From Actinocorallia sp. API 0066 (lineage in GTDB: Bacteria; Actinomycetota; Actinomycetes; Streptosporangiales; Streptosporangiaceae): a stretch of DNA of 64,000 nucleotides. A program made the translations under genes and the position numbers. The notes beneath the pieces were generated by a model. It did not search any database. It was not told the origin of the DNA and worked only from the letters and a program-made list of their open reading frames with translations. Of this stretch, positions 1 through 64,000 are shown one piece after another (within the stretch, counting starts at the first letter, position 1; each line of letters starts with the position of its first letter). The stretch is from the NCBI RefSeq assembly GCF_020991275.1, contig NZ_JAJLQY010000002.1, positions 372,001-436,000 of the forward strand. Direction: 5' to 3'.

Positions 1-409
1 CGCCGCCCCGGCCCCTCCGCCGGTGCCGCCCGCGAGTCCGGCTGTCAGGGCCGACGGGCAAGCGACCCCGGAACAAGGTGCCGCCTCCCCGCACCCCTCC
101 GCCGCCCCGGTGCGGGGCGTCAATGACGGGCGGCTCGCGGACTTCTTCCGGGCCGCCGACGTGCTGGTGACGCCGACGGTGCCGTATCCACCACACGGGC
201 ACGATGGGCCGGGCGAGCGGATGAATGTGGCTCTGACGTGGGCGTTCAATCTGAGCGGGCATCCGGCGATCACTGTTCCGGCGGGGTTCACCGCGGACGG
301 CCTTCCGGTCGGGCTCCAGCTGGTCGCGCGGCACGGGGAGGAGGCGACGCTGCTTCGCGTCGCGGCGGATGCCGAGCGGCGGCTGCCCTGGCCGTTCTGG
401 CGGCCCTGA
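1..409 (+). CDS. Amidase, C-terminal fragment (5' end outside window)
   Basis: This is the 3' end of an amidase-signature hydrolase; the Ser-Ser-Lys catalytic part lies upstream of the window. The visible part has the family's C-terminal elements: an ADVLVTPTVP strand, then NLSGHPAITVPAG and GLPVGLQLVA, typical of GatA-like amidases. It ends at TGA 407-409. Just before the ADVLVTPT strand the frame encodes about 40 residues rich in Pro and Ala, which is unusual inside an amidase fold and may be a linker insertion. The substrate cannot be told from this piece. Confidence 0.8.
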   Translation, partial: AAPAPPPVPPASPAVRADGQATPEQGAASPHPSAAPVRGVNDGRLADFFRAADVLVTPTVPYPPHGHDGPGERMNVALTWAFNLSGHPAITVPAGFTADGLPVGLQLVARHGEEATLLRVAADAERRLPWPFWRP

Positions 410-467
410 GGGGGCGTCCGTTCGGTGCTCCGGACGGGCCCGGCACGGTGCCGTATCGTCTTCCGGC

Positions 468-2063
468 GTGACCTCGCTCCTCGGCCGCTGGCGCGGCAAC
501 CCCTGGGCGATCCTGTTGACGCTGTCGCTCGGCTTCTTCATGACGCTGCTCGACCTGACCATCGTCAACATCGCGATCCCCAACATGCTGTCGCACCTGG
601 ACGCTTCGTTCGACGAGGTCCTGTGGGTGGTCAACGGCTATGTGCTGATCCTGGCCGTCCTCCTCATCACCTGTGGCCGGTTGGGCGACCTGCGCGGGCA
701 GCGGCCCATGTTTGTCACCGGCGTGGCCGTCTTCACCGTCGCGTCGCTGCTGTGCGGCGTCTCGCAGGAGGCGTGGCAGCTCATCGCGGCGCGCGTGCTG
801 CAGGGGCTCGGCGCCGCCCTGCTGATGCCGCAGACGATGGCGCTGATCATCGCGACGTTCCCGGCGGACCGGCGCGGCACCGCGATGGGCATCTGGGGGT
901 CCGTCGCGGGCCTGGCGACGATCGCGGGCCCGACCGTCGGCGGCCTGCTGGTGAGCGCGCTGGACTGGCGGTGGATCTTTTTTGTCAACGTGCCGATCGG
1001 CGTTGTGGTGCTGGTGCTGGCGTTCGCGGTGATCCCCGACGTGCGGCACACCGCGCGCACCCCGCTGGACTGGACGGGTGTCGCGCTCGCCTCGGTCGGG
1101 CTGTTCTTTTTTGTCTTCGCGCTCACCGAGGGGCAGCGCTATGACTGGAACGCCTGGATCCTGACGTCGTTCGCGGTGTCGGCGGCGGTGCTCGCCGTCT
1201 TCGCGTGGCAGCAGTGGCGACGGCAGGACAACGCGCCGCTTCTGCCGTTCGAGCTGTTCCGTAATCGCAACTTCACGGTGCTCGGCCTTGTCGGCGTCGC
1301 CGTGTCCATCGGCATGATCGGGTTGTTCCTGCCCATCTCCATCTACCTCCAGTCGGTGCTGGGCTACTCGGCGATCCAGGCGGGGCTGGTGCTGGCGCCG
1401 TCGTCGGTCATGTCGATGATCATCGCGCCGTACGCGGGGCGGCTGTCGGACCGGCTCGGCGGCAAGCGCATCCTCATGTTCGGCCTGACGGTCTACGCGA
1501 TCGGCATGGCGTGGCTGATCGTGGTGATCGGCCCGCACAGCCCCTGGACGGTGTTCCTGGGGCCGTTCATCGTGGCGGGCATCGGCATCGGGTGTGTGTT
1601 CGCGCCGATGTCCACCGAGGCGATGCGTTCGGTGTCGCCCGCCCAGGCCGGGGCCGCCTCGGGCGTCAACAACACGCTGCGGCAGCTCGGCTCCGTGCTC
1701 GGCAACGCCACGGCGGGCGCGATCCTGCAGAACCGGATGGCGGTGGCGCTGGCCGACGAGGCGCGCGCCGTCGCGGGGCAGGTGCCCGAGGGCGACCGCG
1801 CGGAGTTCGTCGAGGGCTTCGCGGGCGCGGCGCGCGCCGGTCTTGAGCTGGGCGTGGGCCAGCACAGCGGCCCGGCGGGCGCGCCGCCGGAGGTGCAGCG
1901 CCTGGCGGCGGAGGTGTTCGAGCGCGCGTTCGTGACGGCGGTGAAGCCGACGATGGTGTTCCCGGTGATCGTCGTGCTGGTGGGCGCGCTCGGCTGCCTG
2001 CTGGTGCGGGACATCACCGGGCGGGGCGCCGGGGAGCCCGCGCCGAGCGTCGGCAGGGGCTGA
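468..2063 (+). CDS. MFS drug exporter, DHA2 (EmrB/QacA) type, 14 TM
   Basis: This is a proton-driven multidrug exporter of the inner membrane, 531 aa. The start is GTG 468, because the next residues lead straight into the first membrane helix (ILLTLSLGFFMTLLDLTIVN). That helix carries the LDLTIVN motif typical of DHA2 transporters. Motif A (GRLGDLRGQRP) follows helix 2, and motif C (GSVAGLATIAGPTVGG) lies in helix 5. The length fits the 14-helix subgroup. It begins 58 bp after the amidase stop. No regulator lies beside it, so the substrate is unknown. Confidence 0.9.
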   Translation: MTSLLGRWRGNPWAILLTLSLGFFMTLLDLTIVNIAIPNMLSHLDASFDEVLWVVNGYVLILAVLLITCGRLGDLRGQRPMFVTGVAVFTVASLLCGVSQEAWQLIAARVLQGLGAALLMPQTMALIIATFPADRRGTAMGIWGSVAGLATIAGPTVGGLLVSALDWRWIFFVNVPIGVVVLVLAFAVIPDVRHTARTPLDWTGVALASVGLFFFVFALTEGQRYDWNAWILTSFAVSAAVLAVFAWQQWRRQDNAPLLPFELFRNRNFTVLGLVGVAVSIGMIGLFLPISIYLQSVLGYSAIQAGLVLAPSSVMSMIIAPYAGRLSDRLGGKRILMFGLTVYAIGMAWLIVVIGPHSPWTVFLGPFIVAGIGIGCVFAPMSTEAMRSVSPAQAGAASGVNNTLRQLGSVLGNATAGAILQNRMAVALADEARAVAGQVPEGDRAEFVEGFAGAARAGLELGVGQHSGPAGAPPEVQRLAAEVFERAFVTAVKPTMVFPVIVVLVGALGCLLVRDITGRGAGEPAPSVGRG

Positions 2064-2069
2064 GGCTCT

Positions 2070-3140
2070 TCAAGCCAACGGTTCCCACCAGCCGTCCGGT
2101 TCGGGCGGCGCGTTGACGTCGACGCGCTCGCCGGGACGGGGGATGGCGAGCCGTACCGCGTGCAGCTTCGCCTCGGCCTTGACCCGGTTGGGCGGGTCGT
2201 TCCACGCGTGCGGGGCGAGCACGAAGGTGCCCCAGTGCACCGGGACCATGAGGTGGCCGCCCAGGTCGCGGTGCGCGGTGACGCCCTCCTCCGGCGTCAT
2301 GTGGATGTCGGGCCAGGACGCGCTGTAGGCGCCGACCTGGATGAGCGTGACGTCGAACGGGCCGTGCGCCGCGCCGATCGTGGCATACCCCTCGAAGTAG
2401 CCCGAATCGCCGCTGTAGAAGACGCGTTTCTCCGATCCGGCCACCACGTAGGAGCACCACAGTGTGGGGTTGCGGCGCAGGCCCCGGCCGGAGAAGTGGT
2501 GCGCGCCCGTCGCGGTGACGCGCAGCCCGGCGACGACGGCCGTCTCGTCCCAGTCGAGTTCGATGATCCGCTCGCGTGGCGCCCCCCACCGCTCCAGATG
2601 GGCCCCGACGCCCAGCGGCACGACGAAGGGGGCGTCCTGGGCGCGGATGAGGGCCCGCACCGAGGCGGTGTCCAGGTGGTCGTAGTGGTCGTGCGTGATG
2701 GCGATGGCGTCGAGGCGGGGCAGATCCCGGACGGCCACCGGCATCGGGTGCACCCGCCTGGGGCCGATCCGGGAGCTGGGTGAGCAGCGTTCGGAGAACA
2801 CGGGGTCGAAGAGGATCCGGCGGCCCTCGATGTCCACCAGCGACGTGCCGTGCCCGAGCCAGTGGACGGTGAGCGGCTCCGGCGCCCCGAACCGGGGCCG
2901 CACCACCGGGATCGGGGCGAGCGGCGTGCGCTGCTCGCCCCGCACGTACTCGCGGACGGCGGAACCGGGCTCGGGCAGCGACGGATCGGCCTCGTGGAGG
3001 TTGTGGAACCTGCCGTCGCGGTAGTGCGGGGAGCGCAGCACGCGCGGGCCTGGATCGAGCGCCCCGAGCGAGCCCGGGACGTCCCGGAAGGCCCAGCCGA
3101 CCAGGGCGGCGGCGGCCGTCACACCGAGTTCGATCTTCAT
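2070..3140 (-). CDS. Metallo-beta-lactamase-fold hydrolase (UlaG/NAPE-PLD-like)
   Basis: This 356-aa protein has the beta-lactamase_2 fold. Residues 149-157 read THDHYDHLD, the HxHxDH zinc site. Further ligands fit the GAHHFSGRG loop, YSGDSGY and the late PVHWGTF segment. The first 20 residues are hydrophobic and could anchor it in the membrane. The start at 3140 has a GAGGAGG ribosome site. Relatives include NAPE-phospholipase-D-like enzymes and UlaG-type lactonases, so a phospholipid or lactone substrate is possible but not proven. Its stop lies 6 bp from that of the convergent MFS gene. Confidence 0.85.
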   Translation of the reverse strand: MKIELGVTAAAALVGWAFRDVPGSLGALDPGPRVLRSPHYRDGRFHNLHEADPSLPEPGSAVREYVRGEQRTPLAPIPVVRPRFGAPEPLTVHWLGHGTSLVDIEGRRILFDPVFSERCSPSSRIGPRRVHPMPVAVRDLPRLDAIAITHDHYDHLDTASVRALIRAQDAPFVVPLGVGAHLERWGAPRERIIELDWDETAVVAGLRVTATGAHHFSGRGLRRNPTLWCSYVVAGSEKRVFYSGDSGYFEGYATIGAAHGPFDVTLIQVGAYSASWPDIHMTPEEGVTAHRDLGGHLMVPVHWGTFVLAPHAWNDPPNRVKAEAKLHAVRLAIPRPGERVDVNAPPEPDGWWEPLA

Positions 3141-3195
3141 GCGTGACGCCTCCTCGGAGTTGATCCGTCACACAGAGACCTTAACCGGATTCCGG

Positions 3196-6100
3196 TCACT
3201 CCATGCCCGACTCCAAGTCACCCTCGGTGTCGAGGAACGCCTGGCGGACGCCCGCGATGACCTCGGGGTCCGGTTCGGCCCACATGCCCCGGTTCGCCGC
3301 CTCAAGAAGCCGCTCGGCCATACCGTGAAGGGCCCACGGGTTCGACTGCTCGAGGAAAGCGCGGTTTTCCGGGTCCAGAATGTACGTCTTGCCGAGTTGG
3401 TCGTACATCCAGTCGGCTACCACTCCGGTAGTAGCGTCATAGCCGAAGAGATAGTCGACTGTGGCCGCCAGTTCGAACGCGCCCTTGTACCCGTGCCTGC
3501 GCATCGCGGCGAGCCAGCGCGGGTTCACCACCCGGGCCCGGAAGATCCGGGCCGTCTCCTCGGTGAGCGAGCGGGTCCTGATCGCGTCCGGCCGGGTGCT
3601 GTCGCCGACGTACGCGGCGGGGGCGCGGCCGGTCAGCGCCTTGACCGTCGCGACCATGCCGCCGTGGTACTGGAAGTAGTCGTCGGAGTCGGCGATGTCG
3701 TGCTCGCGGGTGTCCACGTTCTTCGCGGCCACCGCGATCCGCCGGTAGGCGGCCTCCATGTCAGCGCGCGCGGGCACCCCGTCCAGGCCACGGCCGTAGG
3801 CGAAGCCGCCCCACACCGCGTACACCTCGGCGAGGTCCTTCTCGTCCCGCCAGTTGCGGCTGTCGATGAGCGGCAGCAGGCCCGCCCCGTACGCGCCGGG
3901 ACGCGACCCGAAGACGCGCAGCGTCGCGCGCCGCCCGTCGCCGTGCTCGGCCAGGTCGCGGCGGACGTGGGCGCGCACGTGGTTGTCCTCGTCCGGTTCG
4001 TCCAGTTCGGCGACGAGCCGGACGGCGTCGTCCAGCATCGCCACGACGTGCGGGAAGGCGTCCCGGAAGAAGCCGGAGATCCGCACGGTGACGTCGATGC
4101 GCGGCCTGCCCAGCTCCGCGAGCGGCACGGCCTCAAGGCCGGTGACGCGGCGCGAGGCGTCGTCCCAGACGGGGCGGACGCCGAGCAGCGCGAGCACCTC
4201 GGCGATGTCGTCCCCTGCCGTCCGCATGGCGCTCGTGCCCCACACCGACAGGCCGACGCTGGTGGGCCACTGCCCGTGCTCCTCGCGGTAGCGGTCGAGG
4301 AGGGAGTCGGCCATGGCCTGCCCGGTCGCCCACGCGAGGCGGCTGGGCACGGCCTTGGGGTCGACGGAGTAGAAGTTGCGGCCCGTCGGGAGCACGTTCA
4401 CGAGGCCGCGTAGCGGAGAACCCGAGGGGCCCGCAGGGATGTAGCCCCCGGCGAGGGCGTGCAGGACGTGCGTCATCTCGTCGGTGGTACGGGCCAGGCG
4501 CGGCACCACCTCGTCGGCGGCGAAGCGCAGCACGGCGGTGACGGCCTCGTCGTCGCGGCCCAGGACCTCCCTGACGGCGGCGGCCGGGTCGCGCCAGCCG
4601 TCGGCGTCGGCGGCCCGCACGAGCCGTCCCGCGAGCTCCTCGGCGGCGTCGGTCTCGGCGCGGCCCGCGCTGCCGTCCTCGGCCAGCCCCAGCGCCTCGC
4701 GCAGGCCGGGCAGCGACTGCCTGCCCGCCCACATCTGCCGTGCGCGCAGGATCGCCAGGACGAGGTTCGCGCGCGCCTCGCCTTCGGGCGCCTCCCCGAG
4801 GACGTGCAGGCCGTCGCGGATCTGCACGTCTTTGATCTCGCAGAGCCAGCCGTCCACGTGCAGCAGGAAGTCGTCGAACTCGGCGTCGTGTGGCCGGTCC
4901 TCAAGCCCCAGGTCGTGGTCGAGCTTCGCGGCGCGGATCAGCGTCCAGATCTGGGCGCGGACGGCCGGGAGCTTGGCCGGGTCCATCGCGGCGATGCCCG
5001 CGTGCTCGTCGAGGAGCTGTTCGAGGCGGGCGATGTCGCCGTAGCCGTCGGCCCTGGCCATCGGCGGGACGAGGTGGTCTACGAGGACGGCGTGCGCGCG
5101 CCGCTTCGCCTGGGTGCCCTCACCCGGGTCGTTCACGAGGAAGGGGTAGATGAGCGGCAGGTCGCCCAGGGCGGCGTCCGGGCCGCACTCGGCGGACAGG
5201 CCCGCGCCCTTTCCGGGCAGCCACTCCAGGTTGCCGTGCTTGCCCACGTGGACGACGGCGTGCGCCCCGAACACGTCCTGGAGCCAGCGGTAGGCGGCCA
5301 GGTAGTGGTGGCTCGGCGGGAGGTCCGGGTCGTGGTAGATCGCGATGGGGTTCTCGCCGAAGCCGCGCGGCGGCTGCACGATGACGACGACGTTCTCCGC
5401 TTCCAGCGCGGCGAGCACGATGTCGCCCTTGTCGGTGAAGAGGCTGCCGGGCGCCTCTCCCCAGTGCTCGATGACGGACGCCTGCAGGTCCGCAGGCAGG
5501 GTCTGGAAGAACGCCTTGTAGTCCGCGCCGGAGATACGGACGGGGTTGGCGGCCAGGACCTCCTCGGTCAGCCAGTCCTCGTCCTGGCCTCCGGCGGCGA
5601 TGAGGGCGTGCATGAGCGCGTCGCCATCCTGCTCGGCAACGCCCGGGATCTCGCCTACGCGGTATCCGGCTTCACCGAGGGCCTTGAGGAGCCTGACGAC
5701 GCTGCGGGGCGTGTCCAGGCCGACGGCGTTGCCTATCCGCGAGTGCTTGGTCGGGTAGGCCGACAGCATCAGCGCGACCCGCTTCTCGTGCGGTGGAACG
5801 TGCCGCAGGAGCGCGTGCCTGTGCGCGATGCCCGCGACGCGGGACGCCCGCTCGGGGTCGGCGACGTAGACGGTCAGGCCGTCCTCGTCGATCTCCTTGA
5901 ACGAGAACGGGACGGTGATGATCCGTCCGTCGAACTCGGGGATGGCGACCTGGGAGGCGGCGTCCAGCGGCGACAGGCCGTCGTCGTTGGCCGCCCACTC
6001 GGCGCGGCTGGAGGTGAGGCACAGGCCCTGGAGGATCGGCACGTCGAGGGCGGCGAGCGCGCCGACGTCCCACAGTTCGTCGTCGCCGCCCGCCGAGACG

Positions 6101-6774
6101 GCGCCGGGACGGGTGCCGCCCGCCGCGAGGACGGTGACGACGAGGGCGTCGGCGGTGCCGAGCGTCGCGAGGAGGTCCTCGGGAGCGGCGCGCAGGGAGG
6201 CGCAGTAGACGGGCAGCGCCCTGCCGCCCTTGTCTTCGATCGCCTGGCAGAGGGTCTCCACGAACGCCGTGTTCCCGGCGACGTGGTGGGCCCGGTAGTA
6301 CAGGACCGCTGTGACGGGCCCGCTTTCGGTGCGCGCCTCCCGCTCCAGGAGCCCCCACACCGGAGCCTCCTGAGGAGGCTCGAACCCGTAGCCGGTCAAC
6401 AGGACGGTGTCGGAAAGGAACCTGTACAGCTCGCCCAGGTTGCCCGCGCCGCCGTGCGCCAGGTAGGTGTGCGCCTGCGCCGCGACGCCCGACGGCACCG
6501 TGGACAGCTCCATCAGTTCCGCGTCGGCGGCCTGCTCGCCGCCCAGGACCACCACGGGGAGTCCGCCCGCCAGGAGCGCGTCGAGGCCCTCCTCCCACGC
6601 CCGCCGTCCGCCGAGCAGCCTGACGACGACGAGAGCGGCGCCCTCGGTCAGCGCGGGAAGGTCGGCCGCCGAGAGACGTGATGGGTTACCGAGCCGGTAG
6701 GCGGCGCCGGAAGCGCGCGCGCTGAGCAGGTCGGTATCGGACGTCGAGAGCAGCACGACGACGGGATCGCTCAT
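3196..6774 (-). CDS. cobN: Cobaltochelatase large subunit CobN
   Basis: CobN is the large subunit of the ATP-dependent aerobic cobaltochelatase, which inserts Co2+ into hydrogenobyrinic acid a,c-diamide. The protein is 1192 aa, normal for CobN. It carries the family's core blocks, for example VVHVGKHGNLEWLPGKG in the middle and a late segment ending in NPWALHGMAERLLEA. The start at 6774 (MSDPVVVLLSTSD) is preferred over longer frames, which would run back through the riboswitch. The partner subunits (CobS/CobT or ChlI/ChlD types) are not in the window. A cobalamin riboswitch lies in its leader, so it should be repressed when B12 is plentiful. Confidence 0.95.
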   Translation of the reverse strand: MSDPVVVLLSTSDTDLLSARASGAAYRLGNPSRLSAADLPALTEGAALVVVRLLGGRRAWEEGLDALLAGGLPVVVLGGEQAADAELMELSTVPSGVAAQAHTYLAHGGAGNLGELYRFLSDTVLLTGYGFEPPQEAPVWGLLEREARTESGPVTAVLYYRAHHVAGNTAFVETLCQAIEDKGGRALPVYCASLRAAPEDLLATLGTADALVVTVLAAGGTRPGAVSAGGDDELWDVGALAALDVPILQGLCLTSSRAEWAANDDGLSPLDAASQVAIPEFDGRIITVPFSFKEIDEDGLTVYVADPERASRVAGIAHRHALLRHVPPHEKRVALMLSAYPTKHSRIGNAVGLDTPRSVVRLLKALGEAGYRVGEIPGVAEQDGDALMHALIAAGGQDEDWLTEEVLAANPVRISGADYKAFFQTLPADLQASVIEHWGEAPGSLFTDKGDIVLAALEAENVVVIVQPPRGFGENPIAIYHDPDLPPSHHYLAAYRWLQDVFGAHAVVHVGKHGNLEWLPGKGAGLSAECGPDAALGDLPLIYPFLVNDPGEGTQAKRRAHAVLVDHLVPPMARADGYGDIARLEQLLDEHAGIAAMDPAKLPAVRAQIWTLIRAAKLDHDLGLEDRPHDAEFDDFLLHVDGWLCEIKDVQIRDGLHVLGEAPEGEARANLVLAILRARQMWAGRQSLPGLREALGLAEDGSAGRAETDAAEELAGRLVRAADADGWRDPAAAVREVLGRDDEAVTAVLRFAADEVVPRLARTTDEMTHVLHALAGGYIPAGPSGSPLRGLVNVLPTGRNFYSVDPKAVPSRLAWATGQAMADSLLDRYREEHGQWPTSVGLSVWGTSAMRTAGDDIAEVLALLGVRPVWDDASRRVTGLEAVPLAELGRPRIDVTVRISGFFRDAFPHVVAMLDDAVRLVAELDEPDEDNHVRAHVRRDLAEHGDGRRATLRVFGSRPGAYGAGLLPLIDSRNWRDEKDLAEVYAVWGGFAYGRGLDGVPARADMEAAYRRIAVAAKNVDTREHDIADSDDYFQYHGGMVATVKALTGRAPAAYVGDSTRPDAIRTRSLTEETARIFRARVVNPRWLAAMRRHGYKGAFELAATVDYLFGYDATTGVVADWMYDQLGKTYILDPENRAFLEQSNPWALHGMAERLLEAANRGMWAEPDPEVIAGVRQAFLDTEGDLESGME

Positions 6775-6827
6775 GGGCGACGGGTCCTCCCTCGGGGTCC
6801 GCGCCCCGGTCGACGGTCGGGCGACGG

Positions 6828-6948
6828 GCCGGAGTGTCTGGCTCCCAGAGGACCTGGTCACAGTTGCGGGACAGCACCGGATTCGCACCGGATTTCCTCG
6901 CGCGCCTCGTCGTCCCTGACACTACCGGTTGCGCCTGGTTCGCGGTGA
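6828..6948 (-). ncRNA. Cobalamin (B12) riboswitch in the cobN leader
   Basis: Read on the minus strand, this leader contains the B12 box: GGTGCGAATCCGGTGCTGTC followed directly by CCGCAACTGT (core about 6859-6893). Upstream is a GCGCAACCGGTAG segment, and downstream is GGGAGCCAGACACTC, matching the 3' part of actinobacterial cobalamin riboswitches. It lies about 55 bp upstream of cobN, so it most likely controls cobN translation or termination. The divergent cobG starts only about 20 bp beyond it, so the cobG promoter must overlap riboswitch-encoding DNA. Confidence 0.9.
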
Positions 6949-6965
6949 AGTGGCACCATGGCCGC

Positions 6966-8150
6966 GTGAGCACCGGACGCGACAGACCCGACGCCTGCCC
7001 CGGCGCGCTGCGCCCGCACCAGGCGGCGGACGGCGCGCTGGTCCGGGTCCGGCTGCCCGGCGGGCGCGCCACGTCGGCGCAGGTGGCGGCGCTGGGGCGG
7101 GCGGCCGAGGGGTTCGGCTCCGGCGGCCTGGAGCTGACCTCGCGCGCCAACGTCCAACTGCGCGGCGTCGATCCGGCCCGCGTCGGCGGCCTCGCGGCGG
7201 CGCTGGCGGCGGCCGGGCTGCTGCCGTCCGCGACGCACGAGCGGGTCCGCAACATCATGGCCTCCCCGCTGAGCGGCCTCGACGGGCGCGGCCTGGCCGA
7301 CGTCCGCCCGCTCGTCGGCGCCCTCGACGCGGCGCTGTGCGCCCGTCCGGCGCTGGCGGCGCTGCCGGGACGGTTCCTGTTCGCGCTCGACGACGGCCGT
7401 GGCGACCTGCCGCCGCGCGCCGACGTCGCCGCCCGCGCCGTCGGCCCCGACCGCTTCACGGTCCGTCTGGCGGGCGTGGAGACGGGTCTGCGCGTCGCGG
7501 CGTCCGGTGTGGTCGCGGTGCTGCTCGCGGCGGCTGAGTCTTTCCTCCTGGTCAGGGCCGATATGGGCTCGTCGGCCTGGCGGCTCACCGAGCTGCCCGA
7601 AGCCGTCCCCGCCGTCATCGCGGCGCTGGAGGCGGGCGGGTTCGAAGGCGAGCCGCCACAGGGTGCTTCGCGCACGGGCTGGCAGGAGAGCGCGGCAAGG
7701 CTGGGGCTCGTGGCGGACGGCGTGGTGGTGGCCGGGGCGCCGCTCGGAAGGCTGTCGGCCGAGCAGGTCGGGCTGCTCACGGAGTGGGACGGGATCGTCG
7801 TGACGCCGTGGAGGAGCGTCGTCGTGACGGGGGGCCCCGAAACCGTCGCAAGGCTGGCCGCGCACGGGTTCGTCACCGCCGGGCGCGACGCGCTCGCCGG
7901 GGTGACGGCGTGCACGGGCCGTCCCGGATGCGCCAAGGCGCTGGCCGACGTGCGGGCCGACGCCGTGGCCGTGATGGTGCCGGGGGAGGGCCGGGTGCAC
8001 TGGTCGGGCTGTGAACGGCGCTGCGGAAGGCCGGAGGGGCAGGTCGTGGACGTCGTGGCGACGGGGGGCGGCTACCGCGTGGGTGAGGGACGGGTACTGT
8101 CCTCGCTCGTGGCGGCGGCCTCCGCCGTCCGGGCGGCACGAAGGGACTGA
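6966..8150 (+). CDS. cobG: Precorrin-3B synthase CobG
   Basis: CobG is a siroheme/4Fe-4S enzyme related to sulfite and nitrite reductases. It makes precorrin-3B from precorrin-3A using O2, the hallmark of the aerobic B12 route. The 394-aa protein has the nitrite/sulfite-reductase half-domain repeat. Near the C-terminus are the cluster cysteines, CTGRPGC and then GCERRCG. GTG 6966 is chosen because the frame further upstream runs into the riboswitch of the divergent cobN. cobH follows 4 bp after the stop, so the two are in one operon. Confidence 0.92.
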
Positions 8151-8154
8151 ACTG

Positions 8155-8772
8155 ATGGAGTACATCCGCGACGGCGCGGAGATCTACCGGCGCTCGTTCG
8201 CGACGATCCGCGCCGAGGCCGACCTCGCGGGACTGCCCGACGACGTCGCCCGCGTCGTGGTCCGCATGATCCACACCTGCGGGATGACCGACCTGGTGCG
8301 GGACGTCGCGTGGTCGCCCGGCGGCGTCGCGGCGGGCCGCGCGGCGCTGCTCGGCGGGGCGCCGATCCTGTGCGACGCCAAGATGGTCGCCTCAGGGATC
8401 ACCCGCCGACGTCTGCCGGTAGCGAACGAGATCGTCTGCACCCTCGACGACCCCCGTGTTCCCGGCCTCGCCGCCGCGCTGGCGACGACCCGCAGCGCCG
8501 CCGCGCTGGAGCTGTGGCGCGACCGCCTCGACGGCGCGGTCGTCGCCGTCGGCAACGCCCCCACCGCCCTGTTCCGGCTGCTTGAGCTGGTCGCCGCAGG
8601 TGCTGGCACACCGGCCCTGGTCATCGGCGTGCCGGTCGGGTTCATCGGTGCCGCCGAGTCCAAGGAGGCGCTCGCAGCGAGCGGCCTGCCTTACGTCGTC
8701 GTGCACGGCCGTCGTGGCGGCAGCGCCATGGCCGTCGCCGCCGTCAACGCCATCGCCAGCGAGGAGGAGTGA
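8155..8772 (+). CDS. cobH: Precorrin-8X methylmutase CobH/CbiC
   Basis: This 205-aa enzyme moves the methyl group from C11 to C12 of precorrin-8X to give hydrogenobyrinate. The catalytic histidine is His40 in the segment MIHTCGMTD. Other family blocks are [15 protein letters not shown] and [13 protein letters not shown]. It starts 4 bp after cobG, and its TGA overlaps the ATG of cobIJ by one base (TGATG), a sign of translational coupling. Length and motifs are normal. Confidence 0.95.
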
Positions 8773-10286
8773 TGCGCACCGGCAAGCTCTACGGGGTCGG
8801 GCTCGGCCCTGGAGACCCCGAACTGGTGACGGTCAAGGCGGCCCGCCTTATCGGCGCGGCCGAGGTCATCGCCTACCACGCGGCGCGGCACGGCCGCTCT
8901 ATCGCGAGGTCGGTAGCGGCCCCCTACCTGCGTCCGGGCCAGGTCGAGGAACTCCTGCTGTACCCGGTGACGACGGAGACGACCGACCACCCCGGCGGCT
9001 ACCGGGGCGCGCTGGAGGAGTTCTACGAGGAGTGCGCGGCAAGGCTCGCCGCGCACCTGGACGCGGGACGCGACGTCGTGGTCCTCGCCGAAGGGGATCC
9101 GCTCTTCTACGGCTCGTACATGCACCTGCACAAGCGGCTCGCCGACAGGTACGAGGCCGAGGTCGTCCCCGGCGTCACGTCGGTCAGCGGTGCTTCGGCG
9201 GCGCTGGGCCGTCCGCTCGTGGAGGGCGAGGAGACCCTGACGGTCCTGCCCGGCACCCTTCCGGAGGAGACGCTGGCGGGCCACCTGGCTGGCAGCGACG
9301 CGGTGGCCGTCCTGAAGCTCGGCAGGACGTTCCCGAAGGTGCGCGCCGCCCTGGAGGCCGCGGGACGGCTCGACGAAGCCTGGTATGTGGAGCGCGCCAC
9401 GACCGGATCCGAGCGGATCGAGCGGCTCGCAGACGTCGATCCGGCTTCCGCGCCCTACTTCTCGCTGGCCCTGCTACCGAGCCCGATGAACGCGCACGTC
9501 CCGGTGCGGCAGGAACTGACGCCGTCCAGGGCGGCCAAGGGCGGCGGCGAGGTCGTCGTCGTCGGCCTCGGGCCCGCCGGACGGCCCTGGCTGACACCCG
9601 AGGCCCAGGACGCGCTCGCCGCCGCCGACACCCTCGTCGGCTACGGCCCGTACCTGGACCGGGTGCCGCCCAACCCCAGGCAGCGCCGCTTCCCGACCGA
9701 CAACCGGGTCGAGGCGGAACGCGCCGCGCACGCGCTGGAACTGGCCCTGGAGGGCGCGCGGGTCGCCGTCGTGTCCTCGGGCGACCCCGGCGTGTTCGCG
9801 ATGGCCAGCGCCGTCCTGGAGGTCGCCGAGCGGGATCGGTTCGCCGGGGTGCCGGTGCGCGTCCTGCCGGGCCTCACCGCCGCGCAGGCCGTCGCGGCGC
9901 GGGCCGGGGCGCCGCTCGGGCACGACTTCTGCGTGATCTCGCTGTCGGACATCCTCAAGCCCTGGGACGTCGTCGCCGAACGGCTGACCGCCGCCGCCAG
10001 GGCCGACCTTGTCGTCGCGCTCTACAACCCGGCGTCCAAGACGCGGCGTGAGCAGATCGAGAAAGCGCGCGCGCTGTTCCTCGAACACCGCGCGCCGGAG
10101 ACGCCCGTGGTGCTCGGCAGGGACGTGGGCGGCGCGCAGGAGCGCCTGACCGTGACGACGCTCGCAGAGTTCGCCCCGGCCGACGTGGACATGCGCACCC
10201 TCGTGATCATCGGTTCGTCGACCACCAGGGCCGTCGAGCGGGCGGGCCGTACCGTCGTCTACACGCCGCGCCGCTACCCCGCCTGA
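8772..10286 (+). CDS. cobIJ: Fused precorrin-2 C20- and precorrin-3B C17-methyltransferase CobIJ
   Basis: Two SAM-dependent corrin methyltransferases are joined in 504 aa. The N-terminal half (about 1-245) is CobI, opening with GVGLGPGDPELVTVKA and containing VLAEGDPLFYGSYMHL. The C-terminal half (about 258-504) is CobJ, opening with VVVVGLGPAGRPWLTP and containing SSGDPGVFAMASAV and YNPASKTR. CobI methylates C20 of precorrin-2. CobJ methylates C17 and contracts the ring after CobG has acted, so this operon supplies consecutive steps. CobIJ fusions are known in mycobacteria and other actinobacteria. The 3' end overlaps convergent cobK by 13 bp. Confidence 0.95.
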   Translation: MRTGKLYGVGLGPGDPELVTVKAARLIGAAEVIAYHAARHGRSIARSVAAPYLRPGQVEELLLYPVTTETTDHPGGYRGALEEFYEECAARLAAHLDAGRDVVVLAEGDPLFYGSYMHLHKRLADRYEAEVVPGVTSVSGASAALGRPLVEGEETLTVLPGTLPEETLAGHLAGSDAVAVLKLGRTFPKVRAALEAAGRLDEAWYVERATTGSERIERLADVDPASAPYFSLALLPSPMNAHVPVRQELTPSRAAKGGGEVVVVGLGPAGRPWLTPEAQDALAAADTLVGYGPYLDRVPPNPRQRRFPTDNRVEAERAAHALELALEGARVAVVSSGDPGVFAMASAVLEVAERDRFAGVPVRVLPGLTAAQAVAARAGAPLGHDFCVISLSDILKPWDVVAERLTAAARADLVVALYNPASKTRREQIEKARALFLEHRAPETPVVLGRDVGGAQERLTVTTLAEFAPADVDMRTLVIIGSSTTRAVERAGRTVVYTPRRYPA

Positions 10287-11026
10287 GGGGTGCGGTCGCG
10301 GACCCAGGCGACGGCGGCCTCCGTCGTGGAGACCACCGCGACGCCCTCGGGCAGCGGTGGGCGCCGGACCAGGAGGACGGGCACGCCCAGCGCGCGCGCT
10401 GCGGCGAGCTTGGCCGACGTCATGGGCCCGCCGCTGTCCTTCGTGACGAGGACGTCGATGGCGTGCTCACGCATGAGGCCGAGTTCCCCGTCGAGGGTGA
10501 AGGGGCCGCGATCCAGGACCGTCCGTAGGTTGCGGGGCAGGGGCGGTGCTGGAGGATCGACCGACCTCGCGAGGAACCACAGGTCGTCGAGGTGGGCGAA
10601 CGCGCTGATGGTCTGACGGCCGGTGGTCAGGAACACCCGGTGGCCGAGCCCCGGAAGCGCGCGGGCCGCCTCGGCGACGTCGGACGCCCACCGCCACCGG
10701 TCGCCGGGCACCGGCTCCCAGCCGGGCCTGCGCAGCACGAGGAGGGGGACGCCCGTACGGGAGGCCGCCTCGGCGGCGGAGGCCGTCATACCGGAGGCGA
10801 ACGGATGGGTGGCGTCCACGAGCAGGTCGATCCGCTCGGCGGCCAGCCACGCGGCGAGCCCTTCGGGGCCTCCGAAGCCGCCCGTTCTGACCTCGCCCGA
10901 GGGCAGCGCAGGTCGCGCCACCCGCCCGGCCAGAGAGGAGACCGTCCGAAGGCGGGGGACGGCCGACAGGGCGTCAGCCAGCCTCCTGGCCTCGCCCGTC
11001 CCGCCCAGCACGAGCACGGATCTCAT
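10274..11026 (-). CDS. cobK: Precorrin-6A reductase CobK
   Basis: CobK reduces precorrin-6A with NADPH. The 250-aa protein begins MRSVLVLGGTGEARRLAD, with a Rossmann-type glycine motif. It contains DATHPFA, typical of CobK/CbiJ, and VTKDSGGPMTSAK near the C-terminus. ATG 11026 is used rather than a TTG four codons upstream. It converges on cobIJ and overlaps it by 13 bp. cobM lies 47 bp upstream in the same direction. Confidence 0.93.
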   Translation of the reverse strand: MRSVLVLGGTGEARRLADALSAVPRLRTVSSLAGRVARPALPSGEVRTGGFGGPEGLAAWLAAERIDLLVDATHPFASGMTASAAEAASRTGVPLLVLRRPGWEPVPGDRWRWASDVAEAARALPGLGHRVFLTTGRQTISAFAHLDDLWFLARSVDPPAPPLPRNLRTVLDRGPFTLDGELGLMREHAIDVLVTKDSGGPMTSAKLAAARALGVPVLLVRRPPLPEGVAVVSTTEAAVAWVRDRTPQAG

Positions 11027-11073
11027 GGCCCAACCCAATCAGGCGCGCGCGGTAGGCGGGCCACCGGGAGCGG

Positions 11074-11817
11074 TCAGTGGCGGACGCGGGTAGTGGAGTA
11101 CAGGTGGCTGTCGGGGAAGCCCTCGGCGGCCAGCACCCGGCCCACGATGATGACGGCGGTGCGGCGGACGCCCGCGTCGCGCACGAGGCCGGGCAGGTCG
11201 GCGAGGGCGCCGCGCAGCACGATCTCGTCGGGCCGCGACGCGTAGGCGACGACGGCGGCCGGGCAGTCCGCGCCGTAGGACGGCACCAGGTCGGCGACCA
11301 CCTCGTCGATCCGCTGCACGGCCAGGTGCAGCACCATCGTGCTGCGGCTACGGGCCAGCGAAGGCAAGTCCTCGCCTTCGGGCATGGGGGTCGCGCGCGC
11401 GGCGGTCCGCGTCAGGACGACCGTCTGCCCGACGCCGGGAACGGTCAGCTCACGACGCAGCGAGGCCGCCGCCGCCGCGAACGCCGGAACGCCGGGCACG
11501 ACCTCGTAGGGGATGCCCGCCGCGTCGAGGCGGCGCATCTGTTCGGCCATCGCGCTGAACACCGACGGATCGCCCGAGTGCAGCCGCGCCACGTCGTGCC
11601 CCGCCGCGTGCGCGGCGGTCAGCTCGGCGAGGATCGCGTCGAGATCGAGGTTCGCGGTGTCCACCTTGCGCGCGCCGGGCGGACACCCGTCGAGCAGCTC
11701 GGCGGGCACGAGAGCCCCCGCGTACAGGCAGACCGGCGCCCGCTCGATGATCCGCTGCGCCCTGACGGTGACGAGGTCGGCCGCGCCGGGGCCCGCGCCG
11801 ATGAAGTGGACGGTCAC
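11074..11817 (-). CDS. cobM: Precorrin-4 C11-methyltransferase CobM
   Basis: CobM is a SAM-dependent methyltransferase acting on C11 of precorrin-4. The 247-aa protein opens with MTVHFIGAGPGAADLVTVRA, has the SAM-site block ARLHSGDPSVFSAMAEQ, and ends in a normal CobM/CbiF tail. Its start overlaps the stop of the upstream PPOX-fold gene by 4 bp (ATGA), so the two are co-translated. cobL and the later amidation genes are not in the window. Confidence 0.94.
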   Translation of the reverse strand: MTVHFIGAGPGAADLVTVRAQRIIERAPVCLYAGALVPAELLDGCPPGARKVDTANLDLDAILAELTAAHAAGHDVARLHSGDPSVFSAMAEQMRRLDAAGIPYEVVPGVPAFAAAAASLRRELTVPGVGQTVVLTRTAARATPMPEGEDLPSLARSRSTMVLHLAVQRIDEVVADLVPSYGADCPAAVVAYASRPDEIVLRGALADLPGLVRDAGVRRTAVIIVGRVLAAEGFPDSHLYSTTRVRH

Positions 11818-12197
11818 TTCACGCTGCCGATCACCCGGTCGATCCTGATCTCGATGACCACCCGGTTCGGGTTCTCGCGCGGCGTCCGGTAGCGCTCGGT
11901 GTAGCGCCGGACGGCCTCGGCCACCGCCTCCGGCTCACGGCGCACCGTCGCGGTGCCCTCCAGCGTGGTGTAGCGGCCCTTGTCCACCTGGCAGACGACG
12001 GCGCGCGCGCCCGGCAGCGCGGCGTTGCGGGCCTTGCGCGACCCGCCGTCGCAGATGATCCGGGCGAGCCCGGCCTCGGGGTCGAGCGTCACCCCGACCG
12101 GGACGACGTGCGCGGTGCCGTCGGGCCGCAGCGTCGTCAACGTGCACAGGTGGTACTCGCGCCAGAACTCCACCATCGCATCGCCGAACTCGACCAC
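11814..12197 (-). CDS. PPOX-fold (F420/FMN-binding split barrel) protein
   Basis: This 127-aa protein has the pyridoxamine-5'-phosphate-oxidase split-barrel fold. The N-terminal pattern HLCTLTTLRPDGTAHVVPVG and the later ARAVVCQVDKGRYTTLEG fit the actinobacterial PPOX/F420-dependent group. The GTG start at 12197 has a GGAGGT site 7 bp upstream. It is translationally coupled to cobM, which suggests a role near the corrin pathway or simple co-transcription. The cofactor (F420, FMN or heme) and reaction cannot be assigned by eye. Confidence 0.8.
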   Translation of the reverse strand: MVEFGDAMVEFWREYHLCTLTTLRPDGTAHVVPVGVTLDPEAGLARIICDGGSRKARNAALPGARAVVCQVDKGRYTTLEGTATVRREPEAVAEAVRRYTERYRTPRENPNRVVIEIRIDRVIGSVK

Positions 12198-12436
12198 GCC
12201 TGACCTCCGCTTCCCGCTGCCCGAACCGTCGCCACACCCTAGCCGGACGTGCGTCGCGGCCCCGCCCCGGCCGTCGTGTTTCCGCGCGTTCCGGCGCGGG
12301 CGGGCGGCAGGGTGACGCCGTGCGCCCGGCCGTGATCCGGTCGCGAAAAAAACTTATCCACAGAATGGTGTTCGGTGGGATTTGTCCTGGTGGGTGGGGG
12401 CGAGGATGGGCGCGACCGACACGAGAGGGGATCACG

Positions 12437-12910
12437 ATGAGGCACGAGGCGAACAACATGGAGCCGGGCGCGGTGCGGCGGGCGCTGGCGGTGCTGCGCC
12501 CCGGCGAGGAAGCCCAGGCGCACGGCGACGCGGCGTACGCCGTCGGGCGGCTGCTGGCCACGGTCGAGCAGCTCGCCGGGCCCGGCGGCATGTACCGCGA
12601 CTGGAAGCGGTTCGACGCGGGGTACCGCTCGGTGGCGCCGCCGGGCCAGCACCCCACGATGGTGCTCAAACGGCTGATGCGGACGGTGCGCCAGCTCACC
12701 GAGATGAAGGGCGGCGTCACCCGGGGCGCGGCCACCGGCGTGCTCGCCGCGACGGAGGTGCTGTTCGCCGAGATCCTGCTCGGCGACGACGACGTGCCGA
12801 TCAGCACCGCACTGGAACAGCTGGAGGAGGCACGCGGCCTCTACCAGGAGTCACTGACCAGGGTGGAGGGCCTCACTCGGCTGTTGCGCGAGACCCTCTC
12901 ACCCGGATGA
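12437..12910 (+). CDS. Hypothetical helical protein, 157 aa
   Basis: I do not recognise this family. The start ATG 12437 (MRHEANNMEPG) follows a GAGAGGGG site. The protein is acidic and mostly predicted helix: a GEEAQAHGDAAYAVGRLLAT stretch, a segment with Trp and aromatic residues (YRDWKRFDAGYRS), then a C-terminal helix ending ESLTRVEGLTRLLRETLSPG. No signal peptide or membrane segment is seen. It stands alone between divergent cobM/PPOX and convergent def. About 75 bp upstream is an A-tract followed by TTATCCACA (12354-12362). Confidence 0.6.
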   Translation: MRHEANNMEPGAVRRALAVLRPGEEAQAHGDAAYAVGRLLATVEQLAGPGGMYRDWKRFDAGYRSVAPPGQHPTMVLKRLMRTVRQLTEMKGGVTRGAATGVLAATEVLFAEILLGDDDVPISTALEQLEEARGLYQESLTRVEGLTRLLRETLSPG

Positions 12911-12967
12911 AGAGCCGTCACGCCCGCCCGCGCGTTCCGCCTGGCGCGGCGCGCGGCGCGGGGCGGG

Positions 12968-13501
12968 TCAGGAGGAGGCGGCGGCCTCGGCCTTGCGCGC
13001 CTCGTACTCGCGCAGCACCTGCTTGCGCGCCTTCGCCGGGATCCGGTCGACGTAGAGCTTCCCGTTGAGGTGGTCGGTCTCGTGCTGGAAGCAGCGGGCG
13101 AGCTGCCCGGTGCCGTGCAGCGAGACGGGGTCGCCGTCGAGGTCGAACCCGTGGCAGTGCACGTGGTCGACACGGGCGACGTCGGCGTAGGGCCCCGGCA
13201 CCGAGAGGCAGCCCTCGGAGTCGTTGTCGAGGGTGCGGTCGCGGTCGGGGAACTCGACCGTCGGGTTCACCACGACGCCCTTGTGCTGCTCGCCGTGGTC
13301 GTCGACGCAGTCGTAGACGAAGATCCGCAGGTCGACGCCGATCTGGTTGGCGGCGAGCCCGACGCCGTTGGCCGCGTACATGCTCGCGAACATGTCGTCG
13401 GCGAGCTGGCGCAGCGCGTCGTCGAACTCCGTCACCTCCTTGAGCGGCCGATGGAGGACCGGGTCCCCGATGAGCGTGATCGGCCGTACGTTCCCCGACA
13501 T
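12968..13501 (-). CDS. def: Peptide deformylase
   Basis: This enzyme removes the formyl group from N-terminal methionine of new proteins. The 177-aa protein has all three family motifs: GVGLAANQIG, EGCLSVP and QHETDHLNG, the last holding the two metal-binding histidines and the catalytic glutamate. The start at 13501 (MSGNVRPITLIGDP) has a GGAGGGG site; an in-frame start 11 codons upstream lacks one. The short QHETDHLNGKLYVDRI C-terminal arrangement is usual for actinobacterial deformylases. It stands alone between convergent and divergent genes. Confidence 0.95.
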   Translation of the reverse strand: MSGNVRPITLIGDPVLHRPLKEVTEFDDALRQLADDMFASMYAANGVGLAANQIGVDLRIFVYDCVDDHGEQHKGVVVNPTVEFPDRDRTLDNDSEGCLSVPGPYADVARVDHVHCHGFDLDGDPVSLHGTGQLARCFQHETDHLNGKLYVDRIPAKARKQVLREYEARKAEAAASS

Positions 13502-13661
13502 TCCATCCCCTCCGTGGGCGTCTGCTCCCGCCATCGTATTGCAGGGCCCGAAGGCGGCGGAAAAGCCCGATCGGGAAAGGAGAAGTTCAAGATCCCTGTC
13601 GTGAAACGGGTGCGATGTCCTAGATTGCCTCAGCTGAACTTCTCAGATCTGGAGGCGTGGC

Positions 13662-15167
13662 GTGCGCTGGCTGGCGATCATCCTCGGGACGGCGCTGCTC
13701 GCGGGCGCGGGCGGCGGTCTGTACCTGCATCTGCGGGTGAAGGGCGATCCACGGGACGTCGCGGCCGAGTACTTCGCCTACTGGCGGGCCGGGGATTTCG
13801 ACGCGATGCGGACGCTCGTCGCGCACCCGCCGAGCGACTTCGTGACCCAGCACCGGGAGTTCAGCAAGGCGCTCCAGGTGAGGTCGCTGAACCTCAGCAC
13901 CCGCCCGGTGGTGCGCGTCGGGGAGCAGGAGGCGAAGGCGGACTTCACGGCGGTACGCGAGCTGCCGCCGGGGGAGTGGGCCGTGGAGTCGAGCCTGCGC
14001 CTGCGGGTCGTGGAGCGGCACTGGCGGGTCGTGTGGGGCCCGGCGACGCTCGCCCCCGAACTGGCGCGGGGCGGCGCCCTACAGCTGCGGGAGACGGAGG
14101 CGCCGACGGGCAACGCCGTCTACGCCGACGGCTCGCCGATCTCGCCCACGTCGTCCGTCACGCAGTACGTGGACAGGCTGCGCGGCCAGTACCAGACGGG
14201 GTCGGGCGCGACGGGCTGGGGCGTCTTCCTCGACGGGACGCCCATCAAGGTGTTCAGCGAGCCGAAAGCGCCCAAGCTCCAGACGACGCTGGACGCCAAG
14301 GCGCAGGCCGCCGCCGACAAGGTGGTGAAGGAGGCGCCCAAACCGACGGCGCTGGTCGCGCTGCGCCCCTCGACGGGCGCGGTCCTCGCCCTGGCCGACG
14401 GTGTCAGCAGCCAGGCAGTCACGCAGGGCGCCTATCCGCCCGGCTCCACCTTCAAGATCGTCACGGCCGCCGCGCTCGCGTCGTCCGGGCTGTCGCCGTC
14501 CTCCTCGGTCTCCTGCCCCGCGAGCAAGCTCATCGGGCAGCGCACCATCACCAACCACGACGGGCTGGACCTCGGCACCACAACGCTGCGGACGGCGTTC
14601 GCCAGGTCCTGCAACACGACGTTCGCCGACCTCGGGGTGAACCGGGCACAGGCGGCGGGGATGACGGACGCGGCCGAACTGTTCGCCTTCAACCGGCCGT
14701 TCGCGTTCAACGCCGCCCGGCCGAGCTTCCCCGCGCCGTCCGGCACCGCCGACCTCGCCGAGGCGGCCATCGGGCAGGGCCGGGTCCTGGTGTCGCCGCT
14801 CACCATGGCGGCGGTCGCGGCGGCCGTCGCGAACGGCACGTGGCGCTCGCCCGTCATGTTCCCCGTGGGCGCCTACGCCCAGGCCGGCGAGGACGTCCCC
14901 GACCCGCGGCCACTCCCGGCCGCCGTCGTGTCCGTGCTCCGCCCGCTGATGGCGGCCGTCGTCACCTCCGGCACCGCCGCGTCGGCGGGGCTGCCGCCGG
15001 GCACCCACGGCAAGACCGGCACCGCCGAGTACGACGCCACCGGCGCCGCCCACGCCTGGTTCGTCGGCTACCGGGGCGACCTCGCCTTCGCCGTCCTCGT
15101 CCCGTCCGGCGGCGACGGCGGCCGCACCGCCGCCCCCCTGGCCGCCACCTTCCTCAAAGCCCTCTGA
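13662..15167 (+). CDS. Penicillin-binding protein, MecA-N plus transpeptidase domain
   Basis: This 501-aa class B-like PBP cross-links peptidoglycan outside the membrane. Residues 4-22 form an uncleaved signal-anchor. Residues about 28-140 are an NTF2-like MecA_N domain. The transpeptidase domain has catalytic Ser262 in GSTFK, Ser316-Cys-Asn and Lys451-Thr-Gly. The dimerisation region between MecA_N and transpeptidase is very short (about 145-205), so the protein is smaller than standard class B PBPs. The GTG 13662 start has a GGAGGCG site. It may be a sporulation or stress PBP, which is inference only. Confidence 0.9.
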   Translation: MRWLAIILGTALLAGAGGGLYLHLRVKGDPRDVAAEYFAYWRAGDFDAMRTLVAHPPSDFVTQHREFSKALQVRSLNLSTRPVVRVGEQEAKADFTAVRELPPGEWAVESSLRLRVVERHWRVVWGPATLAPELARGGALQLRETEAPTGNAVYADGSPISPTSSVTQYVDRLRGQYQTGSGATGWGVFLDGTPIKVFSEPKAPKLQTTLDAKAQAAADKVVKEAPKPTALVALRPSTGAVLALADGVSSQAVTQGAYPPGSTFKIVTAAALASSGLSPSSSVSCPASKLIGQRTITNHDGLDLGTTTLRTAFARSCNTTFADLGVNRAQAAGMTDAAELFAFNRPFAFNAARPSFPAPSGTADLAEAAIGQGRVLVSPLTMAAVAAAVANGTWRSPVMFPVGAYAQAGEDVPDPRPLPAAVVSVLRPLMAAVVTSGTAASAGLPPGTHGKTGTAEYDATGAAHAWFVGYRGDLAFAVLVPSGGDGGRTAAPLAATFLKAL

Positions 15168-15204
15168 CCCTCAAAGCCCTCTGCCCCACGACCGGAGCGC
15201 CTCC

Positions 15205-15325
15205 CGCGATCCGCTGAGGGTCCGTCGGGCTGGCGCGGGGGCTAGCTGAGGGCTCGTTGGGGTGGCGAGTGGGCTAGCTGAGGGGCTCGTTGGGCTGAGT
15301 GGGGGCTGGCTGAGGGGCCCGGTGG
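15205..15325. repeat. Short imperfect tandem repeat between PBP and SDR genes
   Basis: The intergenic spacer contains about three imperfect copies of a unit of roughly 33 bp with the core GGGCTAGCTGAGGGCTCG followed by TTGGG. The clearest copies begin near 15237, 15271 and 15301. It lies between two convergent genes and has no open frame worth calling. GCTAGC centres make it slightly palindromic, so it could act as a weak bidirectional terminator. Confidence 0.55.
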
Positions 15326-15337
15326 ACTTGAGCGGGG

Positions 15338-16207
15338 TTAGGGGAGGGGGGCGGGGTCGTCGGTGGGTTGGGGGGTGGTGAAGGGTGCGTCCTCGGTGGT
15401 GGCGAGGGCCACGGCGTGGGGGAGCGTCGCGGGGAGTGAGACTTCGAGGACGCGTTGGGCGATCGCGCGGAAGGGGAGCAGCGGGCCCACCCAGCGGGGG
15501 GCGCAGACGCGGCGGGCGCGCCAGGCGATGCCGTGCTCCAGGGCGTCGATGCCGACGGACAAGGGGGTGACGCCGCTGATGAAGGAGGTCGGGGTGCGCA
15601 GCAGCGAGGCGGCCTCGGTGCCGAAGCCCCGGTGGGTCATGTCGGTGTCGAGTTCGGCGAAGTACGCGACGCCCACCCGGGCGCCGGTCGGGGCGAGTTC
15701 CTGGCGCAGGGTGTTGCCCAGCGCCTCGACGGCGGCCTTGGACGCGCTGTAGGCGCCCAGGAGGGGCGCGTGGACGGCGGCGGCGAGAGAGGAGACGAGA
15801 AGGGCGTAACCACGGGGGTGGGAGAGATGCGGCACGGCCGCCTGCAGCGTGTGGACGGTGCCCATCACGTTGACCCGGAGCGTCGTCTCCAGGACCGCGG
15901 GGTCGCCCTCGGCGACGGCCCACTGTCTGGCGATCCCGGCGTTCGCCACCACAACGTCGAGCCCGCCGACGGGCCCGGCGAGGTCGGCGACGGCCTCGGC
16001 GAGATCGGCGCGTGAGGCGACGTCGGCGGGCCGGTAGGGGGCGTCGCCGCAGTCGGCGGCCACCTCGGCGAGGAGTTCCGGTTCCAGCCCGGTGAGCAGT
16101 ACGCGCGCGCCGCGCCCGTGCAGCCGTCGGGCGAGGGCCGCGCCGATCCCGCGGGCCGCACCGGTGATGAGGACGCGCCTGCCGCGCAGTGAGGGTTGCC
16201 GTCGCAT
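15338..16207 (-). CDS. SDR-family NAD(P)-dependent oxidoreductase
   Basis: This is a 289-aa classical short-chain dehydrogenase. The cofactor motif TGAARGIG is at residues 15-22, NAG follows in VVANAGIA, and the catalytic YSASK follows a serine in LLVSSLA. The start ATG 16207 gives a normal N-terminus (MRRQPSLRGRRVLITG). The C-terminal 60 residues (RRVCAPRWVGPLLPFRAIAQ and on) resemble the extended SDRs of actinobacteria that act on alcohols or steroids; the substrate is not known. It is monocistronic. Confidence 0.88.
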   Translation of the reverse strand: MRRQPSLRGRRVLITGAARGIGAALARRLHGRGARVLLTGLEPELLAEVAADCGDAPYRPADVASRADLAEAVADLAGPVGGLDVVVANAGIARQWAVAEGDPAVLETTLRVNVMGTVHTLQAAVPHLSHPRGYALLVSSLAAAVHAPLLGAYSASKAAVEALGNTLRQELAPTGARVGVAYFAELDTDMTHRGFGTEAASLLRTPTSFISGVTPLSVGIDALEHGIAWRARRVCAPRWVGPLLPFRAIAQRVLEVSLPATLPHAVALATTEDAPFTTPQPTDDPAPLP

Positions 16208-16417
16208 GTGCGCGACGCTAACACCGCTTTGCGGGCGGCAGAAGGCCCGGAACCGGCCCGACAGAATCTGGGCCGCGTTCGCCCGTCCGGGGCGTGGGTC
16301 GGTTGGGTTGGCGGAGCGCAAGGGCTGAATCTCGGGAATAGGCGCTTTTCGTGGTTTATGCCAAATGGAGGCGACAGAAGGGTTTGGGTGGGCGCAATCC
16401 CTTGAGTTGATCACGGT

Positions 16418-16431
16418 CTGTCATGTGACAG
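16418..16431. promoter_or_regulatory. Perfect dyad upstream of a small secreted-protein gene
   Basis: The sequence CTGTCATGTGACAG is a perfect 14-bp palindrome 38 bp before the start of the small secreted protein. A weaker GTGATGGTCAC dyad follows at about 16437. The position suits an operator or activator site, but no cognate regulator is next to it. Confidence 0.4.
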
Positions 16432-16468
16432 TGGAGGTGATGGTCACTCCAAGTGAGGAGGGTTCGTG

Positions 16469-16690
16469 ATGAGTGCTTCGAGCTTCGCTCGCGGGCTCAT
16501 GGTCGCGGGAGCACTGGTCGGCGGGGTCCTCGTGGCGGCGCCGGCGGCGAACGCGTCCGCTACGACCGCTTCGACCGCACCCGTGACGGCTCCTGCGGGC
16601 GGCGGCCCGTACTGGTGCGACGGATGGGGAGGTTACTGCGACTTCGACGATTGGTGGTACGGGGACAGCTGGGGCTACTACTACTGGTGA
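16469..16690 (+). CDS. Small secreted aromatic-rich peptide, 73 aa
   Basis: No known family is recognised. The ATG at 16469 follows a GAGGAGGG site. Residues 1-30 form a Sec signal peptide (ARGLMVAGALVGGVLVAAPA, then ANASA), with cleavage likely after an Ala-X-Ala. The mature part is a Ser/Thr/Ala linker and then a tail extremely rich in Trp, Tyr, Gly and Asp (WCDGWGGYCDFDDWWYGDSW) with two Cys that could form one disulfide. It may be a cell-surface or structural peptide. A second small secreted peptide follows 140 bp downstream. Confidence 0.7.
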   Translation: MSASSFARGLMVAGALVGGVLVAAPAANASATTASTAPVTAPAGGGPYWCDGWGGYCDFDDWWYGDSWGYYYW

Positions 16691-16830
16691 GCCCGCGTTT
16701 CCCTGACGATCACTCGACGGCCCCTTCCCCTGGGAAGGGGTCCACCGCTGTCCGGGGGCCCCGCCGCGACAATTCGGAAGCACGTGACATACTCCATCCA
16801 TCGGTTACTCTCTGTAATGGAGGTTCTGCG

Positions 16831-17052
16831 ATGGGTAATGTACGTCTCGGTCGCCGGACGACGGTAGGGGTCATCGTCGCGGCGGGCGTCTGGCTCGGCC
16901 TGCCCGCCGCCGCCCACGCGGCTCCCGCGACGGCGCCGACGGCCGCCACCGCCGTCTCCGGGGGCCCCGGCTGCGACTTCGTCTTCCCGCCGCTGCCGGG
17001 ATGCCACGACCAGGACGCCTTCACCGGGCTGGGAGACAGCCACTTCTTCTGA
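16831..17052 (+). CDS. Small secreted peptide, 73 aa
   Basis: This is a second small exported peptide of unknown family. The ATG 16831 follows a TGGAGG site. Residues 1-30 are a signal peptide (TTVGVIVAAGVWLGLPAAAHA), with the Ala-His-Ala cleavage motif. The mature part has an Ala/Thr/Pro linker and a C-terminal segment GCDFVFPPLPGCHDQDAF with two Cys, then a GLGDSHFF end. Size, layout and Cys pair resemble the preceding peptide, so the two may work together, but no enzyme gene joins them. Confidence 0.68.
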   Translation: MGNVRLGRRTTVGVIVAAGVWLGLPAAAHAAPATAPTAATAVSGGPGCDFVFPPLPGCHDQDAFTGLGDSHFF

Positions 17053-17136
17053 GCTGGGAGGCCGCCTGAACGGCGCCTCCTTGCCCGTCACTCGGGCGCG
17101 GCGGGGGCCCTCACCCGAGGGCTCCCGCCGCAGGGG

Positions 17137-17586
17137 TCAGGACACGCAGAACTCGTTGCCCTCGGGGTCGGCCATGACGGTCCAGGAACCCGCGGGCTCG
17201 GCGACCCGCCTGAGCACCGTGGCCCCCCGCCCCACGAGCCGGTCGACCACGGCGTCCCGCTCGCCCTCCGGCGCGTGGACGTCCACGTGGAGCCGGTTCT
17301 TGCCCGTCTTGGGCTCGGGCACCCGGTTGAACAGCAGGCGGCGGCCGTAGCCCGTCCCGCTCACCGGGTCGAACGGGTCGTCGGGGTGCCGGACGGCCGC
17401 GGCGTCCCGGAAGAAGAGCCGCCCGGCGAACTCGACGGTGAGGTCCGGCGGGATCGCGCCGGACTTCAGCAGGTGCTCGATGAGCGGGCTGTTGTCCTCG
17501 ACCTCGTAGCCGAGCGCGTCCGCCCAGAAGACGGCCTGGTGGTGCGGATCCGCGGCGTCGAAGACGAGCTTCCAGCCGAGCGCCAT
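17137..17586 (-). CDS. VOC-family (glyoxalase-like) protein
   Basis: This 149-aa protein has two beta-alpha-beta-beta-beta modules of the vicinal-oxygen-chelate fold. The first is ALGWKLVFDAADPHHQAVFW. The second contains RLHVDVHAPEGERDAVVDRL and ends MADPEGNEFCVS, a signature of the Glyoxalase_6 group. Metal ligands in this subgroup are often incomplete, so it may be a binding protein rather than an enzyme. No operon partner is evident. Confidence 0.82.
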   Translation of the reverse strand: MALGWKLVFDAADPHHQAVFWADALGYEVEDNSPLIEHLLKSGAIPPDLTVEFAGRLFFRDAAAVRHPDDPFDPVSGTGYGRRLLFNRVPEPKTGKNRLHVDVHAPEGERDAVVDRLVGRGATVLRRVAEPAGSWTVMADPEGNEFCVS

Positions 17587-17653
17587 GAGGTTCCTTTCGT
17601 ACGCGGACGTTCTACCGGGGACCTTAGCCGCATGATCGCGGCCGGTCCGCGAC

Positions 17654-18508
17654 TTACCGGAGGGGCCGGATGAGCCCCTCCTGCACGACGCTGCCTATGA
17701 GCCGGTGGGAACGGTCCGTCAGCGAGCCCCGGCACAGCGCGCGGGCGCCGCCCGCCCACAGCCCCTCCTGGTCGTAGAAGACCCAGTCGTCGGCGCGCGG
17801 CGTGGCGTGCAGCCACAGCGTGTGGTCGAGGCTGGCGAACTGGAGGCCGCCGCTGTCGAGCGTCGTGGCGTGCGGCGCGACGGAGCTGCTCAACAGCAGG
17901 AGGTCGGAGGCGTAGGCGACGGCGCAGGCATGCAGCAGCGGGTCGTCGGGCAGCGCCTCGCGGGTCCTGAACCAGAACCGCTGGACGGGCGGCGCGCTCT
18001 CGCCGCGCAGCGCGGCGAACCTGGGCAGTTCGGCGGCGAACCTGATCTCCAGCGGGCTGTCCCCGTGCACCGTGGCGAACCACTCGCGGGTCGCGGTGTC
18101 CGCCGCCGACAGCACCTCGCGGTCGGACGGCAGCTCTTCGGGCTCGGGCCTGTCGGTCTTGGCGGGCTGATGGGAGAACCCCTCCTCGGGCCGGTGGAAC
18201 GACGCCGACAGGTGGAAGATCGGCTTGCCGTGCTGGACGGCGACCGTCCGCCGGGTGGTGAAGCTGCCGCCGTCACGGATCGGGTCCACCTGGTAGACGA
18301 GCGGCGCCGCGGGGTCTCCGGGGCGCAGGAAATAGGCGTGGAGGGAGTGGACGAGCCGGTCGGCCGGAACGGTCCGGCCCGCCGCCATGAGGGCCTGGGC
18401 GGCCACCTCGCCGCCGAACACGCGGGTGTGCCGGGTCGGCGTCGCGGTGCCTCGGAAGAGGAACGTGTCCAGCCGCTCCATAGTGACTATCTCCGGTATT
18501 CCGGCCAT
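17654..18508 (-). CDS. tesB: Acyl-CoA thioesterase II (TesB family)
   Basis: This 284-aa double-hotdog thioesterase hydrolyses medium- and long-chain acyl-CoAs. The N-terminal hotdog shows RVFGGEVAAQALMAAGRTVP and HSLHAYFLRPGDP. The C-terminal hotdog shows SLDHTLWLHATPRADDWVFY, in which the Asp-His region and later Thr/Gln form the active site. The start at 18508 (MAGIPEIVTMERLD) gives a normal length. It follows the amidohydrolase and CoA-transferase genes in the same direction, so a local acyl-CoA function is plausible. Confidence 0.9.
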   Translation of the reverse strand: MAGIPEIVTMERLDTFLFRGTATPTRHTRVFGGEVAAQALMAAGRTVPADRLVHSLHAYFLRPGDPAAPLVYQVDPIRDGGSFTTRRTVAVQHGKPIFHLSASFHRPEEGFSHQPAKTDRPEPEELPSDREVLSAADTATREWFATVHGDSPLEIRFAAELPRFAALRGESAPPVQRFWFRTREALPDDPLLHACAVAYASDLLLLSSSVAPHATTLDSGGLQFASLDHTLWLHATPRADDWVFYDQEGLWAGGARALCRGSLTDRSHRLIGSVVQEGLIRPLR

Positions 18509-18572
18509 GTCGCACCTTCCGTCCTTGTCGTCTCCGTAGTAATCGAAGACTGACCGCGCCTGATTCCCGACC

Positions 18573-19988
18573 CTAGTGAAAAGGTGCCAAAGTCCCGCAC
18601 GTCGGGGTTGGTCCGGCGAACCAGGCACCCACCACCGGGTTGTCGGGAAGCGCGGCGAGCGCGTCGGCGAGCGGCGCGCGCAGCAGCACGAGATCGGCGG
18701 GCAGCCCGGGGACGATCCGGCGCGCCGGCCCGCCCGGATCGTCAGCGGGCGCCAGGTAGGCGTCCAGGGCGCGGCGTGCGGGGATCCGCTCGGCGGGCCC
18801 GACGACGGCGCCGGAGCGGGCGCGCCTCCGGACGGCGGCGTGCATGACGAGCCACGGATCGAGCGGCCCGTAGGGGGCGTCACTAGACAGCGCCACAGGG
18901 ATTCCGGCCTCAAGGAGGGTGGCGCAGCGGTAGAGATCGGGGTGGTCCGTAGGAGGGACGTCGCGTAGGTAGTCGTCGCCCCGGTCGGCGAGGAATCCGG
19001 GCTGGGTGACGACCCGTAGGCCGAGCCGCCTGATCCGGTCGAGGAGGTCGGCGGGGACGAGCGCGGCGTGCTCGATCCTGTCTCCTACGCGCACCCCGGT
19101 CGTGTCGAAGGCGATGAGGAGAAGGACGAGCGCCGCATACGTCACGCAGTGGACGGCCACCGGGCGGCCCGCCTCGTGCGCCGCCGCGATCCTCGTGGCG
19201 AGTTCCTCCGGTGTCGGCAGAGCCGAGTCGGCGATGACGATCTTCTCGGGGCCCGCGCTCATGCCCTCGGGCAGCGGCTCCCGCGCCCCGAGCAGCCTGA
19301 CGTGTTGTGGCAGCGCCCCTGAGGCGCGTGCCTGCGCGAGCCTGGCGACGGCCCCGGACGCGAGGTCGGGTGTCGCGTCGGTGACCGAGGTGATTCCGTA
19401 GCGCGTAAGGGAGCCGCCCACCTTGGCGAGCGCCGAACCGTCGTCGGCGTCGGGCAGCCTGGAGCGCAGCCAGCCGTCCGCCCGCCACAGCCGGCCCGTG
19501 GGCTCTCCGGCGCCGTCCCGCTCGATCCCGGGGTCGTCGCCCGCCACGAGCCCGGCAGCGCGGACGGCGGCCGTGTTGAGGATCCACAGGGCGCCGCTGC
19601 GGTGCTGCACCCGGACGGGCACGTCGGCACGGAACGCGTCAAGGCCCCCGGCGTCGAGCAGGCCCGCGACGGACTCGGCGTACCCGACGCCCCTGATCCA
19701 GCCGTCGGAGCCCGGCGCGGCGGCCCGCAGCGCCGTCTTCAGCGCCGCCGCGTCGCGCACCTCGGGCGGGCCGCAGCGCACCGACCTGCCAGCCGCCGCG
19801 AGCGCCAGCAGGTGCACATGGTGGTCGCACAGGCCAGGAAGCAGAGCCCGGCCCGCACAGGCGACGACCTCGTCCTCGCCCGCGCGCGCGAGCCCCGGCC
19901 CGACTTCGAGGACGACCCCTTGAGCGACCCGTACGTCGACCCGCCTCGTCCCGTCGACCTCGGCGTCCCGGAACAGCACACCGCCCAT
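18573..19988 (-). CDS. Amidohydrolase (YtcJ/amidohydrolase_3 type)
   Basis: This is a 471-aa metal-dependent hydrolase. The N-terminal beta domain leads to GLCDHHVHL, the HxH metal motif. Later ligands fit AVHCVTYAALV, RIEHAALVP and the aspartate in ALSSDAPYGPLDPW. The C-terminal GLPADLVLLRAPL strand closes the composite beta-sandwich as in YtcJ-like enzymes. The physiological substrate is unknown. It lies 25 bp downstream of the CoA transferase and 64 bp upstream of tesB, forming a likely operon. Confidence 0.87.
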   Translation of the reverse strand: MGGVLFRDAEVDGTRRVDVRVAQGVVLEVGPGLARAGEDEVVACAGRALLPGLCDHHVHLLALAAAGRSVRCGPPEVRDAAALKTALRAAAPGSDGWIRGVGYAESVAGLLDAGGLDAFRADVPVRVQHRSGALWILNTAAVRAAGLVAGDDPGIERDGAGEPTGRLWRADGWLRSRLPDADDGSALAKVGGSLTRYGITSVTDATPDLASGAVARLAQARASGALPQHVRLLGAREPLPEGMSAGPEKIVIADSALPTPEELATRIAAAHEAGRPVAVHCVTYAALVLLLIAFDTTGVRVGDRIEHAALVPADLLDRIRRLGLRVVTQPGFLADRGDDYLRDVPPTDHPDLYRCATLLEAGIPVALSSDAPYGPLDPWLVMHAAVRRRARSGAVVGPAERIPARRALDAYLAPADDPGGPARRIVPGLPADLVLLRAPLADALAALPDNPVVGAWFAGPTPTCGTLAPFH

Positions 19989-20013
19989 CCGGTCACCCTA
20001 CGCCCGCCGCAGT

Positions 20014-21234
20014 TCAGGGCGGTGAGACCCCGAGCGAGCGGAGGACGGCCACGGTGTCGGCGCCGGACGGAGACGCCGGGCCGGGGACGGCGGTGCGCGG
20101 GGTCGGCGGCGAGACGGGAAGCGCACCGGACGGCGTGGGGATCGTCCACCTACCGGGCTCTCCCTCGACGCGAAGGCTCACGCCCTCAGCAACGCACGGA
20201 AGGGTGGCCGCGACGACGTCCGTCATGGACACGTCCCACAGGACTCCCGTCCCGTCCGGTGGTGTGGAGGCGGCGAGGACGGCGGCCGTCAGCCCGGTGA
20301 GCGGGTCGGCCAGGGCGTCGCCGACGAAGACCGGGCCGCGCGCGTCACGGGCGACGAGCCCGGCCGAGGCGGCGACGTCGTCGCCGAACCCGACGCGGTC
20401 GAGCCCCCTGCCGTGCGCGGTGATCGACACCCACGTGGTGCCCGACGCTGCGGCGGCCTCCGCGTCCAGCCCCCAGCGTGCCAGCGCGCGCGGCCGTGAC
20501 GCCTCGATGACGATGTCGGCGGCCTCCACCAGGGCGGCGAGCGCCCGCCTCCCGTCGGGAGTCTCCGGATCGAGGACGACCGACGCGTGGCCCGCGTGCA
20601 GGAGGTCGTAGAAGGCGGGGTTCCCTCGACGGGCGCCGTCCGGCCTGGTGGGCGTCTCCACCTTCACCACGCGGGCACCGGCGAGTCCGAGCAGACACGC
20701 GCACAGCGGCCCCGCCCACAGCGCGGAGAAGTCCACCACCAGCAGCCCCGCGACCGGCCGTGGCGCTCCGGGCTCGGGGAGACGCGGCACGTCCGGCCGC
20801 CGGACGGGACCCGCCGCGACGCCGAGCAGCGCCGCCCGTTCCGCGAGTTCCGCCCCGGTGTGGTCGCGCAGCCAGCGCCCGACCGCCGTCCACACCCCCT
20901 CATCCGGCTCCGCGAAGGCGAGCGCGCCCAGCAGCGCCGGATCGTCGTCCCGCGCGCACGACACCGCCGCCCACCCGTCGCGCGTGGGCAGCAGCCGACA
21001 GCTCCCGCCCACCGAGACGTCGCCGCGCCGCCCGCGCCCGGTGACCGCCGCCCGTTCGCCGAGCAGCCGCGCCCCGGCCACGACGACGCCCGTCGCCGCC
21101 GTGAACCGCGCGCCGAGCCGCTCGGCGGTCAGCGCCGCCGATCCCGGGGGCACGAGCGGGGGCTCCCCGGCCCGTCCGGTGAGCGGCACGACGCCGCTCG
21201 CCGCCCAGGCCCGCAGGTCCGCAAAATCCTCCAC
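20014..21234 (-). CDS. CaiB/BaiF-type CoA transferase with rearranged domain order
   Basis: This is a 406-aa family III CoA transferase relative. The motif that normally opens the protein (LLVVDFSALWAGPLCACLLG, then LAGARVVKVETPTRPDG) occurs here at about residues 165-205. It is preceded by about 160 residues resembling a C-terminal half (DGWAAVSCARDDDPALLGAL), so the order is permuted compared with CaiB or formyl-CoA transferase. A conserved Asp lies in GRGLDRVGFGDDVAASAGL. It is divergent from the crotonase gene, suggesting a shared acyl-CoA pathway. Confidence 0.8.
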   Translation of the reverse strand: MEDFADLRAWAASGVVPLTGRAGEPPLVPPGSAALTAERLGARFTAATGVVVAGARLLGERAAVTGRGRRGDVSVGGSCRLLPTRDGWAAVSCARDDDPALLGALAFAEPDEGVWTAVGRWLRDHTGAELAERAALLGVAAGPVRRPDVPRLPEPGAPRPVAGLLVVDFSALWAGPLCACLLGLAGARVVKVETPTRPDGARRGNPAFYDLLHAGHASVVLDPETPDGRRALAALVEAADIVIEASRPRALARWGLDAEAAAASGTTWVSITAHGRGLDRVGFGDDVAASAGLVARDARGPVFVGDALADPLTGLTAAVLAASTPPDGTGVLWDVSMTDVVAATLPCVAEGVSLRVEGEPGRWTIPTPSGALPVSPPTPRTAVPGPASPSGADTVAVLRSLGVSPP

Positions 21235-21343
21235 AACACCCTCCTGACCTGAGGCTAACCGGGTTATCCACAGGCCGGGCCCGTCGGGGTCGCGGCCGGG
21301 TTACACTCGGGACCAGCGGTGATCTTGGGTTTGGGGAGGTGTC

Positions 21344-22390
21344 GTGAGCGCGGTGGCGGTGGTGTCGGTGAAGGAGCTGGCCGAGGGTGCGGTGAAGGAA
21401 CTCGCGGTGGGCGAGAACGGGTTTCCGGGTGTGGTCGGGGTGGATCTGGGCGGGGTGCGGGGCGCGGGCGTGCTCGGGCGCGCGGTCGAGCGGCTCGCCG
21501 CGTACGAGGGGATCCTCGTCGGGCTGGTGGCCACGGCGCAGCCGCTCGAAGCGGCGCGGGTGCTCGCCCCGCACCTCGACGTCACGCTGGCGCGGTCCGG
21601 GCGGGCGCTGCCCAGGCCCTACGTGGGCGTCGCGGATCCACCGGAGGCGCTGGCGGAACTGCACGAGAAGGCGGCGGCGCGGCCCCAGGCGGCGTCCGTG
21701 CTGGGCGCGGTGCTGCGCGCGGGCGTCAGGCTCGACGTGCCGCAGGCGCTCGACCTTGAGTCGTTCGCCTACTCGACGCTGCTCGGCGGCGGCGAGTTCG
21801 CGTCCTGGCTGGCCGGGCGCGGCCCGGCCGAACCTCCGGCCGAGGTGGCCGAACCCGTCCTGCTCAGCCGTGACGGCGAGCTCCTGCACGTCACCCTGAA
21901 CCGGCCGGAGCGGCGCAACGCCTACGGCCGCCAGGTGCGCGACGCCCTGGTGGAGGCGCTCTCCCTGCCCGGACACGACACGTCCATCCGGCGGGTCCTG
22001 CTGGACGGCGCGGGCCCCGTCTTCTGCGCGGGCGGCGACCTCGCCGAGTTCGGCACCGCGCCCGACCTCGCCACCGCGCACTTCATCCGCACCCGTGCGG
22101 GCGCCGCCCTCCCGCTGCACCGGCTGCGCGAGCGCGTCACGGTGCGGGTGCACGGCACGTGCGTCGGCGCGGGCGTCGAGCTTCCGGCGTTCGCGGGCGC
22201 CGTCGTCGCGTCCCCGGGAACGACGTTCCGGCTGCCGGAGGTGGCGATGGGCCTGATCCCGGGCGCGGGCGGCACGGTGAGCCTGCCCCGCCGGATCGGC
22301 CGGTGGCGGACGCTGCACCTGGCGCTGACCGGCGCGTCCCTCGACGTGGAAACGGCCCTCGCGTGGGGACTGGTCGACCGGCTCGCTTGA
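21344..22390 (+). CDS. Enoyl-CoA hydratase/isomerase family protein with N-terminal extension
   Basis: The crotonase core occupies about residues 170-348: LLHVTLNRPERRNAYGRQVR, then GAGPVFCAGGDLAEFG and an oxyanion-hole region RVHGTCVGAGVELPAFA. The glutamate-bearing helix reads RLPEVAMGLIPGAGGTVSLP. The first 165 residues are an extension without recognised motifs. The crotonase part stops soon after GLVDRLA and lacks the usual C-terminal trimer helices. Such extended proteins occur in actinomycetes beside unusual CoA transferases, as here. GTG 21344 is the chosen start. Confidence 0.82.
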   Translation: MSAVAVVSVKELAEGAVKELAVGENGFPGVVGVDLGGVRGAGVLGRAVERLAAYEGILVGLVATAQPLEAARVLAPHLDVTLARSGRALPRPYVGVADPPEALAELHEKAAARPQAASVLGAVLRAGVRLDVPQALDLESFAYSTLLGGGEFASWLAGRGPAEPPAEVAEPVLLSRDGELLHVTLNRPERRNAYGRQVRDALVEALSLPGHDTSIRRVLLDGAGPVFCAGGDLAEFGTAPDLATAHFIRTRAGAALPLHRLRERVTVRVHGTCVGAGVELPAFAGAVVASPGTTFRLPEVAMGLIPGAGGTVSLPRRIGRWRTLHLALTGASLDVETALAWGLVDRLA

Positions 22391-22521
22391 CGCGGAGCGA
22401 GATCTAAGTTTGCATTCGATTCCATCCCAAGTCGGGCAGGCTGATGGTCGCCGACCCGGTCCGATAACTACGTTGCCTCATACGAGAATGACGCTCCAAA
22501 CCGAGGAGGACGGGGTGCGCC

Positions 22522-24816
22522 GTGCGCGGTAGACGTTCATCGGCCAGAGGCGGGAAGCCCGCCAAGCCCGTGCGCGCCGGGAAAGGCGTGCGCAGACCGC
22601 GGGTCCTTCCGGTCAGCGGACGGCTCGCCCTGGTGCTGGTCCTTCCCCTCTTCTCGCTGATCGTGCTGTACGCCTTCGCCGCGACGACGACGCTGAACGA
22701 CGCCCTGCGAAGGTTCGACTTCCAGACCCAGTACGACAACCTGGGCGACCCCGCCTCCAAGGTCGTCGAGGCGATCCAGAGCGAACGCGCCGCCGCCGCC
22801 GTCAACGGGCCGGACTTCACCGAGAAGAGCGCCTACACCGACACGATGGTCGCCGCCTTCCGCGCCAAGGCGTTCGCGCCCGACACCCAGGACGCGATGG
22901 ACGAGGTCACCAAGACCCGTGCCCGCGCACTGGACGACTCGCTCGTCGTGCTGTCCACGCTGCGCCTCGGCGTCGGCCAGACCAGCGAGATCGAGATCAT
23001 CATCGGCTACAGCAGCATCGTGGACACCGTGCTCCAGCTGCTCGGCGTCATGGTGAGCATCGACGACATCGACGTCTACCGCAACAGCAACGCCGTCCTG
23101 GACCAGCTCAGCTCCTTCGACCTCATGCTCCGGCAGACGTCGCTGCTGGAGAGCCTGCCGCAGAACGGGCGGCTCGACTCCGTCCAGCGCCAGGCGTTCA
23201 GCGGATGGGCCGACAGCCGTGGGAAGTTCTTCCGGCTCGGCGTGACCTCCCTGGACGGCCCGATGCGCGCCAAGGCCGACGAGTTCGCCCGGTCGCCCGA
23301 GTACGCGAGCCTGACCGAGCTGGAACAGAAGATCGTCATCGGCGGCGTCAACGTGAAGGGCGGCCCGACGGTCGCCGAGTGGCAGCAGACGGTCGGCGTC
23401 GCCTCGCAGGCGTGGTACCTCAACATCGGTGAGGTCAGCGCGCTGCTCAACGCCGAGGTCGAGCCGATCGGCCGGCAGATCATGGTCCGCTTCTGGGCGG
23501 CGGGCGGCATCGGCCTGCTCGCGGTCATCGCGTCGCTGCTGCTGTCGGTCAGGTTCGCCCGGAGCATGACGGCCGACCTGCGGGGCCTGGAGAAGGCGGC
23601 GCACACCCTGGCCGACGAGCGGCTGCCCGACGTCGTCGCCCGGCTGCGGCGCGGCGAGAACATCGACAGGTCCGTCGCCGAAGCGCGCCTGCCGGGCACG
23701 CCGAGGACGCAGGAGGTCGTGTCGGTCGCGGAGGCGTTCGGGACGGTCCAGCACACCGCGGTCGAGGTCGCGATCGGCGAGGCGAAGCTGCGGCAGAGCA
23801 TCGGCAAGGTGTTCGTGAACCTGTCGTGGCGCAGCCAGGGCCTGCTCCAGCGTCAGCTCCAACTGCTCGACATGATGGAGCGGCGCGCCTCCAGCCCCGA
23901 GGAACTCGACGACCTGTTCAAGCTCGACCACCTGACGACCCGGATGCGGCGGCACGCCGAGGGTCTGGTGATCCTGTCCGGGGAGCCGACCGTGCGCGCT
24001 TTCGACCACCCCGTACCGATCGAGGACATCGTCCGCGCCGCCATCGGCGAGGTCGAGGACTACACGCGTGTCGAACCCGTCGTCGCCCGGTCGTCGGCGA
24101 TCACGGGCGGTGTCGTCGCGGACGTCATCCACCTGCTGGCCGAGCTCATCGAGAACGCGACGGTGTTCTCGCCGCCCGGCACGGAGGTGGTCGTCAAAGC
24201 CGAGACCGTCGCGAACGGCCTCGCCGTCGAGGTCATCGACCGCGGCCTCGGCCTCTACCCCGACCAGCTCGCCGAACTCAACCGCAGGCTCGCCGAACCA
24301 CCCGAATTCGACCTCGCCGACTCCGACCGGCTCGGCCTGTTCGTCGTCGGGCGGCTCGCGGCACGGCACGGCATCAGGGTGTCGCTCCAGCCGTCCGCCT
24401 ACGGCGGCACCACCGCCGTCGTGCTCATCCCGACGGGCCTGATCGTGCAGGACACGCAGCCCCGGCGCCAGGTGGACGCGGCCCCGTACCGCGCGACGGC
24501 GGCCCCGGCGCCCGCCCTCGCCGCCGCGCCCGAGCGGCCCCAGCCGCAGCTGACCGCGCCGCCGCGCGCCGCCGACCACCGCTTCGAACCCGACCTCCCG
24601 CCCGAGCAGGGCGGACGGCTCCCACGCCGCCGCAGGCAGCAGAGCATGGCCCCGCAGCTGCGCACCCCCGTGCCGTCGCAGGCGCCCGAGGACGACTACT
24701 TCGAAGAGCCCGATCCCGAGTCGAGCCGCGCCCTCATGTCCTCGCTCCAGTACGGCTGGACGATGGGCCGTGACGAGCAGCCCGACGCACCGACCGACGA
24801 ACGGGAGAGACCATGA
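22522..24816 (+). CDS. cvnA: CvnA-type sensor histidine kinase-like protein with NIT domain
   Basis: This 764-aa membrane sensor belongs to conservons, the four-gene signalling units of actinomycetes. TM1 is at about 31-52 and TM2 at about 325-345. Between them is an extracellular nitrate/nitrite-sensing-like (NIT) domain. A HAMP-like linker follows, then a HATPase_c domain with N-box ELIENATVFSPPGTEV, G1 box DRGLGLYPDQL and G2 box LGLFVVGRLAARHGI. The last 160 residues are a disordered Pro/Arg/Gln tail. GTG 22522 has a GAGGAGG site. Downstream cvnB overlaps by 4 bp, but no cvnC (DUF742) or cvnD GTPase follows. Confidence 0.9.
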   Translation: MRGRRSSARGGKPAKPVRAGKGVRRPRVLPVSGRLALVLVLPLFSLIVLYAFAATTTLNDALRRFDFQTQYDNLGDPASKVVEAIQSERAAAAVNGPDFTEKSAYTDTMVAAFRAKAFAPDTQDAMDEVTKTRARALDDSLVVLSTLRLGVGQTSEIEIIIGYSSIVDTVLQLLGVMVSIDDIDVYRNSNAVLDQLSSFDLMLRQTSLLESLPQNGRLDSVQRQAFSGWADSRGKFFRLGVTSLDGPMRAKADEFARSPEYASLTELEQKIVIGGVNVKGGPTVAEWQQTVGVASQAWYLNIGEVSALLNAEVEPIGRQIMVRFWAAGGIGLLAVIASLLLSVRFARSMTADLRGLEKAAHTLADERLPDVVARLRRGENIDRSVAEARLPGTPRTQEVVSVAEAFGTVQHTAVEVAIGEAKLRQSIGKVFVNLSWRSQGLLQRQLQLLDMMERRASSPEELDDLFKLDHLTTRMRRHAEGLVILSGEPTVRAFDHPVPIEDIVRAAIGEVEDYTRVEPVVARSSAITGGVVADVIHLLAELIENATVFSPPGTEVVVKAETVANGLAVEVIDRGLGLYPDQLAELNRRLAEPPEFDLADSDRLGLFVVGRLAARHGIRVSLQPSAYGGTTAVVLIPTGLIVQDTQPRRQVDAAPYRATAAPAPALAAAPERPQPQLTAPPRAADHRFEPDLPPEQGGRLPRRRRQQSMAPQLRTPVPSQAPEDDYFEEPDPESSRALMSSLQYGWTMGRDEQPDAPTDERERP

Positions 24817-25199
24817 CCAGCGACCTGAACTGGCTGCTCGACGACCTGGTGGACCGGGTCGTCCCCGTGCACCACGCGCTGCTGCTCTCCCGGGACGGCC
24901 TCGTCATGGCCGCGTCGCGCAACCTCGCGCCCGAGGACGCCCAGTTCCTCGCGGCCCTCTCCTCGGGCTTCCACAGCCTGGCCCGCGGCGCCGCCGAGCA
25001 CTACTCGGCCGAACGCGTGAACCAGGCCGTCATCGAACTCGACGACCGCCTCTTTTTTGTCCTCCCCGCCGGTACCGGCACCTGCCTCGCCGTCCTCAGC
25101 GACGCCGGCGCCCAGGCCGCCCAGGTCGCCTACGAGATGGCGCTGCTCATCAAACGGGTCAGCCGCCACCTCACCGCCGCCGCCCGAACCGGCACCTGA
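24813..25199 (+). CDS. cvnB: Roadblock/LC7-domain protein CvnB
   Basis: This 128-aa roadblock/LC7 protein opens with DLNWLLDDLVDRVVPVHHAL and continues LLSRDGLVMAASRNL, as in CvnB. In conservons CvnB sits between the sensor and a small Ras-like GTPase. Its start overlaps the cvnA stop (ATGA), so they are translated together. The usual next genes are missing: 205 bp of non-coding DNA follow and then a convergent gene. This unit must rely on GTPases encoded elsewhere or has lost part of the pathway. Confidence 0.92.
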   Translation: MTSDLNWLLDDLVDRVVPVHHALLLSRDGLVMAASRNLAPEDAQFLAALSSGFHSLARGAAEHYSAERVNQAVIELDDRLFFVLPAGTGTCLAVLSDAGAQAAQVAYEMALLIKRVSRHLTAAARTGT

Positions 25200-25404
25200 C
25201 CCCACCCATCCGCCTAAGACCTACACAACGGCCCGTCCGCACGCGGGCTTTGCCCGGTGACCCCGATCCGCACCACGCGCTGGAGATCCCCGCTCCCGCC
25301 ATGACAGGCCCGACAGAGCGGGGATCCCACCCACACGCTAGCCCGCCCGAACGCCGGAGGGCGAACGGTTTTCCACAGCCCGTCCGGGTGAGCGACGGGT
25401 GCGG

Positions 25405-27894
25405 TCAGGGGTGGTTCGGGGGACGGCGGGTGAGGCGCGTGATGGTCGTGGCGAGAGCGACTCCTGTGATGAGGGAAGCGGCCAGGGCCAGGAGCGGGGA
25501 GTAGTCGGCGAGCAGGGGATAGACCTGCCAGTGGGTCAGGTAGATGTACAGGGTGGAGGCGGCCAGGAGGCCCGCCAGGCGGTCCAGGGGGCGGGGGACC
25601 AGGAGGCTGCGGGCCCAGATGAGGAGGGTAAGGCCGGTGATGATGACGGTCTCGCGTACCAGCTCGTCGGGGCCGAAGTATCCGGGCACGGTTAGGAGGG
25701 CGGCGAAGGTGAGCAGGAGCCTCTTGGTCGTTGTGTCGGCGCGGGCGGCGGCCCAGCCCAGGGGGAACATCCAGAAGGCGACGATCGCGTTGGGCAGGTG
25801 CAGGAGAGTCCGCACCTCCAGGACGTCGTAGCGGAGCACCAGCCCGGCCCCGAGCAGCACCAGGGGAGCGGCGAAGGGGAACCGTCGTTCGGCGCGGTCG
25901 AGCGCGGGGACGCGGGCGAGCACGGTGAGCGCCAGCAGGATGTAGACGATGACCTCGACGAACCAGTAGTTGCTGTCGCGGCCCAGGAGGCTGTGCAGCA
26001 GCAGCGCCTGGAACAGGTGGTACCCGTCGGTGAGCAGCGCCGCGAGCGCGATCCACAGGGCGCTCGGCACGGCGATCCGCAGCGCGCTGCCCCACAGGTG
26101 ACGGCGGCGTTCGCGCAGCGTCGCCGACGTCAGGTGGAAGCGGGCGAGGTTGAAGCCCGCGACGGCGAGCAGCACGTGCGCGCCGCCCCGCACCGTGAAG
26201 AGCGGGATGTGTGATCCGACGATGAGGACGATCGCGACGGCGCGGAGCAGGACGCCCGTCTCCAGGCTGTGCCAGCGCGCCCGCCAGCCGGTGCGCGGTA
26301 CCGACGCGCGCAGGTCGCGCAGCGGTAGGAGATGCCATTCGCGCGGCAGATGGCCGAGTTCGTTCTCCAGCGCGAGAGACATCTCGACGTAGGAGAGGGA
26401 GTCGCCGCCCAGGGAGACGAAGCTGCTGTCTTCCGTGACGTCGTCCCGCCCGAGGACGCGCCGGTACAGGGCGACGAGCCTGTCCGGCGTCTCGTCCTCC
26501 GCGTAGGCCGGACGCGGAAGCGCGCGCACGGCTGACAGGTCGGGCTTGCCCGACGCAAGGCGGGGCAGCTCAGCGAGGACGTGCACATGGACCGCCCGGA
26601 CGGGCAACCCGTACTCCGCGGCGACGAGCCGCCGGAGCGGGTCGGCCTCCGGCGCCGGAGTCCCGGCCACCGCGACGACGAGCGTGTTGTCGTCCTCGTC
26701 GCCCGTGCAGCACGCGGTGCGGCCGTGCCGGGCCAGGAGGTCCTCGACGCGCCGCGGGTCGATCCGCAGCCCGTAGAGCTTGAGGAACCCGCCGCGCCGC
26801 CCCACCACCTCGTACAGCCCGTCGGGGGCGCGCCGGGCGAGGTCGCCGGTGCGCAGCTCGGTCACGGTGCGGCCGAGCGCGAGGTCGGCGGGGCCCTCGG
26901 CGTATCCGAGCATCACGTTGGGCCCGGTGTAGACGAGCTCTCCGACGTCGGGCGTAGGCACGTCGGGCACAGGATCCAGCCGGAAGGCGCCGCCGGGCAC
27001 GGGTAGGCCGACCGCTTCCGGATGCGTCGTAGCGAGGTCCGGTGGCAGGTAGGCCATTCGCGCGGTCGCCTCCGTCTGCCCGTACATGACGAAGAGATCC
27101 CAGCCTTCGCGGCGTCCCAGTTCGGCGTACCTGACGACCTGCTCGGCGGGCATCCTTCCGCCCGCCTGGGTGAGGTAGCGCAGGTGCGGCAGGCGTAGGT
27201 CGGCGAAGCCCACGCGGTCCAGAAGGTCGAACGTGTAAGGCACGCCGGACAGGGAGGTGCCCTGCGCGTCACGGAAGACGTCCCAGAAGAGCGGGTCGCC
27301 GACGGACAGGTCGGTCAGGATGAGCCCGGCCCCGCACAGGAGGTGGCTGTTGATGACGGACAGGCCGTAGCAGTACGACATAGGCAGGGTCGTCGCGGCA
27401 CGGTCATCGGGGCGGATGTCGAGGTAGGCGGCGATGGACTCGGCGTTGGCCTGGAGGTTGTCGCGGGAGAGCCGGACGAGCTTGGGCGACCCGGTGGAGC
27501 CGGACGTGCTGAGCAGCAGCGCCAGCTCCGGGTGCAGCGTGTGCGCGGACAGGGCGCGCCGCTCCGTCAGCGAGCCGTCGGGCTCGGCGACGACGTCGGG
27601 GTCGTAGGCGGCGATGAGCGAACGTTGGGCGGAGGCGCGTTCGGGGACGAGCAGCAGGGGGTGCCCGGCCGACAGCGCGGCGAGGTAGACGACGAGCGCG
27701 TCCACGGTGTGGGCGCAGGGGAGCAGGACGAGCCGGCGTTCGGCGCCCAGCCGCGCCGCGGCGTCCGCGACGCGTTCGGCGAGCTCCCGGTAGTTCAGGA
27801 CGCCGTCCCGGTGGACGACGGCCGTCCGGTCCGCGTGATTCGCCAGCGCGTCGGGGAAACGCGGCTGCTTTGTGCTTGAGGCGGGGGGAGACAC
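25405..27894 (-). CDS. Adenylation domain + carrier protein + integral-membrane acyltransferase, fused
   Basis: A rare three-part protein, 829 aa from GTG 27894. Residues about 15-440 are an ANL adenylation domain: core motif LLLSTSGSTGSPKLVRLS, then MYGQTEATARMAY, TGDLARRAPDGLYEVVGRRG and a SGKPD-type C-terminal lysine. A carrier domain of about 75 residues follows, with the phosphopantetheine serine in SLGGDSLSYVEMSL. The last 290 residues contain about nine membrane segments resembling acyltransferase-3 proteins. It likely activates an acid, loads it on its own carrier and passes it to a membrane acceptor. An IdeR/DtxR-like iron box overlaps the promoter. A longer in-frame start at 27924 would place the box inside the gene. 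Confidence 0.85.
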   Translation of the reverse strand: MSPPASSTKQPRFPDALANHADRTAVVHRDGVLNYRELAERVADAAARLGAERRLVLLPCAHTVDALVVYLAALSAGHPLLLVPERASAQRSLIAAYDPDVVAEPDGSLTERRALSAHTLHPELALLLSTSGSTGSPKLVRLSRDNLQANAESIAAYLDIRPDDRAATTLPMSYCYGLSVINSHLLCGAGLILTDLSVGDPLFWDVFRDAQGTSLSGVPYTFDLLDRVGFADLRLPHLRYLTQAGGRMPAEQVVRYAELGRREGWDLFVMYGQTEATARMAYLPPDLATTHPEAVGLPVPGGAFRLDPVPDVPTPDVGELVYTGPNVMLGYAEGPADLALGRTVTELRTGDLARRAPDGLYEVVGRRGGFLKLYGLRIDPRRVEDLLARHGRTACCTGDEDDNTLVVAVAGTPAPEADPLRRLVAAEYGLPVRAVHVHVLAELPRLASGKPDLSAVRALPRPAYAEDETPDRLVALYRRVLGRDDVTEDSSFVSLGGDSLSYVEMSLALENELGHLPREWHLLPLRDLRASVPRTGWRARWHSLETGVLLRAVAIVLIVGSHIPLFTVRGGAHVLLAVAGFNLARFHLTSATLRERRRHLWGSALRIAVPSALWIALAALLTDGYHLFQALLLHSLLGRDSNYWFVEVIVYILLALTVLARVPALDRAERRFPFAAPLVLLGAGLVLRYDVLEVRTLLHLPNAIVAFWMFPLGWAAARADTTTKRLLLTFAALLTVPGYFGPDELVRETVIITGLTLLIWARSLLVPRPLDRLAGLLAASTLYIYLTHWQVYPLLADYSPLLALAASLITGVALATTITRLTRRPPNHP

Positions 27895-27922
27895 GCCACC
27901 AGCATAGGTAAGGCTAACCTTC
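27895..27922 (-). promoter_or_regulatory. Probable IdeR/DtxR iron box and leaderless promoter
   Basis: On the plus strand 27906-27920 reads AGGTAAGGCTAACCT, matching the inner 15 bases of the iron-box consensus at 14 positions; over the full 19-bp consensus 15 match. On the minus strand a TATGCT -10 element (27906-27901) is followed by 6 bases and then GTG 27894, which fits a leaderless transcript. An iron-loaded repressor bound here would block the polymerase. Confidence 0.7.
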
Positions 27923-27975
27923 ACCAGAATACGGCTGGGCGGATCATTGGGTTCGCCCGGCCTGGGTCGCGCGCG

Positions 27976-28608
27976 TCAGGGTGCGTGGGGCAGGGCGATG
28001 CCGTGCAGGATGTGGTGGAGGAAGCGGACACTGCCGTCGTGGCCCGGTGTGGCGTTCTCGCGGGCCCAGGCGGCGCCGCTGAGGAGGTCGAAGAGTTCCT
28101 CGGCGGTGAGGTCCGGGGTGACGCGTCCGGCGTCCTGGGCGCGCGTCAGGAGCCGCTCACCGGCCCCGTGCATGGCCGCGCACATCGCGTGTGACGGCGT
28201 GCCCTCGTCGTACATGCTCTGCGTCAGGATGCCGACAAGGCCACGGAACGTACTGAAATGCCCGACGGCGAGCTCCATCCAGCCCGTCAGCGCCTCCAGC
28301 GGCTCCCGTTCGGTGCCCAGCCGCTCGGCCGCCTCGACGAGCGCCGCCAGCCCGTCCCGCGTCGCCGCCTCCACCAGCGTCGCCCGCGTGGGGAAGTGCC
28401 GGTAGAGCGTCCCGATGGCTACTTGGGCCTGCCCGGCCACGTCCTCCAACGACGCGTCGGCCCCGTCGCTCTCGAACGCCTTGCGCGCCGCGGCCAGGAT
28501 CGCGTCGTAGTTCCGCCGCCCGTCAGCCCGCTTGGGCCGCTGCGCGATATACGGCTCCGCACCCTCACCCACCCAGCTCCCCCTAACCTGAGGACCTCTC
28601 AGCATCAT
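27976..28608 (-). CDS. TetR/AcrR-family regulator
   Basis: This is a 210-aa repressor. The helix-turn-helix lies at about residues 45-75: ASLEDVAGQAQVAIGTLYRH, then FPTRATLVEAA. The C-terminal ligand domain has no recognised motif. The start at 28608 follows a GGAGGGG site. It is transcribed in the same direction as the adenylation/acyltransferase gene 81 bp downstream, so it may regulate that gene or be co-regulated with it. Confidence 0.85.
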   Translation of the reverse strand: MMLRGPQVRGSWVGEGAEPYIAQRPKRADGRRNYDAILAAARKAFESDGADASLEDVAGQAQVAIGTLYRHFPTRATLVEAATRDGLAALVEAAERLGTEREPLEALTGWMELAVGHFSTFRGLVGILTQSMYDEGTPSHAMCAAMHGAGERLLTRAQDAGRVTPDLTAEELFDLLSGAAWARENATPGHDGSVRFLHHILHGIALPHAP

Positions 28609-28822
28609 AACCGCCCCTCCCCACCCCCAACCCAACAGCCAAACCGAACCCAAAACCAGAACCAGAACGGAGTAAAACCGGACGGGTCAGCGAACCCTTC
28701 TGCTTCCGACCGGATCCCCTCACCGGAGAGGCCGCGTCAGCGCAACGGCCCAAGGAACCCCACAGGAGCGGCCCAACTCATCCGTGAAATGCAGAAAAGC
28801 CCCCAGACCGGAAACCGGGGGC

Positions 28823-28872
28823 GTGGGGGCGAAGCCCCCACATCGGGGGGCTCGGGGGGTCGTCCCCCCGAT
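28823..28872 (-). terminator. Tandem GC hairpins downstream of the tRNA operon
   Basis: Two strong hairpins lie side by side: GTGGGGGC-GAA-GCCCCCAC at 28823-28841, and ATCGGGGGG paired with CCCCCCGAT at 28842-28872. They sit 64 bp beyond the last tRNA of the minus-strand operon and can end its transcript. Similar GGGGGC/GCCCCC palindromes are common in actinomycete spacers. The wider gap 28609-28935 holds no gene that I can support. Confidence 0.65.
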
Positions 28873-28935
28873 AGACGATAGCGGCCTTCGGGGAGCCTTG
28901 AGCGAAGCGAAAGGCGACCAACGAAGGCCGGCTCG

Positions 28936-29007
28936 TGGACGATACTGGGATTGAACCAGTGACCTCTTCCGTGTCAGGGAAGCGCTCTCCCGCTGAGCTA
29001 ATCGTCC
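28936..29007 (-). tRNA. tRNA-Val (anticodon GAC)
   Basis: This folds as a 72-nt cloverleaf. The acceptor stem GGACGAT pairs with ATCGTCC, the anticodon loop is CTGACAC with GAC in the middle, and the T-arm has GGTTCAATCC. No CCA is encoded. It is the last of three tRNAs on this strand. Confidence 0.95.
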
Positions 29008-29017
29008 GGGATCTGCG

Positions 29018-29088
29018 AGGTGGAGACGGGATTTGAACCCGTGTACACGGCTTTGCAGGCCGTTGCCTCGCCTCTCGGCCACTCCACC
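29018..29088 (-). tRNA. tRNA-Cys (anticodon GCA)
   Basis: This is a 71-nt cloverleaf with acceptor GGTGGAG/CTCCACC, anticodon loop CTGCAAA with GCA, and T-arm GGGTTCAAATCCC. The discriminator base is U, as required for cysteine. CCA is not encoded. It is the middle gene of the Gly-Cys-Val operon. Confidence 0.95.
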
Positions 29089-29113
29089 GTGATCGGCCGT
29101 GTGGGCCTCTCCG

Positions 29114-29185
29114 AGCGGAAGACGGGATTCGAACCCGCGACCCTCACCTTGGCAAGGTGATGCTCTACCACTGAGCCACTTCCGC
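29114..29185 (-). tRNA. tRNA-Gly (anticodon GCC)
   Basis: This is a 72-nt cloverleaf with acceptor GCGGAAG, anticodon loop TTGCCAA with GCC, T-arm GGGTTCGAATCCC and discriminator U. It is the first gene of the Gly-Cys-Val operon, an order often seen in actinomycetes. The divergent pabB gene starts 125 bp away. Confidence 0.95.
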
Positions 29186-29309
29186 GTGTCCGCCCGGCCT
29201 TGCGGACCGTGGCGACGTGGAAAACCATAGCCAACTCTCCGGCCGAGTGCCAAACCGGAGCGGCGGGACGGGGATGCGAGCTGCCGGTTGCGGGCGGGAA
29301 ACTAGGGGT

Positions 29310-30284
29310 ATGGATGCGTTCGCCCATGTGGGGGGCAGGCTGGCCACGGGCCTTGCCGAGGTCTCCTCCGATCCTGCCGTGCTGGACGGGCGCGGCTGGT
29401 GGGCCGTTGCCGTCACCTATGAGGGCAAAGTGACGTGTGCCCGCTTTGACGATGTCCGTCCCGCGCCTCATCCGGACGGCCCGTGGCGTGCGCCCGGCCC
29501 TTGGACGTCTTCCTTGGATCGGTCCGCTTACGAGCGCGGGGTGTCGGAGATCAGGGCGGCGATCGCGGACGGCATCGTCTACCAGGCGAATCTGTGCCGT
29601 GTCCTTTCGGCGCCCGCCCACGACGGCATCACGGGCCTCGGAAGGCGCCTGACGGAAGCGCATCCGGCCCCCTACGGGATGACGTTGAAGATCCCAGGTG
29701 CCGAGATCGCTTGCGCCAGCCCAGAGCTGTACCTCGCCCGTGCCGGCGACGTGATCACGTCGGGGCCGATCAAAGGCACCGGCCGTACCGAGGCCGACCT
29801 CCTCCCGAAGGACCACGCCGAGAACGTCATGATCGTCGATCTTGTCCGCAACGACCTGGGCCGGGTCGCCGAGACCGGCAGCGTCGAGGTGCCCTCCCTG
29901 TGCGCGGTGGAGCACCACCCCGGGCTGGTCCACCTTGTGTCGACGGTCCGCGCGCGCACGTCCGCCGGATGGCCTGAGATCCTCGCGGCGACGTTCCCTC
30001 CGGGCTCCGTGACGGGCGCGCCCAAGTCGTCGGCCCTGGAGCTGATCGAGCGGCTGGAGCCCGTCGCGCGCGGCCCGTACTGCGGCGCGGTCGGCTGGGT
30101 GGACGCCGACCGGGGCGTCGCCGAGCTGGCCGTCGGGATCAGGACGTTCTGGATCGAGGAGGGCCAGGTCAGGTTCGGCACGGGGGCGGGCATCACCTGG
30201 GGCTCGGATCCCGCGAGAGAATGGCAGGAGACGGAACTGAAGGCCGAACGGCTACTGGAGGTGGCGGGTGCTGGTCTGGACTGA
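29310..30284 (+). CDS. pabB: Aminodeoxychorismate synthase component I (PabB-like)
   Basis: This 324-aa chorismate-binding enzyme converts chorismate with ammonia to 4-amino-4-deoxychorismate for folate or p-aminobenzoate. It has the catalytic blocks SGPIKGTGRTEADLL, DLVRNDLGRVAETGSVEVP, the TFPPGSVTGAPKSSALELIE block and the C-terminal RFGTGAGITWGSDPAREWQE. The N-terminal tryptophan-binding domain of full-length PabB is mostly missing, giving a short form. Its 3' end overlaps pabC by 17 bp. The ATG 29310 start is the first that fits. Confidence 0.9.
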   Translation: MDAFAHVGGRLATGLAEVSSDPAVLDGRGWWAVAVTYEGKVTCARFDDVRPAPHPDGPWRAPGPWTSSLDRSAYERGVSEIRAAIADGIVYQANLCRVLSAPAHDGITGLGRRLTEAHPAPYGMTLKIPGAEIACASPELYLARAGDVITSGPIKGTGRTEADLLPKDHAENVMIVDLVRNDLGRVAETGSVEVPSLCAVEHHPGLVHLVSTVRARTSAGWPEILAATFPPGSVTGAPKSSALELIERLEPVARGPYCGAVGWVDADRGVAELAVGIRTFWIEEGQVRFGTGAGITWGSDPAREWQETELKAERLLEVAGAGLD

Positions 30285-31146
30285 CGGCGTCCTCGGGCGG
30301 GACACCGTGAGCGTGGTCGACCACGGGATCACCGTGGGCGACGGCGTCTTCGAGACGATCAAGCTCGTCCGGGGCGTCCCGTTCGCGCTCACCCGCCACC
30401 TGAGGCGGCTCGCCTTCTCGGCCCGTGGGTTGGGCCTCCCTGAGCCCGACGAGGGCTTCCTCCGCAAGGGCATCGAAGAGATCCTCGCGCAGGCCGACCC
30501 GGGGGTGGCCGCTCCCGACGAAGTCGGGGTTGCGAAGCGGCCGCCCTCGGGCCGAATCGAACACGACCCGTGGGAGCTGGGTCGTCTACGCATCACCTAC
30601 ACGGGTGGCCCGGGGCCGCTCGGTTCCGTGCGCGGTGAGGAAGGGCCCACCACGATCGTCATAGCGGGCGAGCAGAAGCCGTTCGCGCCCACGTCGCGGA
30701 TAGCGACGGTTCCGTGGCCCCGTAACGAGCGCGGCCCCCTGGCGGGCCTGAAGACGACGTCCTACGCCGACAACGTCATCGCGCTCGCCAAGGCGGCGGA
30801 GGCGGGCGCTGACGAGGCCGTCTTCGGGAATCTCGCGGGGAACCTGTGCGAGGGCACCGGCTCGAACATCTTCGTCGTAGTGGACGGCCGTGCTTTGACG
30901 CCCACCCTGGAGAGCGGCTGCCTCGCGGGCGTCACACGCGCGCTCGCACTGGAGTGGACGGACGCCGTAGAAGCCGACGTGCCTTACGAGCTCCTCGGCA
31001 CGGTGCAGGAGGCGTTCCTCACGTCCACCACGAGGGACATCCAGCCGATCACCTGGATAGACGGCCGTGAGCTGCCCGTCGGCGACGTCACCCGGGCGAT
31101 CGCGGCGGAGTTCACGATCCGGTCGGCCGAAAACGTCGACCCCTGA
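30268..31146 (+). CDS. pabC: Class IV aminotransferase, aminodeoxychorismate lyase (PabC-like)
   Basis: This 292-aa fold-type IV PLP enzyme probably cleaves aminodeoxychorismate to p-aminobenzoate and pyruvate, given the overlapping pabB gene. The PLP lysine is in GLKTTSYADNVIAL. Other blocks are DHGITVGDGVFETIKL and EGTGSNIFVV. About 28 residues near 77-104 (beginning DPGVAAPDEVGVAKRPPSG) form a charged insertion just before the LRITYTGG strand, not usual for the family. The GTG 30268 start keeps the WTDGVLG opening. Confidence 0.88.
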   Translation: MLVWTDGVLGRDTVSVVDHGITVGDGVFETIKLVRGVPFALTRHLRRLAFSARGLGLPEPDEGFLRKGIEEILAQADPGVAAPDEVGVAKRPPSGRIEHDPWELGRLRITYTGGPGPLGSVRGEEGPTTIVIAGEQKPFAPTSRIATVPWPRNERGPLAGLKTTSYADNVIALAKAAEAGADEAVFGNLAGNLCEGTGSNIFVVVDGRALTPTLESGCLAGVTRALALEWTDAVEADVPYELLGTVQEAFLTSTTRDIQPITWIDGRELPVGDVTRAIAAEFTIRSAENVDP

Positions 31147-31232
31147 GCCGTAAAGGGAAATTCTTCCGCGGTGTGAGCCTTGTTACATGAAAGGACTTAT
31201 TCGGGGGGCTCCCGCGGTTCAGACTGGAGGCC

Positions 31233-32636
31233 GTGTACGACTTCGACCTCCTCGTGCTCGGATCAGGACCGGGCGGCCAGAAGGCCGCCATCGCCGCCGC
31301 GAAGCTCGGCAAGAGAGCCGCCGTCGTCGAGAAACGTCACATGCTCGGCGGCGTCTGCATCAACACCGGCACGATTCCCTCCAAAACCCTCCGTGAAGCC
31401 GTCCTCTACCTCACCGGCCTGAACCAGCGCGAGCTCTACGGGCAGAGCTACCGCGTCAAGGACGAGATCACCGTCGCCGACCTGGGCATGCGCACCCAGC
31501 ACGTGATAGGCCGTGAGATCCAGGTGATCCGTAGCCAACTCAGCCGCAACCGCGTACAGATGTTCGAGGGCACAGGCCGCTTCCTCGACTCGCACACCGT
31601 CGGCGTCTCCGGCGCCGAAGAGAAGAAGATCACAGCCGAGAGGATCGTCATCGCCACCGGGACGTCGCCCGCGCGTCCCGACAGCGTCGAGTTCGACGAC
31701 CGCACGGTGATCGACTCCGACGCGATCCTCCACCTCGACAGGGTTCCCGAGACCCTCGTCGTCGTCGGAGCGGGCGTCATAGGCATCGAGTACGCCTCCA
31801 TGTTCGCCGCGCTCGGCACCAAGGTCACCGTGGTCGAGCGGCGTGAGCGGATGCTCGAATTCTGCGATCTGGAGATCGTTGAGGCGCTCAAGTACCATCT
31901 GCGCGATCTGGCGGTCACGTTCCGGTTCGGGGAGAGTGTCGCGGCCGTCGAACGCCGTCCGCGCGGCGCGATCACCGTGTTGGAGAGCGGCAAGAAGCTC
32001 CCCGCCGACTGCGTCATGTACTCCGCGGGCCGCCAGGGCAAGACCGCCGAACTCTGCCTCGACGCCGCGGGACTGTCCGCCGACGGGCGCGGCAGGATCG
32101 AGGTGGACGAGCACTACCGGACCGAGGTCCCGCACATCTACGCCGTAGGCGACGTCATCGGCTTCCCGGCCCTGGCTGCGACGTCCATGGAGCAGGGCCG
32201 CCTAGCCGCCCAGCACGCCTGCGGCGAGCCCGTCGCGGACATGCACGAGCTCCAGCCGATCGGCATCTACACCGTCCCGGAGATCAGCTTCGTGGGACGC
32301 ACCGAGGACGACCTCACCCGCGAGCGCGTCCCGTTCGAGGTGGGCATCTCGCGCTACCGGGAGCTGGCGCGCGGCCAGATCATCGGCGACTCCTACGGCA
32401 TGCTCAAACTGCTCGTCTCGCCCGAGACGCGCAAACTCCTCGGCGTCCACGTCTTCGGCACGGGAGCCACCGAGCTGGTGCACATCGGCCAGACGGTGAT
32501 GGGCTGCGGCGGAACCGTCGACTACCTCGTGAACACCGTTTTCAACTACCCGACGCTCGCCGAGTCCTACAAGGTCGCCGCGCTCGACGCGATGAACAAG
32601 ATGCGCGCCATCGCCCGGCTCACCGCGGAGGTCTGA
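31233..32636 (+). CDS. sthA: Soluble (Si-specific) NAD(P) transhydrogenase SthA
   Basis: This 467-aa FAD enzyme moves reducing equivalents between NADPH and NAD. It shows FAD motif [22 protein letters not shown](P) motif [20 protein letters not shown] and a C-terminal dimerisation domain. The active-site segment [19 protein letters not shown] has a single Cys: the second redox Cys of lipoamide dehydrogenase or glutathione reductase is Thr, which separates SthA from those enzymes. GTG 31233 is the start. It is monocistronic between pabC and ssgB. Confidence 0.93.
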
Positions 32637-32733
32637 GAGGGCCGCTGAGACGTGCGCGGAGCCCCGCGCGAGCCGGGTGTGGTGACGGCCGGCGCGGGGC
32701 TCCACGGTCTGTGTGAGGGGTTCTCCGGGGTGC

Positions 32734-33153
32734 TCAGGACGACCAGAGCAGATGTTCCAGCTCGGCGTCCATGTCCACGAACTCCGATTCCCGGCCTGCG
32801 GCCACGATGTCGTACGTCTTGTGGAGGAAGTCCGCCATCGGCGTCAAAGGCACGTCGAAAAGGGCGTTTCCAAACGGAGAGGACAGCGCCAGATGCAGCG
32901 TCCTGTCGTTCTCCGGACCCGCGGGCCAGACCTGCACGTCGCCGTCTCCGGCGCGCCGCTCGATCCCTACGGTCAGCAGCTCCCGCGCGAAGATCCACTC
33001 GACGGGATCGTCGTTGCCGACGTGGAACGACATCCGGATCGCGTACGGATCGTCCGCCGCGTACTCCAGCGTGGCCAGCAGGGGCACGGTCGACCGGTCT
33101 GGCACGACGAGTCGAAGACCCAGCTCCGCGGAGACGGTGGTGCTGCTGTTCAT
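32734..33153 (-). CDS. ssgB: SsgA-like sporulation/cell-division protein, SsgB type
   Basis: This 139-aa member of the actinomycete SsgA-like family is closest in pattern to SsgB, which places FtsZ at sporulation septa. Signature parts are the AELGLRLVVPDRSTVPLLAT opening, YAIRMSFHVGNDDPVEWIFA, RELLTVGIERRAGDGDVQVW and the C-terminal DMDAELEHLLWSS. Start 33153 is preferred over an ATG two codons upstream that overlaps the GAAGGA site. It supports a filamentous, sporulating actinomycete. Confidence 0.92.
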   Translation of the reverse strand: MNSSTTVSAELGLRLVVPDRSTVPLLATLEYAADDPYAIRMSFHVGNDDPVEWIFARELLTVGIERRAGDGDVQVWPAGPENDRTLHLALSSPFGNALFDVPLTPMADFLHKTYDIVAAGRESEFVDMDAELEHLLWSS

Positions 33154-33437
33154 CGCCATTCCTTCGCGTCGGGCCCGGCTTCGTCGAGCTTCGGTGAGGA
33201 CTGCGCCTCCTCAGACGGGTGTCCCCCTGATCTATGACGCGTAACTGCGAGAACACGTCAGAACATTCCCAGCCTCCGGCCACGAGAGACCCTTTACCCA
33301 AGGTCACGGACCCGGCGCTGAGCTGCGGAAAACCCCTTACCGGTGGGCCCGGAAGCCTGGCTGTCCGGTAAGGTTCCGGCTGTTGGGGACGGGCGTTTCG
33401 GCCGTCGTCGGAGAGACCTTTCACGTAGGGTGAAACC

Positions 33438-33863
33438 GTGGCGATTGACCAGGAAAAAGATCTCCAGGGCAGCGGGGGCCGCCTCGACCGAATCCGGGCA
33501 GTGATGCGCTCGAACCCCCTGCTCTACACGACATGGCGCATCGGTGTTTTCACCGTCGGCGCCACCGTGCTGGTCGCGGGCGTGCTCATGATGGTCCTGC
33601 CGGGTCCGGGCATCCTCGCCATCGTCGTCGGCTTCGCGATCCTCGCCACCGAGTTCGTCTGGGCCCAACGCGCCCTGGGCAAGGCCAAGGCCGCAGCGGA
33701 ACGCGCCAAAGAGAAGGCCCTGGACCCCCGCACCCGCCGCCGCAACCTGGCCCTGGCCATCCTCGCCGGCCTCCTAGTCGCCGCCGCCCTCGTCGCCTAC
33801 CTCTACGTCGTAGGCCCCGAACTCCCCTGGCGCGCCGACTGGAGCCGCATCAACACCACCTGA
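33438..33863 (+). CDS. PGPGW-motif (TIGR02611-type) membrane protein
   Basis: This 141-aa inner-membrane protein belongs to the small actinobacterial PGPGW/TIGR02611 family of unknown function. After a charged N-terminus come two close membrane helices (VGATVLVAGVLMMVLPGPGI and LAIVVGFAILATEF). A basic coiled helix follows (LGKAKAAAERAKEKAL), then a third membrane helix near the C-terminus. GTG 33438 is the start. It stands alone just before a tRNA-Val gene. Confidence 0.82.
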   Translation: MAIDQEKDLQGSGGRLDRIRAVMRSNPLLYTTWRIGVFTVGATVLVAGVLMMVLPGPGILAIVVGFAILATEFVWAQRALGKAKAAAERAKEKALDPRTRRRNLALAILAGLLVAAALVAYLYVVGPELPWRADWSRINTT

Positions 33864-33954
33864 CCCTGCGCGGCCCGCCACAACCAATGTGCGAACCACC
33901 CCCCAAACACGCTACTCTTAACCCCGTCGCCGGGCCCCGCCCGACAACAAACCG

Positions 33955-34026
33955 GGGCGATTAGCTCAGTGGGAGAGCGCTTCGTTCACACCGAAGAGGT
34001 CACTGGTTCGAACCCAGTATCGCCCA
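33955..34026 (+). tRNA. tRNA-Val (anticodon CAC)
   Basis: This is a 72-nt cloverleaf with acceptor GGGCGAT/ATCGCCC, anticodon loop TTCACAC with CAC, and T-arm CTGGTTCGAACCCAG. CCA is not encoded. It marks the left edge of a stretch of accessory genes; tRNA 3' ends are frequent integration sites, but no matching direct repeat was seen on the far side. Confidence 0.95.
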
Positions 34027-34046
34027 CCTAGAGAACAGCAGGTCAG

Positions 34047-34081
34047 AGAGGCTTTCGGGAGAAGTCCCGGGAGCCTCTTGT
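34047..34081 (+). terminator. Hairpin after tRNA-Val
   Basis: AGAGGCT (34047-34053) pairs with AGCCTCT (34072-34078), with an inner CGGGA/TCCCG stem and a GAAG loop, followed by TTG. It sits 20 bp after the tRNA and is a good candidate for its terminator. Confidence 0.65.
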
Positions 34082-34204
34082 GCTGTCTGACGCCTGTCAG
34101 GAGCCAATCGGGGAGCCATCGTCAGGCCACCTCGATGTCGAGAAGCTCACGAGGGCGAGTCGGTTCATCCTCGACGCTCAGGTTCCGGGGCTACGCTGCT
34201 GGTC

Positions 34205-35629
34205 ATGGTCCCGATGACGGTAGGCGAGATCGCTTCGGCGGTCGGCGGAACGGTGCTCTGCGGTGTGGACGTCGTGGTCCGGAAGCCGGTGGTGATCGAC
34301 TCGCGTGAGGTCGTGGCGGGGTCGGCGTTCGCCGCGTTCGTCGGGGACCAGGCGGACGGGCACGACTTCGTGCGGGCCGCTTTCGACAGGGGCGCTTCGC
34401 TCGCGCTGGTCTCCCGGCCTGTGGAGGTCGATGACGGGGCCGTCGTCCTGGTCAAGGACGTTCAGATGGCGCTGGGGAGCCTTGCTCGGGAGGTCGCGGG
34501 GCGGCTCGGCGCGAAGGTCGTGGGGATCACCGGGTCGTCGGGGAAGACGAGCACCAAGGACCTCCTCTTCCAGCTTCTGGAGCCCGCGGGGCCGGTCGTG
34601 GCGACGGCGCGGTCGTTCAACAACGAGATCGGCTTTCCCCTCACGGTGCTGCGCGCCGACACCGACACACAACACCTCGTCCTGGAGATGGGCGCCCGTG
34701 GGATCGGGCACCTGGAATACCTGTGCGGCATCGCCCGACCCCACGTTGGAGCCGTCATCAACGTGGGCACGGCGCACGCCGGCGAGTATCCGGACGGGCA
34801 GCGGCAGATCGCACAAGCCAAGGGCGAACTAGTGGAGTCCCTCAGCCGGGACGGGGTCGCGGTGCTGAACGCCGACGACCCGCACGTCGCGCCGATGGCC
34901 CACCGCACCGACGCCGACATCCTCTGGTGGAGCACCAACAGCACAGACGCCCAGGCACGGGCCTTCGACATCCAGCTCGATCGAGAGGGCCGGCCCTCGT
35001 TCGTCCTGGCGATCGACGGGCAGGAGGAACGACTGAGGCTGCGGCTGCACGGGGCCCACTCAGCGGCGAACGCCGCAGCGGCGGCTGCCGTGGCGCACTC
35101 CCTGGGCATCGGGCTCACGGACATCGCCGAACGGCTTCAGGCCGCCGAACGCCTGTCGGCAGGACGGATGCAAACCACCACCCGCCCAGACGGCGTCACC
35201 ATCATCAACGACGCCTTCAACGCCAACACCGACTCCATGCACGCCGCACTCACCACCCTCGCCGCGATGACGGCCCGCCGACACATCGCCGTCCTGGGCG
35301 AGATGGCCGAACTGGGAGACCTCGCCGAAGAGGAACACCGCCAAGTCGGCAAGATCGCCGCCAACACCGGCCTGGACCACCTGATCGTGGTCGGCGGCCA
35401 CATGGCCGCCGCCCTGGCCCACAAAGCCAAGGGCCACACCCGCGTGGACCACGCCCCAACCCCCCAAGACGCCGCAACCCTGCTCACCAAGGCCAACCTC
35501 AGCAAGGGCGACGTCGTCCTGTTCAAGGCCAGCCACACCGCCCACCTGGACAAACTGGCCGACCGGACCGCCGCGGCTCTTCAGGCTGAACGGCACGGGG
35601 CCGCCGGAAGAGCATGTCACCAACGGTAG
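34205..35629 (+). CDS. MurF-like Mur ligase (UDP-MurNAc-tripeptide D-Ala-D-Ala ligase family), solitary
   Basis: This 474-aa Mur ligase has all three domains. The N-terminal MurF part is SREVVAGSAFAAFVGDQADG, the P-loop GITGSSGKTSTKD is at 107-119, NNEIGFPLTVL follows, and the C-terminal segment INDAFNANTDSMHAAL has the family pattern. It looks catalytically intact. It is not in a division and cell-wall (dcw) cluster, however. It stands by itself after tRNA-Val and before a phosphotransferase gene, so it may be a second ligase making or modifying a precursor analogue. That role is inference. Confidence 0.88.
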   Translation: MVPMTVGEIASAVGGTVLCGVDVVVRKPVVIDSREVVAGSAFAAFVGDQADGHDFVRAAFDRGASLALVSRPVEVDDGAVVLVKDVQMALGSLAREVAGRLGAKVVGITGSSGKTSTKDLLFQLLEPAGPVVATARSFNNEIGFPLTVLRADTDTQHLVLEMGARGIGHLEYLCGIARPHVGAVINVGTAHAGEYPDGQRQIAQAKGELVESLSRDGVAVLNADDPHVAPMAHRTDADILWWSTNSTDAQARAFDIQLDREGRPSFVLAIDGQEERLRLRLHGAHSAANAAAAAAVAHSLGIGLTDIAERLQAAERLSAGRMQTTTRPDGVTIINDAFNANTDSMHAALTTLAAMTARRHIAVLGEMAELGDLAEEEHRQVGKIAANTGLDHLIVVGGHMAAALAHKAKGHTRVDHAPTPQDAATLLTKANLSKGDVVLFKASHTAHLDKLADRTAAALQAERHGAAGRACHQR

Positions 35630-35735
35630 GTGGCACTCACCCGCAGGCCCGGCCGGGCGGCGATCTCCCCGGACGGCACAGCCACGCCCGGCCCCTGAGC
35701 GACCACCCGCCCAACGCTGACCACCTGGGAACACC

Positions 35736-36545
35736 ATGAACCCGGAACTCCCGGCGGGCCTCGTCGCCGCGATCACCCCACACACCGGCACCGTGGAATC
35801 GGTCACGGAGCCGACAGAGCGCGGCCGCTCCTCCGACATCACGAAGATCGTCGAAGGCCGGGCGGGACGGTTCTTCGTCAAGGGCGTGCGCGGCGACGAA
35901 AGGCGCCGCGCACGCCTGCTCCGAGAGGCCGCGATCAACCCTTACGTGCTGGAGTTCTCACCCCCGGTCCTGTGGCAGACCGAGCACGAGGACTGGCTCG
36001 TCCTCGGCTTCGAAGTCCTGGAGGGCTTCCGCAGCCTGGACTTCAAGCCCGGCTCACACGACCTCCCCCTGATCGTGGACACCCTCAACCGCATCAGCGC
36101 CCTGCCGCTACCCGACATCGCCCAGGACTGGCAGGAAACCCGCTGGAACCGCTACATCACCGACAATGAGGACACAACTCTCCTCCAGGGCGAAACCCTC
36201 CTCTACACCGACATCCACGCCTCAAACCTGCTCTACGCGCAAGGCCGCACCTGGGCTATCGACTGGTCCTGGCCCACCATCGGCGCCGCGGTCATCGACC
36301 CCTGCATGCTCATCATCCAACTCCTCGGCTACCACTTCACCCCAGCCGAAGCAGAAGACATCGCAAGCGGCTGCACCGCCTGGCAGCACGCCGACCCCAA
36401 AGCCATCGACGCCTTCATCACCGCCACCATCCGCCTCTACACCAGATCCAGCAAGCGAGCCCCCGAGGAAGACTGGCTCAAGGTGATCCTCACCGACGCG
36501 CAAACCTGGGCCGAACACCGAGGCATCCGCCAGACAGAAAAGTAG
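35736..36545 (+). CDS. APH-fold phosphotransferase-like protein
   Basis: This 269-aa protein has the aminoglycoside phosphotransferase/kinase-like fold. The catalytic loop is TDIHASNLLY at 158-167: Asp159 and Asn164 are kept, but the His before Asp in most APH enzymes (HxD) is replaced by Tyr-Thr. The metal-binding Asp176 is in AIDWSWP. The ATP lysine is likely in FFVKGVRGD. It follows the murF-like gene by 106 bp and may phosphorylate a small molecule or act on that ligase's product. No resistance class can be assigned. Confidence 0.78.
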   Translation: MNPELPAGLVAAITPHTGTVESVTEPTERGRSSDITKIVEGRAGRFFVKGVRGDERRRARLLREAAINPYVLEFSPPVLWQTEHEDWLVLGFEVLEGFRSLDFKPGSHDLPLIVDTLNRISALPLPDIAQDWQETRWNRYITDNEDTTLLQGETLLYTDIHASNLLYAQGRTWAIDWSWPTIGAAVIDPCMLIIQLLGYHFTPAEAEDIASGCTAWQHADPKAIDAFITATIRLYTRSSKRAPEEDWLKVILTDAQTWAEHRGIRQTEK

Positions 36546-36558
36546 GAAGAAAGAAGAA

Positions 36559-36590
36559 AGCCCCGGCGCTCGATGCGCCGGGGCTGTGGG
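36559..36590 (+). terminator. Strong hairpin after the phosphotransferase gene
   Basis: AGCCCCGGCGC (36559-36569), loop TCGAT and GCGCCGGGGCT (36575-36585) make a perfect 11-bp stem starting 13 bp after the stop codon. It ends the murF-like/phosphotransferase transcript. Confidence 0.85.
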
Positions 36591-36674
36591 GGGCTGTTCG
36601 CCCAGGTCAAGCGTGGGTGGCTGTCTGGTTTGTGTGGTTGGCGCACGTGGTGATGTGGGTGTGGGTCTGGACAG

Positions 36675-36722
36675 GCTAACGGTGTTAGCTTATGTTTGGG
36701 GGTATCGGCTAACGCCGTTAGC
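36675..36722. promoter_or_regulatory. Two palindromic operators for the adjacent TetR regulator
   Basis: GCTAACGGTGTTAGC (36675-36689) and GCTAACGCCGTTAGC (36708-36722) have identical GCTAAC/GTTAGC arms and lie 33 bp apart centre to centre, about three helical turns. The second ends 18 bp before the ATG of the membrane-protein gene, which is translationally coupled to a TetR gene. This layout is typical of TetR autoregulation by two bound dimers. Confidence 0.75.
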
Positions 36723-36740
36723 CATCGTGGAGGGGGCGTC

Positions 36741-37073
36741 ATGAGTGTTGAGGGTGTGCGGAGTGAGGGGCGGGGGGCTCGGGTGGGGTGGGGGGTGTTG
36801 GCTGGGTTTCTTGGGGCGTTCGCGGTGTTCGAGTCGGTGAAGTATGGGTTGTTGACCACGGGGGCGGCGGTGGGGTTCTTCTTGTTGCCGGATCTTGTTG
36901 GGAGGGTCGCGGGTGGGCGGCGGAGGGTTGTCGCGGTCGCGAACTCCGGGTGGATTCCGGTGGTGATTCTGGTCGGCTATTCTGTTTCGCCGATTGTTTG
37001 GCCGCCGTTGTTCACGGCCGGGCTTGGGTGGGCGACGCGGCTTGTGGTGGGACGGGTGGTGCGGGGTGGCTGA
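36741..37073 (+). CDS. Small membrane protein, 110 aa, paired with TetR regulator
   Basis: The family is not firmly recognised. The protein has about four hydrophobic segments: WGVLAGFLGAFAVFESV, LLTTGAAVGFFLLPDLVG, SGWIPVVILVGYSVS and PLFTAGLGWATRLV. The LLPDLVGR...N order vaguely recalls DUF4260 membrane proteins, but this is weak. ATG 36741 has a GGAGGGGG site. Its stop lies inside the start of the TetR gene (8-bp overlap), and two operator palindromes lie upstream, so it is surely under that regulator. Confidence 0.7.
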   Translation: MSVEGVRSEGRGARVGWGVLAGFLGAFAVFESVKYGLLTTGAAVGFFLLPDLVGRVAGGRRRVVAVANSGWIPVVILVGYSVSPIVWPPLFTAGLGWATRLVVGRVVRGG

Positions 37074-37578
37074 GCGGCGTGAGCAGATCGTCGCGGCCGC
37101 GTTGGAGCTGTTGGAGGCGGACGGGCGGGAGGCGATGTCGATGCGGGGGATCGCTGAGCGTGTCGGCATCCGGGCGCCGTCGCTTTACAAGCATTTTCCC
37201 GACAAGGCGGCCGTTGAGCTGGAGCTGACCGTGATCGGGCTGACCGAGATGGCCGAGGCGCTGGAGGCCGCTGAGCCGGGGCTTTTGTCCTGCGCGCGGG
37301 CCCACCGGAGCTTCGCGTTGACGCGGCCGCACCTCTACCGGCTGACGACGACCGATCCGCTGCCGAGGATGCTGCCCGAAGGGCTTGAGGCGCGGGCCGC
37401 CGGTCCCGCCCTGCGCGCCACGGACGGCCGCGCGGACCTGGCCCGCGCGCTGTGGGCGTTCGCGCACGGCATGGTGATGCTGGAACTCGACGGCCGGTTC
37501 CCGACCGGGGCCGACCTGGAACCCGCCTGGATCGCGGGCTGCACGGCCTTCCAGAACATGACCGTCAAGGAGGACTGA
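37066..37578 (+). CDS. TetR/AcrR-family regulator
   Basis: This is a 170-aa repressor starting at GTG 37066, overlapping the membrane-protein gene by 8 bp. The helix-turn-helix is about residues 22-50: MSMRGIAERVGIRAPSLYKH, then FPDKAAVE. The C-terminal domain (LWAFAHGMVMLELDGRFP) fits the WHG/TetR_C_13-like group. It probably binds the two GCTAAC-GTTAGC palindromes upstream of its operon. Its 3' end faces the cas6 gene. Confidence 0.87.
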   Translation: MAERREQIVAAALELLEADGREAMSMRGIAERVGIRAPSLYKHFPDKAAVELELTVIGLTEMAEALEAAEPGLLSCARAHRSFALTRPHLYRLTTTDPLPRMLPEGLEARAAGPALRATDGRADLARALWAFAHGMVMLELDGRFPTGADLEPAWIAGCTAFQNMTVKED

Positions 37579-37593
37579 GACGCCCGCCGTGGC

Positions 37594-38337
37594 TCACGCG
37601 GTCACCCAGCCGAATCCCGAACTGTTCGCCTGCCCGAGGCCCCAGCTCCACAGGGCTCGCAGTGTTTCGGACGCCCCGGTGAGCCCGACCTCCACACAGG
37701 CCCCCGGCTTGTGACCGCCGGACCCACGGCTGCCCCCGACGGAGAACGACCGCTTCGGCCCGATCCAGGAGACGCGCTCCAACGCGACGTCCGGATCCAG
37801 CCCGAGCGTCTCGGCCTTGCGCCTTAGACCGTGCTCGAAAGCAACGTCCCACCCCCGCTCGCCCGGAAGCAGCCAGGTCTGCTGCGCGGTGCGGACGCCG
37901 CTCTCCTCCCGGCCCATCGCCTTGACGACGACCGGAGTGCTCGTCCGGAAGGTCGCCCGCCCGTCACCAAAGGACGGGGGTTCCACGATCTCCACCCCGT
38001 CGACCAGGAACGCGGTGGCCCCCCATGCCAGCACCGGCGTCACCGCAAGCGCTTTCCCCAGTGCCTCGCCCACCTCCGGCACCGGACTCCCGAACTCGAT
38101 CACCCCCGGCCCGCCGAGCGAGTACACCCCCCGCCGCCGAGGCGCCCGCTCGAACACCGGCCACGAATACCCGAACGGCACCATTCCGTGCCGTCCCCAC
38201 CCCCGCGAATGCAGCCGAGTGGCAAGCTCCGGCGCCTGACGCTCCAACAACGAGTACACCACCCCCCGCCCCGGCCGCTGCACGGATTCCCAAGCCAACC
38301 GCCGAGCCTCCGTACGCACTCCCACCCGAACCCGCAC
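37594..38337 (-). CDS. cas6: CRISPR pre-crRNA endoribonuclease Cas6
   Basis: Cas6 cuts the repeat RNA of CRISPR transcripts to give mature crRNAs. The 247-aa protein has the N-terminal RRM-like start (VRVRVGVRTEARRL), a candidate catalytic His in RGWGRHGMVPFGYS, and the C-terminal glycine-rich loop GLGQANSSGFGWV that defines Cas6. Start GTG 38337 has an AAGGAG site 5 bp upstream; GTG 38343 is possible. It is transcribed away from array 1, 281 bp distant. No cas1, cas2, interference or Cas9 gene is in the window, so effector proteins must be encoded elsewhere or be absent. Confidence 0.9.
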   Translation of the reverse strand: MRVRVGVRTEARRLAWESVQRPGRGVVYSLLERQAPELATRLHSRGWGRHGMVPFGYSWPVFERAPRRRGVYSLGGPGVIEFGSPVPEVGEALGKALAVTPVLAWGATAFLVDGVEIVEPPSFGDGRATFRTSTPVVVKAMGREESGVRTAQQTWLLPGERGWDVAFEHGLRRKAETLGLDPDVALERVSWIGPKRSFSVGGSRGSGGHKPGACVEVGLTGASETLRALWSWGLGQANSSGFGWVTA

Positions 38338-38491
38338 CGCCACTCCTTCCCTAGCCAAACCCTCAACCCCACCGACAAATGCCAGTGCCCCACACAGACC
38401 CCTTCGAGCGACTACGTTAGGCGGCACAACACAGACGTATCCTGCGAACAGAAAAACCAGCCCCGACGACCATCGCCGCCAGCCCCGCTCC

Positions 38492-38618
38492 TTGACACCT
38501 CCACAACACCAAGATCTTCAGCACCACACCGGTCTCGCGTGCGCTACCGGAGGTTCGCTGAAAAACACGGCCCAACGCCCCCGCAAACACGGACCCCGAC
38601 CTGCGCCTTTACCCTGGG
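38492..38618 (+). promoter_or_regulatory. CRISPR leader 1
   Basis: Leader of array 1. TTGACA at 38492-38497 is followed after 19 bp by a 46-bp dyad (38517-38562). Its outer arms are TTCAGC/GCTGAA and its inner arms CCGGT/ACCGG, with 6-bp gaps on both sides and a 12-bp centre. The first repeat begins 56 bp later. The last bases before the repeat, CTTTACCCTGG, are kept in all leaders except for one base in leader 3. Confidence 0.8.
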
Positions 38619-38912
38619 GTCCTCATCGCCCCTACCAGGGATCGCAACGAGCGGTGCGCGTCGGTCGGCCCAGTAGTGGGTGACGTCCTCATCGCCCCTA
38701 CCAGGGATCACAACTCCATGTTTCCCTCTGTGGATTTGTCAATGTGCGGTGGTCCTCATCGCCCCTACCAGGGATCGCAACTCGCGAGTCGCCGCGACGC
38801 TGAACGACACCGCGCCAGGTCCTCATCGCCTCTACCAGGGATCGCAACGTCTGGGTGGCCATGCGGGCGAGCGCGCGGCCGAGTCCTCATCGCCCCTACC
38901 AGGGATCGCAAC
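38619..38912 (+). CRISPR. CRISPR array 1: 5 repeats, 4 spacers
   Basis: The 30-nt repeat begins GTCCTCATCGCCCCTACCAG and ends GGATCGCAAC. Repeats start at 38619, 38685, 38752, 38819 and 38883. Spacers are 36, 37, 37 and 34 nt. Repeat 2 has ATCACAAC and repeat 4 has CCTCTACC, single changes each. The CCCT/AGGG core can form the Cas6 stem, leaving an 8-nt ATCGCAAC handle. The last repeat is intact and runs straight into the duplicated radical SAM fragment. Confidence 0.95.
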
Positions 38913-39375
38913 ACGGCCACGGCTTCTAGGTGGCTGATGACGCCCTGTCCTCGTCGGGCCTGGCCTGGAGTGCGGCGGCCCGGATCGAGTCGCGGGTGAG
39001 GGCGTTGGCGGCCGACGTGCGCTCGCCGGGCACGGCTGTGCCGAGCCCGTCACGGACGTTTCCGGCGTTCATCCAGTTCGCGAAGGCGCACGGTGTGGCG
39101 GTGCCGTCCGGCGAGACCGCCGGTCTGCCTGTCCCGCGCTCTCCGCAGAGGTTGGAGGGGTTGCGGGCCCCGCTGTCTGCGCCACGCCCGGAGGGACGGA
39201 CGTGATCGACGTCGATCCTGGTCACCCCCAGCGCCTCCAGCTCGGCGCGCGCCTGCTCGACCCGCTGCCCGTCGAGGACCTTGACGATACCGACGCGCAG
39301 GGGGATGCCGAGGCCGATCGCCTTGATGATGTTGGCACGCGTTCGCGGGTGGGCCGGGCGTCCGGTGATCTGCCG
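38883..39375. repeat. 493-bp direct duplication, copy 1
   Basis: Matches 41001-41493 with a constant offset of 2118 bp and no length change. In the parts compared, the two copies are identical. The left edge is exactly the first base of a CRISPR repeat in both copies, and the sequences before it are unrelated. It contains the repeat and most of a decayed radical SAM/SPASM fragment. Confidence 0.9.
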
Positions 39376-39480
39376 ATGTTCGTCGGGATCGTCGGAGTAA
39401 TAGGCCGTGGCGACTTCGACGCCGGGGGTTGGCCAGGATGCTTCCGCGGCGGCGCGTAAGGCGTTCGCGCTCAGGCTCAA
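38926..39480 (-). pseudogene. Truncated radical SAM/SPASM peptide-maturase fragment, copy 1
   Basis: The 184 codons resemble the C-terminal half of actinobacterial radical SAM/SPASM maturases. There is a YYSDDPDEHRQITGRP segment, RTRANIIKAIGLGIPLRVGI, GVTRIDVDHVRPSGRG and a SPASM-like stretch LCGERGTGRPAVSPDGTATP followed by CAFANW. The N-terminal CxxxCxxC radical SAM domain is absent, and a SPASM Cys expected at the fourth residue of LCGE-R appears to be Arg. No proper start is present (only TTG). I take it to be a decayed remnant. Confidence 0.65.
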
Positions 39481-39514
39481 GGACCTTCGGCTGGACGGTG
39501 TTTGGGTGGGCTGG

Positions 39515-40171
39515 TTACCAGTCGGTGAGGTCGGTGATTTGAGAGGCGTGGGGGTCGGTGGGGTCGGTGGTCTTGAGGTGTTCTTCGGTGAGGAGGGAGG
39601 GTAGGGCGGCGAGGGCGGCGATGGTGGCGCCGGACGGGCGTATGTCGGCGGCGACCACTTCTGGGAAATCGGGGGTGGTGACGTAGAGGCGGAGGCGGTC
39701 GCTGTTGAGGGAAAGGAATCCGTGGAGGCGCGGGTTGAGCGCTTCTTCCTCGGTGTAAGGGAAACTCAGTGAGCGCAGGACGGTGAGGGTCCTGTCGGCC
39801 GGGGTCGGATCGGTGGGCTTGAGGGTGGCCAGGTCAGCGTGGAAGAACCGGATGCCCATGATGGTGCTGACCTGGTCGTTGGAGACGAACTGGGTTGTCG
39901 ACTGCAGGGCACGGAGAATGTCGATGACGTCCTGGACGGTCAGGAAGTCGTCGTGGGCGTGGTCGCGTAGGGGGATCTCGTGGCCGATGACGCTTTCGGA
40001 GTCCTGTCCGATCGGTGGGCCGACAACGACGCGAAGGGCCTGGAGGGGGAAGGGCGCCGGTAGCACGCCGCGGATGTAGGAGGATTCGGTGAACGGTGCC
40101 TGGAGGTAGAACAGCAGGTGGCTCGTGATCTCGGCCTGTTGCTCCAGGAAATCCTCATATGTGAAGCTCAT
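39515..40171 (-). CDS. Unknown cytosolic protein, 218 aa, paralogue of the 42,278-42,844 gene
   Basis: I do not recognise this family. It opens MSFTYEDFLEQQAEITSHLL and has conserved blocks FYLQAPF, ALRVVVGPPIG, VIGHEIPL and FVSNDQVSTIMGIRFF. It has no signal peptide or clear membrane helix. Its start overlaps the stop of the upstream secreted protein (ATGA, 40168-40171), so the two are made together. That layout recalls a toxin followed by its immunity protein, with this gene as the immunity candidate. A paralogue without the secreted partner lies between arrays 3 and 4. Confidence 0.7.
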   Translation of the reverse strand: MSFTYEDFLEQQAEITSHLLFYLQAPFTESSYIRGVLPAPFPLQALRVVVGPPIGQDSESVIGHEIPLRDHAHDDFLTVQDVIDILRALQSTTQFVSNDQVSTIMGIRFFHADLATLKPTDPTPADRTLTVLRSLSFPYTEEEALNPRLHGFLSLNSDRLRLYVTTPDFPEVVAADIRPSGATIAALAALPSLLTEEHLKTTDPTDPHASQITDLTDW

Positions 40172-40623
40172 CTGTTCATCCAGTCAGGACACTTGCTCAT
40201 GCGTTTACAGTAGGCCGTGATGACACCGATCTTCTGGCCTTTGCCGGCATCGTACACTTGGTCTTTGGTCTTGCGCGTGTACTGGACGACGACGACGAAA
40301 TCTACGAACTGGTGTCCCCTGCGGGCGACACCCCAGTACTCCAGACGTCCGTTCTCCTTCCGGTCAACCCTGCCGCGGATCGCCGCGTTGACGACCTTAC
40401 AGTTCCGAAGGTTGTGTCGGCCGGAGAAGTGGTTCCACCCCAGGATGGAGTTGCCGATGCGGGTGGGGATGACCCTGCCTTCGGGGTCCGTCGCCTTGCA
40501 CCTGACGGTCTTGTTGAAGTAGGGGGCTGCGAGGGCGGGCGCGGTGGGGGCTAGGAAGACCGCCGTCGCGACGGTCGTCACCCCGAGCATGAATTTCCTG
40601 AACACGACACGACCATGACACAT
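40168..40623 (-). CDS. Secreted basic protein, possible nuclease-type toxin, 151 aa
   Basis: No family is firmly recognised. The start is taken at ATG 40623, after a GGTCAGG site, but in-frame starts at 40662 and 40590 are possible. A Sec signal follows a basic N-terminus: LGVTTVATAVFLAPTAPALA. The mature part is basic. It has ILGWNHFSGRHNLRNC, later VDFVVVVQYTRKTKDQ and GVITAYCKR. The order G..H...H, then VVV, then a GVITAY strand resembles BECR-fold RNase toxins (Barnase/EndoU/ColicinE5 class). Four Cys could form disulfides. It is coupled by ATGA overlap to the 218-aa gene. Confidence 0.6.
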   Translation of the reverse strand: MCHGRVVFRKFMLGVTTVATAVFLAPTAPALAAPYFNKTVRCKATDPEGRVIPTRIGNSILGWNHFSGRHNLRNCKVVNAAIRGRVDRKENGRLEYWGVARRGHQFVDFVVVVQYTRKTKDQVYDAGKGQKIGVITAYCKRMSKCPDWMNR

Positions 40624-40750
40624 TGACCTGACCACTTTAAGAACTTGGCCAATATTCGGCATGATCAGGCCACCGTAGGCCACGGACCTCGTCGGCCTCC
40701 GACACGGGGTGATGTCGTCGACGGAGTTGCGTGTGTCCTGTCATTGTCAG

Positions 40751-40934
40751 AGCTTAGGCTGGTGGGAGACCGAACCCGGACCGGTCGCTATGGTCCGGCC
40801 CTGTTCTTTGATATCTTCACATCGCCAAGATTTTCAGCGCCACACCGGTCTCGCGTGTGCTACCGGAGGTTCGCTGAAAACCACGGCCCAACGCCCCCGC
40901 AAAAACGGACCCCGACCTGCGCCTTTACCCTGGG
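40751..40934 (+). promoter_or_regulatory. CRISPR leader 2
   Basis: Leader of array 2. TTGATA at 40808-40813 lies 19 bp before the 46-bp dyad (40833-40878), and the first repeat begins 56 bp after it. Homology with leaders 3 and 4 extends upstream to an AGCTTAGGCTGGTG block and a GACCGG...GGTCCGGCCCTGTTC segment, so these three leaders are longer relatives of one another. Confidence 0.8.
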
Positions 40935-41030
40935 GTCCTCATCGCCCCTACCAGGGATCGCAACTGTTCGCGTAGACGAGAGCGACGTCCTTCTTGTGGT
41001 GTCCTCATCGCCCCTACCAGGGATCGCAAC
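40935..41030 (+). CRISPR. CRISPR array 2: 2 repeats, 1 spacer
   Basis: Repeats start at 40935 and 41001 and are identical to the main array-1 repeat (CCCCTACCAGGG core). The single spacer is 36 nt (40965-41000). The second repeat is the left boundary of the 493-bp duplication, so this array may have formed by recombination with the end of array 1. Confidence 0.92.
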
Positions 41031-41493
41031 ACGGCCACGGCTTCTAGGTGGCTGATGACGCCCTGTCCTCGTCGGGCCTGGCCTGGAGTGCGGCGGCCCG
41101 GATCGAGTCGCGGGTGAGGGCGTTGGCGGCCGACGTGCGCTCGCCGGGCACGGCTGTGCCGAGCCCGTCACGGACGTTTCCGGCGTTCATCCAGTTCGCG
41201 AAGGCGCACGGTGTGGCGGTGCCGTCCGGCGAGACCGCCGGTCTGCCTGTCCCGCGCTCTCCGCAGAGGTTGGAGGGGTTGCGGGCCCCGCTGTCTGCGC
41301 CACGCCCGGAGGGACGGACGTGATCGACGTCGATCCTGGTCACCCCCAGCGCCTCCAGCTCGGCGCGCGCCTGCTCGACCCGCTGCCCGTCGAGGACCTT
41401 GACGATACCGACGCGCAGGGGGATGCCGAGGCCGATCGCCTTGATGATGTTGGCACGCGTTCGCGGGTGGGCCGGGCGTCCGGTGATCTGCCG
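41001..41493. repeat. 493-bp direct duplication, copy 2
   Basis: Second copy of the segment at 38883-39375. It starts with the last repeat of array 2, and the match stops inside the radical SAM fragment after GGTGATCTGCCG. Beyond that point copy 2 runs into unrelated sequence and then leader 3. Confidence 0.9.
41044..41493 (-). pseudogene. Truncated radical SAM/SPASM fragment, copy 2
   Basis: Encodes the same SPASM-like remnant as copy 1 but is cut shorter at its 5' end, just upstream of the QITGRP segment, where the duplication ends. The reading frame continues upstream into unrelated sequence (VGHATGRSPDARP type). The N-terminal radical SAM domain is missing. It cannot encode a working maturase. 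Confidence 0.65.
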
Positions 41494-41620
41494 GTGGCAT
41501 GTCCCATCGGAGTTTCCGGCCGGGCGGCCATCGGGTCGATCGTCGTGGGGGTGCGCACTGCCCCGTGCGGGTGGGGTTAGGTCGATGACGTCGGTGTTGT
41601 CGCGTCTTCCGGCGTCAGCG

Positions 41621-41801
41621 CCTAGGCTGGTGGGCGCCGAGCCCGGACCGGTCGTCGTGGTCCGGCCCTGTTCCTTGACATCTTCACATCGCCAAGATCT
41701 TCAGCGGCACACCGGTCTCGCGTGCGCTACCGGAGGTTCGCTGAAAAACATGGCCCAACGCGCCCGCAAACACGGGCCCCAACCTGCGGCTTTACTCTGG
41801 G
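41621..41801 (+). promoter_or_regulatory. CRISPR leader 3
   Basis: Leader of array 3. TTGACA at 41675-41680 lies 19 bp before the 46-bp dyad at 41700-41745, and the repeat starts 56 bp after the dyad. The inner and outer arms (TTCAGC/GCTGAA, CCGGT/ACCGG) are unchanged. One base differs just before the repeat (CTTTACTCTGG). Confidence 0.8.
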
Positions 41802-42164
41802 GTCCTCATCGCCCCTATCAGGGATCGCAACAAGAGGGCGAGCTGAAAAGTTGTGTGGTGGTTCTTGACGTCCTCATCGCCCCTATCAGGGATAGCAACA
41901 CGCTTTTGTTCATTTAACTCCTGCACGTAGATATACAGTCCTCATCGCCCCTATCAGGGATCGCAACAATGAGCCTCGCTCTTGATCCGAGCGTTCAGAC
42001 CGTCCTCATCGCCCCTATCAGGGATCGCAACAACTCGCCGAGATCTGCGACGGCCTCGACGCTGCCGGTCCTCATCGCCCCTATCAGGGATCGCAGCAGA
42101 AAGGACGCGACCTTCGCAGGCTGGACGCCCATGTGTGCTCATCGTCCTTGTAAGGGATCGTGGC
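41802..42164 (+). CRISPR. CRISPR array 3: 6 repeats (last degenerate), 5 spacers
   Basis: The repeat core here is CCCCTATCAGGG, one base different from arrays 1-2 in the loop of the stem. Repeats start at 41802, 41870, 41938, 42002, 42068 and 42135. Spacers are 38, 38, 34, 36 and 37 nt. Repeat 2 has GATAGCAAC and repeat 5 ends GCAGC. The last copy (GTGCTCATCGTCCTTG, then TAAGGGATCGTGGC) is heavily altered, as expected at the leader-distal end. Confidence 0.95.
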
Positions 42165-42277
42165 TCCTACCGTAGTCGGGCCTTGCTTGTGAGGTTTTGT
42201 GACGTGTTTATTGGCATTGTGGGGGGTGTGGTTGTGTGGGTTTTGCTGTTGTTTCTGTTGGGTCTAGGGGTTGGTTC

Positions 42278-42844
42278 TTATGTTTTTGGGAGGGAGGGGG
42301 GTTGGGGGGTGGAGGAGGGGTGGATTTCGGTGGTGGTTATGGTTGGGGAGTTGGGGGTGGAGAAGTAGAGGCGGAGGCGGTTTTTGGTTAGGGCTAGGAA
42401 GCCTTGGAGGCGGAAAGTGGGGTGGGGGGTTTGGGTGGTTAGGGAGTGGAGGGTGGTTAGGGTCTTGTCGGTTTGGGTTGGGGGGGTGGGGGTCAGGGTG
42501 GAGAGGTCGGTTTGGATGAAGCGGATGCCCATGATGGTGTGGACCTGGTCGTTGGAGACGAACTGGGGGGTGGAATGCAGGGTGCGGAGGACGTTGATGA
42601 CGTCCTGGGGGGTTAGGAAGTTGTTGTGGGTGGGGTGGAGGAGGGGGATCTCGTGGCCGATGACTTTTTTGGAGGTTTTTCCGATGGGGGGGCCGATGAC
42701 GACGCGTAGGGCCTGGAGGGGGGCGGGGGACGGTAGGACGCCGCGGATGTAGGAGGACTTGGCGAAGGGGGCCTGGAGGTAGAACAGCAGGTGGTTGGTG
42801 ATCTCGGCCTGGTGCTTTAGGAAATCCTGGTATGTGGGGCTCAT
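42278..42844 (-). CDS. Unknown protein, 188 aa, paralogue of the 39,515-40,171 gene
   Basis: Paralogue of the 218-aa protein. It shares the opening (MSPTYQDFLKHQAEITNHLL) and the blocks FYLQAPF, SSYIRGVLP, ALRVVIGPPIG and FVSNDQVHTIMGIRF. The C-terminal third is Thr/Pro-rich and shorter. Coding and flanking DNA is strikingly G/T-rich on the plus strand. Unlike its relative it has no secreted gene upstream. Only an ATGACCAGATGAGC trace matches the ATGAACAGATGAGC junction at the other locus, followed by leader 4. It fits an orphan immunity-type gene left after its partner was lost. Confidence 0.65.
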   Translation of the reverse strand: MSPTYQDFLKHQAEITNHLLFYLQAPFAKSSYIRGVLPSPAPLQALRVVIGPPIGKTSKKVIGHEIPLLHPTHNNFLTPQDVINVLRTLHSTPQFVSNDQVHTIMGIRFIQTDLSTLTPTPPTQTDKTLTTLHSLTTQTPHPTFRLQGFLALTKNRLRLYFSTPNSPTITTTEIHPSSTPQPPSLPKT

Positions 42845-42929
42845 CTGGTCATTTGTGGGTGTTTGGTGTGGATTGCGTGGTTCGGGTGGGGTGTGTTGGT
42901 GTTGTCGATGTGCGTTCTGTCATCGTCAG

Positions 42930-43115
42930 AGCTTAGGCTGGTGAGGTGCCTAGCGCCCGGACCGGTCGTCGTGGTCCGGCCCTGTTCCTTGATATCTTCA
43001 CATCGCCAAGATCTTCAGCGCCACACCGGTCTCGCGTGCGCTACCGGAGGTTCGCTGAAAAACACGGCCCAACGCCCCCGCAAACACGGGCCCCGACCTG
43101 CGGCTTTACCCTGGG
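42930..43115 (+). promoter_or_regulatory. CRISPR leader 4
   Basis: Leader of array 4. It carries the GCTTAGGCTGGTG block, TTGATA at 42989-42994, then after 19 bp the 46-bp dyad 43014-43059, and the first repeat 56 bp later. It is nearly the same as leader 3 over about 170 bp. Confidence 0.8.
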
Positions 43116-43408
43116 GTCCTCATCGCCCCTATCAGGGATCGCAACATGCCGGGCTGCTTACGGCCTTTCTCCACGTCGTAGTCCTCATCGCCCCTATCAG
43201 GGATCGCAACCGGGTGTCGCGCACGTAAACCGGCTGCGGCTGTGGGTCCTCATCGCCCCTATCAGGGATCGCAACCTTACAAATCCCCCCGCTCCCTCGT
43301 CTATCGCGTGTAGTCCTCATCGCCCCTATCAGGGATCGCAACTCCCGGATGGCTTTGACGCGGGAGCGGAGCGAGTCGGTCCTCATCGCCCCTAGCGGGG
43401 ATCGCGAT
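43116..43408 (+). CRISPR. CRISPR array 4: 5 repeats (last degenerate), 4 spacers
   Basis: It uses the array-3 repeat type (CCCCTATCAGGG core). Repeats start at 43116, 43181, 43246, 43313 and 43379. Spacers are 35, 35, 37 and 36 nt. The last repeat has CCCCTAGCGGGG and ends ATCGCGAT. A bidirectional terminator follows 50 bp downstream. Confidence 0.95.
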
Positions 43409-43458
43409 ATGGCCAGCTTGTGCTTGCGGCCGGGGGTGATAGGTGCTGGTGGGGATGG

Positions 43459-43493
43459 AAAAGGCTCCCGGCCTTGGGCTGGGAGCCTTTTTG
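43459..43493. terminator. Bidirectional terminator between array 4 and the DUF397 genes
   Basis: AAAAGGCTCCC (43459-43469) pairs with GGGAGCCTTTT (43481-43491), with a GGCC/GGCT inner part and T-run on both strands. It can end the array 4 transcript on the plus strand and the XRE/DUF397 transcript on the minus strand. Confidence 0.85.
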
Positions 43494-43504
43494 TTGGGGT
43501 GGGG

Positions 43505-43687
43505 TTAGGGGTGCTTCAGGGCGTGGATGAGGGTGTGGAAGGTTTTGGGGGTGAGGGTTTGGTGGTTGTGGTGGGGGTTTTTGGAGTCTCGGACGCCGAT
43601 GGCGCTGGGGAGGGGGGCAACTTCGACGCAGTTGCCGCCTTGGGCGCCGCTGTGGGTGGACTTCCGCCAGGCGGGGCGATCACTCAC
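43505..43687 (-). CDS. DUF397 protein, 60 aa
   Basis: This small actinomycete DUF397 protein has WRKSTHSGAQGGNCVEVAPL and the RDSKNPH segment typical of the family. DUF397 proteins act with an adjacent XRE-type regulator and often a HATPase. It is the second of two tandem DUF397 genes and is about 80% like its neighbour by eye. The C-terminal part (TLTPKTFHTLIHAL) matches the usual helix. Confidence 0.9.
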   Translation of the reverse strand: MSDRPAWRKSTHSGAQGGNCVEVAPLPSAIGVRDSKNPHHNHQTLTPKTFHTLIHALKHP

Positions 43688-43729
43688 AGGTCCTCCATGA
43701 TCTGTCGGGTCGGCGATCAGTGTTTGGGG

Positions 43730-43912
43730 CTAGACGGCCTTGAGGGTTTGGATCATGGTGCGGAAGGTTTTGGGGGTGAGGGTGTGGTGGCTGTGGTGGG
43801 GGTTCTTGGAGTCTCGGACGCCGATGGCACCGGGGAGGGGGGCGACTTCGACGCAATCTCCGCCCTGCGGGCCGCTGTAGCTCGACTTCCGCCAGGTGGG
43901 GCGACCACTCAC
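43730..43912 (-). CDS. DUF397 protein, 60 aa
   Basis: A DUF397 protein with WRKSSYSGPQGGDCVEVAPL and RDSKNPH. The start overlaps the stop of the XRE regulator by 4 bp (ATGA), which shows it is the regulator's partner. The second DUF397 copy lies 42 bp downstream. In well-studied relatives the small protein antagonises or assists the DUF5753 regulator. Confidence 0.92.
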   Translation of the reverse strand: MSGRPTWRKSSYSGPQGGDCVEVAPLPGAIGVRDSKNPHHSHHTLTPKTFRTMIQTLKAV

Positions 43913-44715
43913 AGTTCCTCCATGATCCGACGTATCAGCGTGCGCGATGCTGATTCGTCCAAAGCCTTGAACGAGATGCGCTCGTACTTTACGGCATAGC
44001 TTCGCACCTCCGAGGCCGTGCCGACCAACCGCCCGATACCGGAGCTTTCGGTGTACGCGACGTCACCGTACCCGCCGCTCATGAGCTTGAAGCTGCCGTC
44101 CATCCCGACGTGCGCGCCAGCGGTGCGCGGCAGCACGCGGATGGCCACCTTGCCTGATTCGGCCAGGTCGAGGAGGTGCTGGAGCTGTGCCTTGTGGATC
44201 TCGGGGCTTCCGATCACCCAGTCGAGCGCGTTCTGGCTGACGATGTACATCAGCGCCGGCGGATATTCCCGGTCGAGCAGCTTCTGCCTGTCTATGCGCT
44301 CCTGAAGGCGGTCTTCGGTGCCCGGCGCACCGAACGCGCCGACCATCTCCTCGGCGTACTCCTTGGTCTGGAGGAGACCCGGTATCACGAGCGCTTCGTA
44401 AGACCTGATGATCTCGGAGATCTGCTCGAGCTGGGTGTGCTGCTTGAACCACTCGGGGTCGTGGCCTCGGGTGGCGTAGCGGACCAGGCACACGAACAGC
44501 GGTGTGGTGCCGAAATGCTTGTCGAGGGCCTCGGCCTGCCGTTCTTCCAGCCGGGCGAGGTTGTTCTCCAGTCGTGAAACTGACGGCTTGGAGCTGTTGA
44601 GCACCTTTGCCAGCTGGTCACCGGTCATGCCCGCTCGGTGACGGAAGACGCGCACCAGGACCGCGATGAACGCCCACATCGAGTCCATCGGGTCGGGCGA
44701 GGGGTTGGTGGGCAT
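43909..44715 (-). CDS. XRE-family regulator with DUF5753 (Scr1-type)
   Basis: This 268-aa protein has an N-terminal helix-turn-helix at about residues 28-65 (TGDQLAKVLNSSKPSVSRLE). The C-terminal DUF5753 domain shows YEALVIPGLLQTKEYAEEMV, RQKLLDREYPPALMYIVSQN and IRVLPRTAGAH. ATG 44715 follows a GGAGGT site. It lies in one operon with two DUF397 genes and is divergent from a HATPase gene, the standard actinomycete arrangement. The ligand or partner is likely the DUF397 proteins. Confidence 0.92.
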   Translation of the reverse strand: MPTNPSPDPMDSMWAFIAVLVRVFRHRAGMTGDQLAKVLNSSKPSVSRLENNLARLEERQAEALDKHFGTTPLFVCLVRYATRGHDPEWFKQHTQLEQISEIIRSYEALVIPGLLQTKEYAEEMVGAFGAPGTEDRLQERIDRQKLLDREYPPALMYIVSQNALDWVIGSPEIHKAQLQHLLDLAESGKVAIRVLPRTAGAHVGMDGSFKLMSGGYGDVAYTESSGIGRLVGTASEVRSYAVKYERISFKALDESASRTLIRRIMEEL

Positions 44716-44842
44716 GGGCTTCGACCTCCAGTTTTTTGAGGTTCCAAGTCTCTGTCGAACGCGGACAAGCTTAGGCGCTTTGCCTCATAGTTTTGGTGGA
44801 ACGGAAGAAATTGGACCCTCTCGGCTCGGAGGTGGCACGAGG

Positions 44843-45277
44843 ATGATTGGGGCAATCGGGACAAATGCCGTGCGCGTCGGTGGAACTGCGCACCGGTTCA
44901 CGGTTCCGCGCAATGACATCGCGCCCCGGCTCGCTCGCGGCCTTCTTCGTGACGCCCTGGCGCAATGGAACCTTCTTGATCTTTACGGGGACGCGGCCGT
45001 CATGCTGTCCGAGTTGACGACGAACGTGCATCTGCACACGAATGCGGATGTGCGGAGCATGGACGTGATCTTTCTTCGGCTGCGGTTCGCCTTGTACGTC
45101 GCCGTTGTGGACGGGGACGAGCGGTGTCCGGAGATCGGGGAGCTGCCGTTCGCGGCCGACGACGCGGTGTGCGGGCGGGGGTGGACGATCATCCGGCGGA
45201 CCGCCGTGAGCTGCGGGTTCATCCGCAACAAGGAGAAAGGAGGAAAGACGGCGTGGTTCAAGATGCGAAGACCCTGA
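44843..45277 (+). CDS. ATP-binding protein (RsbW-like HATPase)
   Basis: This 144-aa single-domain HATPase_c_2 protein is of the type found beside XRE/DUF397 pairs. The N-box is altered (LSELTTNVHLHT instead of ELVTNAVRHA). The G1 region is VAVVDGDERCPEI, and the G2/C-terminal part is CGRGWTIIRRTAVSCGFIRN, then GGKTAWFKM. The start ATG 44843 has a GGAGG site. It may be an anti-sigma-type kinase, but no sigma factor is nearby. Downstream reading frames overlap its end. Confidence 0.85.
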   Translation: MIGAIGTNAVRVGGTAHRFTVPRNDIAPRLARGLLRDALAQWNLLDLYGDAAVMLSELTTNVHLHTNADVRSMDVIFLRLRFALYVAVVDGDERCPEIGELPFAADDAVCGRGWTIIRRTAVSCGFIRNKEKGGKTAWFKMRRP

Positions 45278-45387
45278 CGGGGGGAGTCATCGTGCCCTGT
45301 GAGGCGCTCAATCAGGAAGGGTCCCTTCAGTCGGACGGGCCTGTGACGTTCCTGAAGACCGACAAGTACGCCTCGGCCGGTGAGTAA
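45253..45387 (+). CDS. Candidate small peptide, 44 aa
   Basis: Possible short gene overlapping the HATPase end by 25 bp. GTG 45253 has an AAAGGAGG site 9 bp upstream. The peptide is VVQDAKTLTGGVIVPCEALN, then QEGSLQSDGPVTFLKTDKYA and SAGE, with one Cys and a Ser/Thr-rich C-terminal half. The stop overlaps a GTG (45380) that opens the frame leading into the murC-like gene. It could be a precursor peptide or a chance frame; there is no recognised leader motif. Confidence 0.35.
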   Translation: MVQDAKTLTGGVIVPCEALNQEGSLQSDGPVTFLKTDKYASAGE

Positions 45388-45682
45388 GGCGATCGGCTTG
45401 GTGACGTGCAGGGCCTATGAACTCGGCGAGGTGAAGAGCGTCGTCCGGGACGAGAAAAGGCTCAAGCCGCACGACGCCGTCGCATGGATGAGATCACTTC
45501 TCAGCGGCGTCGACGAGCCGGTTCCCCTCTATTGGCTTGTGGTGGTCTCCATGCTCGAACAGGGGCGGGGCGTCCACCGCTATTTCATGGCCCGGGACCA
45601 TTCCCGATGGCTGATCGAGATGACCCCGGGCGTCCGGAAACAGGCGCCCGGGCGGTTATCGCACCCTATTCAAGGAGAGAAC

Positions 45683-47032
45683 ATGAGTGATGCCCGGAGA
45701 ACGGGCTGGCCGGGCGGGAGCCCGCCCGTCGCCCAGAACGTCGACATGGCGCGGCCACACCTGATCGGGGCGGCGGGAACGGGCATGTGGCCGCTCGGCG
45801 TGTTCCTGCGGGCCGCCGGACACACCGTGAGCGGCTCGGACCTCGCCTGGTCCGGACATGACACGGAGAACGTCGAAGGGGCCTCCTGCGTCGTCTACTC
45901 CACCGCCGTGGACGCCATGAACCCCCTGCTGGCCGCGGCCCGACGGCGCGGAGTCCCCGCCGTCCACCGGGCCCAGGCGCTCGACCTCGCCCTGGACGCC
46001 CTGAACTGGACGGGCGTGTCCGGAACGCACGGCAAAACCAGCACAACCGCGATGCTCGCGCACATTCTTCGGGAGACGGGCGCTGACCCGTCCTGGATCG
46101 TCGGCGGGAGGCCGTCGGGGATGGCGGCGGCGCACTGCGGCGGCGGGCTCGCGGGCGTCGCGGAAGTAGACGAGAGCGACCGGTCCATGCTGCTTACGCG
46201 GCCGTTCTTCGCGCTCGTCACCAACCTCGACGACGACCACACGGAGAACTACGGCGGCGGCTCCGGGCTGCTCGACACGGTCGAGGCGTGGGCGCGACGG
46301 GCCAACAGCGTCGTGGTGTGCGCCGACGACGTCGGAGGGAGCGCGTTGGCTACGGCGCTCCGACTAGGACGGTCGCGTGTCCTCACCTATGGCACCGGAG
46401 GTGATACCGACGTGACGATCAAGGAGACCCGCTCCCTGCGGGACGCCACCGCCGTCACGCTCGGGGACGGTGTGCGGTTCCTGCTGCCGGTGCCGGGCCC
46501 GGAACAGGCGCTCAACTCCGTCGGGGCGATCGCCGCCGCGAGCCTGTACGGGATCGACACGTCGGCCGCCGCCGAAGCGCTGGAGACGTTCGCCGGAGTG
46601 GAGCGGCGGCTGACCGTGACGCCGCTCGCGGGCGACGTAGCCGTGTTGGACTCCTACGCGCACCACCCGACCGCGATAGCAGCCGACCTTGCTGTCGCCG
46701 CCGCATCCGGACGGGTCGTCCTCGCGTTCCAGCCGAGCGGGCACGAGCGGATCGTCCGGCTGGCCGAGCGGATCGCCGACGCCACCCGCGCCGCCGACGA
46801 ACTCGTCCTCCTGCCGCCGCACAGCCACCGGGACACCCCGACCGACCACCTTGTCGCGTACCTGCGCCGCCACCACCCGCGCCTGACCGTCGTCGCCGAC
46901 GCCGCCGAAGCGACCGCCCGGCTCGCCGAACTCGCCCGGCCCGGCGACACGATCGTCACCATGGGCACCGGCGACGTCGCCGGGCTCACCCCCCGACTCC
47001 TCCTCGCCAAACGAGCCTCCGCCACCACCTAG
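45683..47032 (+). CDS. MurC-like Mur ligase, solitary
   Basis: This is a 449-aa UDP-N-acetylmuramate--alanine ligase homologue. It has an N-terminal UDP-binding motif HLIGAAGTGMWPLGVFLRAA, P-loop GVSGTHGKTSTTAMLAHIL, NLDDDHTENY and the C-terminal FQPSGHERIV and MGTGDVAGLTPRLL. It looks intact but is shorter than housekeeping MurC and lies outside any cell-wall cluster. ATG 45683 has an AAGGAG site. The frame stays open for another 101 codons upstream to GTG 45380 (including VPLYWLVVVSMLEQGRGVHR), so a longer protein is possible. It may serve peptide-linked specialised metabolism. Confidence 0.82.
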   Translation: MSDARRTGWPGGSPPVAQNVDMARPHLIGAAGTGMWPLGVFLRAAGHTVSGSDLAWSGHDTENVEGASCVVYSTAVDAMNPLLAAARRRGVPAVHRAQALDLALDALNWTGVSGTHGKTSTTAMLAHILRETGADPSWIVGGRPSGMAAAHCGGGLAGVAEVDESDRSMLLTRPFFALVTNLDDDHTENYGGGSGLLDTVEAWARRANSVVVCADDVGGSALATALRLGRSRVLTYGTGGDTDVTIKETRSLRDATAVTLGDGVRFLLPVPGPEQALNSVGAIAAASLYGIDTSAAAEALETFAGVERRLTVTPLAGDVAVLDSYAHHPTAIAADLAVAAASGRVVLAFQPSGHERIVRLAERIADATRAADELVLLPPHSHRDTPTDHLVAYLRRHHPRLTVVADAAEATARLAELARPGDTIVTMGTGDVAGLTPRLLLAKRASATT

Positions 47033-47086
47033 CCGCAAAAACCACCAAACCCGACCCGCCCCGACCGCCACCGTGCGACCCTGTTC

Positions 47087-47212
47087 CTCGCCCCGTCCCC
47101 AACCCAAGACTTCAGCGCCACACCGGCCCCGCACGCACGACCGGAGGCCCGCTGAAAAACACCGCCCAACACCCCCGCAAACCCCGACCCCGCCCTGCAC
47201 CTTTACCCTGGG
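47087..47212 (+). promoter_or_regulatory. CRISPR leader 5
   Basis: Leader of array 5, the most diverged. The 46-bp dyad at 47111-47156 still has TTCAGC/GCTGAA outer arms and CCGG inner arms, with the repeat starting 56 bp later. The TTGACA-like box present in the other four leaders is not recognisable here. CTTTACCCTGG again precedes the repeat. Confidence 0.78.
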
Positions 47213-47444
47213 GTCCTCATAGCCCCTACAAGGGATCGAAACCCGTTTTTGTAGTTCGGAGCGTAGACCTCATTAGGCTGTCCTCATAGCCCCTACAAGG
47301 GATCGAAACACGTATCCCCCTTCCCGGAAGTAGTAGGAGGTGACGGGTCCTCATCGCCCCTACAAGGGATCGAAACGGGGAGGTGCAGGTGACGATGTAG
47401 CGCCAGGTGCCCGAGTCCTCATCGCCCCAGCAAGGGATCGCAGC
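47213..47444 (+). CRISPR. CRISPR array 5: 4 repeats (last degenerate), 3 spacers
   Basis: A third repeat type: GTCCTCATAGCCCCTACAAG then GGATCGAAAC, with an ATCGAAAC handle. Repeats start at 47213, 47280, 47347 and 47415. Spacers are 37, 37 and 38 nt. Repeat 3 has CATCGCC and the last ends GCAGC. It lies 3.8 kb from array 4, beyond the XRE-to-murC genes, yet keeps the same leader geometry. Confidence 0.95.
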
Positions 47445-47658
47445 AGGGTGGCGTGTTAGTGCGGGTGGATGTCGCGGTTGTGTTCTTACTTGCTCTTGTT
47501 GTGCGTAGTGCGTTGTTCGGGTGTGGGTGGGTTTGATCTCTGTCTTGGACTCTCTGGTGGGTGTTGAACAGGCTGGATCGGTTTGGGGTCCTTTGGTTGT
47601 TTTTATGCCTTGTTGGGTGGGTCGTGTCTGGTTGGGGCTGGTGGGGGTGGGGGGAGTG

Positions 47659-47696
47659 TTGACAGTGCTTACATGGGTGGGTAGCTTGATGTGAGC
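47659..47696 (+). promoter_or_regulatory. Promoter and operator of the acetoacetate-decarboxylase-fold gene
   Basis: TTGACA (47659-47664) and TAGCTT (47682-47687) are spaced by 17 bp. An inverted repeat GCTTACAT (47667-47674) / ATGTGAGC (47689-47696) covers the core promoter. The same elements are found at 53046-53078, and the half-sites upstream of the TetR gene at 51999-52023, suggesting a shared repressor. The rest of the 47445-47731 gap is G/T-rich and holds no gene. Confidence 0.65.
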
Positions 47697-47731
47697 AGCG
47701 CAAACATTCCCGACGGGTGAGGAGTAGGCCG

Positions 47732-48649
47732 ATGGTGGCTGGCAAGCATGGGACGGTTGAGGTCGAGCTGGGGAGCCGGGTCGTCTCGGTGCCCAAGGGC
47801 GGGCTGTACGACAGGTTCCGGATGGACACCGACCTTGATGTCGTCGCGCGGGATCCGCGCGTCAGCGGGGTCGACTTCTTTCGGAAGTTGCCCAAGGCCA
47901 AGGTGGAATCGGCGATCGGGACCACCCTCACGCCGAACTTCTACTACAGCATCTCGACGGCGCGGCTCACGATGCTGGCCCGTACCCGGGCTATCCGGAG
48001 TCGGCTGCCCGGCGACCTCGACCCGCTGGAGGTCGCGCCCGGCCTCGGCCTGGTCTCGGTCATGTTCTTCAGGTACGACGTGTGCGACATCGACTTCTAC
48101 ACCGAGGCCGCTGTCGGCATCGGGGTACGCCCGGCCAGGCACGGTGGGCTCGGGTTCGTCGATCTTGTCAGCGCCCTGAAGAACGAGGACCTGGCGTCGT
48201 ACGTGCTCTCGCTGCCGGTGAACAGCGAGATCGCGCAGGTTCGCGGGCACGACGGGTACGGGTTCCCCAAGTGGGTCACCGAACTCGACGTCAAGATCGA
48301 CGGTGAGCGGACGAGCGCGCGCGTCGCCAACGACAAGGGCGGCGCCGACCTGTCCCTCCTGGCGCCCACCCCGGCGCAGAAGGCGTACCCGAGCGGCGAG
48401 CGCGTCTCGTCCCTCACCTCGTACACGACGATCAACGGCGCGTGGCACTCGACGCTGAGCCAGACCAACGTGCTTTCGGCCGGAACCACACGCCGCACGC
48501 GCGGCGTCGCCCTCCGGACGGGCGAAGGCCGCCTCACCGACGACCTGCGTGGGCTGGACCCGATCCGTCCCATCCAGTTCGACGTGATGACCGAGGGCCA
48601 ACTGGCCCTGCACATGCCGGTTCCCACATCGGTCAAGAGCCGACACTAG
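47732..48649 (+). CDS. Acetoacetate decarboxylase-fold protein
   Basis: This 305-aa protein of the acetoacetate decarboxylase-like family has SVMFFRYDVCDIDFYTEAAV, the strand pair ASYVLSLPVNSEIAQVRGHD and GYGFPKWVTELDVKIDGE. The Schiff-base lysine of true decarboxylases may correspond to the Lys in GFPKWV, but the assignment needs alignment. ATG 47732 has a GAGGAG site. The aldehyde dehydrogenase gene follows 17 bp downstream. Such pairs occur in actinobacterial ketone, steroid or terpenoid breakdown. Transcription should start from the TTGACA promoter 45 bp upstream. Confidence 0.82.
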   Translation: MVAGKHGTVEVELGSRVVSVPKGGLYDRFRMDTDLDVVARDPRVSGVDFFRKLPKAKVESAIGTTLTPNFYYSISTARLTMLARTRAIRSRLPGDLDPLEVAPGLGLVSVMFFRYDVCDIDFYTEAAVGIGVRPARHGGLGFVDLVSALKNEDLASYVLSLPVNSEIAQVRGHDGYGFPKWVTELDVKIDGERTSARVANDKGGADLSLLAPTPAQKAYPSGERVSSLTSYTTINGAWHSTLSQTNVLSAGTTRRTRGVALRTGEGRLTDDLRGLDPIRPIQFDVMTEGQLALHMPVPTSVKSRH

Positions 48650-48666
48650 GAGCAAGGAGTCCTGCC

Positions 48667-50265
48667 ATGGTCGCCGACCAAGCCCACCCCGTCACCGTCG
48701 CGAGCGGTCCGGGCCTGCCCGCCGCACTGACCTCCGACCTCGTCGCGCGGCTGACCGCGCGGGTCGCCGCCGAGCCGGACGCGGCGCGGGTCACCACCAC
48801 CGCGCCGTACACCGGCGGGCCGCTGGCCGGGCTGCCGGTCTCGACGCCCGCCGACGTCACCAGCGCGTTCGTGCGCGCCCGCGCCGCCCAGCCCGCCTGG
48901 GCCGCCAAGTCGTTCGACGAGCGCAAGAGGATCCTGCTGCGCTTCCACGACCTTGTTCTCGCCCGTCAGAACGAGGCACTGGACCTCATGCAGGCGGAGA
49001 GCGGCAAGACCCGTCGTGACGCGTTCCTCGAAGTGACGGACATCGCCATCACCTCGCGGTACTACGCGCGCGGCGCCGCCAAGCTCCTGGCGCCCAAGCG
49101 CAGGCGCGGCGCGATCCCGCTGCTCACGCACACGACCGAGCTGCGGCACCCCAAGGGCGTCGTCGCCGTCGTCTCGCCGTGGAACTACCCGCTGAGCATG
49201 GCCGCCGGGGACGCGATCCCGGCGCTGATGGCGGGCAACGCCGTCGTGCAGAAGCCCGACACGCAGACGGCCCTGACGGCGCTGTGGGCGCTCGACCTGA
49301 TGCACGAGGCGGGATTGCCGCCGGGCGTGTGGCAGATGGTGATCGGTCGTGGCAGCTCGATCGGCGCGACGCTGATGGACAACGCCGACTACATGATGTT
49401 CACCGGATCCACCGCCACCGGACGGCAGATAGCGCGCGACGCCGGGGAACGCCTCATCGGGGCGTCGCTGGAACTCGGCGGCAAGAACGCGATGGTCGTC
49501 CTGGAGGACGCGGACATCGAGCGGGCCGCTGACGGGGCCATAGCGGCGTGCTTCCCTTCGACGGGCCAGCTGTGCGTCTCGATCGAGCGGCTGTACGTCG
49601 CCGAGCCCATCCGTGAACGGTTCGTCGCGGCGTTCGTGGCGCGGGCCAGGAAGCTCAAGGTCGGCGCCGGATACGACTTCGGGTACGACGTCGGGTGCCT
49701 GACGAACCGGTCGCAGCTGGAGACGGTGACGGCGCACGTCGAGGACGCCGTCGCCAAGGGCGCGACCGTGCTCGCCGGGGGGAGGGCGCGCCCCGACCTC
49801 GGGCCGCTGTTCTACGAGCCGACGATCCTCACCGACGTCACGCCCGAGATGACGCTGTACGCGCACGAGACGTTCGGGCCGGTCGTCTCGATCTACCCGT
49901 TCCGGGACGTCGAGGAGGCGGTCGCCTTGGCCAACGCGTCGCCTTACGGGCTCAACGCGAGCGTCTGGAGCCGCGACGGGGCCCGTGGCCGTGCCGTCGC
50001 CGCCCGCCTGCACGCGGGGACCGTCAACGTCAACGAGGCGTTCGCGGCCGCGTGGGGGAGCGTTGACGCGCCGATGGGCGGGATGGGCGACTCGGGACTG
50101 GGCCGCCGTCACGGCGCCGAAGGCATCCTCAAGTACACCGAGGCCCAGACCGTCGCGCACCAGCGGGTCCAGGGCTTCACTCCGCCTCCCTACATCCCGC
50201 ACCGCGCCTGGGCCCGGATCCTCACTGCCTCGCTGAAGCTCCTCAAGGCCCTCGGCACCCGCTGA
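48667..50265 (+). CDS. Aldehyde dehydrogenase (succinate-semialdehyde dehydrogenase-like)
   Basis: This 532-aa NAD(P)-dependent aldehyde dehydrogenase has VVAVVSPWNYPLSMAAGDAI, FTGSTATGRQIA, the general-base Glu in SLELGGKNAMVVLEDADIE, the catalytic Cys in STGQLCVSIERLYV, and ETFGPVVSIYPF. The sequence is most like the long actinobacterial GabD2-type succinic semialdehyde dehydrogenases, but other aldehydes are possible. The start ATG 48667 follows AAGGAG. It is in an operon with the decarboxylase-fold gene. Confidence 0.9.
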   Translation: MVADQAHPVTVASGPGLPAALTSDLVARLTARVAAEPDAARVTTTAPYTGGPLAGLPVSTPADVTSAFVRARAAQPAWAAKSFDERKRILLRFHDLVLARQNEALDLMQAESGKTRRDAFLEVTDIAITSRYYARGAAKLLAPKRRRGAIPLLTHTTELRHPKGVVAVVSPWNYPLSMAAGDAIPALMAGNAVVQKPDTQTALTALWALDLMHEAGLPPGVWQMVIGRGSSIGATLMDNADYMMFTGSTATGRQIARDAGERLIGASLELGGKNAMVVLEDADIERAADGAIAACFPSTGQLCVSIERLYVAEPIRERFVAAFVARARKLKVGAGYDFGYDVGCLTNRSQLETVTAHVEDAVAKGATVLAGGRARPDLGPLFYEPTILTDVTPEMTLYAHETFGPVVSIYPFRDVEEAVALANASPYGLNASVWSRDGARGRAVAARLHAGTVNVNEAFAAAWGSVDAPMGGMGDSGLGRRHGAEGILKYTEAQTVAHQRVQGFTPPPYIPHRAWARILTASLKLLKALGTR

Positions 50266-50300
50266 CCCGCCTGCCCAGCCCGCGCCCTACCTCGGAGGAC

Positions 50301-50550
50301 GCGGGCTTTCGCCTTGCCGACCCACGATGTAGCCGGTCACGAGGGCGGTGCAGCCGTGTGGGAGCAGCCGGGAGCGGCGCGGGCTTTCCCCTTGCCGACC
50401 CACGACGCCGCCGGTCGCGAGGGTGGCGTCGCCGTGTGGGAGCAGCCGGGAGCGGCGCGGGTTTCCCGTGACGTCGCCGGTCGCGAGGGCGGTGTCGCCG
50501 TGCGGGAGCGGCGCGGGCTTTCCCATGCGTCGCCGGTCGTGCCGGAGGTG
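50301..50550. repeat. Imperfect tandem repeat, 78-bp unit
   Basis: Copies begin at 50301, 50379 and 50457 (78-bp period) and a shortened one at 50513. The shared unit has GCGGGCTTTCCCCTTGCCGA then CCCACGA, GCCGGTCGCGAGGG and GCCGTGTGGGAGCAGCCGGG. It fills most of the 456-bp gap between the convergent dehydrogenase and OYE genes. I see no credible gene, only shadow frames created by the repeats. Confidence 0.8.
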
Positions 50551-50721
50551 GGCCGGGCGGCGGTGCCGCGCTGACCTGCGCCGAGAGAATCGTGTGTCGC
50601 CGATTTTGGCAGGTGTGGAACCGGGCGGGCCGGGTATGGGGAGCGCGAAAGTTCGGGTGGGGAAACGTCAAAGCCGCCGGGCTCGGCACAGGGGCGAGCT
50701 CCGGCGGCGGCGGTGGGTGGG

Positions 50722-51954
<1,233 letters not shown>

Positions 51955-51998
51955 CCGGGTTCCCCCTTCACTCTGATATCGCCTACGATGTGTACATC

Positions 51999-52023
51999 GC
52001 TTACATTAGGACCCAATGTGAGT
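51999..52023. promoter_or_regulatory. Candidate operator between OYE-like and TetR genes
   Basis: GCTTACAT (51999-52006) and ATGTGAGT (52016-52023) form an inverted repeat with a 9-bp gap, extended by one base on each inner side. The half-sites match those in the promoters at 47667-47696 and 53054-53078, though the gap length differs (14 and 9 bp there). It is a likely site for the adjacent TetR protein. Confidence 0.5.
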
Positions 52024-52049
52024 GGTGCATACATCAGGGAGTGTGACCT

Positions 52050-52661
52050 ATGTCGCAAGCGGGTGCCTCGTACCACCACGGCGATCTGCGTGCCGCCTGT
52101 CTGCGCGCGGCCCGGGAGCTGCTGGAGGAGGACGGCAGTGCCGCGCTGTCGCTGCGCGCGGTGGCGCGCCGGGCCGGGGTGTCGCCGACCGCCCCCTACC
52201 GGCACTACGCCGACCGTGACGCGCTCGTCTCGGCCGTCGCCGCGCAGGGGTACCGCGAGCTGGCCGTCTACCTCGCCGCGGCGCACCCCGCGCCCGCGAC
52301 GCCCGGCGACCTCGCCGACATCGCCGTCGCCTACGTCCGGTTCGCCCTGGACCGTCCGGCCCTGTTCCGGGTGATGTTCGCCGAGCAGTGCGACCCGACG
52401 AGCGAGGAACGGGTGGCCGCGACAGCGGCGATCTGGGAGTACGTCCGCGGCATCGTCCGCGACGTGTTCCCCGACGCCGACCCGGAGGCCCTCTCGACGA
52501 CGGTGTGGGCCCTCGTGCACGGCCTGGCGTTCCTGCACCTGGACGGCAAACTCGACGCGTCCACGCCCGAAGTCGTCGCCGCGCAGGTGCACACCGCCGT
52601 CAACGCGCTCTTCGCGGTCTCCCCGGTGCTGCGGGAGGTGACCGCGCCTCCCGCCGGGTAG
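52050..52661 (+). CDS. TetR-family regulator
   Basis: This 203-aa regulator opens SYHHGDLRAACLRAARELLE, typical of the TetR_C_33/WHG subgroup. The helix-turn-helix is LSLRAVARRAGVSPTAPYRH, then YADRDALV. The C-terminal domain contains YVRFALDRPALFRVMF and LVHGLAFLHLDGK. It faces the OYE gene with a candidate operator between. Its last 13 codons (SPVLREVTAPPAG) are the source of the minisatellite that follows. Confidence 0.88.
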   Translation: MSQAGASYHHGDLRAACLRAARELLEEDGSAALSLRAVARRAGVSPTAPYRHYADRDALVSAVAAQGYRELAVYLAAAHPAPATPGDLADIAVAYVRFALDRPALFRVMFAEQCDPTSEERVAATAAIWEYVRGIVRDVFPDADPEALSTTVWALVHGLAFLHLDGKLDASTPEVVAAQVHTAVNALFAVSPVLREVTAPPAG

Positions 52662-53024
52662 GCATTGGCGGTGGTCGTGCTGTCGGCCGCTTCCCCGGTG
52701 CTGTGGGAGGTGGTTGTGCCGCCTGGCGGGTGGGTGTTGGTGGCGGTGTGCTGCTTGCCGCTTCGCCGGTGTTGCGGGAGGTGGCCGTGCCACCCAGCGG
52801 GTGGGTGTCGGTGGTGGTGTGCTGCTTGCCGCTTCGCCGGTGTTGTGGGAGGTGATCGCGCCTCCCGGCGGGTAGGCATTGGCGGTGGTCGTGCGGTCGG
52901 TCGCCTTTCCGGTGCTGTGGGAGGTGGTCGTGTCGCCTGGCGGGTGGGTGTTGGTGGCGGTGTGCTGCTTGCCGCTTCGCCGGTGCTGCGGGAGGTGACC
53001 GCGCCTCCGGGCGGGCCTGGGTGA
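52621..53024. repeat. Minisatellite seeded from the 3' end of the TetR gene, 71-bp unit
   Basis: About 5.6 imperfect copies of a 70-73-bp unit containing CCCCGGTGCTGCGGGAGGTG follow one another. The first copy overlaps the last 41 bp of the TetR coding sequence, including its stop codon. Later copies vary by point changes (for example GTGGTTGTGCCGCC versus GTGACCGCGCCTCC). The last copy again translates to SPVLREVTAPPGG in one frame. This fills the gap between the TetR gene and the next promoter; no gene is seen. Confidence 0.85.
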
Positions 53025-53045
53025 CGGTGGCCACGTGTCCTGATG

Positions 53046-53078
53046 TTGACACTGCTTACTTCTGTGGCTAGTGTTAGC
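53046..53078 (+). promoter_or_regulatory. Promoter and operator of the quinone-oxidoreductase gene
   Basis: TTGACA (53046-53051) and TAGTGT (53069-53074) with a 17-bp spacer. GCTTACTT (53054-53061) and GTGTTAGC (53071-53078) form an imperfect inverted repeat. Layout and spacer sequence (TGCTTAC just after the -35 box) copy the promoter at 47659. A GTAAACATT follows, matching GCAAACATT at the other promoter. Confidence 0.65.
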
Positions 53079-53127
53079 GGTGTAAACATTTGTAGGTGGG
53101 GGCACGTCACCCATGGGGAGGTACGTC

Positions 53128-54087
53128 ATGAAGGCGATCACGATCAGGGAGCCTGGAGGCCCCGATGTCCTGGAGTGGACTGAGGTTGAGGACCCCAGGC
53201 CCGCGCGCGGTGAGGTTGTCGTGGATGTCGCGGCGAGCGCGCTGAACGGGGCGGATGTCGCGCAGCGGTTGGGGTTCTACCCGGTGCCGCCGGGGGTTTC
53301 GCCGTATCCGGGGCTTGAGGTCTCCGGGCGGGTCAGCGCCCTGGGCGAGGGCGTCACCGGCTGGCAGGTGGGCGACGAGGTGTGTGCGCTGCTCGCCGGG
53401 GGCGGGTACGCGCAGAAGGTCGCCGTCCCGGCCGGGCAGCTCCTGACGGTGCCCAAGGGCGTCAGCCTCGTCGAGGCGGCCGCGCTGCCCGAGGCGGCCG
53501 CGACCGTGTGGTCGAACATCGTCATGACGGCGGGGCTGAAGGAGGGCGAGACCTTCCTCATGCACGGTGGCACCGGCGGCGTCGGCACCTTGGCGCTCCA
53601 GATCGCCAAGGCGCTGGGCGCCCGGGTCGTCACCACCGTCGGCGGCCCCGACAAGGCGGCCCGCGCCATCGAACTCGGCGCCGACGTCACGATCGACTAC
53701 CTCACCCAGGACTTCGCCGAGTTCGGCCCCTACGACGTGATCCTCGACGTCATCGGCGGCGACTACCTCGCCCGCAACGTCCGCTCCCTGGCCACCGACG
53801 GGCGCCTCGTCATCATCGGCATGCAGGGCGGCCTGGAAGGCGAACTCAACCTCGCCGACCTCCTGTTCAAGCGCGCGTCCGTGTACGGCACCACGCTGCG
53901 CTCCCGGCCGCTCGCGCAGAAGGCCGCCATCGTCGCCCAACTGCAGGACGAGGTGTGGCCGCTGATCGATGACGGGGACATCCGCCCCGTCATCGACCTC
54001 ACCCTGCCGATGGCGAAGGCCGCGGCGGCCCACCGCCTCATGGACGCGGGCCAGCACGTCGGCAAGATCCTCCTCGTCAACGACTGA
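53128..54087 (+). CDS. Zinc-type alcohol dehydrogenase/quinone oxidoreductase (QOR, PIG3-like)
   Basis: This 319-aa MDR-superfamily enzyme opens MKAITIREPGGPDVLEWTEV, has GLEVSGRVSALGEGVTGWQV, and an NADPH-binding motif LMHGGTGGVGTLALQIAKALG. The catalytic zinc ligands of alcohol dehydrogenases are missing, as in quinone oxidoreductases. ATG 53128 follows GGGGAGG. It probably reduces enones or quinones with NADPH. It shares a promoter design with the decarboxylase-fold operon. Confidence 0.9.
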   Translation: MKAITIREPGGPDVLEWTEVEDPRPARGEVVVDVAASALNGADVAQRLGFYPVPPGVSPYPGLEVSGRVSALGEGVTGWQVGDEVCALLAGGGYAQKVAVPAGQLLTVPKGVSLVEAAALPEAAATVWSNIVMTAGLKEGETFLMHGGTGGVGTLALQIAKALGARVVTTVGGPDKAARAIELGADVTIDYLTQDFAEFGPYDVILDVIGGDYLARNVRSLATDGRLVIIGMQGGLEGELNLADLLFKRASVYGTTLRSRPLAQKAAIVAQLQDEVWPLIDDGDIRPVIDLTLPMAKAAAAHRLMDAGQHVGKILLVND

Positions 54088-54105
54088 GCGCCGGGGCGCG
54101 GCGGG

Positions 54106-54993
54106 TCAGGCGGGCACGGCCGGGGCCTCGTCCTTGTCCTTGGCGCCGACCCGGGTGATGAGAAGGCCGAACAGCGTGGCCAGCAGGTACATGAGGATCG
54201 AGTAGACGGCGGCGGGGACGGCCACCTGGGCGTTGTTCAGGATGCTCAACGCGATCGTCAGCGCGATCGTCGTGTTGTGCACGCCGACCTCCATCGAGCT
54301 GGCGACGGACTGCGCCTTGTCCAGCCGCAGCAGGCGGGCGCCGAAGTAGCCGATGCTGAGGCTCAGCAGGCAGAACAGCCCGGTGACGGCGCCGACGTCG
54401 CGCACGTACTCGCCCAGGTTCTCGCGCTCGCCCGCCAGCGCGCCGACCGCCACCGACGCCAGGACGACGATTGAGAAGATCCGCACCGGCTTGTCGGCCC
54501 GCTCGGCGAACCCGACCCAGCGGTTCCGCACCGCCATGCCGAGGACGACCGGCAGCACCACGATCGCGATCACCTGGACGACCTTGCCGAACTGGAGGCC
54601 CAGCTCGCCCTCGGCCCCGAAGTAGCTGATCGCGAAGTTCGTGATGATCGGGATGGTGGCCGCCGCCAGCACCGAGTTCACCGCGGTGAGCGTGATGTTC
54701 AGCGCGACGTCGCCCCGGAACAGGTGGCTGAACAGGCTCGCTGTTGTGCCGCCGGGCGAGGCGGCGAGCAGCATGACGCCGACCGCGAGCAGCGGGTCGA
54801 GGTCGAACGCCGTGACGAGCCCGAACGCGACAGCCGGGAGGACGAGGGTCTGCAGCCCGAGCGCCACGATGACGGCGCGGGGGGTGCGCGCCACCCGGCG
54901 GAAGTCCTGGACGGTCAGGGAGAGGCCGAGCCCGAACATGACGATGCCGAGCGCGACCGGAAGCCCGATGGTGATGAGGGGGGGAGTTTCCAT
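54106..54993 (-). CDS. Bile-acid:sodium symporter (BASS)-family transporter
   Basis: This 296-aa membrane protein of the SBF/BASS family has about ten helices. Signature parts are GLGLSLTVQDFRRV, LLAASPGGTTASLFSHLFRG (helix 4 region with the sodium-site residues), NSVLAAATIP and SMEVGVHNTTIALTIALS in the second inverted repeat. ATG 54993 is the start. The tail KDKDEAPAVPA is polar. Substrates may be organic anions such as steroid acids or ketoacids. It lies next to the KstD-like flavoprotein gene. Confidence 0.9.
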   Translation of the reverse strand: METPPLITIGLPVALGIVMFGLGLSLTVQDFRRVARTPRAVIVALGLQTLVLPAVAFGLVTAFDLDPLLAVGVMLLAASPGGTTASLFSHLFRGDVALNITLTAVNSVLAAATIPIITNFAISYFGAEGELGLQFGKVVQVIAIVVLPVVLGMAVRNRWVGFAERADKPVRIFSIVVLASVAVGALAGERENLGEYVRDVGAVTGLFCLLSLSIGYFGARLLRLDKAQSVASSMEVGVHNTTIALTIALSILNNAQVAVPAAVYSILMYLLATLFGLLITRVGAKDKDEAPAVPA

Positions 54994-55036
54994 GGTTCTC
55001 CTTGCCTGTCTGGAATGGGGGGTAGACCGACAGGGC

Positions 55037-56707
55037 TCAAGGTAGGGGTCGCGCCAGCGCGAGGCCAGCGGCCCGACCCGAGAATATGCAGCCGCCCAAG
55101 AAGGTGCCCTCAAGAGCGTTGTAACCGTGCACGCCGCCCCCGCCGAACCCGGCGACCTCGCCCGCCGCGTACAGGCCGGGGACGGGTGCGCCGTCCGCGC
55201 CGAGCACCCGGGAGTCCAGGTCGGTCTGGAGGCCGCCGAGCGTCTTGCGGGACAGGATGTTCAGGCGGACGGCGATGAGCGGGCCGTGCGCGGGGTCCAG
55301 GATCCGGTGCGGGCTCGCGACGCGGGTGAGCTTGTCTGTCAGGGACTTGCGGGCGTTGTGGATGGCCATCACCTGCACGTCCTTGCTGAACGCGTTGCCT
55401 ATCTCGCGGTCGCGGGCGGCGATCTGCCGTTCGATGTCGGCGGCGTCGAGCGCGGGGCCGCGGGCGATCCGGTTCATGCCCTCGACCAGCTCGGCGAGGG
55501 TGGGTGCGACGACGAAGTCCTCGCCGTGCTGCTTGAACTTCTCGACGGGGCCGGGGGCGCCCTTGGCGAGGCGGCTCTTGAGCAGGAACCTTATGTCGCG
55601 TCCGGTGAGGTCGGGGTTCTGCTCCGACCCCGACAGCGCGAACTCCTTCTCGATGATCGACTGGGTGAGCACGAACCACGAGTAGTCGTGGCCGGTGGCC
55701 AGGATCTGTTTCATCGCGCCGATCGAGTCCGCGCCCGGAACGCCGGACATGCCCGTCAGGCGGCGGCCCTGCGCGTCGAACCACACGGACGACGGGCCCG
55801 GCAGGATCCGGATGGCGTGGTCGGGCCAGATCGGGTCCCAGTTGTGGATGCCCTCGGTGTAGGCCCACATCCGGTCGCGGTTGACGATGCGGCCGCCCGC
55901 GTTCTCGGCGATCTCCAGCATCCGGCCGTCCACGTGCGCCGGGACGCCCGAGATCAGGTGCGTCGGGGCGGGGCCGATCCGGTCCACCGGCCAGTTCCGG
56001 CGCATCAGCGCGTGGTTGTGGCCGATGCCGCCGGACGTCACGACGACGGCGGCGGCCCGGTGCTCGAACGTCCCGACGACCTCGCGGGAGGACTTCACGC
56101 CGCGCGCGGAGGCATCCGGCGCCAGGACCGAGCCGCGCACGCCGACGACCGCGCCGGCGTCGGTCAGCAGCTCGTCCACGCGGTGCCGGAACGCGAACCG
56201 GACCAGGCCGCGCCGCTCGGCCCGCAGCACCGGGACGGCGAACGTCTCGACCAGGCGCGGGCCGGTGCCCCAGGTGATGTGGAAGCGGGGCACCGAGTTG
56301 CCGTGGCCGGTCGCGCTGCCGTCGCCGCGCTCGGCCCAGCCGACCATCGGCACCACCCGGTGGCCGAGATCGCGCAGGTACTGGCGCTTGCCTCCGGCGG
56401 CCCACGTTAGGTAAGCCTCGGCCCATTGACGGCCCCAGAGGTCCTCGTCGTCGAGGCGGTCGAAGGCGGCGGAGCCGAACCAGTCCTGCCGGGCGAGGTC
56501 GAGCGAGTCCTTGATCCGGACGTGGCGCTGCTCGGGGCTGTCCACAAAGAACAGCCCGCCGAGCGACCAGAACGCCTGCCCGCCGAGATTGTCGCGGTTC
56601 TCCTGGTCGAGGACGAGGACCCGCTTACCGGCCTTCGCCAGCTCGTGGGTGGCCACCAGCCCGGCCAGACCGGCACCGACAACAACAACATCAGGCTCGA
56701 ACGACAT
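55037..56707 (-). CDS. FAD-binding dehydrogenase (KstD/fumarate-reductase flavoprotein family)
   Basis: This is a 556-aa FAD_binding_2 flavoprotein. The FAD motif is VVVVGAGLAGLVATHELAKA at residues 6-25. Further blocks are QAFWSLGGLFF, the substrate-domain part NSVPRFHITWGTGPRLVETF, and the C-terminal PGLYAAGEVAGFGGGGVHGY then NALEGTFLGGCIFSGR. It belongs to the 3-ketosteroid-dehydrogenase-like group annotated FAD-binding dehydrogenase in mycobacteria. A true KstD tyrosine set could not be confirmed. Start 56707 follows the AGGGAGTTCC site. It is divergent from the PucR-type regulator, a likely controller. Confidence 0.88.
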   Translation of the reverse strand: MSFEPDVVVVGAGLAGLVATHELAKAGKRVLVLDQENRDNLGGQAFWSLGGLFFVDSPEQRHVRIKDSLDLARQDWFGSAAFDRLDDEDLWGRQWAEAYLTWAAGGKRQYLRDLGHRVVPMVGWAERGDGSATGHGNSVPRFHITWGTGPRLVETFAVPVLRAERRGLVRFAFRHRVDELLTDAGAVVGVRGSVLAPDASARGVKSSREVVGTFEHRAAAVVVTSGGIGHNHALMRRNWPVDRIGPAPTHLISGVPAHVDGRMLEIAENAGGRIVNRDRMWAYTEGIHNWDPIWPDHAIRILPGPSSVWFDAQGRRLTGMSGVPGADSIGAMKQILATGHDYSWFVLTQSIIEKEFALSGSEQNPDLTGRDIRFLLKSRLAKGAPGPVEKFKQHGEDFVVAPTLAELVEGMNRIARGPALDAADIERQIAARDREIGNAFSKDVQVMAIHNARKSLTDKLTRVASPHRILDPAHGPLIAVRLNILSRKTLGGLQTDLDSRVLGADGAPVPGLYAAGEVAGFGGGGVHGYNALEGTFLGGCIFSGRAAGLALARPLP

Positions 56708-56835
56708 GCGGAACTCCCTCGACGCACCACCGCGCTCGCGCGATGACTCACAGGTTTCGACCGTCACCCATCGGCCATGTTCCGCACCAGTAGTCTTGTC
56801 ATCACCTGACTAGGGATTTTGTCAGTGGAGGTGAG

Positions 56836-58020
56836 ATGGGCGGTGACCGGCGGGCGGCGGTGACGCGCGTCCTCGCGGACGAGCCCGCGGTGATCGCGTC
56901 GTTCATGGCGACGATCACCCGCGAGATCCCCGCCTACGCGACGCTGGACGCGCGGCAGCTTGAGGAAGTCCGGTCGATCATGGTCTGGACGCTGCGGCGG
57001 GTGCTCGACCTGTGGGTCGCCGACGGATCGTTCGGGGCCGACGACCTCCGGCTGTTCCGGGGCGTCGGCTCGGTCCGGGCGCGGGACGGGCGTCCGCTGG
57101 CGGCGGTGCTGCGGGCCTACCGCGTCGTCGCCCCCGAGTTCCTGGAGCGGGTCGCCGAACGGTTCGCCGACGACGTCACCGTCCGGGACGTGACGGCGTT
57201 GACGCGGGTGTGGCTTTCGGCGCTGGACCAACTCTCCGAGGCGATCACCGACGGGTACGCGTCCACAGGGCGGATCCTCGGGGCGGACCGGCGACGCTCG
57301 CTCCAAGGCGTCTTTGTTGATCTGCTGCTCGGTAGGCAGAGCCACGCGGGCACGTTGCAGGCACGTCTGCGTGAGCTGGACGCGCGGCTGCCGTCGTCGT
57401 TCGATCTTGTGGTGGTGAACCCGCCCACGGGGACCGGGGACGCCGCGCAGGCCGCCGCGCTGGTGACGGCCGCCCTGGACGCGCGGGTGGCGGGCGACGC
57501 CGACGACACGGAGATCACCACCCTTCACCGGGTCATGGACGGCGTCGGCGTCGCGCTCGTCAAGGCCGTCGACGTGCCAACACTCATCCGGGTGCTGCAC
57601 GAGCACGGCCTCACAGGGGCGCTCCTGACCGGCGTGACGGCCGGGACCGCGCCGCGCTACTACCGGCTCGCCGTCCACGGGATCCGGCACGCCCCGCCCC
57701 TGGTGTGGGCCGAACGGCTGCCCCTGGACCGGGGCGACCTCGAAGTGCTCGCCCTGACCGCCGGACACCCCGACGCCGACCCCACCCGCCTACGCGCCGC
57801 CGTCCTGGGCCCCCTGGCCGACGACGAAGACGTCCTGCGCACCCTGGAGACCGTCATCTACCGCGACGGCGCCACCCAGGCCGCCGCCCGCCTCCACATC
57901 CACCCCCAAACCGTCCGCTACCGCATGCGCCGCCTGGCCGCCGCCACCTCCCGCGACCCCCGCACCCCCTGGAACCGCTTCACCTACCAGACCGCCCTCC
58001 TCACCACCCCCCACCCCTGA
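56836..58020 (+). CDS. PucR/CdaR-type transcriptional regulator
   Basis: This 394-aa regulator has an N-terminal RsbRD-like helical sensor part (SFMATITREIPAYATLDARQ), a middle GGDEF-like CdaR region, and a C-terminal PucR HTH_30 domain. The DNA-binding end reads TLETVIYRDGATQAAARLHI, then HPQTVRYRMRRL. It is divergent from the KstD-like gene with 128 bp between starts, so it probably regulates that gene. No ligand can be named. Confidence 0.9.
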   Translation: MGGDRRAAVTRVLADEPAVIASFMATITREIPAYATLDARQLEEVRSIMVWTLRRVLDLWVADGSFGADDLRLFRGVGSVRARDGRPLAAVLRAYRVVAPEFLERVAERFADDVTVRDVTALTRVWLSALDQLSEAITDGYASTGRILGADRRRSLQGVFVDLLLGRQSHAGTLQARLRELDARLPSSFDLVVVNPPTGTGDAAQAAALVTAALDARVAGDADDTEITTLHRVMDGVGVALVKAVDVPTLIRVLHEHGLTGALLTGVTAGTAPRYYRLAVHGIRHAPPLVWAERLPLDRGDLEVLALTAGHPDADPTRLRAAVLGPLADDEDVLRTLETVIYRDGATQAAARLHIHPQTVRYRMRRLAAATSRDPRTPWNRFTYQTALLTTPHP

Positions 58021-58072
58021 CCCGCAACGGAGCGGTGGGTGGGGCTGAGGGGCCCTGAGACGTCCTGTGCCG

Positions 58073-58933
58073 TCACCGGCCGGGCGGCGGCACCACGAGG
58101 ACGGGGCAGCGGGCGCCGCGCACCACGGCGCGGCTCACCGAGCCGAGGAGCAGCGACCGGACCGGGCCGCGCCCACGGGTGCCCACAACGAGGAGTTTCG
58201 CACCGGACGCGGCGGCGAGCAGCCCCTCGGCGGCGTTGCCCGACTCGAAGACCTTCGCGGCCTTCACCTCGGGATAGGCCGTATAGACCGATTCGACCTC
58301 GCGTTCGAACCGCTCCCTGCACACGTCGTGGAGATCGGCGTCGGTGAGGAAGGGCGTGCCGCTCACCTGCGCGTCAGGCGGCCAGGCGCAGTAGGCGGTC
58401 AGAGGCATCTCGTGCAGGTGGGCTTCCAGGAAGGCGGCGCGTAGGGCGTCACGCGAGCTGGGCGAGCCGTCCACGCCGACGACGATGTCGCCGGGGCCCG
58501 CCTCGGGCGGCGCCTGGCCCTCCCGGACGAGGACGGTTGGGCCGGTGGCGTGCCCGACGACCTGGGCGCTCACCGAACCGAGGATGCCCGCCCCGAACGG
58601 GTGGTCGGCGTTGCGGCCCAGCACGAGCAGCTCGGCGCGGCGGCCGTGCGCCACCAGTAGGTAGGGCGGCGAACCGCACTCGACGATCCGGTCGACTTGG
58701 AGGCCGGGGTGGGCGGTCCGCACCCTTTCGGCGGCGGCGGCGCTCGCCTTGTCCGCCGCGTCTTCCAGCGCCGTCAGGGGGAGCACCACAAAGCCCGGAT
58801 AGACGACCTGCCAGATATGCAGGATCGTCAGAGGCAACTGACGTACCTCGGCTTCCCGTGCCGCCCACTCCAGGGCCGTCTCACTGCCCTTGGACCCGTC
58901 GTACCCGACGAGCACTCCCAGCGGTCCGCTCAT
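58073..58933 (-). CDS. Universal stress protein, tandem Usp domains
   Basis: This is a 286-aa protein with two UspA domains. The first starts VLVGYDGSKGSETALEWAAR and ends LGSVSAQVVGHATGPTVLV; the second starts IVVGVDGSPSSRDALRAAF and ends LGSVSRAVVRGARCPVLVV. Both have the GxxGxxxGS(S/V)-type ATP-binding loop (the second GTRGRGPVRSLLLGS). ATP-binding Usps are typical of hypoxia or stress responses in actinobacteria. Confidence 0.9.
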   Translation of the reverse strand: MSGPLGVLVGYDGSKGSETALEWAAREAEVRQLPLTILHIWQVVYPGFVVLPLTALEDAADKASAAAAERVRTAHPGLQVDRIVECGSPPYLLVAHGRRAELLVLGRNADHPFGAGILGSVSAQVVGHATGPTVLVREGQAPPEAGPGDIVVGVDGSPSSRDALRAAFLEAHLHEMPLTAYCAWPPDAQVSGTPFLTDADLHDVCRERFEREVESVYTAYPEVKAAKVFESGNAAEGLLAAASGAKLLVVGTRGRGPVRSLLLGSVSRAVVRGARCPVLVVPPPGR

Positions 58934-59068
58934 CTCACCCTCCTTGTGCCCCTGCTCTCCAGTGTCGTCAGCCGATAGACCCGGCTACCTCCCGCGCACC
59001 CCCGCACCGCCGTCCTTTCCGCACTCTTGACCCCGCTTGGGGCCCGCCGTTGCCCAACGCGGACGCCG

Positions 59069-59485
59069 TCACACGGGCGTGGGCTCCGGTGCGGCTTCCG
59101 TGGCGGCGGTGACGACCGGGGGGAGCCGTAGGGCGGCGTGCACCGAGCCACCCGTCAGGGCGACGCGGAGGCCCGCGAGCTCGTCGGCCGTGAGCGGCCA
59201 CGGCACCCGCGCGGTCAGGGTGATCTCGGCGACGCGCGGAGGCGCGCCCGGCGCCATGGTGAAGTCCACGCCGACTTCGAGGCCCGAGTACGGCAGCCCG
59301 TGCTCCTTGAGGTGGCGGCGCCCGTTGTGGGCCGCGCAGGCGGCGACCGAGGCCACGAACAGCTCGGGCGCGGTGGGTCCCGCGTCGTAGCCGCCGGCGC
59401 AGGGCTGGTCGACGTGGAAGACGTGGTCGCGGATGAGGATGGCGAAGGAGTCCTGGTCCTGGTGGACGACGGTGATCTCGTTCAT
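59069..59485 (-). CDS. OsmC-family protein
   Basis: This 138-aa OsmC/Ohr-fold protein has GPTAPELFVASVAACAAHNG with the conserved Cys of the family. A first Cys lies in DQPCAGGYDAG rather than at the usual beta-strand site, so peroxidase activity is uncertain. ATG 59485 (MNEITVVHQDQDSF) gives a normal start. It lies between two universal stress protein genes, which suggests a stress role. Confidence 0.85.
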   Translation of the reverse strand: MNEITVVHQDQDSFAILIRDHVFHVDQPCAGGYDAGPTAPELFVASVAACAAHNGRRHLKEHGLPYSGLEVGVDFTMAPGAPPRVAEITLTARVPWPLTADELAGLRVALTGGSVHAALRLPPVVTAATEAAPEPTPV

Positions 59486-59760
59486 GGCGGTTCCCCTCTT
59501 TTCCCCATCGTGCGCGCGCGGCGCCCGCCCCGGCACCGCCCGAAGGGCACCCGCCGAAGGGACGTAGGTCACGGCCGCCCTCCGGGCCGGTGCCTAAGGT
59601 CCCTGACGCGCCGGGGCCTTCGGGCCGGACGGGCCCGGCGTTGTCCGGCTTTGATGGCCGTATGGCGAAATCTGGCGGTTGTCCGGACTGGATTGGGGTG
59701 AGGACCGGGCACACGGGACCCGTGCGCCGGGGCGGTCCTGAAGTCGGGGAGGGTGGGCTG

Positions 59761-60549
59761 ATGTCCGGTGTGGTGGTCGGTTGCGACGGCGGCCCCGAAG
59801 GGGAAGCCGCGCTTGACTGGGCGGTGGAGGAGGCGGCGGTCAGGGGGGTCTCGCTGACGGTCTGCGTAGCCTGGCAGTACCCGCCCGAGGGGATGGTCGG
59901 GATCACCGAGGACGACGCGGAGCGGGCCGCTCGGGACGTCCTCGCCCGGGCCCTCGCCAAGGCGGGCGACACGGCAGTTCCCCGAATGGAACGTGGCCTT
60001 CCTTCGACGTCGCTGCTGCGTGCTGCGGTGGGTGCGGATCTCCTTGTCCTGGGACCCACGCGGGCGGCCAACCCTGCGTCGCTGGGCGCGGGGTCCGTCA
60101 CCGCCAAGGTGCTTTCCAGCGCGACCTCCTCGATCGTGGTCGCGCGGGGCGCCAGCAACGGGCGAGGGGTCGTTGTGGGGACGGACGGCTCCGGCGGTGC
60201 GGAGGCGGCCGTGGCCCTGGCCCTCGTGGAGGCGGCCCACCGAGGCGTCCCCCTCACCGTCGTGCACAGGACCGAGGACGACACCGAACCGCAGGACGCG
60301 GCCACGAAGGTGCGCGCCTCCCTGGCGGCCCGCCCGGACGCCCGTCCCGACGTCGCGGTCATCGTGGACGCCGACCGAGGCGACCCGGCCGAAGCGCTCC
60401 TCGCCGCTTCCGCGTCGGCGGCGCTCGTCGTTGTCGGGGCGCGCGGCCTCGGCCCGGTGCGGGGCGCCGCCCTGGGCTCGGTGAGCCAGCGGCTCGTCCG
60501 CGAGTCCCGCTGCCCCGTCGCGGTCGCCAAACCCACCAAACCCATCTGA
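59761..60549 (+). CDS. Universal stress protein, tandem Usp domains
   Basis: This is a 262-aa double UspA protein. The first domain opens MSGVVVGCDGGPEGEAALDW; the second opens GVVVGTDGSGGAEAAVALAL and ends GARGLGPVRGAALGSVSQRL, then VRESRCPVAVA. The ATP loop is complete in the second domain and changed in the first (LGPTRAANPASLGAGSV). ATG 59761 follows GGGGAGGG. It is divergent from the OsmC gene. Confidence 0.88.
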   Translation: MSGVVVGCDGGPEGEAALDWAVEEAAVRGVSLTVCVAWQYPPEGMVGITEDDAERAARDVLARALAKAGDTAVPRMERGLPSTSLLRAAVGADLLVLGPTRAANPASLGAGSVTAKVLSSATSSIVVARGASNGRGVVVGTDGSGGAEAAVALALVEAAHRGVPLTVVHRTEDDTEPQDAATKVRASLAARPDARPDVAVIVDADRGDPAEALLAASASAALVVVGARGLGPVRGAALGSVSQRLVRESRCPVAVAKPTKPI

Positions 60550-60626
60550 CCCACCGGCCCCTTGGATGACATCCCTCCGCTGCTCACGGGCGGGACGGTA
60601 GGTGGCCCGCCGGTAGGATCGCCGTG

Positions 60627-61205
60627 ATGAACGGGACCTTGCGCAGCACCAGGGACATCGCGAAGGCGGCGGTCCGCGCCGAACTCGCGCGGGTGGCGTT
60701 CGAGATGTTCGCCCGCGACGGCTTCGACAGCGTCACCATCACGGAGGTCGCCGCAGCCGCTGGCGTCTCGCGCAGCACGTTCCTGCGCTACTTCGGCACC
60801 AAGGAGGACGCGATCCTTGGCGTCCTCGACGCGCAGGGCGCGGCCGTCGCCGGGGAGCTGCGCGGCAGGCCCGCCCGCGAGGACGACTGGACGGCCCTGC
60901 GCCGCGCGCTCGGCACCCTGCTCGCGCCCTACCTCAGCGATCCGGCGCGCGCCCTCACGCTGGCCCGGATGGTCAGGGACACGCCGTCGCTCTACGCCCG
61001 GCAACTGGAGAAGCACCACTCCTGGCGTCCGCTGCTGGCCGACGCGCTTGCCGAACGCGAGGGCACCGTGCCCGGCCTGCGGCACACCGTGCGGTCCGCC
61101 GCCGCCCTCGACTGCCTCGCCGCGGCCCTGGAGGCGTGGACGTCCGCCGAGGGCCGCCGCGACCTCCTCGCGCTCCTGGACGAGGCGTTCGCGGCGCTGC
61201 GCTAG
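60627..61205 (+). CDS. TetR-family regulator
   Basis: This is a 192-aa repressor. The helix-turn-helix is VTITEVAAAAGVSRSTFLRY, then FGTKEDAI, near residues 35-62. The C-terminal domain resembles the acyl-CoA-binding-like TetR_C group (LARMVRDTPSLYARQLEKHH). ATG 60627 is used; a GTG one codon earlier is possible. The VOC gene follows 43 bp downstream in the same direction. Confidence 0.86.
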   Translation: MNGTLRSTRDIAKAAVRAELARVAFEMFARDGFDSVTITEVAAAAGVSRSTFLRYFGTKEDAILGVLDAQGAAVAGELRGRPAREDDWTALRRALGTLLAPYLSDPARALTLARMVRDTPSLYARQLEKHHSWRPLLADALAEREGTVPGLRHTVRSAAALDCLAAALEAWTSAEGRRDLLALLDEAFAALR

Positions 61206-61248
61206 CCGCCCTGGTTCCCCGCCGCGCCCCGCAGGGCAGGACCGGAAC

Positions 61249-61644
61249 ATGCGGATCAAGAGGCTCGACCACCTCGTGCTCACCGTCGCCGACCCGGACC
61301 GGACGACGGAGTTCTACACGCGCGTCCTCGGCATGCGCGACGTCACGTTCGGCTCCGGCCGCAGGGCGCTCGCGTTCGGCGAACACCGCATCAACCTGCG
61401 CGTGGCGGGCCGTGAGCGCGGCCCTGAGGCCGCCAGGCCCACACCGGGCAGCGCGGACCTGTGCCTGCTCCTGGACGGCTCCCTGGACGACGCCAGCGCC
61501 GCGCTGGCCCGGCACGGCGTGCCCGTCGAGGTGGGCCCGGTGGAGCGGGACGGGGCGCTCAGCACCCTCGTCAGCCTCTACGTCCGCGACCCCGACGGCA
61601 ACCTCATCGAGCTCAGCGTCTACCCCGGCGCGGACGACGACTGA
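61249..61644 (+). CDS. VOC-family protein (glyoxalase/virulence-protein type)
   Basis: This 131-aa VOC protein opens RIKRLDHLVLTVADPDRTTE, then FYTRVLGMRDVTFGSGR. The second module ends VSLYVRDPDGNLIELSVYPG with the metal Glu. His in LDHLVLTV and Glu in NLIELS fit two of the usual metal ligands. It ends inside the 3' end of the convergent GlxA-type gene (25-bp overlap). The substrate is unknown. Confidence 0.87.
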   Translation: MRIKRLDHLVLTVADPDRTTEFYTRVLGMRDVTFGSGRRALAFGEHRINLRVAGRERGPEAARPTPGSADLCLLLDGSLDDASAALARHGVPVEVGPVERDGALSTLVSLYVRDPDGNLIELSVYPGADDD

Positions 61645-62582
61645 CCGAGCCCCCGGTGCCCGTGCCGGTAGGCCGACGGCGTCGTGCCCACGGCCGCGCG
61701 GAACCGTCTCCGGAAGTTGGCTGACGTGGCCAGCCCTGTGCGTCGGGCTATCGTCTCCACGGGCAGGTCCGTCTCCTCCAGCAGGGCCCGCGCGTGCGCT
61801 ATCCGCCGCTCCAGGAGCCACCGGCCGGGGGAGACGCCGAGGCGGTCGGCGAACCTGCGGCTCAGCGTCCGGGCCGAGGTGCCCGCCCGCTCGGCCATGT
61901 CCTCGACGGTGAGGGGCCGTTCCAGGTTCTCGGTGATCCACTCCAGCAGCGGGGCGAGGCCGTCCGGCGCGGGCCCCTGCGTAGGCAGGTCCGGGTACTG
62001 GCGTTGGCGGCCTTCCCGGTGCGGCGCGGCGGCGATCTGGCGGCCGATCCGCAGCGCGAGCGCCGCCCCGTGGTCGCGCCGCACCAGGTGCAGGCACACG
62101 TCGATGACGGTCGCGGACGCCCCCGCCGTCACGACGTCCCCGTGGTCGATGTAGAGGACCGAGGCGTCGGGCCGGACGCGGGGGAAGCGGCGGCTGAGCT
62201 CGCCCGCCAGATCCCAGTGGACGGCCGTGCGCAGCCCGTCCAGGAGGCCGAGCGCGGCGGGCACGAACACCCCGGCCCAGACGGTGATGATCCGGGCCCC
62301 GCGCGCGTGCGCCGCCCGCACGGCCGTCAGCACGTCCTCGGGGGGCCACCGCCACCAGGACGCCAGAAGGATCGTGTCGGCCTCCGCGAGCGCCTCCAGG
62401 CCGTCCCTGACGACGATGTCCGCGCCGAGCGTCGTCGACTGGAGTCCGGGCCGCTCCGCGCACACCCGGAACTCGTAGAGCTGCGGGATGTCGGTTCCGT
62501 GGTACCCGAAGACGGCGGAGGCGCACGTCACGGGATAGAGCTCCTGGTACGGGCCGACCAGGGCCACCACACGATGCCGCAT
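61620..62582 (-). CDS. GlxA-type regulator: DJ-1/PfpI domain plus AraC HTH
   Basis: This is a 320-aa regulator. Residues 1-170 form a DJ-1/PfpI-like domain (VVALVGPYQELYPVTCASAV, ILLASWWRWP). Residues about 220-310 are an AraC helix-turn-helix pair: ITENLERPLTVEDMAERAGT, SARTLSRRFADRLG and ETIARRTGLATSANFRRRFR. The nucleophile Cys of the DJ-1 fold is replaced (TVWAGVFVPAA), as usual in these regulators. It faces the MFS gene and may control it. Start 62582. Confidence 0.9.
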   Translation of the reverse strand: MRHRVVALVGPYQELYPVTCASAVFGYHGTDIPQLYEFRVCAERPGLQSTTLGADIVVRDGLEALAEADTILLASWWRWPPEDVLTAVRAAHARGARIITVWAGVFVPAALGLLDGLRTAVHWDLAGELSRRFPRVRPDASVLYIDHGDVVTAGASATVIDVCLHLVRRDHGAALALRIGRQIAAAPHREGRQRQYPDLPTQGPAPDGLAPLLEWITENLERPLTVEDMAERAGTSARTLSRRFADRLGVSPGRWLLERRIAHARALLEETDLPVETIARRTGLATSANFRRRFRAAVGTTPSAYRHGHRGLGQSSSAPG

Positions 62583-62654
62583 GGCAGGAAAGTATCGGAT
62601 CACGTCAATCCGGACACCTGTGGGGAGGCGGCGCCGTGTCCAGAATGAACTCCC

Positions 62655-63911
62655 ATGGAAACGAGCACGACCGCGACCCTGGAGCGCGGCGCCCCGGCCC
62701 CGGCCCGGCTGTGGACGAGGAACTTCGCCCTGTACTTCGGCGCCCGCGTGGTGTCCCTCGTCGGCGACGCGATGATGCCGGTGGCGGCCGCGCTGGTCGT
62801 CGGCCGGATCTACGGCATCTCCGGCGTCGGGTACGTCATGGCGGTGTGGACCGCCTCGATCGTGGTCTTCCTCGTGGTGGGCGGCGCGCTCTCCGACAGG
62901 TTCGGGGCGCGCACGATGATGATCCTCTCGGACGTCATAAGGCTGGCCGCGCAGGGTGCGCTGGCCGCCGCGTTCTTCACCGGGACGCCGCCCCTGTGGC
63001 TGCTCATGACGATGTCCCTGGTGTCCGGGATGGCCACCGCGCTGTTCCAGCCGGGCGTCAACGGGATGGTGCCGCTCGTCGCGGCCGACCCGCAGCGCGC
63101 CAACGGGGTGCTCAAGATCGCCGACGCGGGCGCGCAGGTGGGCGGCCCCGTCCTGGCCGGGACGCTGACGGCGGTGGCCAGCGCGGGCGTCGTCTACACG
63201 GTGGACGCGGCGACGTTCCTGGTGAGCGGCCTGTGCCTGGCGCTGATCCGCGGCCTGCCAGCCGCCGCGCGGGTGGGCACCGCCCTGGCGCGGGAGATCA
63301 GGGAGGGCTGGCGGGAGTTCCGGGCGCGGTCCTGGATGTGGTCCGTGATCATCATCTGGGTGTTCTTCGGCCTCCTGGTGTTCGGGCCTTCGATCCCCCT
63401 GGGCTCACGGCTCATCGAGGAGCGGCTCGGCGGCGCCGCCTACGGCTGGGTGATGGCCTCGCTCGGCCTTGGCACCGTCATAGGCGGGGTGATCGCCATG
63501 GTGCTGCGCCCGGCCAGGCCGCTCGCGGCGGGCGGCCTCGCCCTCGTCGGGTTCGTGTGCGTGCCGCTGACGCTGGCTTTGCAGCCGTCGCTTCCGCTGC
63601 TGATGGCGGGCCACCTGGTAGGCGGCTGCGCGTGGGCGTTCTGGTCGGTGATGTGGTCCACGAGCGTGCAGACCCAGGTGCCCTACGACGTGCTGAACCG
63701 GGTGACGGCCTACGAGATGGCCGGGTCGATCTCAGGGATGGCGGCAGGACAGGCCCTCGTGGGCCCGCTCACCAAGGTGGTGGCCCCACGCGACCTCCTG
63801 CTCGTCTCGACGGCCACCACGGCGGCCGTCTGCGCCGCGCTCCTGCTCACCCGTCCCGTGCGGAACCTACGGGCCCGTCCCTCCGCGCCGTTGAAGGGCG
63901 ACGCGAGGTAG
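62655..63911 (+). CDS. MFS transporter, 12 TM (MFS_3/EntS-like)
   Basis: This 418-aa membrane exporter opens with TRNFALYFGARVVSLVGDAM. Motif A-like segment GGALSDRFGARTMM lies after helix 2, and the internal repeat of 6+6 helices is clear. The family includes macrolide and siderophore exporters, but the substrate is unknown here. ATG 62655 is the start, 72 bp from the divergent GlxA-type gene. The gene downstream on the minus strand may be its ArsR/wHTH-like regulator. Confidence 0.88.
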   Translation: METSTTATLERGAPAPARLWTRNFALYFGARVVSLVGDAMMPVAAALVVGRIYGISGVGYVMAVWTASIVVFLVVGGALSDRFGARTMMILSDVIRLAAQGALAAAFFTGTPPLWLLMTMSLVSGMATALFQPGVNGMVPLVAADPQRANGVLKIADAGAQVGGPVLAGTLTAVASAGVVYTVDAATFLVSGLCLALIRGLPAAARVGTALAREIREGWREFRARSWMWSVIIIWVFFGLLVFGPSIPLGSRLIEERLGGAAYGWVMASLGLGTVIGGVIAMVLRPARPLAAGGLALVGFVCVPLTLALQPSLPLLMAGHLVGGCAWAFWSVMWSTSVQTQVPYDVLNRVTAYEMAGSISGMAAGQALVGPLTKVVAPRDLLLVSTATTAAVCAALLLTRPVRNLRARPSAPLKGDAR

Positions 63912-63916
63912 GGCGC

Positions 63917-64000
63917 TCACCTCCGGTCGTCCCCGGACGCGTCGGAAGGCCATCCGGCGGAGATGACAAGATCCTGGAGCCGGTGCATCTGCGCCCGGAA
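63917..64000 (-). CDS. 3' end of a gene running off the window
   Basis: The minus-strand frame ends at TGA (63919-63917) and reads FRAQMHRLQDLVISAGWPSD then ASGDDRR at its C-terminus. The codon pattern is that of a real gene. The helical basic end would fit a small winged-helix regulator beside the MFS gene, but 27 residues are too few to name a family. Confidence 0.45.
   Translation of the reverse strand, partial: FRAQMHRLQDLVISAGWPSDASGDDRR

Follow-up and report, generated by a model that had tools for sequence, protein, structure and literature searches.

What might a protein that activates an acid, carries its own carrier and ends in a membrane acyltransferase do behind an iron box? The question is raised by a gene of the soil bacterium Actinocorallia sp. 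API 0066 within a 64,000-nt stretch of DNA, analysed as a whole and called the window below. In the 829-residue product an adenylation domain is followed by a carrier domain and an acyltransferase-3 (AT3) membrane domain, an order for which the gene and its relatives are referred to as A-T-AT3.

Table 1. Features of the A-T-AT3 locus, in window coordinates.
Feature	Position	Strand	Basis
A-T-AT3 gene (829 aa and a stop codon; GTG start, 27894)	25405..27894	(-)	Pfam domains; start from N-termini of relatives and promoter geometry
Iron box AGGTTAGCCTTACCT, IdeR/DmdR1-type operator	27906..27920	(-)	0 mismatches; genome sites; conservation in orthologues
-10 element TATGCT, first base common to box	27901..27906	(-)	Sequence; TANNNT at the same place in 60/63 boxes
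GTG start codon, 6 nt past the -10, predicted leaderless	27892..27894	(-)	Sequence and promoter geometry
Adenylation domain, aa 1-460 (A3 STSGSTG, pocket residues, K450)	26515..27894	(-)	Pfam, conserved residues, predicted structure
Carrier (thiolation) domain, ~aa 471-525, GGDSL with Ser499	26320..26484	(-)	PP-binding match aa 471-514; Ser499 81/81
AT3 transmembrane acyltransferase domain, ~aa 541-823, R551-X10-H562	25426..26274	(-)	Pfam; R/H 81/81; predicted fold

Start codon, promoter and iron box

The sequence-only reading had placed the gene start at the GTG at 27924-27922. This codon lies upstream of the iron box and relatives begin at a codon past the box; the start was therefore moved to 27894. 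The box (AGGTAAGGCTAACCT) agrees with AGGTWAGSCTWACCT at every position and is the sole match in the window at up to 3 mismatches, where 0.47 are expected. Since 38 of 100 shuffled windows had at least one match at this loose limit, the window by itself is weak proof of the box, whose significance comes from the genome-wide excess of sites and from conservation around orthologue starts. The box overlaps the -10 element by a single base, and the 11 nt between box end and GTG agree with the spacing from TATGCT. The window has a poor -35 motif, but several close relatives show TTGGCA or something close to it.

Across the genome, 26 sites were found at up to 2 mismatches, against 3 with the reversed pattern. 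Six boxes are perfect, the one in the window among them. Elsewhere in the genome, boxes adjoin genes for a hydroxylase, a heme oxygenase, siderophore binding and a chorismate enzyme (ten box-site proteins were picked by eye, either for an iron-gene look or because they adjoin a box); in several of the 18 box stretches (e.g. L041-L045) an iron gene is not evident, so that chance may account for some of the sites. A DtxR/IdeR-type C-terminal domain, scored for its presence only, is encoded in the genome (G000:C1:118877).

Homologues had been suggested as the place to look for conserved iron boxes, and the search proved rewarding. Among 80 named orthologue loci, the best 80 of 171 matches, a box with up to 2 mismatches lies around the gene start in 67, compared with 2 of 1463 control windows; the other 13 of these best 80 have no box at that limit. 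Promoter geometry was analysed in the 63 of 81 loci having a box with up to 3 mismatches near the start. An in-frame start-type codon occurs within 18 nt in 61 of the 63, TANNNT stands by the box in 60, and a Shine-Dalgarno-like motif is present in 2. In some rows the first start codon falls within or just past the -10 element (distances 3-6), hence the true start must be further on there. In many Streptomyces loci the best box faces a divergent gene; a second one, closer to the A-T-AT3 start, is present in most such loci. The putative leaderless geometry proposed earlier recurs across actinobacterial families, and sequence comparison supports the view of an iron operator placed on a promoter of leaderless type. 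By sequence, the gene has what marks a candidate member of the IdeR/DmdR1 regulon: an operator at its promoter and conservation of that operator in relatives.

Domains and active sites

All three domains pass their Pfam cut-offs (AMP-binding, 133 bits; PP-binding, 31 bits; Acyl_transf_3, PF01757, 39.9 bits with a cut-off of 31). Pfam, conserved residues and predicted fold agree with the original view of a single polypeptide that unites an acid-activating domain, its own carrier and a membrane acyltransferase. The marks of an NRPS-type A-T didomain are all present (STSGSTG, K450, S499), the catalytic residues being invariant (81/81) and the pocket residues (C175, Y176, S179, T242, Q243, A244, M270, A278 and R279) nearly so; the pocket is nearly identical in the three proteobacterial loci compared. 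By predicted structure the A domain is similar to MenE and to NRPS A domains; the ligases matched in the structure search act on many different substrates and so point to no one acid. The amino-group-binding Asp of alpha-amino-acid A domains (GrsA position 235) is absent; Cys175 (own reading) or Gly177 (HMMER alignment to LgrA) stands in its place. Activation of an aryl acid (salicylate or DHB) appears less likely, the pocket not looking like the aryl codes and no chorismate gene being among the common neighbours. As to a dicarboxylate, which R279 might suggest, VinN (3wvn) ranked sixth among the matches and a shorter query gave no match.

In an alignment that includes the window protein (A3), 33 of 35 members match PF01757 at E 0.001, and the R-X10-H of TMH1 is kept in 81 of 81 (R551 and H562). 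The predicted AT3 model (pLDDT 92) has 10-11 helices, in place of the "about nine" counted previously, and fits the 10-helix TmAT fold. VIA-align matched the model to human HGSNAT with Z 13.4 (259 residues aligned, 4.9 A) and to GWT1 with 9.1, the other rows listed being at or below 5.0, values to be read with that tool's own caution that helical models can reach a best Z near 14 without kinship. With Foldseek on its own, no AT3 protein came in below E 0.001; HGSNAT was second in rank, with a probability of 0.69. The RxxR of TMH3, usual in AT3 proteins and not universal, is absent: its first Arg is replaced by Ser, Gly, Ala or Thr in 81/81, and its second is kept in 78/81. The motif was not taken as defining because only 2 of the genome's 6 other PF01757 proteins have it (one has RxxK, three have neither). 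MBOAT was not matched; at E 0.1 the protein matches AMP-binding, PP-binding and Acyl_transf_3 alone. Most loop charges agree with a cytoplasmic carrier. Speaking against a carrier-fed donor, characterized AT3 proteins draw on acyl-CoA, and a review disfavours ACP in that role (PMC9558356).

Linkage to the FbpABC ferric importer

The function is given its direction by a pairing with FbpABC, which the sequence-only reading did not see. In 49 of the 80 loci (a raw count, over the best 80 of 171 matches) a gene for an FbpA-type ferric-binding protein lies no more than about 10 kb away, and the arrangement of the genes takes several forms. The FbpABC permease family is present in 32 of the 80 and the ATPase family in 19, some misgrouped ABC genes included (e.g. 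L106). Neighbours were called by a simple GC3 script, with which small genes may be missed or false; neighbour families 3, 5 and 6 look like antisense artefacts. Every cleanly divergent pair of A-T-AT3 and FbpA genes (35 of 35) has an iron box between the two genes or at the border of the gap; the search began 150 bases inside the called FbpA start, so that some boxes fall at the gap edge. L049, L050, L051, L054 and L082 were classed "other"; their FbpA gene is also divergent, its start having been called too far upstream. The two genes share operons in Rhodococcus and Mycolicibacterium and form a divergent pair in Pararhizobium.

The best solved relatives of one representative FbpA neighbour are ferric-binding proteins (7w3w, 7e-69), and the Tyr-Tyr iron-ligand pair is found in 50 of 50 FbpA proteins (those of the 49 loci and the genome's own homologue). 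At the presumed site of the N-terminal His, a ligand in Haemophilus FbpA, six of the examples listed read YSGRNE, the genome's own reads YSGRSE and L106 has His. The linkage extends to co-occurrence: FbpA is found in 10 of 15 genomes with the A-T-AT3 gene versus 89 of 381 (p 6e-4, kinship ignored), leaving 5 of 15 without FbpA at 1e-60, and, for the family, in 6 of 6 versus 31 of 194 (p 3e-5, kinship again ignored; for one of these six, the FbpA query is the very gene beside A-T-AT3). The window gene itself has no FbpABC neighbour; the FbpA homologue of this genome (50% identity) lies elsewhere, and the boxes upstream of it all have 3 mismatches. Similarly, no FbpA was found in the examined stretch of 31 of the 80 loci, which include most Arthrobacter and some short contigs. 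Altogether, the neighbourhood of many relatives with a ferric-iron importer points to an undescribed step of iron uptake.

Proposed function and comparison with known systems

We propose, with a probability of roughly 0.6, that A-T-AT3 is an IdeR-repressed, self-loading transmembrane acyltransferase serving FbpABC ferric import. When iron is scarce, IdeR/DmdR1 would come off the promoter-overlapping box and a leaderless mRNA would begin at the GTG. Using ATP, the A domain would activate one particular small carboxylic acid, which would be loaded onto the phosphopantetheine arm of Ser499. The AT3 domain would pick up the acyl group from this arm on the cytoplasmic side and, with His562 at the outer face, pass it on to an acceptor outside the cytoplasm. 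What is made would then aid Fe3+ on its way to FbpABC; in the simplest case it would be a small exported molecule or an envelope component that bears an iron ligand. A "one-gene" ferric ligand system, in which a carrier-fed AT3-type enzyme of a family spanning Actinomycetota and Alphaproteobacteria makes an extracytoplasmic ligand for Fe3+ capture by its partner FbpA, is a tentative extension and unlikely to hold in full.

Iron starvation might also lead to acylation of an envelope component (wall polymer, glycolipid or exopolysaccharide), which would give the surface Fe3+ sites or another charge and provide a pool that feeds FbpABC. AT3 domains are typically envelope acyltransferases and usually act on glycans (PMC9558356), and separate A-domain relatives with a near-identical pocket adjoin carrier genes, several of their loci having glycosyltransferase or sugar genes (named by eye). 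The A-T-AT3 loci do not share any glycan gene family, however, and A-T-AT3 proteins occur in Gram-positives and Gram-negatives, whose envelopes have few acceptors in common; we consider this account possible, if rather doubtful. The preference for glycans also speaks against a minimal siderophore, a soluble primary metabolite that would be acylated into a small secreted chelator and imported with Fe3+ through FbpA. Iron box and ferric importer do occur at the same loci, and gene clustering revealed no further biosynthetic family common to them, which would allow a one-step product from common metabolites. Yet the loci have neither an exporter family nor one of siderophore-type receptors in common, and FbpABC is described as an importer of free ferric ions (PMC3534580), so that such a chelator seems unlikely.

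That the AT3 domain acylates a siderophore or precursor assembled by a pathway encoded elsewhere is quite improbable. The genome does have iron-boxed N-hydroxylase, AMP-ligase and chorismate-enzyme genes, but, the FbpABC-type transporter apart, the families most often found beside the gene in the 80 loci include none of a siderophore cluster (biosynthesis, export, receptor), and invariance of the pocket over very different genera argues for one common acid. Equally improbable is incidental iron control, by which some lineages would have brought a general A-T-AT3 envelope enzyme under an iron promoter. In its favour, iron genes are missing from the surroundings of 7 of the 8 proteobacterial loci examined; against it, several actinobacterial families, with differing gene orders, show both the box and the linkage to FbpA, and the linkage is also seen once in an alphaproteobacterium. 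If the proposed service to FbpABC is true, an acyl-transfer step joins ferric-ion import, usually described as FbpABC alone, and a transmembrane acyltransferase can use a built-in carrier protein in place of acyl-CoA. Both points are accessible through a single gene, carried by actinomycetes that are non-pathogenic and easily handled, such as Streptomyces noursei or Thermomonospora echinospora. Because the pocket hardly varies, which acid it takes is a question that can be put precisely.

No adenylation-carrier-AT3 protein was found described in the open-access literature, searched mostly at title and abstract level. A parallel in logic is D-alanylation by DltA, DltC and DltB, where acid activation, carrier and membrane acyltransferase likewise act in series to modify the cell exterior. 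The Dlt system consists of three separate proteins plus DltD, DltB being an MBOAT, whereas A-T-AT3 is a single chain that ends in an AT3 domain, does not match MBOAT and stands behind an iron box. Mycobactin acyl activation (MbtM, MbtL, MbtK) also combines iron-regulated acid activation, a carrier and acyl transfer, but in separate proteins and with a soluble acyltransferase; A-T-AT3 has a membrane acyltransferase in the same chain, and it reaches only 60 of 621 bits with the MbtM profile. With NRPS A-T modules and acid ligases (LgrA, MenE, TIGR03098) it shares the A3 motif, the catalytic Lys and, for NRPS, the carrier Ser; it differs in lacking the amino-group Asp, in ending in a membrane acyltransferase and in falling far short, at 154 of 592 bits, of the cut-off for TIGR03098. 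The AT3/TmAT proteins OafB, OatA and HGSNAT resemble it in predicted fold, R-X10-H and expected outer-face transfer, without its built-in A and carrier domains; A-T-AT3 also lacks the first Arg of the TMH3 motif (81/81). VanT likewise joins AT3 to a cytoplasmic enzyme domain (PMC9558356, PMC12423673), with a racemase where A-T-AT3 has adenylation and carrier domains. Finally, the descriptions of FbpABC consulted name no acyltransferase as part of the system; FbpABC/SfuABC ferric importers are found beside many relatives of A-T-AT3.

An iron-box promoter ahead of a three-domain gene

The gene under study encodes adenylation (A), carrier (T) and acyltransferase-3 (AT3) membrane domains. Their fusion in one chain, proposed in the sequence-only reading, was borne out by the AMP-binding, phosphopantetheine attachment site and acyltransferase-3 domains each scoring over the curated Pfam cut-off. 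The iron box (an IdeR/DmdR1-type operator), said in the same reading to sit against a TATGCT −10 element, indeed does so, with one base in common, and the GTG start lies six bases past that element. A GTG at 27924, taken from a mechanical ORF list, was rejected as the start because it is upstream of the box. The gene is flanked by a TetR gene and by a convergent pair encoding a NIT-domain sensor kinase and a Roadblock protein, which resembles a shortened conservon.

Features in the window and elsewhere in the genome (G000:C1, a contig of the same genome; L028 and L033, stretches of it)
Feature	Position	Strand	Basis
A-T-AT3 open frame, 829 codons	GTG 27894 to 25405	minus	ORF + Pfam
Iron box, AGGTTAGCCTTACCT (minus-strand reading)	27920-27906	minus	sequence
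TATGCT −10 element; first base is last T of iron box		minus	sequence
NIT-kinase/Roadblock pair	22522-25199		
Second perfect iron box	G000:C1:216037-216051 (L028:3538-3552)		
AMP-binding ORF after second perfect box	L028:3568-4791		
360-aa protein after a one-mismatch box	G000:C1:557573 (L033:3127-4206)		

Conservation of the box among homologues, a check proposed with the original reading, was assessed in the best 80 of 171 matches in named genomes, over a span running from 260 bases before the match start to 45 bases after it. A box with at most two mismatches was found at 67 of the 80 loci (none in 1, one in 43, two in 23); six more had three mismatches and seven had no box at that limit. 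Random windows of the same loci gave 2 such boxes in 1463, and 4 more at three mismatches. Of the 15 positions in the box, 14 show no variation among the six closest sequences. When the window was added and boxes of up to three mismatches were sought within 110 bases upstream to 45 downstream, 63 of 81 sequences qualified. An in-frame start-type codon occurs within 18 nt in 61 of them, 60 have a TANNNT overlapping the box or immediately past it, and 2 have a Shine-Dalgarno-like motif. This geometry would suit a leaderless transcript. In several Actinomadura relatives TTGGCA, or a sequence close to it, also lies upstream at a distance of some 17 bases from the −10, the spacer thus being taken up by the operator.

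Since 38 of 100 shuffles of the window contain an iron-box match when three mismatches are allowed, the window alone is indecisive on a chance origin of the box. Across the 7.0-Mb genome, 26 sites have at most two mismatches, versus 3 for the reversed pattern used as a control; six are perfect, the window's among them. The 25 remaining sites were covered as 18 stretches and their adjacent genes tabulated. Ten nearby proteins, picked by eye and put through a Pfam scan, comprise two lysine/ornithine N-monooxygenases, a heme oxygenase, a siderophore-type binding protein (Peripla_BP_2), a chorismate-binding enzyme, two AMP-binding enzymes, two ABC components and one protein without a match; the gene lists of several of the 18 stretches contain no obvious iron gene. 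The genome encodes one DtxR/IdeR-type C-terminal domain. A second perfect box ends 15 nt ahead of the GTG of an AMP-binding ORF; iron-box promoters of leaderless type may therefore be customary in this genome. Directly behind a one-mismatch box elsewhere is a 360-aa protein with no Pfam family at 1e-5.

Distribution and linkage to a ferric-ion importer

The full architecture is present in 6 of 200 genomes of the family (split across two contigs in one), and two other searched members of the genus gave no match. At E 1e-120 or less, 15 of 396 phylum genomes match, own genome counted. The best 80 of the 171 named-genome hits span Actinomadura, Thermomonospora, Streptomyces, Micromonospora, Catellatospora, Frankia, Arthrobacter, Kocuria, Kineococcus, Nocardioides, Mycobacterium and others. 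Plasmid records also match (88, of which 77 contain 80% or more of the query at a single site), including Rhizobium, Leisingera, Rhodococcus and Mycolicibacterium. Four plasmid copies (L152, L154, L160 and L161, from Rhodococcus, Arthrobacter and Mycolicibacterium) lie near metal-handling or cytochrome-type genes: P-type ATPases, ArsR, a cadmium transporter, a CopY-type regulator and CcdA. On Roseateles, Pararhizobium and Shinella plasmids (L150, L155, L158), a MerR-type regulator and a glutaredoxin or MauE/DoxX-like protein recur near the gene.

By raw neighbour counts at the 80 loci, an extracellular binding protein leads the neighbour families (49), followed by a permease (32); an ATPase family (19, some misgrouped) ranks third once an apparent antisense family is set aside. 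The best solved relatives of one representative binding protein are ferric-iron binding proteins (7w3w, 7e-69; HitA, YfuA, FbpA), and a Tyr-Tyr pair is present in all 50 binding proteins compared, including the homologue from the window's genome. Gene order is mostly divergent; in same-direction cases the transporter lies upstream (L113, L121) or downstream (L088, L095). All 35 cleanly divergent pairs have a box of at most two mismatches inside the gap or at its edge, and 18 have two boxes. Among the annotated plasmid records examined, linkage to FbpABC-type genes was found on 4 of 5 from actinobacteria (Rhodococcus opacus, R. fascians, Mycolicibacterium crocinum and M. chubuense, the Arthrobacter sp. 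FW306-05-C plasmid being without it) and on 1 of 8 from proteobacteria (Pararhizobium sp. A13). Most Arthrobacter loci have a box and no FbpA in the stretch examined around the gene. In the window's own genome the FbpA homologue (50% identity, E 1.5e-92) is on another contig, with upstream boxes only at three mismatches.

FbpA (E 1e-60) was found in 10 of the 15 phylum genomes that carry the A-T-AT3 gene and in 89 of the 381 that do not (Fisher p 6e-4; 9/14 and p 2e-3 minus the own genome), and in 6 of 6 family genomes with the gene versus 31 of 194 lacking it (p 3e-5; 5/5 and p 1.5e-4 minus the own genome). These p values are optimistic: the genomes share ancestry, and in one of the six family genomes the protein used as FbpA query is itself the neighbour of the A-T-AT3 gene. 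Among the binding-protein genes looked at (L046-L051, L106, L133), six linked FbpA sequences read YSGRNE in the N-terminal region, where L106 has His; the own homologue reads YSGRSE. We take this site to be the place of the His iron ligand in Haemophilus FbpA; where His is missing, an outside ligand could fill it.

Domains, proposed reaction and known systems

Alignment of the 81 sequences showed invariant A-domain residues (Y174, Y176, G177, S179, T242, Q243, A244, M270, A278, R279, K450), carrier Ser499, and R551 and H562 of AT3; C175 is kept in 80, and position 217, placed in the pocket by the analysis, reads Gly in 52 sequences and Ala in the other 29. The pattern also holds in three proteobacterial proteins, except that Ser replaces C175 and Val replaces Q243. 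So constant a pocket makes it probable that members of Actinomycetota all use a single acid or a narrow class of acids. Most separate A-domain relatives have nearly the same pocket residues (20 compared, four wrong-frame ones left out), and the acid may be common to both. In seven stretches (L126-L132, proteins named by eye), such relatives stand with carrier proteins, accompanied from case to case by an SDR, a LuxE-like protein or MaoC-like proteins, several lying beside glycosyltransferase or sugar genes.

The full-protein model was good (pLDDT 84.6, pTM 0.54) and that of the membrane part very good (92.1, 0.89). The best structural matches of the membrane part, HGSNAT (Z 13.4 over 259 residues, 4.9 A) and GWT1 (Z 9.1), stand well clear of all other matches shown (5.0 or less), despite the comparison tool's warning that a best Z near 14 for helical models can reflect a common arrangement. 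With helix limits set by hand, the charges of most loops place the carrier and the N-terminus in the cytoplasm, two short loops being contrary; His562 would then sit where helix 1 reaches the outer face, like His25 of OafB (PMC9833829). Of the two Arg residues in the TMH3 RxxR motif, the first is missing from 81/81 sequences and the second kept in 78/81; in OafB simulations described in that paper, the second helps to hold the 3′-phosphate of CoA. Loss of the first Arg fits a donor other than free CoA, a weak argument because 3 of 6 other AT3-type proteins of this genome also lack the motif.

We propose that iron starvation would release IdeR/DmdR1 from the box and allow a leaderless message to be made. 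The A domain would adenylate a small acid and load the adjoining carrier, and the AT3 domain would move the acyl group across the membrane onto an acceptor on the outer side. That the gene so repeatedly lies beside FbpABC suggests that the product serves ferric-ion import. As FbpABC is described in PMC3534580 as an importer of free ferric ions, the acylated product may act as the ligand, keeping Fe3+ at the surface or presenting it there. The usual activity of AT3 enzymes inclines us slightly towards an envelope part over a diffusible molecule.

Membership of a siderophore cluster was rejected, no such cluster being visible. An amino-acid NRPS module was ruled out by the usual code: the Asp at what we take to be the site where such A domains bind the amino group is absent in both of two alignments. 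The Dlt system was likewise ruled out, its acyltransferase being an MBOAT whereas here it is an AT3. The open-access literature yielded no description of an adenylation-carrier-AT3 architecture, though one may exist, and the main text of PMC9558356 contains none of the terms AMP-binding, phosphopantetheine, adenyl or iron. The AT3 papers PMC9558356, PMC9833829 and PMC12423673 report fusions to SGNH, racemase or NRF domains, with acyl-CoA as the donor, whereas here AT3 is joined to adenylation and carrier domains.
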